17,205 nucleotides of DNA, from NCBI GenBank assembly GCA_030630935.1, contig DAOVMD010000013.1, positions 1 to 17,205 on the forward strand, given 5' to 3'. Origin of the DNA: Candidatus Mcinerneyibacteriota bacterium. Its GTDB lineage: Bacteria; AUK180; JAQVHJ01. The notes under the pieces were generated by a model. That model was given only the letters and a program-made list of their open reading frames with translations. It ran no database searches and had not been told where the DNA came from. A program made the position numbers and the translations under genes. Positions 1-17,205 of the stretch are shown here, one piece after another (positions within the stretch are counted from its first letter, which is position 1; each line of letters opens with the position of its first letter).

Positions 1-51
1 AACTGAAAATAATGTTTTTTAATGGCAATTTATATACGTGCAGTTATATAG
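1..51. repeat. Partial copy of a MITE-like palindromic element, cut by the window edge
   Basis: These 51 bases match the reverse complement of 16248-16298 at 45 of 51 positions. The match ends exactly at the terminal sequence GTTATATAG, so it is one arm of the same 129-bp element described at 16248-16376. The left edge begins with AACTG, inside the central palindrome of the complete copy, so the rest of this copy should lie just outside the window. It is downstream of feoB and does not touch a gene. The homology is read directly; calling it mobile is inference. Confidence 0.8.
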
Positions 52-199
52 TTTGTTTCCAATCCATAACCAATTGAACTTAATATACCCAAATGAAACT
101 ATTATGGAATGTATCACGCACTACGCTTGTGATGCAAAAAATAAAAAACAATAAAAAATTAAACAGTTTACAATAAACCCTCCGGAGATTCATTGCCTG

Positions 200-228
200 T
201 TCTTTAAATCAAATTACAATTTAAAGAA
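200..228 (-). terminator. Weak hairpin over the feoB stop codon
   Basis: TTCTTTAAAT and ATTTAAAGAA form a 10-bp perfect stem with a 9-base loop that includes the feoB stop codon. The stem is almost all A and T and no run of T follows it on the minus strand, so it is a poor intrinsic terminator. No better candidate is visible between feoB and the repeat at 1-51. Confidence 0.25.
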
Positions 229-1942
229 TTAAATTCAGTAAGGTTCCAACGATTAATGTTGTTATAATCATTATTCCGACAGATTTAACCATATCCCACA
301 CACCAAGTTCCTTAACCAGCATAATGAAAGTTGCAACACATGGAAAGTAAATTGAAAGAATTACACTTGCTATTATTGTCTGTTTGAGATCTAAATTCAA
401 TGGGACCAGCATTCCTACTGCCACATCTTTTCTTAAAAATCCAATTATTATTGCCCCAACTGCTTCCACCGGGAGACCGAAAAGGAATTTTACAATTGGC
501 GCAAAAAGTTTACCAATAAATTGAATCACACCAAAACTATAAAGAATATTAACAATTAGAACACCTAATAAAACATAAGGAATTGCTTCTTTTAAAAATC
601 CCCTGATACGCATCCATAACTTTTTCACAAGAGTTCCAAAGTGTGGAATTCGATATGGTGGTATCTCCACAAAAATTTCAGGGCTTTCGCCTTTAACTAT
701 TTTATTCATTATAATCCCGACAATAACCCAAATCAAAAACAGTGTCAAGAAAACAACAAAGATTCCCTTGAACCCGAATTCTCCGATTAATCCAAAGACC
801 ATAGCTAACTGGGCCATACAAGGAATTGCAATCGCAGTTAGGGTCATTGCAATAAAACGTTCTCTTCTAGTTTCAAGAATCCTTGATGCCAGGACTCCTG
901 GAACATTACAACCAAAACCTAACAGCATTGGAATAACTGACATTCCATGAAGACCAACTTTATGCATCATCCTATCGAGTAAAACACCGAGCCGGGGTAG
1001 ATACCCAGTATCTTCCATTATACTTAGAATAAGATAAAAAGCAAAAACATAAGTCAAGACGGCTGCAAATGGAACATATAAACCAGTCGTTAATAGACCA
1101 AATGAAAATCCAAAATCTATCTCACCCTCAACCAGTTGACCAATTAACAAGTTATGTAAAAATGGTGAGAAACTTAAGAACCCGGAAACCTTCATCATTA
1201 CAGGTTTCCACAAAGTCTCAAATATCGGATCAAATACCCAGGATATCAGACCCTCTCCTATAAAGCGAATCACCTCAAATGAAATGAATAAAATTACTAA
1301 AGCAATTGGCAGGCCTGTATAAGGGTTAATTGAAATCTCCCCTAACCGCTCAAGAAAAGTATGATGACGATGTGTTACACGCTGAACAGATTCTATTACT
1401 TTTCCTATCTGCTGCCACTTTTCTTCAGGATTATATTCAAAACTACTTATCGTGGCAGAACTGATTGAATCAACAAGTTTCTTAATCCCTTCAGCAGTAA
1501 TCGCTACAGTTGGAACGATTGGAACTCCCAACATCTTTTCGAGTTCTTCTACATTTATTTTAATTCCATGATGCTTGGCTTCATCCCAAAGATTTAAACA
1601 AATAACCATTGGTAACTTCAAACGTAATAATTGTAATGTTAAAAGCAGATTCCTTTCAAGATTTGTTGCATCAATTACATTTATTAAAATCACATCATCT
1701 TCTTTGCTCACTTCTTCTAATAACTTTACAGCAACCTCTTCAGCAGGTGATGTTGGGTCAAGAGAATAAGTTCCGGGAAGGTCAATAATATCGATGTGGT
1801 CCTCTCCAATATGAATATGTCCCTTACTGAACTCAACAGTTGTTCCGGGATAGTTTGAGGAGATTACTCTGACGCCTGTTAGCCTGTTAAATACAACACT
1901 CTTCCCAACATTAGGGTTACCCGCTAATATTATCTTCTTCAC
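221..1942 (-). CDS. feoB: Ferrous iron transport protein B (FeoB)
   Basis: This is the inner-membrane Fe(II) importer with an N-terminal GTPase domain. The 573-residue protein shows G1 GNPNVGKS (8-15), G3 DLPGTYS (54-60) and G4 NLWD (117-120). A linker follows, then a polytopic membrane domain with the two conserved gate motifs: EDTGYLPR through GFGCNVP, and GFLRKDVAVG near the C-terminus. The conserved Cys of GFGCNVP is present. It is short for the family, which often exceeds 600-700 residues, and has no extra C-terminal domain. The start is GTG at 1942, which begins the G domain correctly; GGAG lies about 9 bases upstream. It overlaps feoA by 26 bases, which implies translational coupling. 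It is co-transcribed with feoA and the DtxR-family gene and is presumably shut down by iron. Confidence 0.97.
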   Translation of the reverse strand: MKKIILAGNPNVGKSVVFNRLTGVRVISSNYPGTTVEFSKGHIHIGEDHIDIIDLPGTYSLDPTSPAEEVAVKLLEEVSKEDDVILINVIDATNLERNLLLTLQLLRLKLPMVICLNLWDEAKHHGIKINVEELEKMLGVPIVPTVAITAEGIKKLVDSISSATISSFEYNPEEKWQQIGKVIESVQRVTHRHHTFLERLGEISINPYTGLPIALVILFISFEVIRFIGEGLISWVFDPIFETLWKPVMMKVSGFLSFSPFLHNLLIGQLVEGEIDFGFSFGLLTTGLYVPFAAVLTYVFAFYLILSIMEDTGYLPRLGVLLDRMMHKVGLHGMSVIPMLLGFGCNVPGVLASRILETRRERFIAMTLTAIAIPCMAQLAMVFGLIGEFGFKGIFVVFLTLFLIWVIVGIIMNKIVKGESPEIFVEIPPYRIPHFGTLVKKLWMRIRGFLKEAIPYVLLGVLIVNILYSFGVIQFIGKLFAPIVKFLFGLPVEAVGAIIIGFLRKDVAVGMLVPLNLDLKQTIIASVILSIYFPCVATFIMLVKELGVWDMVKSVGIMIITTLIVGTLLNLIL

Positions 1943-2177
1943 TTAGATTCTCCAAACTAATTTTCTGAGCCATTCCATAACCAATTGCTACCTGAGTCTT
2001 CCCTACCTGAATTGTAACAGGCCCACGACCAAATTGTGAACTAACTTTACGAATGATTACTCCAGGTCGAATCCCGAGAGATTCCAACTTTCGCAAAAAA
2101 TTAGTACCACCTAATATCTGCAGTACCCGGGCTGGTATCCCAGCCTCAAGTTCTGTTAACATTATATCTTTTTTCAT
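1917..2177 (-). CDS. feoA: Ferrous iron transport protein A (FeoA)
   Basis: This is a small cytoplasmic SH3-like protein that partners FeoB in Fe(II) uptake. The 86 residues have the usual FeoA shape: an N-terminal strand (LTELEAGIPARV), a central LESLGIRPG segment, and the C-terminal GRGPVTIQVG and VAIGYGMAQKI strands. Length is normal for the family. Its ATG overlaps the stop of the upstream regulator gene (ATGA), and AGAGGAAG provides a ribosome-binding site inside that gene. FeoA is known to support FeoB function; the exact role remains debated. Confidence 0.95.
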   Translation of the reverse strand: MKKDIMLTELEAGIPARVLQILGGTNFLRKLESLGIRPGVIIRKVSSQFGRGPVTIQVGKTQVAIGYGMAQKISLENLSEEDNISG

Positions 2178-2626
2178 TGCTTCCTCTTTCCATGTTTATA
2201 ATAATATTTAAAATTTTCAATGAATTTTGGAGTCTCTTGATCAGGACATGAATCAATAAATTCAATAAACTTGGATAACCTCTCTATGGTAACCTTACTT
2301 AAATAATGCTCAATCTTACAAGCATCGGTACCGGCAGCTAACTCAGGAATATCAAGAACCTTCATAAAAAAATTCGTGATTAATTTGTGACGGAAAAAAA
2401 TCTCTTCAGCTATCTCCTCGCCCTTGGAAGTCAACTCAACATAACCATACTTCTGATGATTTACGATATTTCTCTTCTTTAATGTTTTTAATGCGCCGTT
2501 TACACTCGGCATACTTACATTAAGCTGCTTACTGATATCCTTTACTCGGACAACTTTCTTCTCAAGCTGAATAATATAAATCGCTTCAATATAATCCTCA
2601 AATCCAGGCGTCAACTTCTTTTCCAT
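2174..2626 (-). CDS. DtxR/MntR-family metal-dependent transcriptional regulator
   Basis: This 150-residue protein has an N-terminal winged helix (about 5-70) and a dimerisation/metal domain (about 72-140). It lacks the C-terminal SH3-like domain of long DtxR proteins, so its size is MntR-like. By motif alignment the likely metal ligands are D11 and E14 (in EDYIEAIY), H80 (RHKL), C103, E106 and H107 (CKIEHYLS). D11 matches MntR D8, where DtxR has Met10. C103 matches DtxR Cys102, where MntR has Glu99. The DtxR ancillary ligands Glu83 and His98 align with T84 and G99 and are absent. The gene leads the feo operon behind a promoter with two DtxR-type sites, so autoregulation and feo repression are likely. 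Fe(II) is inferred as co-repressor from context; Mn(II) is possible from D11. AGGAG precedes the ATG by about 5 bases. Confidence 0.92.
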   Translation of the reverse strand: MEKKLTPGFEDYIEAIYIIQLEKKVVRVKDISKQLNVSMPSVNGALKTLKKRNIVNHQKYGYVELTSKGEEIAEEIFFRHKLITNFFMKVLDIPELAAGTDACKIEHYLSKVTIERLSKFIEFIDSCPDQETPKFIENFKYYYKHGKRKQ

Positions 2627-2637
2627 TGTTCTCCTAT

Positions 2638-2672
2638 GTTAGGCACAGTTAACTTTGTTAGCCTTGCCTAAC
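2638..2672 (-). promoter_or_regulatory. Two tandem DtxR-type operators
   Basis: GTTAGGCACAGTTAAC (2638-2653) and GTTAGCCTTGCCTAAC (2657-2672) are 16-bp imperfect palindromes with identical outer arms, 19 bp apart. Together they form a larger dyad bounded by TGTTAGGCA and TGCCTAACA. The core resembles the known DtxR consensus built on TTAGG and CCTAA arms. They lie between the -10 box and the ATG of the regulator gene and cover the expected transcription start. Binding of bound-metal regulator here would block the whole feo operon. Confidence 0.85.
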
Positions 2673-2678
2673 ATTTAT

Positions 2679-2707
2679 ATTGTAGCATATTGATTTCAAT
2701 TTGTCAA
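2679..2707 (-). promoter_or_regulatory. feo operon promoter (TTGACA-17-TACAAT)
   Basis: On the minus strand, TTGACA (2707-2702) and TACAAT (2684-2679) are separated by exactly 17 bp. The expected start falls within the adjacent operator at 2657-2672. This is a near-consensus sigma-70-type promoter, consistent with a strong operon controlled by repression. Confidence 0.88.
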
Positions 2708-2720
2708 GGTATAAAAAAAG

Positions 2721-2857
2721 TTCAAGAGTTCAAATGTTCAATGCATGCTTTGCATGCGTTCAAGTGCTAAAAAAGCTCAAGTGTTCGGGAGTGGAGACAG
2801 TTCAAATGTTTAAGTGTTATTGTAGAGACATCCCCTGCTCAAGCAACTCTGTTGCTT
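2721..2857. repeat. Degenerate TTCAARTG octamer repeats with two small hairpins
   Basis: Between the divergent feo and lipoprotein promoters the plus strand repeats an octamer close to TTCAARTG. There are three units in a row at 2721-2744, isolated units near 2759 and 2776, and two more at 2801-2816. Two hairpins are interspersed: GCATGC-TTT-GCATGC (2743-2757) and AAGCAAC-TCT-GTTGCTT (2841-2857). An open frame runs through this stretch, but it has no ribosome-binding site and a repetitive translation, so I do not call a gene. Confidence 0.6.
2801..2844 (+). repeat. 44-bp dispersed repeat, copy A
   Basis: This segment matches 3654-3697 at 40 of 44 positions in direct orientation. It begins TTCAAATGTTTAAGTG and ends CCCCTGCTCAAGC. 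Copy A carries only the left half of the palindrome that completes copy B; its right side diverges after CAAGC into a different small hairpin. The two copies flank the lipoprotein gene. Confidence 0.8.
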
Positions 2858-2899
2858 TTGCCTATATTAGAAAACAAAGAGCAGAGAAGAGAAAGATAT

Positions 2900-2928
2900 T
2901 TGACATTATCATTGAAGTGTGGTAATAT
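2900..2928 (+). promoter_or_regulatory. Lipoprotein gene promoter (TTGACA-17-TAATAT)
   Basis: TTGACA at 2900-2905 and TAATAT at 2923-2928 are separated by 17 bp on the plus strand. The expected start is about 20 bases before the ribosome-binding site AGGAGG (2944-2949). No operator-like palindrome is visible in it. Confidence 0.8.
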
Positions 2929-2955
2929 ATATTTACATAAAATAGGAGGTTGAAT

Positions 2956-3390
2956 ATGTTCAAGAAAATTCTTCAAATTACATGTTTGTTTTTAATATTT
3001 TTATTTTTTATGGGATGTGCGACTCTACAAAACCGTGAGGACAATCTTTATCCCGATGTATCTCCTGGGAAATCACTCGTTTATTTTTATCGTGAGAACA
3101 AGTTGGAAGGTTTAGGACTAAGCTATATTATATATGCAAATGAGGAAAAAGTCGGAAGGCTTCAAAATGGAACATATTTTTTAAAAGAATTTGAACCAGG
3201 GGAATATATATTCTGGGCTAAAACAGAAGTCAAAGACGAAGTGATTCTAAAACTTGAACCTAATGAAATCTATTATATCAAAGGACAAATAGTGATGGGG
3301 TTTTTTATAGGACGCCCGGATTTAATAAGTGTTACAGAATCAGAAGGAAAATCTAAAATTAAAAACTTAAAATATAAAGTCATTGAGTAA
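2956..3390 (+). CDS. Small DUF2846-like lipoprotein
   Basis: The 144-residue product starts with a lipoprotein signal peptide: two Lys (3-4), a hydrophobic run to 19, and the lipobox FFMGC with the acylated Cys at 21. The mature part contains GKSLVYFYRENK, SYIIYANEEKVGRL, NGTYFLKEFEPGEY and a late IYYIKGQ strand. This order fits the DUF2846 family of small beta-sandwich lipoproteins, whose function is unknown to me. I chose ATG 2956 because AGGAGG sits 6 bases before it; an in-frame TTG at 2950 touches the AGGAGG and cannot be the start. It is probably anchored in the periplasmic face of a membrane. It is the only plus-strand gene here, with its own promoter and repeats on both sides. The family assignment is from pattern memory only. 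Confidence 0.85.
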   Translation: MFKKILQITCLFLIFLFFMGCATLQNREDNLYPDVSPGKSLVYFYRENKLEGLGLSYIIYANEEKVGRLQNGTYFLKEFEPGEYIFWAKTEVKDEVILKLEPNEIYYIKGQIVMGFFIGRPDLISVTESEGKSKIKNLKYKVIE

Positions 3391-3653
3391 TGATAAGGTC
3401 ACGATACTGTACTTATTTCTTGAGATAACCCTATTAATTTTTATTTATTTTGGTTCCAATCAAACACTACAGGTTATTAACAATATAAATAGAGAAATTA
3501 CTGTGCAGGAAAACGTTTGAAAAAAACACAGAATTTATACCGTGTATAAAAATAAAAAAAAAGAGAAAAACATTTGACAGTAACTTGTACAAGATTTGTA
3601 AGGGATAATATATAAAAATGATTTATAGTTGCGAAATTTTGATAGTTAAATTA
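3391..3653. other. Intergenic stretch with no gene seen
   Basis: This AT-rich stretch between the convergent lipoprotein and Tricorn genes has no coding frame I can support. It holds TTGACA at 3574-3579, a 10-bp palindrome CTTGTACAAG (3584-3593) and GGATAATATATAA near 3603. These resemble promoter parts, but the spacing between TTGACA and a good -10 box is wrong (about 24 bp), so a small RNA is only a remote possibility. Confidence 0.4.
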
Positions 3654-3697
3654 TTCAAATGTTTAAGTGTTATTTTAAAGAAGTCCCCTGCTCAAGC
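3654..3697 (+). repeat. 44-bp dispersed repeat, copy B
   Basis: This is the partner of 2801-2844, with four differences in 44 bases. In this copy the CCCCTGCTCAAGC end continues into its exact reverse complement, forming the palindrome at 3679-3714. It lies between two converging genes. Confidence 0.8.
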
Positions 3698-3714
3698 TTG
3701 AGCAGGGGACTTCT
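3679..3714. terminator. Perfect 36-bp palindrome, possible two-way terminator
   Basis: An 18-base arm ending TCCCCTGCTCAAG is followed at once by its exact reverse complement, with no spacer. It begins 13 bases past the Tricorn stop codon. On the minus strand it is followed by TTTAAAATAA, only a modest T tract. A hairpin this stable between converging genes could end transcription from both sides, but its sharing of sequence with 2801-2844 suggests it arose as a mobile or dispersed repeat. Palindrome is certain; terminator role is inferred. Confidence 0.55.
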
Positions 3715-3726
3715 CTACTGTTACTA

Positions 3727-6700
3727 TTACAGCTTAGGGAGGGATAAATTGGGTTTTGTTTTTAAGTCTGGTTTTAAGAATTTTGTTTTCTTTAACTGTT
3801 CTTTAATCAATTCAAGTGCTTTTTCCATCTGGGGATCTTTATTTGCAGCATAATCCTGAGGTTTAATATCGACATCGTAATCCGGATCGGTTCCATAGTT
3901 TTCTACACCCCAACCTACATCTTTAAACCAGAAAGAGAATTCCGGTTGAGTTGTAATGGTATTATCAATTAAAAGATGTCTTGGCCATATCCCAATTACT
4001 CCGCCCCATGTTCTTTTACCAACAAGCGGTCCTACTTTCATTAATTTAAATACATGGCTAAATATATCACCATCGGATCCGGCATGTTCATTTGTAATTG
4101 CTACAATAGGTCCTTTTACTGCTTCACCCGGATAGGATTGCGGTTCTTCACTCCATCTTGCAATATCATAACCAATAATCTTTCTTGCAAGTTTCTCTAT
4201 TATTAATTGTGATACATGACCACCGCCATTATAGCGGACATCAACAATCAATGCATCTTTTTCAAGTTCAGCAAGAAAATACCTGTGAAATTCGGAGAAG
4301 CCATTAGGTCCCATATCCGGGATATGTACATATCCAACCCTACCTTTTGTTGCTTTATGCACATATCTTTTGTTCTCTTCTACCCAGGCACGATATCTTG
4401 CAGGAATTTCACTTTGAAGAGTTTTGATAGTAATAATATCTTTTTTATTGGATTTCCTTTTAATTTTAAGGCTAATCTCCAAGTTTGCTTTATTAACAAG
4501 TAGTTTTTCGGGATAAATCTCCCTGGTTAATTTTACCCCATTAATTGAAAGAAGAATATCGCCGTTTTTAACATTGTTCCCCGGCAATAACAAAGGAGAT
4601 GTACGTCCATTCTCTCTGGAATCACCTTTTACAATATTGACAATTTTATAACCTTTCTTTTTTTGATCCCAAATATAATTTGCACCTAAGTATCCCTGAG
4701 CATAATGTGGACCATGTTTATAATCTCCACCAAACTCATAGGCATGTGATGTGCCAAGCTCTCCCTGCATCTCCCACATTAAATCTGAAAATTCACCTCT
4801 GGTTCCCAATCTTCCAATGAGCTTATAATATCTTTTATGAATCTTCTTCCAATTAATATTAGACATATCGGGTGTCCAGAAATTCTCTCTTTGTAATCTC
4901 CAAGCTTCGGAATACATCTGTTTCCATTCTTCTAACGAGTTTACTTCAAGTTTGATCCTGTTGAAATCATACCAACCGGAGACCCAGGGCTCAGGGGAAG
5001 GAGCCGGTTTTTCACCCGGTGATTTTTCAGATGAAAGGATTCGAAGTTTTCTCCCGGAGAGATAGATTATCTTTTTCCGGTTTAATGAAATATCAAAGTC
5101 CGTTATTGCAGTTGCAAAGGTCTCTTCTTTCTGAAGAACAAAGTTCCAGAATTTCAAAACACCTTTTGCTGAAAAATCTTCTGATAAAAAATCGTCACCA
5201 AGAGCTCCCTCAGGTTTATAAACCGAATAAAATACCTTATCCCCAGCGGATTTAATTCTACCGAATCTCCCTGCAGGAACAGGAAATGATACTACTCTTT
5301 CAGTAATCCCGGCGAGATCAATTTTTATTGGTTTTATAGTTTTCTTTTTCCCTTTCTTCTTCTTCAGTAACATTTCAAGTTCATCATCCTTTTTGAATAA
5401 CTCAGGATTATATTCAAACGGTGCCTTTGTAGTTTTTTGCAGAGGGATCAAGCAAAGTTTCTCTGCATTCATGAAACCCAATTCAAATTGAATGTGATCA
5501 TATACCGGGTTAAAAACAGAAGCTGAAATAAAATAAAGATATTTACCATCCTCTGAAAATTCCGGCATAGTATCTAAAAGAACAGGATTTGTTATTTTGG
5601 TCGTTTTCCTTGTTTTAATATTTATCAGCTTGATTCCAATTCTTCGACTGGTAAACGGGATGTGGTAAGCAACCCAGCGACCATCCGGTGACCATGCTAA
5701 TCCACCCAAACTCATATTCTTGCTCTTATCTAAAATCTTAAAATTCTTCTTAACTAAATCTACTAATATCAGTTCATACCTGTGGTTTACCAATACTGCG
5801 ATATCCGCAACCGGAGAGACTTTAATCTCCATTACTCTACCAATATTCAAAGCAGGAAACCTGATTCTAAATTTGGAATTATCACTATAGTGTATTTCAA
5901 GCCGCTCCTCGCCAGTCTCATCAGTCACGAGAAGCAGACGCTTGCCGTCCTTCAGCCAAGTCGGTAATCGATATCTTGATGAACGTGATTCTCCATTTTC
6001 AAATACCGGACCGTTCCAGAGTTTCGAATTAAATACACGACCGCGACAATTAATCACAACTTGCTTACCTTCATGGGAAATTGAACAATCCTGAAGGTAT
6101 CGAGATGGAGAAACGAATTTACGCTGAAGCTGAACCTTGGGACTATTGTAAGTTATTGGTATCTTCTTAGAGGTCTTCTTAGCAATATTATAAATATAAA
6201 TATCTCCTCCTGAATGGTAAACAATATTTTTCCCATCTGTCGCAGCATTCCTCGCATAATATTCACGATGGTCGGTATGACGCTTTATTCGCTTGCCATC
6301 AAGAGTAGCAGAATAGATATTCCCAATCCCATCATGGTCGGATATGAAATATATTCGCTTACCAATCCACATCGGGCATGTTAAATTTGTATTAAGGCTT
6401 TTTAGATAGGGTATAAACTTTCCAGAACCCTTTGTGTCAATCCAAAAATGACCTGCTGTCCCACCACGATATCTCTTCCACCTCGCAGGATCGGCGGTAT
6501 TCCGACCCAATACTGAACGTTTGCCAGGTCCAAATGAAATATGGGTGGCATGACCAACAGGAAGAAGTTCAGGCTGACCGCCTTTAGCATTAACCTTATA
6601 AATTTTCATCATTCTTGGATTTGAATGTCCGGCAGATGTGGAAAATAAAATGTCTCTACCGTCCCTGGTCCATCCAATTACAAGAATCCGGAAACCGCCA

Positions 6701-6954
6701 AGGTACGTTAATCTCTTCGCAGAACCTCCAGCGGACGGCATTACAAATACCTCCGGGGCGCCCTCGTCTCTGCCAATAAAAGCAACTAACTTTCCGTCCG
6801 GTGAAATATGAGGGTATGTAACCGGACCAAGATTCGAAGTTAATCTGATAGCTGAACCACCAGTCGACGGCACACGCCATAGGTCATCTTCTGAAATAAA
6901 AAGAACAGAACCTTTATTAATTGTTGGGAACCTATAATAACCTTCTTTACTCAT
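3727..6954 (-). CDS. tri: Tricorn protease homologue (peptidase S41 family)
   Basis: This 1075-residue cytoplasmic protease has no signal peptide. It has two N-terminal beta-propellers (about 1-310 and 310-650, with repeats such as HISPDGKLVAF and AWSPDGRWVAY), a helical C1 domain, a PDZ domain (about 755-835) and a C-terminal S41 core. All Tricorn catalytic residues are present: S736 and H737 (GTSHAYE), nucleophile S960 (EHAGSDGDI) and E1018 (GVENYGTDPD). They match S745, H746, S965 and E1023 of Thermoplasma Tricorn with nearly constant offset. The family trims proteasome or other protease products into short peptides, acting as a hexamer. A Lys-rich insert near 530-545 and a Pro-rich linker near 650 separate the second propeller from neighbours. 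GGAG precedes the ATG. It is a single-gene unit under a palindromic operator, so a TetR-family protein probably sets its expression. Confidence 0.95.
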   Translation of the reverse strand: MSKEGYYRFPTINKGSVLFISEDDLWRVPSTGGSAIRLTSNLGPVTYPHISPDGKLVAFIGRDEGAPEVFVMPSAGGSAKRLTYLGGFRILVIGWTRDGRDILFSTSAGHSNPRMMKIYKVNAKGGQPELLPVGHATHISFGPGKRSVLGRNTADPARWKRYRGGTAGHFWIDTKGSGKFIPYLKSLNTNLTCPMWIGKRIYFISDHDGIGNIYSATLDGKRIKRHTDHREYYARNAATDGKNIVYHSGGDIYIYNIAKKTSKKIPITYNSPKVQLQRKFVSPSRYLQDCSISHEGKQVVINCRGRVFNSKLWNGPVFENGESRSSRYRLPTWLKDGKRLLLVTDETGEERLEIHYSDNSKFRIRFPALNIGRVMEIKVSPVADIAVLVNHRYELILVDLVKKNFKILDKSKNMSLGGLAWSPDGRWVAYHIPFTSRRIGIKLINIKTRKTTKITNPVLLDTMPEFSEDGKYLYFISASVFNPVYDHIQFELGFMNAEKLCLIPLQKTTKAPFEYNPELFKKDDELEMLLKKKKGKKKTIKPIKIDLAGITERVVSFPVPAGRFGRIKSAGDKVFYSVYKPEGALGDDFLSEDFSAKGVLKFWNFVLQKEETFATAITDFDISLNRKKIIYLSGRKLRILSSEKSPGEKPAPSPEPWVSGWYDFNRIKLEVNSLEEWKQMYSEAWRLQRENFWTPDMSNINWKKIHKRYYKLIGRLGTRGEFSDLMWEMQGELGTSHAYEFGGDYKHGPHYAQGYLGANYIWDQKKKGYKIVNIVKGDSRENGRTSPLLLPGNNVKNGDILLSINGVKLTREIYPEKLLVNKANLEISLKIKRKSNKKDIITIKTLQSEIPARYRAWVEENKRYVHKATKGRVGYVHIPDMGPNGFSEFHRYFLAELEKDALIVDVRYNGGGHVSQLIIEKLARKIIGYDIARWSEEPQSYPGEAVKGPIVAITNEHAGSDGDIFSHVFKLMKVGPLVGKRTWGGVIGIWPRHLLIDNTITTQPEFSFWFKDVGWGVENYGTDPDYDVDIKPQDYAANKDPQMEKALELIKEQLKKTKFLKPDLKTKPNLSLPKL

Positions 6955-6975
6955 AATTCAACTCCTTCTTTTATT

Positions 6976-6993
6976 TGACTGACCGGTCAGTCA
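6976..6993. promoter_or_regulatory. TetR-type operator in the Tricorn promoter
   Basis: TGACTGACCGGTCAGTCA is a perfect 18-bp palindrome starting 5 bases downstream of the -10 box, so it covers the transcription start. GACTGACCGGTCAGTC-like palindromes are typical TetR/AcrR-family operators. No TetR-family gene is in this window, so the regulator acts from elsewhere. The repressor family is inferred from the site alone. Confidence 0.8.
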
Positions 6994-6998
6994 GTTTT

Positions 6999-7027
6999 AT
7001 TATAACATAAGGGTTTTTAAATGTCAA
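6999..7027 (-). promoter_or_regulatory. Tricorn promoter (TTGACA-17-TATAAT)
   Basis: On the minus strand, TTGACA (7027-7022) and TATAAT (7004-6999) are perfect consensus boxes with a 17-bp spacer. Such strength together with an operator over the start site suggests a gene that is held off and strongly induced. Confidence 0.9.
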
Positions 7028-7093
7028 GTGTTTTTTCGTTTTTTCACCTTCTCAAATTGTAACTTATGAAAAATTATTTATCTTTTTAATGAT

Positions 7094-7597
7094 TTAAATA
7101 TATTTTGTAGAGACTATTGAATATTTATTATCCCTTTTTTCCAAAACACATTCAAAATAATTACATGCTTTATTGATGATAAAGTTTTTAATCATAATTA
7201 AATCGCTTGGGATAATTTCTCCTTCGAATTTATCCAAATTATTCACTGGAAACCACTTTAATATTTCTTCATCATAAAATGCTTCATCATCAGAAATCAT
7301 TTCCATATCGCAAATAAAAAGAAGAAAATGTTCTTTTAATTTATCTTCATCTAATAAATGCTCAGAAACCATTCCCAAGAGTTTATTAAATTTTGTTTTT
7401 ATATTTGTTTCTTCGAGAGCTTCTCTGACTGCTGAGCCGGAGAGATGTTCAGTAACTTCAATCTTACCGCCCGGTAAGCCGAAGTACCCTATATAATCAC
7501 CGAGAGTTCTTTTAATCATCAAGATTTTATCATCTTTTCTAATCACATTTAATACAATTGAAACTACTGATTCATTCATACTAAAATAATTCTCCAT
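7094..7597 (-). CDS. NUDIX hydrolase
   Basis: This 167-residue cytoplasmic protein hydrolyses a nucleoside diphosphate linked to another group; the substrate cannot be read from the sequence. The Nudix box is at 44-66: G44, E50, R58-E59, E62-E63. The usual Gly before the last hydrophobic residue is replaced by N65 (REALEETNI), while the metal-binding Glu residues remain. KILMIKRTLGDYIGYFGLPGG precedes the box, as in MutT/ADP-sugar type enzymes. An alternative ATG seven codons in (7579) has GGAGAA about 10 bases upstream and may be the true start. It is the last gene of the operon begun by the acyl-CoA ligase, 20 bases after the 71-residue protein. No clear terminator follows. Confidence 0.9.
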   Translation of the reverse strand: MENYFSMNESVVSIVLNVIRKDDKILMIKRTLGDYIGYFGLPGGKIEVTEHLSGSAVREALEETNIKTKFNKLLGMVSEHLLDEDKLKEHFLLFICDMEMISDDEAFYDEEILKWFPVNNLDKFEGEIIPSDLIMIKNFIINKACNYFECVLEKRDNKYSIVSTKYI

Positions 7598-7617
7598 TTA
7601 TTAGGATAGAATTCTGT

Positions 7618-7833
7618 TTAGAATTCTAAAGCAATAAGTCCTGATTGGTTACCGTCTAAGATATAGGTAATTTCCTTAAATAATCTTTCAACTCTTTCCC
7701 CCGAAACCGGTTCCGTAATACTGAAGCATAATTTTGCTCCGGTTGAAGTAATTCCATAGACCCCATCCTTTTCTTTTCTAATGGAAATAAATTGGCTGAG
7801 GTTATATATTGACTCACCTAATAAGATATACAT
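7618..7833 (-). CDS. Small conserved-looking protein of unknown function (71 aa)
   Basis: I do not recognise this family. The 71 residues are soluble, with no signal or membrane segment. The pattern suggests three or four beta strands (ILLGESIYNL, FISIRKEKD, VYGITSTG, KLCFSITEP) followed by a helix (GERVERLFKEITYIL). A good AGGAGTG site lies 6 bases before the ATG and the spacing to both neighbours is about 20 bases, so translation is likely. It sits between an AMP-forming ligase and a NUDIX hydrolase. There is no Ser in an acyl-carrier-type GxDS motif, so it is not an acyl carrier protein. Confidence 0.75.
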   Translation of the reverse strand: MYILLGESIYNLSQFISIRKEKDGVYGITSTGAKLCFSITEPVSGERVERLFKEITYILDGNQSGLIALEF

Positions 7834-7852
7834 AGTACACTCCTTTTATTAA

Positions 7853-9595
7853 TTAGGGTTTCTTATTTTTTTTATTCTTAAAATCACCTATTTTGATTGG
7901 GTTCCATTTATAAAGATATCTTTTCAATTTTTTAGTGGATGTTTTTTCAAACTCTTCTTCTCTGATCTGGAAATCCTTAATCCTTTTATAAGCGGGTAAT
8001 TTTTCATTAACTTTATATATTTCTTTTCTGATTGATTCTCTGATTATCTCATCACCCAAGCCGGGTTTAGAATGGAGGAGATATTCTTCAAAATATTCAT
8101 AATCAGGAACAATTAGGGCTTCGATAATTTCACCTGAACTTATTTGGTCAGGGATTCCCCTTACTATTGCTTCAAGAATATACGGAGACCTGCTTAATTT
8201 AAATTCTATCTCTTCAGGATATACATTTTTTCCTCCGCTTGTAATGATTACATCCTTTGATCTTCCTTTAATAAAGACATAACCTTCTTCATCAATAAAT
8301 CCGAGGTCACCGGTTTTAAACCATCCGTCTTCCGTAATAACCTGGTCGGTGGCTTCCTTATTTTTATAGTAACCTTTCATTACGATATCACCTTTTACCC
8401 AGATTTCACCAACGTCATTTCTATTTGGATTCATAATTTTAACTTGTACATTAGGGATTGCCGGTCCTATACTCCCAATCTTATAATATGCTTTACTATT
8501 AATAGTAACGACCGGGGCAGTTTCAGTAAGACCATAACCCTGAATGAATTTGAATCCCATAAGGTTATATCGTTCAACTGTCTCAACAGAAGCAGGAGCT
8601 CCGCCGGAGACAAATAACCGAACAGAAGCCAAACCGGTTTTTTCTCTAAGTGATTTAAATAATTTTGCTCCGGCATCTGAATCAAAAGTTTCTTTTAATA
8701 TTTTTGAAGTTATTAAGCTCGTTTTCACAAAAGCCTTAGTAATAAACCCCTTCTCAGCAATCTTTTTGTCCATCCCTGTTAATATCTTGTCAAATAATAA
8801 AGGAACCCCGAGGAAAAAGGTGACTTTAGTATTCTTAATATCTTCAAGTATTTCGTTTGGCCGGTATGACCTTGCGCAAGTTATTGAACATCCTGCATAA
8901 ATCGCTCCTAAGAATCCGGCAGTAAAAGCAAACACATGGTTCATTGGAAGGATAAGATAGACACAATCGGTCTCATCAATTTCAATTAAACCCATTGTCC
9001 AGAGAATATCAGAACAAAAATTCCTATGTGTAAGCTCTACACCTTTTGCGAGACCAGTAGTCCCGGAAGTGAAAATTATTGATGCAAGATTCTCGAGGTC
9101 AGGAAGTTCGTAATCAATTGTTTCAAAATCAGATTCTACAATTTCTTCAAAATTAATTACACCTTCGTATTCTTCAGAAAGAGTTAGGTTAACATACAAA
9201 CTGGCTTGTGGAATTTCATCCTTATAGTCAAGAATATCCTTGATATTAGTAATATTACCGAAAACAGATTTTACTTCTGAAAATTTTAAGATATGAATTA
9301 TCTCTTGAATCGGCAAGGTTCTATCAACAGGAACAACTATGGCACCAAAAGAAACAACTCCTAAATACGTAAATGCCCACTCTAAAGAGTTGGATGCAAC
9401 AATTGCTACCCGGTCATATTTTTTTATACCGGAATTTAATAGATACTGAGTAACCTTCTCTACTATTTCAAGAGATTCTTTATAAGTCTTCGTGACCAAC
9501 TTTTCCCTAATAATTTTCTGGATAAATACTTCATTCGGAAAAGCCTTCACTGCATTCCGAAAAAAATGGGGGATTGTTGTAATTCCATGCTGCAT
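7853..9595 (-). CDS. AMP-forming acyl-CoA synthetase (FadD-like)
   Basis: This 580-residue ANL-superfamily enzyme activates a carboxylate, probably a fatty acid, with ATP to the acyl-adenylate and then the CoA thioester. Motifs in order: phosphate loop TSGTTGLAKG (176-185), GGAPAS (331-336), GYGLTETAP (353-361), GDLGFIDEEG (429-438) with D430, IKGRSKD (442-448), hinge SGGKNVYPEE (453-462), and the C-terminal STKKLKR with K556 as the likely catalytic Lys (the usual TGK is TKK). Length is close to bacterial long-chain acyl-CoA ligases, and the C-terminus is unusually Lys/Asn-rich. AGGAGAAG precedes the ATG. It is the first gene of a three-gene operon with its own promoter. A CoA ligase is favoured; an acyl-adenylate transfer to a carrier is possible. 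Confidence 0.93.
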   Translation of the reverse strand: MQHGITTIPHFFRNAVKAFPNEVFIQKIIREKLVTKTYKESLEIVEKVTQYLLNSGIKKYDRVAIVASNSLEWAFTYLGVVSFGAIVVPVDRTLPIQEIIHILKFSEVKSVFGNITNIKDILDYKDEIPQASLYVNLTLSEEYEGVINFEEIVESDFETIDYELPDLENLASIIFTSGTTGLAKGVELTHRNFCSDILWTMGLIEIDETDCVYLILPMNHVFAFTAGFLGAIYAGCSITCARSYRPNEILEDIKNTKVTFFLGVPLLFDKILTGMDKKIAEKGFITKAFVKTSLITSKILKETFDSDAGAKLFKSLREKTGLASVRLFVSGGAPASVETVERYNLMGFKFIQGYGLTETAPVVTINSKAYYKIGSIGPAIPNVQVKIMNPNRNDVGEIWVKGDIVMKGYYKNKEATDQVITEDGWFKTGDLGFIDEEGYVFIKGRSKDVIITSGGKNVYPEEIEFKLSRSPYILEAIVRGIPDQISSGEIIEALIVPDYEYFEEYLLHSKPGLGDEIIRESIRKEIYKVNEKLPAYKRIKDFQIREEEFEKTSTKKLKRYLYKWNPIKIGDFKNKKNKKP

Positions 9596-9633
9596 CTATT
9601 CTTCTCCTGATAAATAGAAACTTTTGTGTATTT

Positions 9634-9662
9634 ATTATACTTTATTTATTTATTATAATCAA
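9634..9662 (-). promoter_or_regulatory. Acyl-CoA ligase operon promoter (TTGATT-17-TATAAT)
   Basis: On the minus strand, TTGATT (9662-9657) and TATAAT (9639-9634) have a 17-bp spacer. It lies in the 91-bp gap after the GlmU-like gene, so the ligase, the 71-residue protein and the NUDIX gene can be transcribed separately from the upstream five-gene operon. No operator palindrome is seen. Confidence 0.75.
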
Positions 9663-9686
9663 GTAGTTTTTTTCTAATTAATTTAT

Positions 9687-10937
9687 CTATAATAAGTTTT
9701 TCCTTTCCGAAGAAGTAATACTAAACGCATTTAGATATAATTGTTCAAAGGTTTTAGAAAAAATCTTATTCCTTCTCGATAAAATGGTTCGATTGGTTTC
9801 TACTCCTTTCCCGGGATTATATTCCTTGAAATTCTCACCGCCGCCCCAGGAGAATGAGGGAATAAATTTAGGTTGAATTCCACCCCCAAAGACATTTGCC
9901 GATACTCCTATCAGGGAACCGGTATTTAATAATGTTCCTATTCCAAATTTTGTAAAGTCTCCAATAATCGAACCTATCTTAATCTGGTCGGTCTGAATCG
10001 TTTTTTCAGAAGTGATTATTCTGATTTTTCCATAATTGTTTTTCAGGTCGCTTGTTGCAGTAAGGGCTCCGATATTGACCCATTCCCCTACCACGCTATG
10101 CCCAATAAATCCATGATGATAATGATTCGAATTACCAAAAAAAATGGATTCCTCAACCTCACCCCCAATACGGCAATTCTCGAATAAACTTGTTCCCGAC
10201 CTGACTTTGGCACCAAGTAACCTGCAATTTTTACCTATATACGCAGGACCTTCAATTCTTGAAAAGGAGTGAATCTCAACTCCAGCCTCAACTATAATAG
10301 GGCCTCCTTCAACATTTAATTCTACAAAATTCTCAAGTTTGGCAGTTGAAGATATCCAAAGATTTTCTATGTCACCTGTGATTTTGAAATTGTATTTTGA
10401 TTTTTCCAATACACCCGACCGGTTTTTAAATTCATCAAACTCCTTCTTAATCCAAGCTCCATTTATTGGAATCATCTCCCAGGGATAAGAAAGAAGACTA
10501 TAGCCTTTTTCTTCACGCTGGTTCTTAAAAACTCCCAACATTACATCTTTTAAGTGTTTATCCTCGTCGTTGTCTAATAAATCTATCTTATCTCTTTTAA
10601 TTCTTAAATAAACAACATCGTCCCCATTAAAAACTATCTCTTCATCACCTTCGAGGGGAATTTTCTGATTGGAATCCAATAATAACCTTCCATTTATACA
10701 TAAAAACATCTCAGCATCCTTCGAATATGAATTAATCATTTTATCCGGATAAATCTCCGAATAATATTCCTTCAGGTGAGCCCTAATACTATAAGCAACT
10801 AGGGTATCGGGATATAATTTTCTAATCTTTTCTTCTAAAGTAGAAGTCCCCAGCTTCATTTCAAATACAGGTCGAAAATATGCAAGAGAATAGAAGTTTT
10901 TAAATTTAATATCCTCAAAAATTATAAGTTGAATCAT
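9687..10937 (-). CDS. GlmU-like putative sugar nucleotidyltransferase / left-handed beta-helix protein
   Basis: The 416-residue protein resembles the unusual GlmU form described in Bacteroidetes (TIGR03991-type). The N-terminal region carries FEDIKFKNFYSLAYFRPVFE and GTSTLEEKI, a reduced nucleotidyltransferase-like domain. From about 195 to 350 it has hexapeptide repeats of a left-handed beta helix, including GHSVVGEWVNIGA and LKNNYGKIR, as in acyltransferases. It could make UDP-GlcNAc or a related sugar nucleotide for the envelope. The start is the ATG at 10937: it overlaps the rarA stop as TAATG, and GGAG lies 8 bases upstream. A longer frame with 15 extra Lys-rich residues is rejected. It is the last gene of the five-gene operon. 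Both GlmU activities are inferred from family resemblance only. Confidence 0.85.
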   Translation of the reverse strand: MIQLIIFEDIKFKNFYSLAYFRPVFEMKLGTSTLEEKIRKLYPDTLVAYSIRAHLKEYYSEIYPDKMINSYSKDAEMFLCINGRLLLDSNQKIPLEGDEEIVFNGDDVVYLRIKRDKIDLLDNDEDKHLKDVMLGVFKNQREEKGYSLLSYPWEMIPINGAWIKKEFDEFKNRSGVLEKSKYNFKITGDIENLWISSTAKLENFVELNVEGGPIIVEAGVEIHSFSRIEGPAYIGKNCRLLGAKVRSGTSLFENCRIGGEVEESIFFGNSNHYHHGFIGHSVVGEWVNIGALTATSDLKNNYGKIRIITSEKTIQTDQIKIGSIIGDFTKFGIGTLLNTGSLIGVSANVFGGGIQPKFIPSFSWGGGENFKEYNPGKGVETNRTILSRRNKIFSKTFEQLYLNAFSITSSERKNLL

Positions 10938-12283
10938 TATTTCGCTCCATCTTTTTTCTTTTTTATCTTTAATCTTTGCCAATATTCCAGTCTTTTCAAA
11001 ATTTCTCGTTCAAAACCCCTTTCAATTGGAAAGTAGAATTTTCTGTTTTTCAATTTCTCCGGCAGATAATCCTGTTGAACAAAGGTATCCTCATAATCAT
11101 GTGGGTATTTATAATTTTTACCATAACCAATATCTTTCATAAGTTCCGTGGGAGCATTCCTGATATGTAGAGGTACAGGAAGTTCACCTGTCTCCCGAAT
11201 GATTTTCTGAACATTTTGATATGAGACATAGACCGAATTACTCTTAGGAGCAGTTGCCAGGTAAATAACGAGTTGTGCCAGGGCATTATTACATTCCGGC
11301 ATCCCTATAAAATGTATTGTTTGCATTGCAGCAACTGCTAATACCAGTGCATGCGGATCAGCATTTCCAATATCTTCAGAAGCAAATCGAATTAATCTTC
11401 TTGCAACATAGAGAGGAGATTCACCTGCTTCAAGCATTCTCCCGAGCCAGTATAAAGACGCATCAACATTTGAACCACGAAGACTCTTATGAAGAGCTGA
11501 GATTATATTATAATGTTCTTCCCCGCCCTTATCATATTTCAAAATCTTTTTCTGAAGAGCATCATTAAGGATCAATTCAGTGAGAATAATCTCTCCTTTC
11601 TTCTTTTGCTTTTCAAGGTTAACTGCGAATTCGAGTGTATCAAGAGCTGTCCTTGCATCACCTGAACAAGCTTGAACAAATTTCTTGAGTAAGCTATTGT
11701 TAATTTTTATCTTTTCATTACCTAAACCTTTAGTCTTATCCTTAATCGCACGCTTGAGCAATGTAATAATATCATTCTCAGAGAGGGATTTTAAAATAAA
11801 TACCTTTGTCCTCGAAAGTAATGCCGCATTAACCTGAAAAGATGGATTTTCTGTGGTTGCTCCAATAAATATAATTGTACCCGCTTCAATATGCGGAAGA
11901 AACACATCCTGTTGGCCCTTATTATAACGATGGACTTCATCAATAAAAATAATTGTTCGCTTATGCAGCATGGACTCGCGATGTTTTGCTTCTTCTATCA
12001 TTTTTTTCACTTCTTTCGTACTTGTGTTTGTTGCCGAAAAAATTACAAAAAAAGCGTTAGTTTTATTGGATATCACATTTGCAATTGAAGTTTTACCACT
12101 ACCGGGGGGACCCCAAAATATTATTGAAGGGATATCATCACTCTCAATTGCTAACCTTAAAGGTTTATCTTTACCAAGAATATCATCCTGACCAACAATC
12201 TCATTGATTGTTTCAGGACGCATTCTTTCAGATAAGGAAGCAAAAATGTTCTTTTTAGTCTTTAACGTAAATAAATCATTCAT
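10937..12283 (-). CDS. rarA: Replication-associated recombination protein RarA (MgsA)
   Basis: This 448-residue AAA+ ATPase acts at stalled replication forks and on single-stranded DNA ends. The features are Walker A GPPGSGKT (58-65), Walker B FIDEVHR (113-119), sensor-1 GATTENP (141-147) and the arginine finger region LLSR (155-158). The C-terminal half has the RarA signature residues, such as SLRGSNVDASLYWLGRML, RRLIRFASEDIGNADP and NAPTELMKDIGYGK. Length matches the family. The start is the ATG at 12283, overlapping the glycosylase stop by 8 bases. A 23-residue hydrophobic extension in the longer frame is not part of the RarA family and is excluded. Only a weak GGGAAG is found upstream, so translation probably depends on coupling. 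Confidence 0.96.
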   Translation of the reverse strand: MNDLFTLKTKKNIFASLSERMRPETINEIVGQDDILGKDKPLRLAIESDDIPSIIFWGPPGSGKTSIANVISNKTNAFFVIFSATNTSTKEVKKMIEEAKHRESMLHKRTIIFIDEVHRYNKGQQDVFLPHIEAGTIIFIGATTENPSFQVNAALLSRTKVFILKSLSENDIITLLKRAIKDKTKGLGNEKIKINNSLLKKFVQACSGDARTALDTLEFAVNLEKQKKKGEIILTELILNDALQKKILKYDKGGEEHYNIISALHKSLRGSNVDASLYWLGRMLEAGESPLYVARRLIRFASEDIGNADPHALVLAVAAMQTIHFIGMPECNNALAQLVIYLATAPKSNSVYVSYQNVQKIIRETGELPVPLHIRNAPTELMKDIGYGKNYKYPHDYEDTFVQQDYLPEKLKNRKFYFPIERGFEREILKRLEYWQRLKIKKKKDGAK

Positions 12284-13055
12284 TTTTAAAATTAACTTCC
12301 CGAGATTTACAATGGTTAACATAACAAATATTACACTTAGGAACAGCACCACAAACTGCCATCGTCATTACATCTTTATAACCCGAGCAGAATAACCAAA
12401 AAACACCATCGATATAATTTAAATTAAGTTTAGTGTCATTACTGATAGAATCAGATATTTCAAAAATTTTATTTAAATTCTTGTTATTGTCACTCATAGA
12501 GTTCAGCCAACCTAATCTTTTATAAAGACGGCGGATATGAATATCAGGTTTCATAAAATTTAACCCGATTCGTTTAAGAAAATCGTAAGTAGTAATCTTC
12601 CCTAAATAATGAAATCTCTTTTCTATATATGTGTGAATTTTCTCCGGATCACATTGCTTAGAAAGAAACTTTTGAAAACTTCCATATTCTTTAATCAGTT
12701 CGTTAAAAACTTTTGCATTAAATATAATTGCTTTAATCTTATTTTTATTCCTGATGATTTTCTTGTTCTTCATCAATTCTTCAATTTCCTTTTCAGTCCA
12801 GCCTTCAACTATTTCAAAATCAAAACCCTTAAACGCTATTTTAAGTTCCGGCCACATATCTTTTACTACTGTCGCATTAAACCCGGATGAAAATATCACT
12901 GCTGACATCTTTTTAAATATTGCAATATCATCCAATGCTGAGGAATTAAGGTCTTCTCTTATTTGAAGATGTTCTTCAACCCGGGTTGAAATACTAAGGT
13001 TTTTTATTCTTCTCAATATTTGATTAAATGTAATAGTATATGAATTTTTGTTCAT
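12276..13055 (-). CDS. Putative HhH-superfamily DNA glycosylase with a four-Cys motif
   Basis: The 259-residue protein looks like a helix-hairpin-helix base-excision glycosylase. Residues 50-115 resemble the core of 3-methyladenine glycosylases (MSAVIFSSGFNATVVK, then NKKIIRNKNKIKAIIFNA). The region 150-180 (LGKITTYDFLKRIG followed by KPDIHIRRLYKRLG) fits the hairpin and the conserved Asp loop, with D171 as candidate catalytic Asp. The C-terminus has C235, C241, C244 and C249, spaced x5, x2, x4, like a shortened form of the endonuclease III [4Fe-4S] loop (x6, x2, x5). The N-terminal zinc ligands of classical Tag are not evident. It should remove a damaged base; the substrate is unknown. It starts 8 bases after the cyclase stop with a weak ribosome-binding site and overlaps rarA, which supports a DNA-repair role. 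Confidence 0.75.
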   Translation of the reverse strand: MNKNSYTITFNQILRRIKNLSISTRVEEHLQIREDLNSSALDDIAIFKKMSAVIFSSGFNATVVKDMWPELKIAFKGFDFEIVEGWTEKEIEELMKNKKIIRNKNKIKAIIFNAKVFNELIKEYGSFQKFLSKQCDPEKIHTYIEKRFHYLGKITTYDFLKRIGLNFMKPDIHIRRLYKRLGWLNSMSDNNKNLNKIFEISDSISNDTKLNLNYIDGVFWLFCSGYKDVMTMAVCGAVPKCNICYVNHCKSREVNFKNE

Positions 13056-13063
13056 CTATAAAC

Positions 13064-15172
13064 TTATTTTTTCCCATATTTAAAACTGCCATCCCAGCCT
13101 TTTGGCGGGGGTGAATACTTAAATTTATTTATCCGGTCTATAAAAATTCTCGCGATATAGTCTCCTTCATTAATTGAGAGAATCTCGTCATATAGACTCT
13201 CTGATTCTTTCCAGTTCTTTGCTGTATAAAAATCAAATGCTTTAATTGATAGTTTAATTAATCTTTCATCAATTTCATCCTCTCCTTTTTCGCCAACAAT
13301 TTCATATAACTCAATGCTTTTAAGTTTCCCTTTTACAATAACCTTATCTACAAATCTGCAGAAAAATTTATCCTTGACAATTGAATATGTCGATTCAGTG
13401 ATTAAAATATTTGTTTTATAATATTTATTTAACGATTCAATTCGGCTTGCAAGATTTACATTATCCCCAATAATTGTATAATTCAATCTACTCCTTGTGC
13501 CAATATTACCAACGATTACTTCTCCTGTATGAATACCAATTCTAGTATTAAATATCGGCTTACCTGAAAGTTTTCTGCTAATTTTTGCTTTTTCTAAACG
13601 CTTCAGGAAACTCAAACCTGACTTACAGGCATTATATGCATGTTCGGAATCTGTTAATGGAGCATTCCAAAAAGACATAATCGCATCACCAATGAACTTA
13701 TCTATTGTACCTTTGTTTTTAATAACCTCCTGGGAAGCAACTTCGAGATATTCAGAAAGATACAAAAATAATTCTTCAGGATTAAATCGCTCTGCAATGT
13801 TTGTGAAATCCTCAATGTCAGCAAAAAGGATTGTCAAGGTTTTTCTCGCACCACCGCTTTTCGCTTCAACACCTGTTTCAATTAGTTGTTTAACAAGTTC
13901 AGAAGGGACATATTTTTCAAATGATTTTAAACCGGTTTTCATATCACAGATATTATTCTCAAGATAAAATATTTCCTTAATAAAAGACGATGGTTCAAAT
14001 GGATGTTCTAATTCTAAATGTTTGATCCTTGAGGTCTCATCAGTAATTCTACTTATTGGTTTTGTAATTAAGTTAGATAATAAAATTGCTAATAAAACAG
14101 CAAGAAATGAAATTATTAAAGTTAAGAAAATATTTATTTTCAAGTTTCTTTTAATAGGTCCGATAAAATCATTCTCAGGAACGATTATACAAATAATCCA
14201 GTTGTCTCGAATATCCTTGGGGAAAGAATAGAAATATGCTAAATATAGTTCATTATTGTAGGAGTATTTTATCTTCTTATTTGGAATACCGTTAATATCT
14301 GGATTTAAACTTAAAAATGTATTAAAAGCCGCATATTCAGAAGTCTCTGTAAGACTTTTAACAGAATTTAAAACGGGAGCACCTTTATCGTTTACTTTTG
14401 TAGATAAAATTTGCTCATCCGGGTGAGCAATGATCTCCCCTTTGTTATTTAATAGGAAGGCCCGACCGGTATTACCGATTTTCAATGTCTTCAGGAAATC
14501 TGAAATTCCAATTAAAGACATATCAAAACTGACAACACCCAATACTTCTTCATCCTTTGATAACATTGGATAACCTATTGTAACCCCGGGTATTTTATCT
14601 GTGAAGAAGACATAAACATCACTCATGAAAAAGGATTTTTTATCCTTTGTCCCAACATACCAGGGACGTTTTGTAGGACAATAAACCAATTTATGATGAG
14701 TTGTTACCTTGATTACTTCATTATCTGTATCCCGATATCTCCATTCTACATAAGGAAGAGCAACATCCCGACGGATAATTTTAGTTGAAAAAGTTTTATT
14801 CCCTTCTCTCTTTACCATATAAAAATTGTTATTCTCAAAACCGCAATTAATCGCTTCTAATTGCGGATAGATATTCATTGTCTCAATTGACATCTCCTCA
14901 AATAGTTCAAAATCAGCAAGTAAGTTTTTTTCATCTCTTACTAAATGCGCCATGAAAAAAGACATTTTCATTGCAGGCGAGATATGGTTAATTGTCTTCT
15001 CTATTGACTGGTTGGAAATATTGAGGATTAAATCTTTACTTACATCATCCATTGTTGCTAACGCATTGTAATATGAAAAGAAAACAATAAAACCTGATGA
15101 AAATATAAGGAGAAGAATGAATGCAGATAAAATGCTCATTTTAAATGTGAGGAAAAACTTTTTATCCTTCAT
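13064..15172 (-). CDS. Membrane class III adenylate/guanylate cyclase with extracellular Cache-type sensor
   Basis: The 702-residue protein has a transmembrane helix (about 12-36), a periplasmic Cache-like sensor (about 37-340, with WRYRDTD, CPTKRPWY, GYPML and VSFDMSL), a second helix (about 346-368), a HAMP-like linker, and a class III cyclase domain (about 444-625). Catalytic residues are all present: metal-binding D452 (FADIEDFT) and D496 (FIGDAI), substrate-specifying K492 and T566 (YTIIGD), and N573 and R577 (NLASR). Lys with Thr is common in bacterial adenylate cyclases, so cAMP is the likely product. A short helical tail of about 60 residues with a PPPKGWDG motif ends the protein. The true start is the ATG at 15172, overlapping the previous stop as TAATG. 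No cyclic-nucleotide receptor is encoded in this window. Confidence 0.93.
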   Translation of the reverse strand: MKDKKFFLTFKMSILSAFILLLIFSSGFIVFFSYYNALATMDDVSKDLILNISNQSIEKTINHISPAMKMSFFMAHLVRDEKNLLADFELFEEMSIETMNIYPQLEAINCGFENNNFYMVKREGNKTFSTKIIRRDVALPYVEWRYRDTDNEVIKVTTHHKLVYCPTKRPWYVGTKDKKSFFMSDVYVFFTDKIPGVTIGYPMLSKDEEVLGVVSFDMSLIGISDFLKTLKIGNTGRAFLLNNKGEIIAHPDEQILSTKVNDKGAPVLNSVKSLTETSEYAAFNTFLSLNPDINGIPNKKIKYSYNNELYLAYFYSFPKDIRDNWIICIIVPENDFIGPIKRNLKINIFLTLIISFLAVLLAILLSNLITKPISRITDETSRIKHLELEHPFEPSSFIKEIFYLENNICDMKTGLKSFEKYVPSELVKQLIETGVEAKSGGARKTLTILFADIEDFTNIAERFNPEELFLYLSEYLEVASQEVIKNKGTIDKFIGDAIMSFWNAPLTDSEHAYNACKSGLSFLKRLEKAKISRKLSGKPIFNTRIGIHTGEVIVGNIGTRSRLNYTIIGDNVNLASRIESLNKYYKTNILITESTYSIVKDKFFCRFVDKVIVKGKLKSIELYEIVGEKGEDEIDERLIKLSIKAFDFYTAKNWKESESLYDEILSINEGDYIARIFIDRINKFKYSPPPKGWDGSFKYGKK

Positions 15173-16026
15173 TAGCGCCAACCCGCGGGCTTTGATATTA
15201 AGCCACGCTGAATAGTTCTCAAAACCAGCTTCTCAGGTTTAATAGAAAGTTCTATCCCTTCTTGATTCTTAACCCGTTTTAAAAGACTCTTATAAAGGAC
15301 AATCGCGCGAAGTAAACTGTCAATTGGTTCTACAGAATAATCCAAAATAATTTCCAGTTCCTTATATATGAAAGGATCTTTTTTCTTAATAGTATGCATA
15401 GATAACTGTGGTGGTGAAGTATAATCAATATTGCGAAGTTTTAATAATACCTCCTTAACAATAAAGTGTAAGCCGTCATATACCGCACAATAATCACTCT
15501 TTTCTATTTTAGTAAAAATTAAAAAAATCTGCATCCAGAATTGACCGTCAAGTTCCTTTAAAAGATTTTTACTTAATCTCTTCGTTAAAGTCTTTCGTTT
15601 TTTTAGATATGCTTTTGTGGTTCCTTTTTTATCATAAAGTAATTTTATATGCTTACCTGGTTTCACCTTGCGTGGAATTTTTGTTAGTAATTTAAATACA
15701 ATATCTACCTTGATAAACGGTAATATCCAGATTGAAAATGCTAAACTTTCACATGGCGACCTATGATAAAAATAAGATTCTGAAAATTCAATTATTAACT
15801 TTTTTATGTTCTTATCAATATAATCAATACCGGATTTCGAAACAATAACTGAAATGTTGAGATCCGCGAAGATATCATTTTCTTCATTTTCTGAAACATA
15901 TGAACCCTCTAAACAAATTGCTTGAACCCAACTTTTTTTCTTGAACACATTCACAATTTTTTTTATTATTCTACGATGTTCAGAAGAAATTTCATCCAGG
16001 TAAAAACCTGCAAATCTATCAATCAT
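15172..16026 (-). CDS. ANT(6)-like nucleotidyltransferase-fold protein, active site degenerate
   Basis: The 284 residues resemble the aminoglycoside 6-adenylyltransferase type of the polymerase-beta fold. The segment CLEGSYVSENEENDIFADLNIS (broken here as CLEGS at 38-42 and FADLNIS at 53-59) matches the EGS...D.F.DxDI motif. The carboxylate pair is D55-x-N57 instead of D-x-D, while a third Asp at D108 (FIKVDIVF) is kept. The C-terminal half is helical, with DGLHFIVKEVLLKLRNID. Loss of one metal-binding Asp suggests weak or no transfer activity, or binding only. GGGGAAAGAG precedes the ATG and a promoter lies just upstream, so it opens the operon. It ends on the cyclase start (TAATG), implying strict coupling. 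Resistance function is not implied. Confidence 0.72.
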   Translation of the reverse strand: MIDRFAGFYLDEISSEHRRIIKKIVNVFKKKSWVQAICLEGSYVSENEENDIFADLNISVIVSKSGIDYIDKNIKKLIIEFSESYFYHRSPCESLAFSIWILPFIKVDIVFKLLTKIPRKVKPGKHIKLLYDKKGTTKAYLKKRKTLTKRLSKNLLKELDGQFWMQIFLIFTKIEKSDYCAVYDGLHFIVKEVLLKLRNIDYTSPPQLSMHTIKKKDPFIYKELEIILDYSVEPIDSLLRAIVLYKSLLKRVKNQEGIELSIKPEKLVLRTIQRGLISKPAGWR

Positions 16027-16049
16027 CTCTTTCCCCTACTTTTTATATT

Positions 16050-16078
16050 AATATACCATAATTTAACCCTGTTTTCAA
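16050..16078 (-). promoter_or_regulatory. Promoter of the five-gene operon (TTGAAA-17-TATATT)
   Basis: On the minus strand, TTGAAA (16078-16073) and TATATT (16055-16050) have a 17-bp spacer and lie upstream of the nucleotidyltransferase gene. It is weaker than the feo and Tricorn promoters and has no palindromic operator. Confidence 0.7.
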
Positions 16079-16247
16079 GAAGAAATTAAAGAAAAGGCGT
16101 TAGCTTGCTGATTGTCCGACACCTCCATTTTTGTCATTGCAAGGGAAATCTCAAAAAATTGACTGCTTCCATATAAATTCTTAAAAACGAGATTGAGGAG
16201 GCGGTTCCGACAAGAGTGAGGAATCTTTCGTTCGCTTCAGACGCAGG

Positions 16248-16376
16248 CTATATAACTGCGCATATATAATTCGTTATTAAAAAACATTATTTTCAGTTGC
16301 ACGATTTGTCAATTGACAAATCGTGCAACTGACATAAATAATAATTATGTCGAAAAACTTATGCGCAGTTATATAG
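16248..16376. mobile_element. 129-bp MITE-like palindromic element
   Basis: The element is bounded by perfect 17-bp terminal inverted repeats, CTATATAACTGCGCATA and its complement. Both arms run AT-rich toward a perfect 40-bp palindrome at its centre. A second, partial copy lies at 1-51, inverted relative to this one, with 45 of 51 matches and the same terminus. It has no coding capacity, so any movement would rely on a transposase supplied in trans. Target duplication is ambiguous: TATA flanks both sides if the ends are taken as TAACTGCGC, but this is palindromic and shared with the other copy. Confidence 0.75.
16293..16332. repeat. Perfect 40-bp palindrome at the centre of the element
   Basis: A 20-base arm beginning TCAGTTGCACGATTTG is followed directly by its exact reverse complement, with AATT at the centre. 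It has no loop, so it would form a cruciform in DNA or a long RNA hairpin. A smaller stem GACATAA/TTATGTC (16331-16351) adjoins it. Confidence 0.9.
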
Positions 16377-16427
16377 ATCTTCGTTGCGGAATGACAAATA
16401 ATGTAACAAAAATAAAGCGCAGCAAGC

Positions 16428-17153
16428 TCATATTTTTAACATATGTTGATGTTCTCTTAACCATCTTCTATGGGAATTAAAATCAGGTGAATATTCCTCA
16501 ACCAGGTTCCAAAATCGACGGGAGTGATTTGGATGTTTAATATGTGCAAGTTCATGAATGATTATATATTCTAATACAGCGACAGGACACATAACCAAGC
16601 GCCAGTTAAAATTTAAATTATTTTTACTTGAACAACTTCCCCAGAGAGTCTTCTGATTTTTAATTTTAATATTATTAAATTTTAAGTTCATTCGCTTTGC
16701 GTGTTTTTCAGTTCTTAGGAATATCTCTTTTTGAGCTGCAAACATCAAGGCTCGAATCATCTCATTACGAACCCATTCTCTATCCCCGGGGTTGACATGA
16801 AAAATTAAGGAGTGCTTTCCAATATAGAAATTTGGCCTTGTGGTTTGTAGTTCTACAAGATCTATTGTATATTCTTTTCCAAGATAAAATACCTTTTTCC
16901 AAATCTCTGCTTTGAATTCATCAGCTCTCTGCCGCTTATTTTCAATCTCAATAAATTTTTTCTTCACCCACGGAATTTTCTCACGTAAAAAATCTTCCGC
17001 AGCTTTGATTGGGATAAATAACGGGATTGTAATCTTAATCTTCTTTTCCTCATCAATTGTAATTCGAATGTACTTTGACCTTTTATTCACTCTAATCGAG
17101 TACTCGAAAGTTTCATCCGCAATAAAAAGTTTACGAATCTCTATATCATTCAT
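16428..17153 (-). CDS. YgjP/SprT-like zinc metalloprotein (DUF45)
   Basis: The 241-residue cytoplasmic protein belongs to the YgjP family. An N-terminal beta-rich part (IRVNKRSKYIRITID) precedes WGSCSSKNNLNFNW (171-184), and the zinc site is HELAH (200-204) with the third ligand H210 in HPNHSRRFW. Length and motif order match the family. The architecture is that of a metallopeptidase; E. coli YgjP has been linked to nucleotide phosphatase activity, so the substrate is uncertain. AGGATT lies just before the ATG. It is a separate unit, divided from the next operon by the repeat cluster; its promoter is not clear in the 52 bases left in the window. Confidence 0.93.
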   Translation of the reverse strand: MNDIEIRKLFIADETFEYSIRVNKRSKYIRITIDEEKKIKITIPLFIPIKAAEDFLREKIPWVKKKFIEIENKRQRADEFKAEIWKKVFYLGKEYTIDLVELQTTRPNFYIGKHSLIFHVNPGDREWVRNEMIRALMFAAQKEIFLRTEKHAKRMNLKFNNIKIKNQKTLWGSCSSKNNLNFNWRLVMCPVAVLEYIIIHELAHIKHPNHSRRFWNLVEEYSPDFNSHRRWLREHQHMLKI

Positions 17154-17205
17154 GAAATCCTCATGACAAAGAAAGTAGTGGGTTCATATATTAAATTCTA
17201 AAATT

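Follow-up and report, generated by a model that had tools for sequence, protein, structure and literature searches.

A palindrome carried by an IS630-type MITE of a Candidatus Mcinerneyibacteriota bacterium recurs in host promoter regions and is a candidate ArsR-type operator

The closest described counterparts of the element reported here are RUP of Streptococcus pneumoniae and the Correia/NEMIS elements of Neisseria. RUP is a 107-bp MITE for which IS630-Spn1 has been proposed as the mover, and it resembles our element in being short, intergenic and multi-copy with IS630-like terminal inverted repeats (TIRs) and a TA target, but its TIR is listed as 9 bp instead of 17 bp (PMC2229807). No DNA-level functional motif is reported for RUP (PMC2229807), whereas the element described here carries a co-varying palindrome that it has in common with host promoter regions. 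Correia/NEMIS elements likewise occur in size classes formed via internal deletion, have TIRs with TA and contain promoter-like sites as well as an internal protein-binding site, for IHF (PMC2229807; PMC10969869). Their cargo thus differs from the one found here, a palindrome of 32-40 bp that also stands alone and adjoins ArsR-type genes. More generally, the documented cargo of bacterial MITEs includes promoters and IHF sites (PMC2229807; PMC10969869), while the words operator, repressor and regulon are absent from the main text of a 2024 MITE review (PMC10969869); a literature search found no relevant work on operators in MITEs or on palindromes that flank ArsR genes. Autonomous elements of the IS630/ISY100 type encode a transposase with HTH and DDE_3 domains and duplicate a TA, as documented for ISY100 (PMC2170065), and IS630 is reported to prefer the TA in CTAG (Tenzen and Ohtsubo 1991, as cited in PMC2170065). 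The MITE shares this target and differs in lacking a transposase and in having about one-tenth of the size of a planctomycete IS630 element of ~1.26 kb described below.

The window, that is the whole stretch of DNA analysed, is an entire contig (C458, 17,205 bp) from a draft genome that totals 3.16 Mb over 471 contigs and is 80% complete. Its relevant features are the following:

16248-16376, plus strand: MITE footprint, made up of the split target C-TA, the 123-bp element (16251-16373) and TA-G
16248-16264, plus strand: left TIR of 17 bp, CTATATAACTGCGCATA, of which the first CTA is target sequence
16360-16376, minus strand: right TIR, the perfect complement of the left TIR, of which the last TAG is target sequence
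16293-16332, no strand: 40-bp perfect palindrome TCAGTTGCACGATTTGTCAATTGACAAATCGTGCAACTGA, an operator-like core as judged by co-variation and solo copies
16313-16342, plus strand: promoter-like hexamers TTGACA-18-AATAAT, identified by consensus match (11/12 positions), the first hexamer within the palindrome
1-51, minus strand: second MITE copy in reverse orientation, cut by the contig end
16240-16247, plus strand: host sequence to the left of the insertion, belonging to an interspersed repeat known elsewhere without the insert
16377-16402, plus strand: host sequence to the right of the insertion, belonging to the same interspersed repeat

An earlier note on this DNA had described perfect 17-bp TIRs, a perfect 40-bp central palindrome and an inverted partial copy at the opposite edge, all of which are found at these positions; the partial copy matches at 45 of 51 bases (88%) and is cut off at the palindrome by the end of the contig. 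The note was also right about the gene-less design and about a multi-copy family reaching beyond the two copies in the window; a transposase gene is absent inside the element. Searches of the draft genome, from which all copy counts are taken, found ~30 places matching the 129-bp element, and the genome search with the terminus that the note had proposed gave 35 TIR matches with at most two mismatches compared to none for a reversed control pattern. Among approximately 17 paired elements, four size classes can be distinguished (117-129, 163-167, 277-279 and 300-303 bp); this count omits two doubtful pairings (one in locus L008 and the longer one in L045). The shorter forms resemble longer ones that have lost internal sequence, and the palindrome or its remains persist in every form except a 117-bp copy, whose deletion runs through the core. 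By simple ORF calls, each of the 21 copies examined lies in an intergenic region. An origin from phages or plasmids was rejected, since viral contigs contained no exact match to the TIR or the palindrome and plasmids no match to the element.

The copy in the window is inserted in a host interspersed repeat (GACGCAAGCTAGATCTTCGATGCGCAATGACAAATAA) that holds its CTAG target. Joined across the element, its flanks read GACGCAGG-CTAG-ATCTTCG, a junction that is uninserted at five other sites of the genome; the target is therefore CTAG, the TA is duplicated and the element proper measures 123 bp, with the outer C-TA and TA-G being the halves of the split target. The comparison of filled and empty sites suggested in the earlier note thus yielded a target duplication, although at empty sites that are paralogous and not orthologous. 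Such a TA duplication within CTAG is the hallmark of IS630-branch elements among the Tc1/mariner family. The flanks of other MITE copies also resemble the host repeat, further loci of which are L139-L142 and L144.

The note had advised looking for a transposase gene with the same ends, and a broken one with one such end is present in the genome. The one gene with a DDE_3 domain (PF13358), on contig C22, represents a truncated IS630 transposase whose reading frame contains an interrupting stop codon, and its surviving end CTATGTAACTGCGCATAATTTATTCGACATAAT matches the MITE ends together with subterminal sequence. Among named genomes, the TIR occurs at both ends (positions 3044 and 4283) of an IS630 element of ~1.26 kb in a Planctomycetia bacterium (L093), which has two ORFs with HTH and DDE_3 domains; their products share 58-63% identity with the C22 remnant. 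In a second planctomycete contig (L090) the TIR precedes a related, shortened transposase reading frame; some exact TIR matches in coding DNA, for example in Macrococcus, L094 and L097, were disregarded as chance-like. The same TIR also lies within ~115 bp of contig ends in L092 and L096 (Brocadiaceae) and L099 (Planctomycetota), which suggests that these planctomycetes, too, carry multi-copy elements with a CTATATAACTGCGCATA-type end. In the window's genome, which is 80% complete, the searches revealed no intact autonomous partner, so that the family may no longer be mobile there.

The 129-bp element is almost certainly an IS630 (Tc1/mariner-like) MITE, as judged from its sequence, and was probably mobilised by an IS630-type transposase; the case for mobility is made by the ends, the target duplication, the copy number and the related transposase gene with the same end. 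Of the two classes that the earlier note had named, MITE and REP/BIME, the first is borne out by the copies, the TIRs, the TA duplication in CTAG and the transposase gene. REP/BIME and REPIN units, which are likewise palindromic, intergenic and present in many copies, are not known to have IS630-type TIRs or a TA duplication in CTAG. Membership in these units, which pair with a RAYT (Y1) transposase, is not supported, given the 17-bp TIRs, duplicated TA and IS630-type ends of the element. An integron attC site, considered on account of GTTATAT-like ends and judged by R and L boxes, an unpaired spacer and clustered cassettes, was rejected as well: the 17-bp arms pair without a spacer, the copies are dispersed among ordinary genes, and TA is duplicated in CTAG.

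As a MITE, the element is of an ordinary, known kind; what is new is the palindrome common to host promoter regions. We read it as an IS630-type MITE whose cargo palindrome is a putative ArsR-type operator with promoter-like hexamers, and we give this statement as a whole, which is drawn from sequence, about even odds (0.5). The earlier note had missed that the core palindrome is also present alone, outside the MITE. The pattern TTGCACGATTN4ANNTN4AATCGTGCAA, with at most three mismatches, has 24 sites in the window's genome, six of which lie outside MITE sequence, and all six are located 23-79 bp upstream of a start codon. The genes behind them encode a patatin-like protein, a WG-repeat lipoprotein, an NAD-dependent epimerase, a flavodoxin-like protein, an exported protein and a DUF3795 protein, some of these product names having been assigned by reading the sequence. 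The outer arms TTGCACGATT/AATCGTGCAA are conserved in MITE and solo palindromes alike. TGACATATGTAAGTAAATAAAAAAAGG or close variants follow the palindrome at several solo sites, where TTGACA or TTGACC in the palindrome is followed after 16 bp by TATGTA or TATATA, a plausible candidate promoter; the same arrangement in the MITE scores as TTGACA-18-AATAAT. Across 386 genomes, which include six further genomes of the window's class, the palindrome occurs in six: the window's genome itself and five genomes from a sister family within its class. Among the sister-family palindromes, several follow a stop codon and one lies between convergent genes, and the -35-like core is not universal.

The palindrome varies in a coordinated manner. 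In an alignment of 22 MITE cores, 16 of them distinct, 14 of the 22 palindrome pairs have changed on both sides in some copy. Covariation is 0.387 versus 0.130 for shuffles, and sliding the arms against each other abolishes the signal. Watson-Crick pairing is broken in 24 of 288 inner cells, compared to 83 expected for independently varying arms. Several core types (TTTGTC/GACAAA, TTGGTC/GACCAA, TTGGCC/GGCCAA and the diverged TCGCGATTTCGTATATACGAAATCGCGA) occupy the same position in the element. The exchanges between copies are almost all Watson-Crick, with few G-U pairs among many double changes, which favours a role of the duplex DNA, as operator or cruciform, over an RNA hairpin. The cores of L045 and L126 (G000:C175 and C20), which have ATGTCGCGA on one arm and TCGTGCAAC on the other, look like hybrids of two palindrome types, as if joined by recombination.

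Such symmetry could also arise without a protein. Template switching has been described as homogenising the arms of inverted repeats (PMC7202029, PMC8604942), and template-switch correction between the arms could be a contributor here. In its strongest form this leads to a plain IS630-type MITE, in which the palindrome serves as structural filler, correction during replication maintains its symmetry and no regulator is involved. All the MITE evidence fits this explanation, which draws on a documented process (PMC7202029, PMC8604942); we nevertheless consider it rather unlikely, because it is this particular sequence, rather than palindromes in general, that reappears outside the MITE at gene starts and in the sister family, and because the outer arms are conserved.

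ArsR operators are inverted repeats in the promoter regions of the regulated genes and of the regulator gene itself. By position, the palindromes studied here would fit this description at the six solo copies of the window's genome and at the subfamily ArsR genes of the sister family, with close cognates in the sister family only. They differ in being perfect over 28-40 bp, in occurring also directly after the regulator gene and in being transposon-borne, and they are candidates by sequence. Two genomes of the sister family, which represent two genera, carry the MITE's version of the palindrome at genes for 93-aa ArsR-like proteins that are 71% identical: on both sides of the gene in G004 and 3 nt after its stop codon in G006. 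Across the class, palindromes with private sequences flank the 93-aa ArsR paralogs, for instance ATGTCGCATTGTCGTAATTACGACAATGCGACAT, or TCGTATCTTCGTATATACGAAGATACGA at both ends. A palindrome of at least 10 pairs (at most three mismatches) lies within 100 nt of all 15 subfamily genes compared to 55 of 282 background genes, and one of at least 12 pairs near 12/15 compared to 17/282; these 15 genes are related and so do not represent 15 independent events, and the subfamily boundary was set by score after the pattern had been seen. Only one of six more distant ArsR genes has such a palindrome. At L148-L154 and L163 (G002, G003, G005 and G006; positions ~1400-1850), the long perfect palindromes that bracket ArsR-like genes are often direct copies on both sides, and each paralog has its own sequence.

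This arrangement suggests a further explanation, in which a second mobile unit, a small cassette consisting of an ArsR gene between two direct palindrome copies, uses the palindromes as attachment sites or leaves them as remnants, with solo copies left after gene loss and one of them picked up by the MITE. It accounts for the ArsR genes that lie between two direct palindromic repeats of ~28-50 bp at L150, L151, L154 and L163, and for a solo copy on G003:C17 that is of the same palindrome type as an ArsR locus ~7 kb away and has the right-hand flank in common with it. The operator-like placement of all six solo copies in the window's genome, close upstream of starts, and the private palindrome sequence of every paralog make this explanation improbable. 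An RNA hairpin (a terminator, an attenuator or, in line with a proposal for Neisseria NEMIS, an mRNA processing site) is very improbable: the single-strand fold of the 129-bp footprint is very stable (z = -11.4, equalled by 0/200 shuffles) and the copies examined are intergenic (21/21), but a T-tract terminator is absent, no Rfam family reaches its gathering score, the scarcity of G-U exchanges points to duplex DNA, and the promoter-like hexamers would not transcribe the palindrome because the first of them lies inside it. A known RNA was rejected, the Rfam matches being below gathering scores and mostly to eukaryotic hairpins.

For the putative operator carried by a MITE, the following mechanism can be proposed. 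An IS630-family transposase, of which one broken copy remains, would have used the CTATATAACTGCGCATA ends as recognition sites and transferred the element to CTAG targets in a cut-and-paste reaction that duplicates TA. The cargo, the palindrome of 32-40 bp, would be a candidate operator for a small class-specific ArsR-type winged-helix regulator and would overlap the promoter-like hexamers, so that each insertion would provide an adjacent gene with a binding site for the regulator and perhaps with a promoter as well. We infer the operator step from position and conservation, and a promoter function and an effect on neighbouring genes would likewise be predicted from the sequence. Read most simply, the data pair every regulator with a palindromic operator of its own, one of which is borne by the MITE. 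Several points count against an operator: sister-family palindromes stand in several cases after stop codons and in one between convergent genes, some of them lack a -35-like core, template-switch correction could hold the arms symmetrical without a protein, and the search for ArsR genes in the window's genome (80% complete) gave weak matches only, with no close relative of the subfamily among them. In that genome, a MITE with an intact palindrome is situated ~0.2-0.6 kb upstream of two of the three ArsR-like (HTH_5) genes found (G000:C109:13173-13337 and C223:12824-12929; L194 and L198), which could be a coincidence. Elsewhere, two different regulator-type palindromes, the MITE type and a type seen at another ArsR paralog in G002, lie 62 bp apart between two genes (G003:C13:125541-125668; L173).

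The scattering of transcription-factor binding sites by transposons is a well-known idea for eukaryotic networks. A transposon may have scattered regulator binding sites around this bacterial genome too, and the distribution of operators by a MITE is directly testable here because the same palindrome occurs alone upstream of genes and beside candidate regulators. A tentative extension, which we consider possible but less likely than not, is that the MITE family spreads the sites of one regulator family, switches operator type between subfamilies and so rewires the regulon, with the 93-aa ArsR paralogs and their private palindromes forming parallel repressor-operator pairs in one class. The bracketing of ArsR genes by private palindromes is a separate, checkable observation. 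The window also contains a 44-bp direct repeat (2801-2844 and 3654-3717; 91%) that flanks a small lipoprotein-like ORF at 2950-3390. In this region CCCCTGCTCAAGC is absent from all other loci compared, and the second copy of the repeat continues into a palindrome of its own (CCCCTGCTCAAGCTTGAGCAGGGG).
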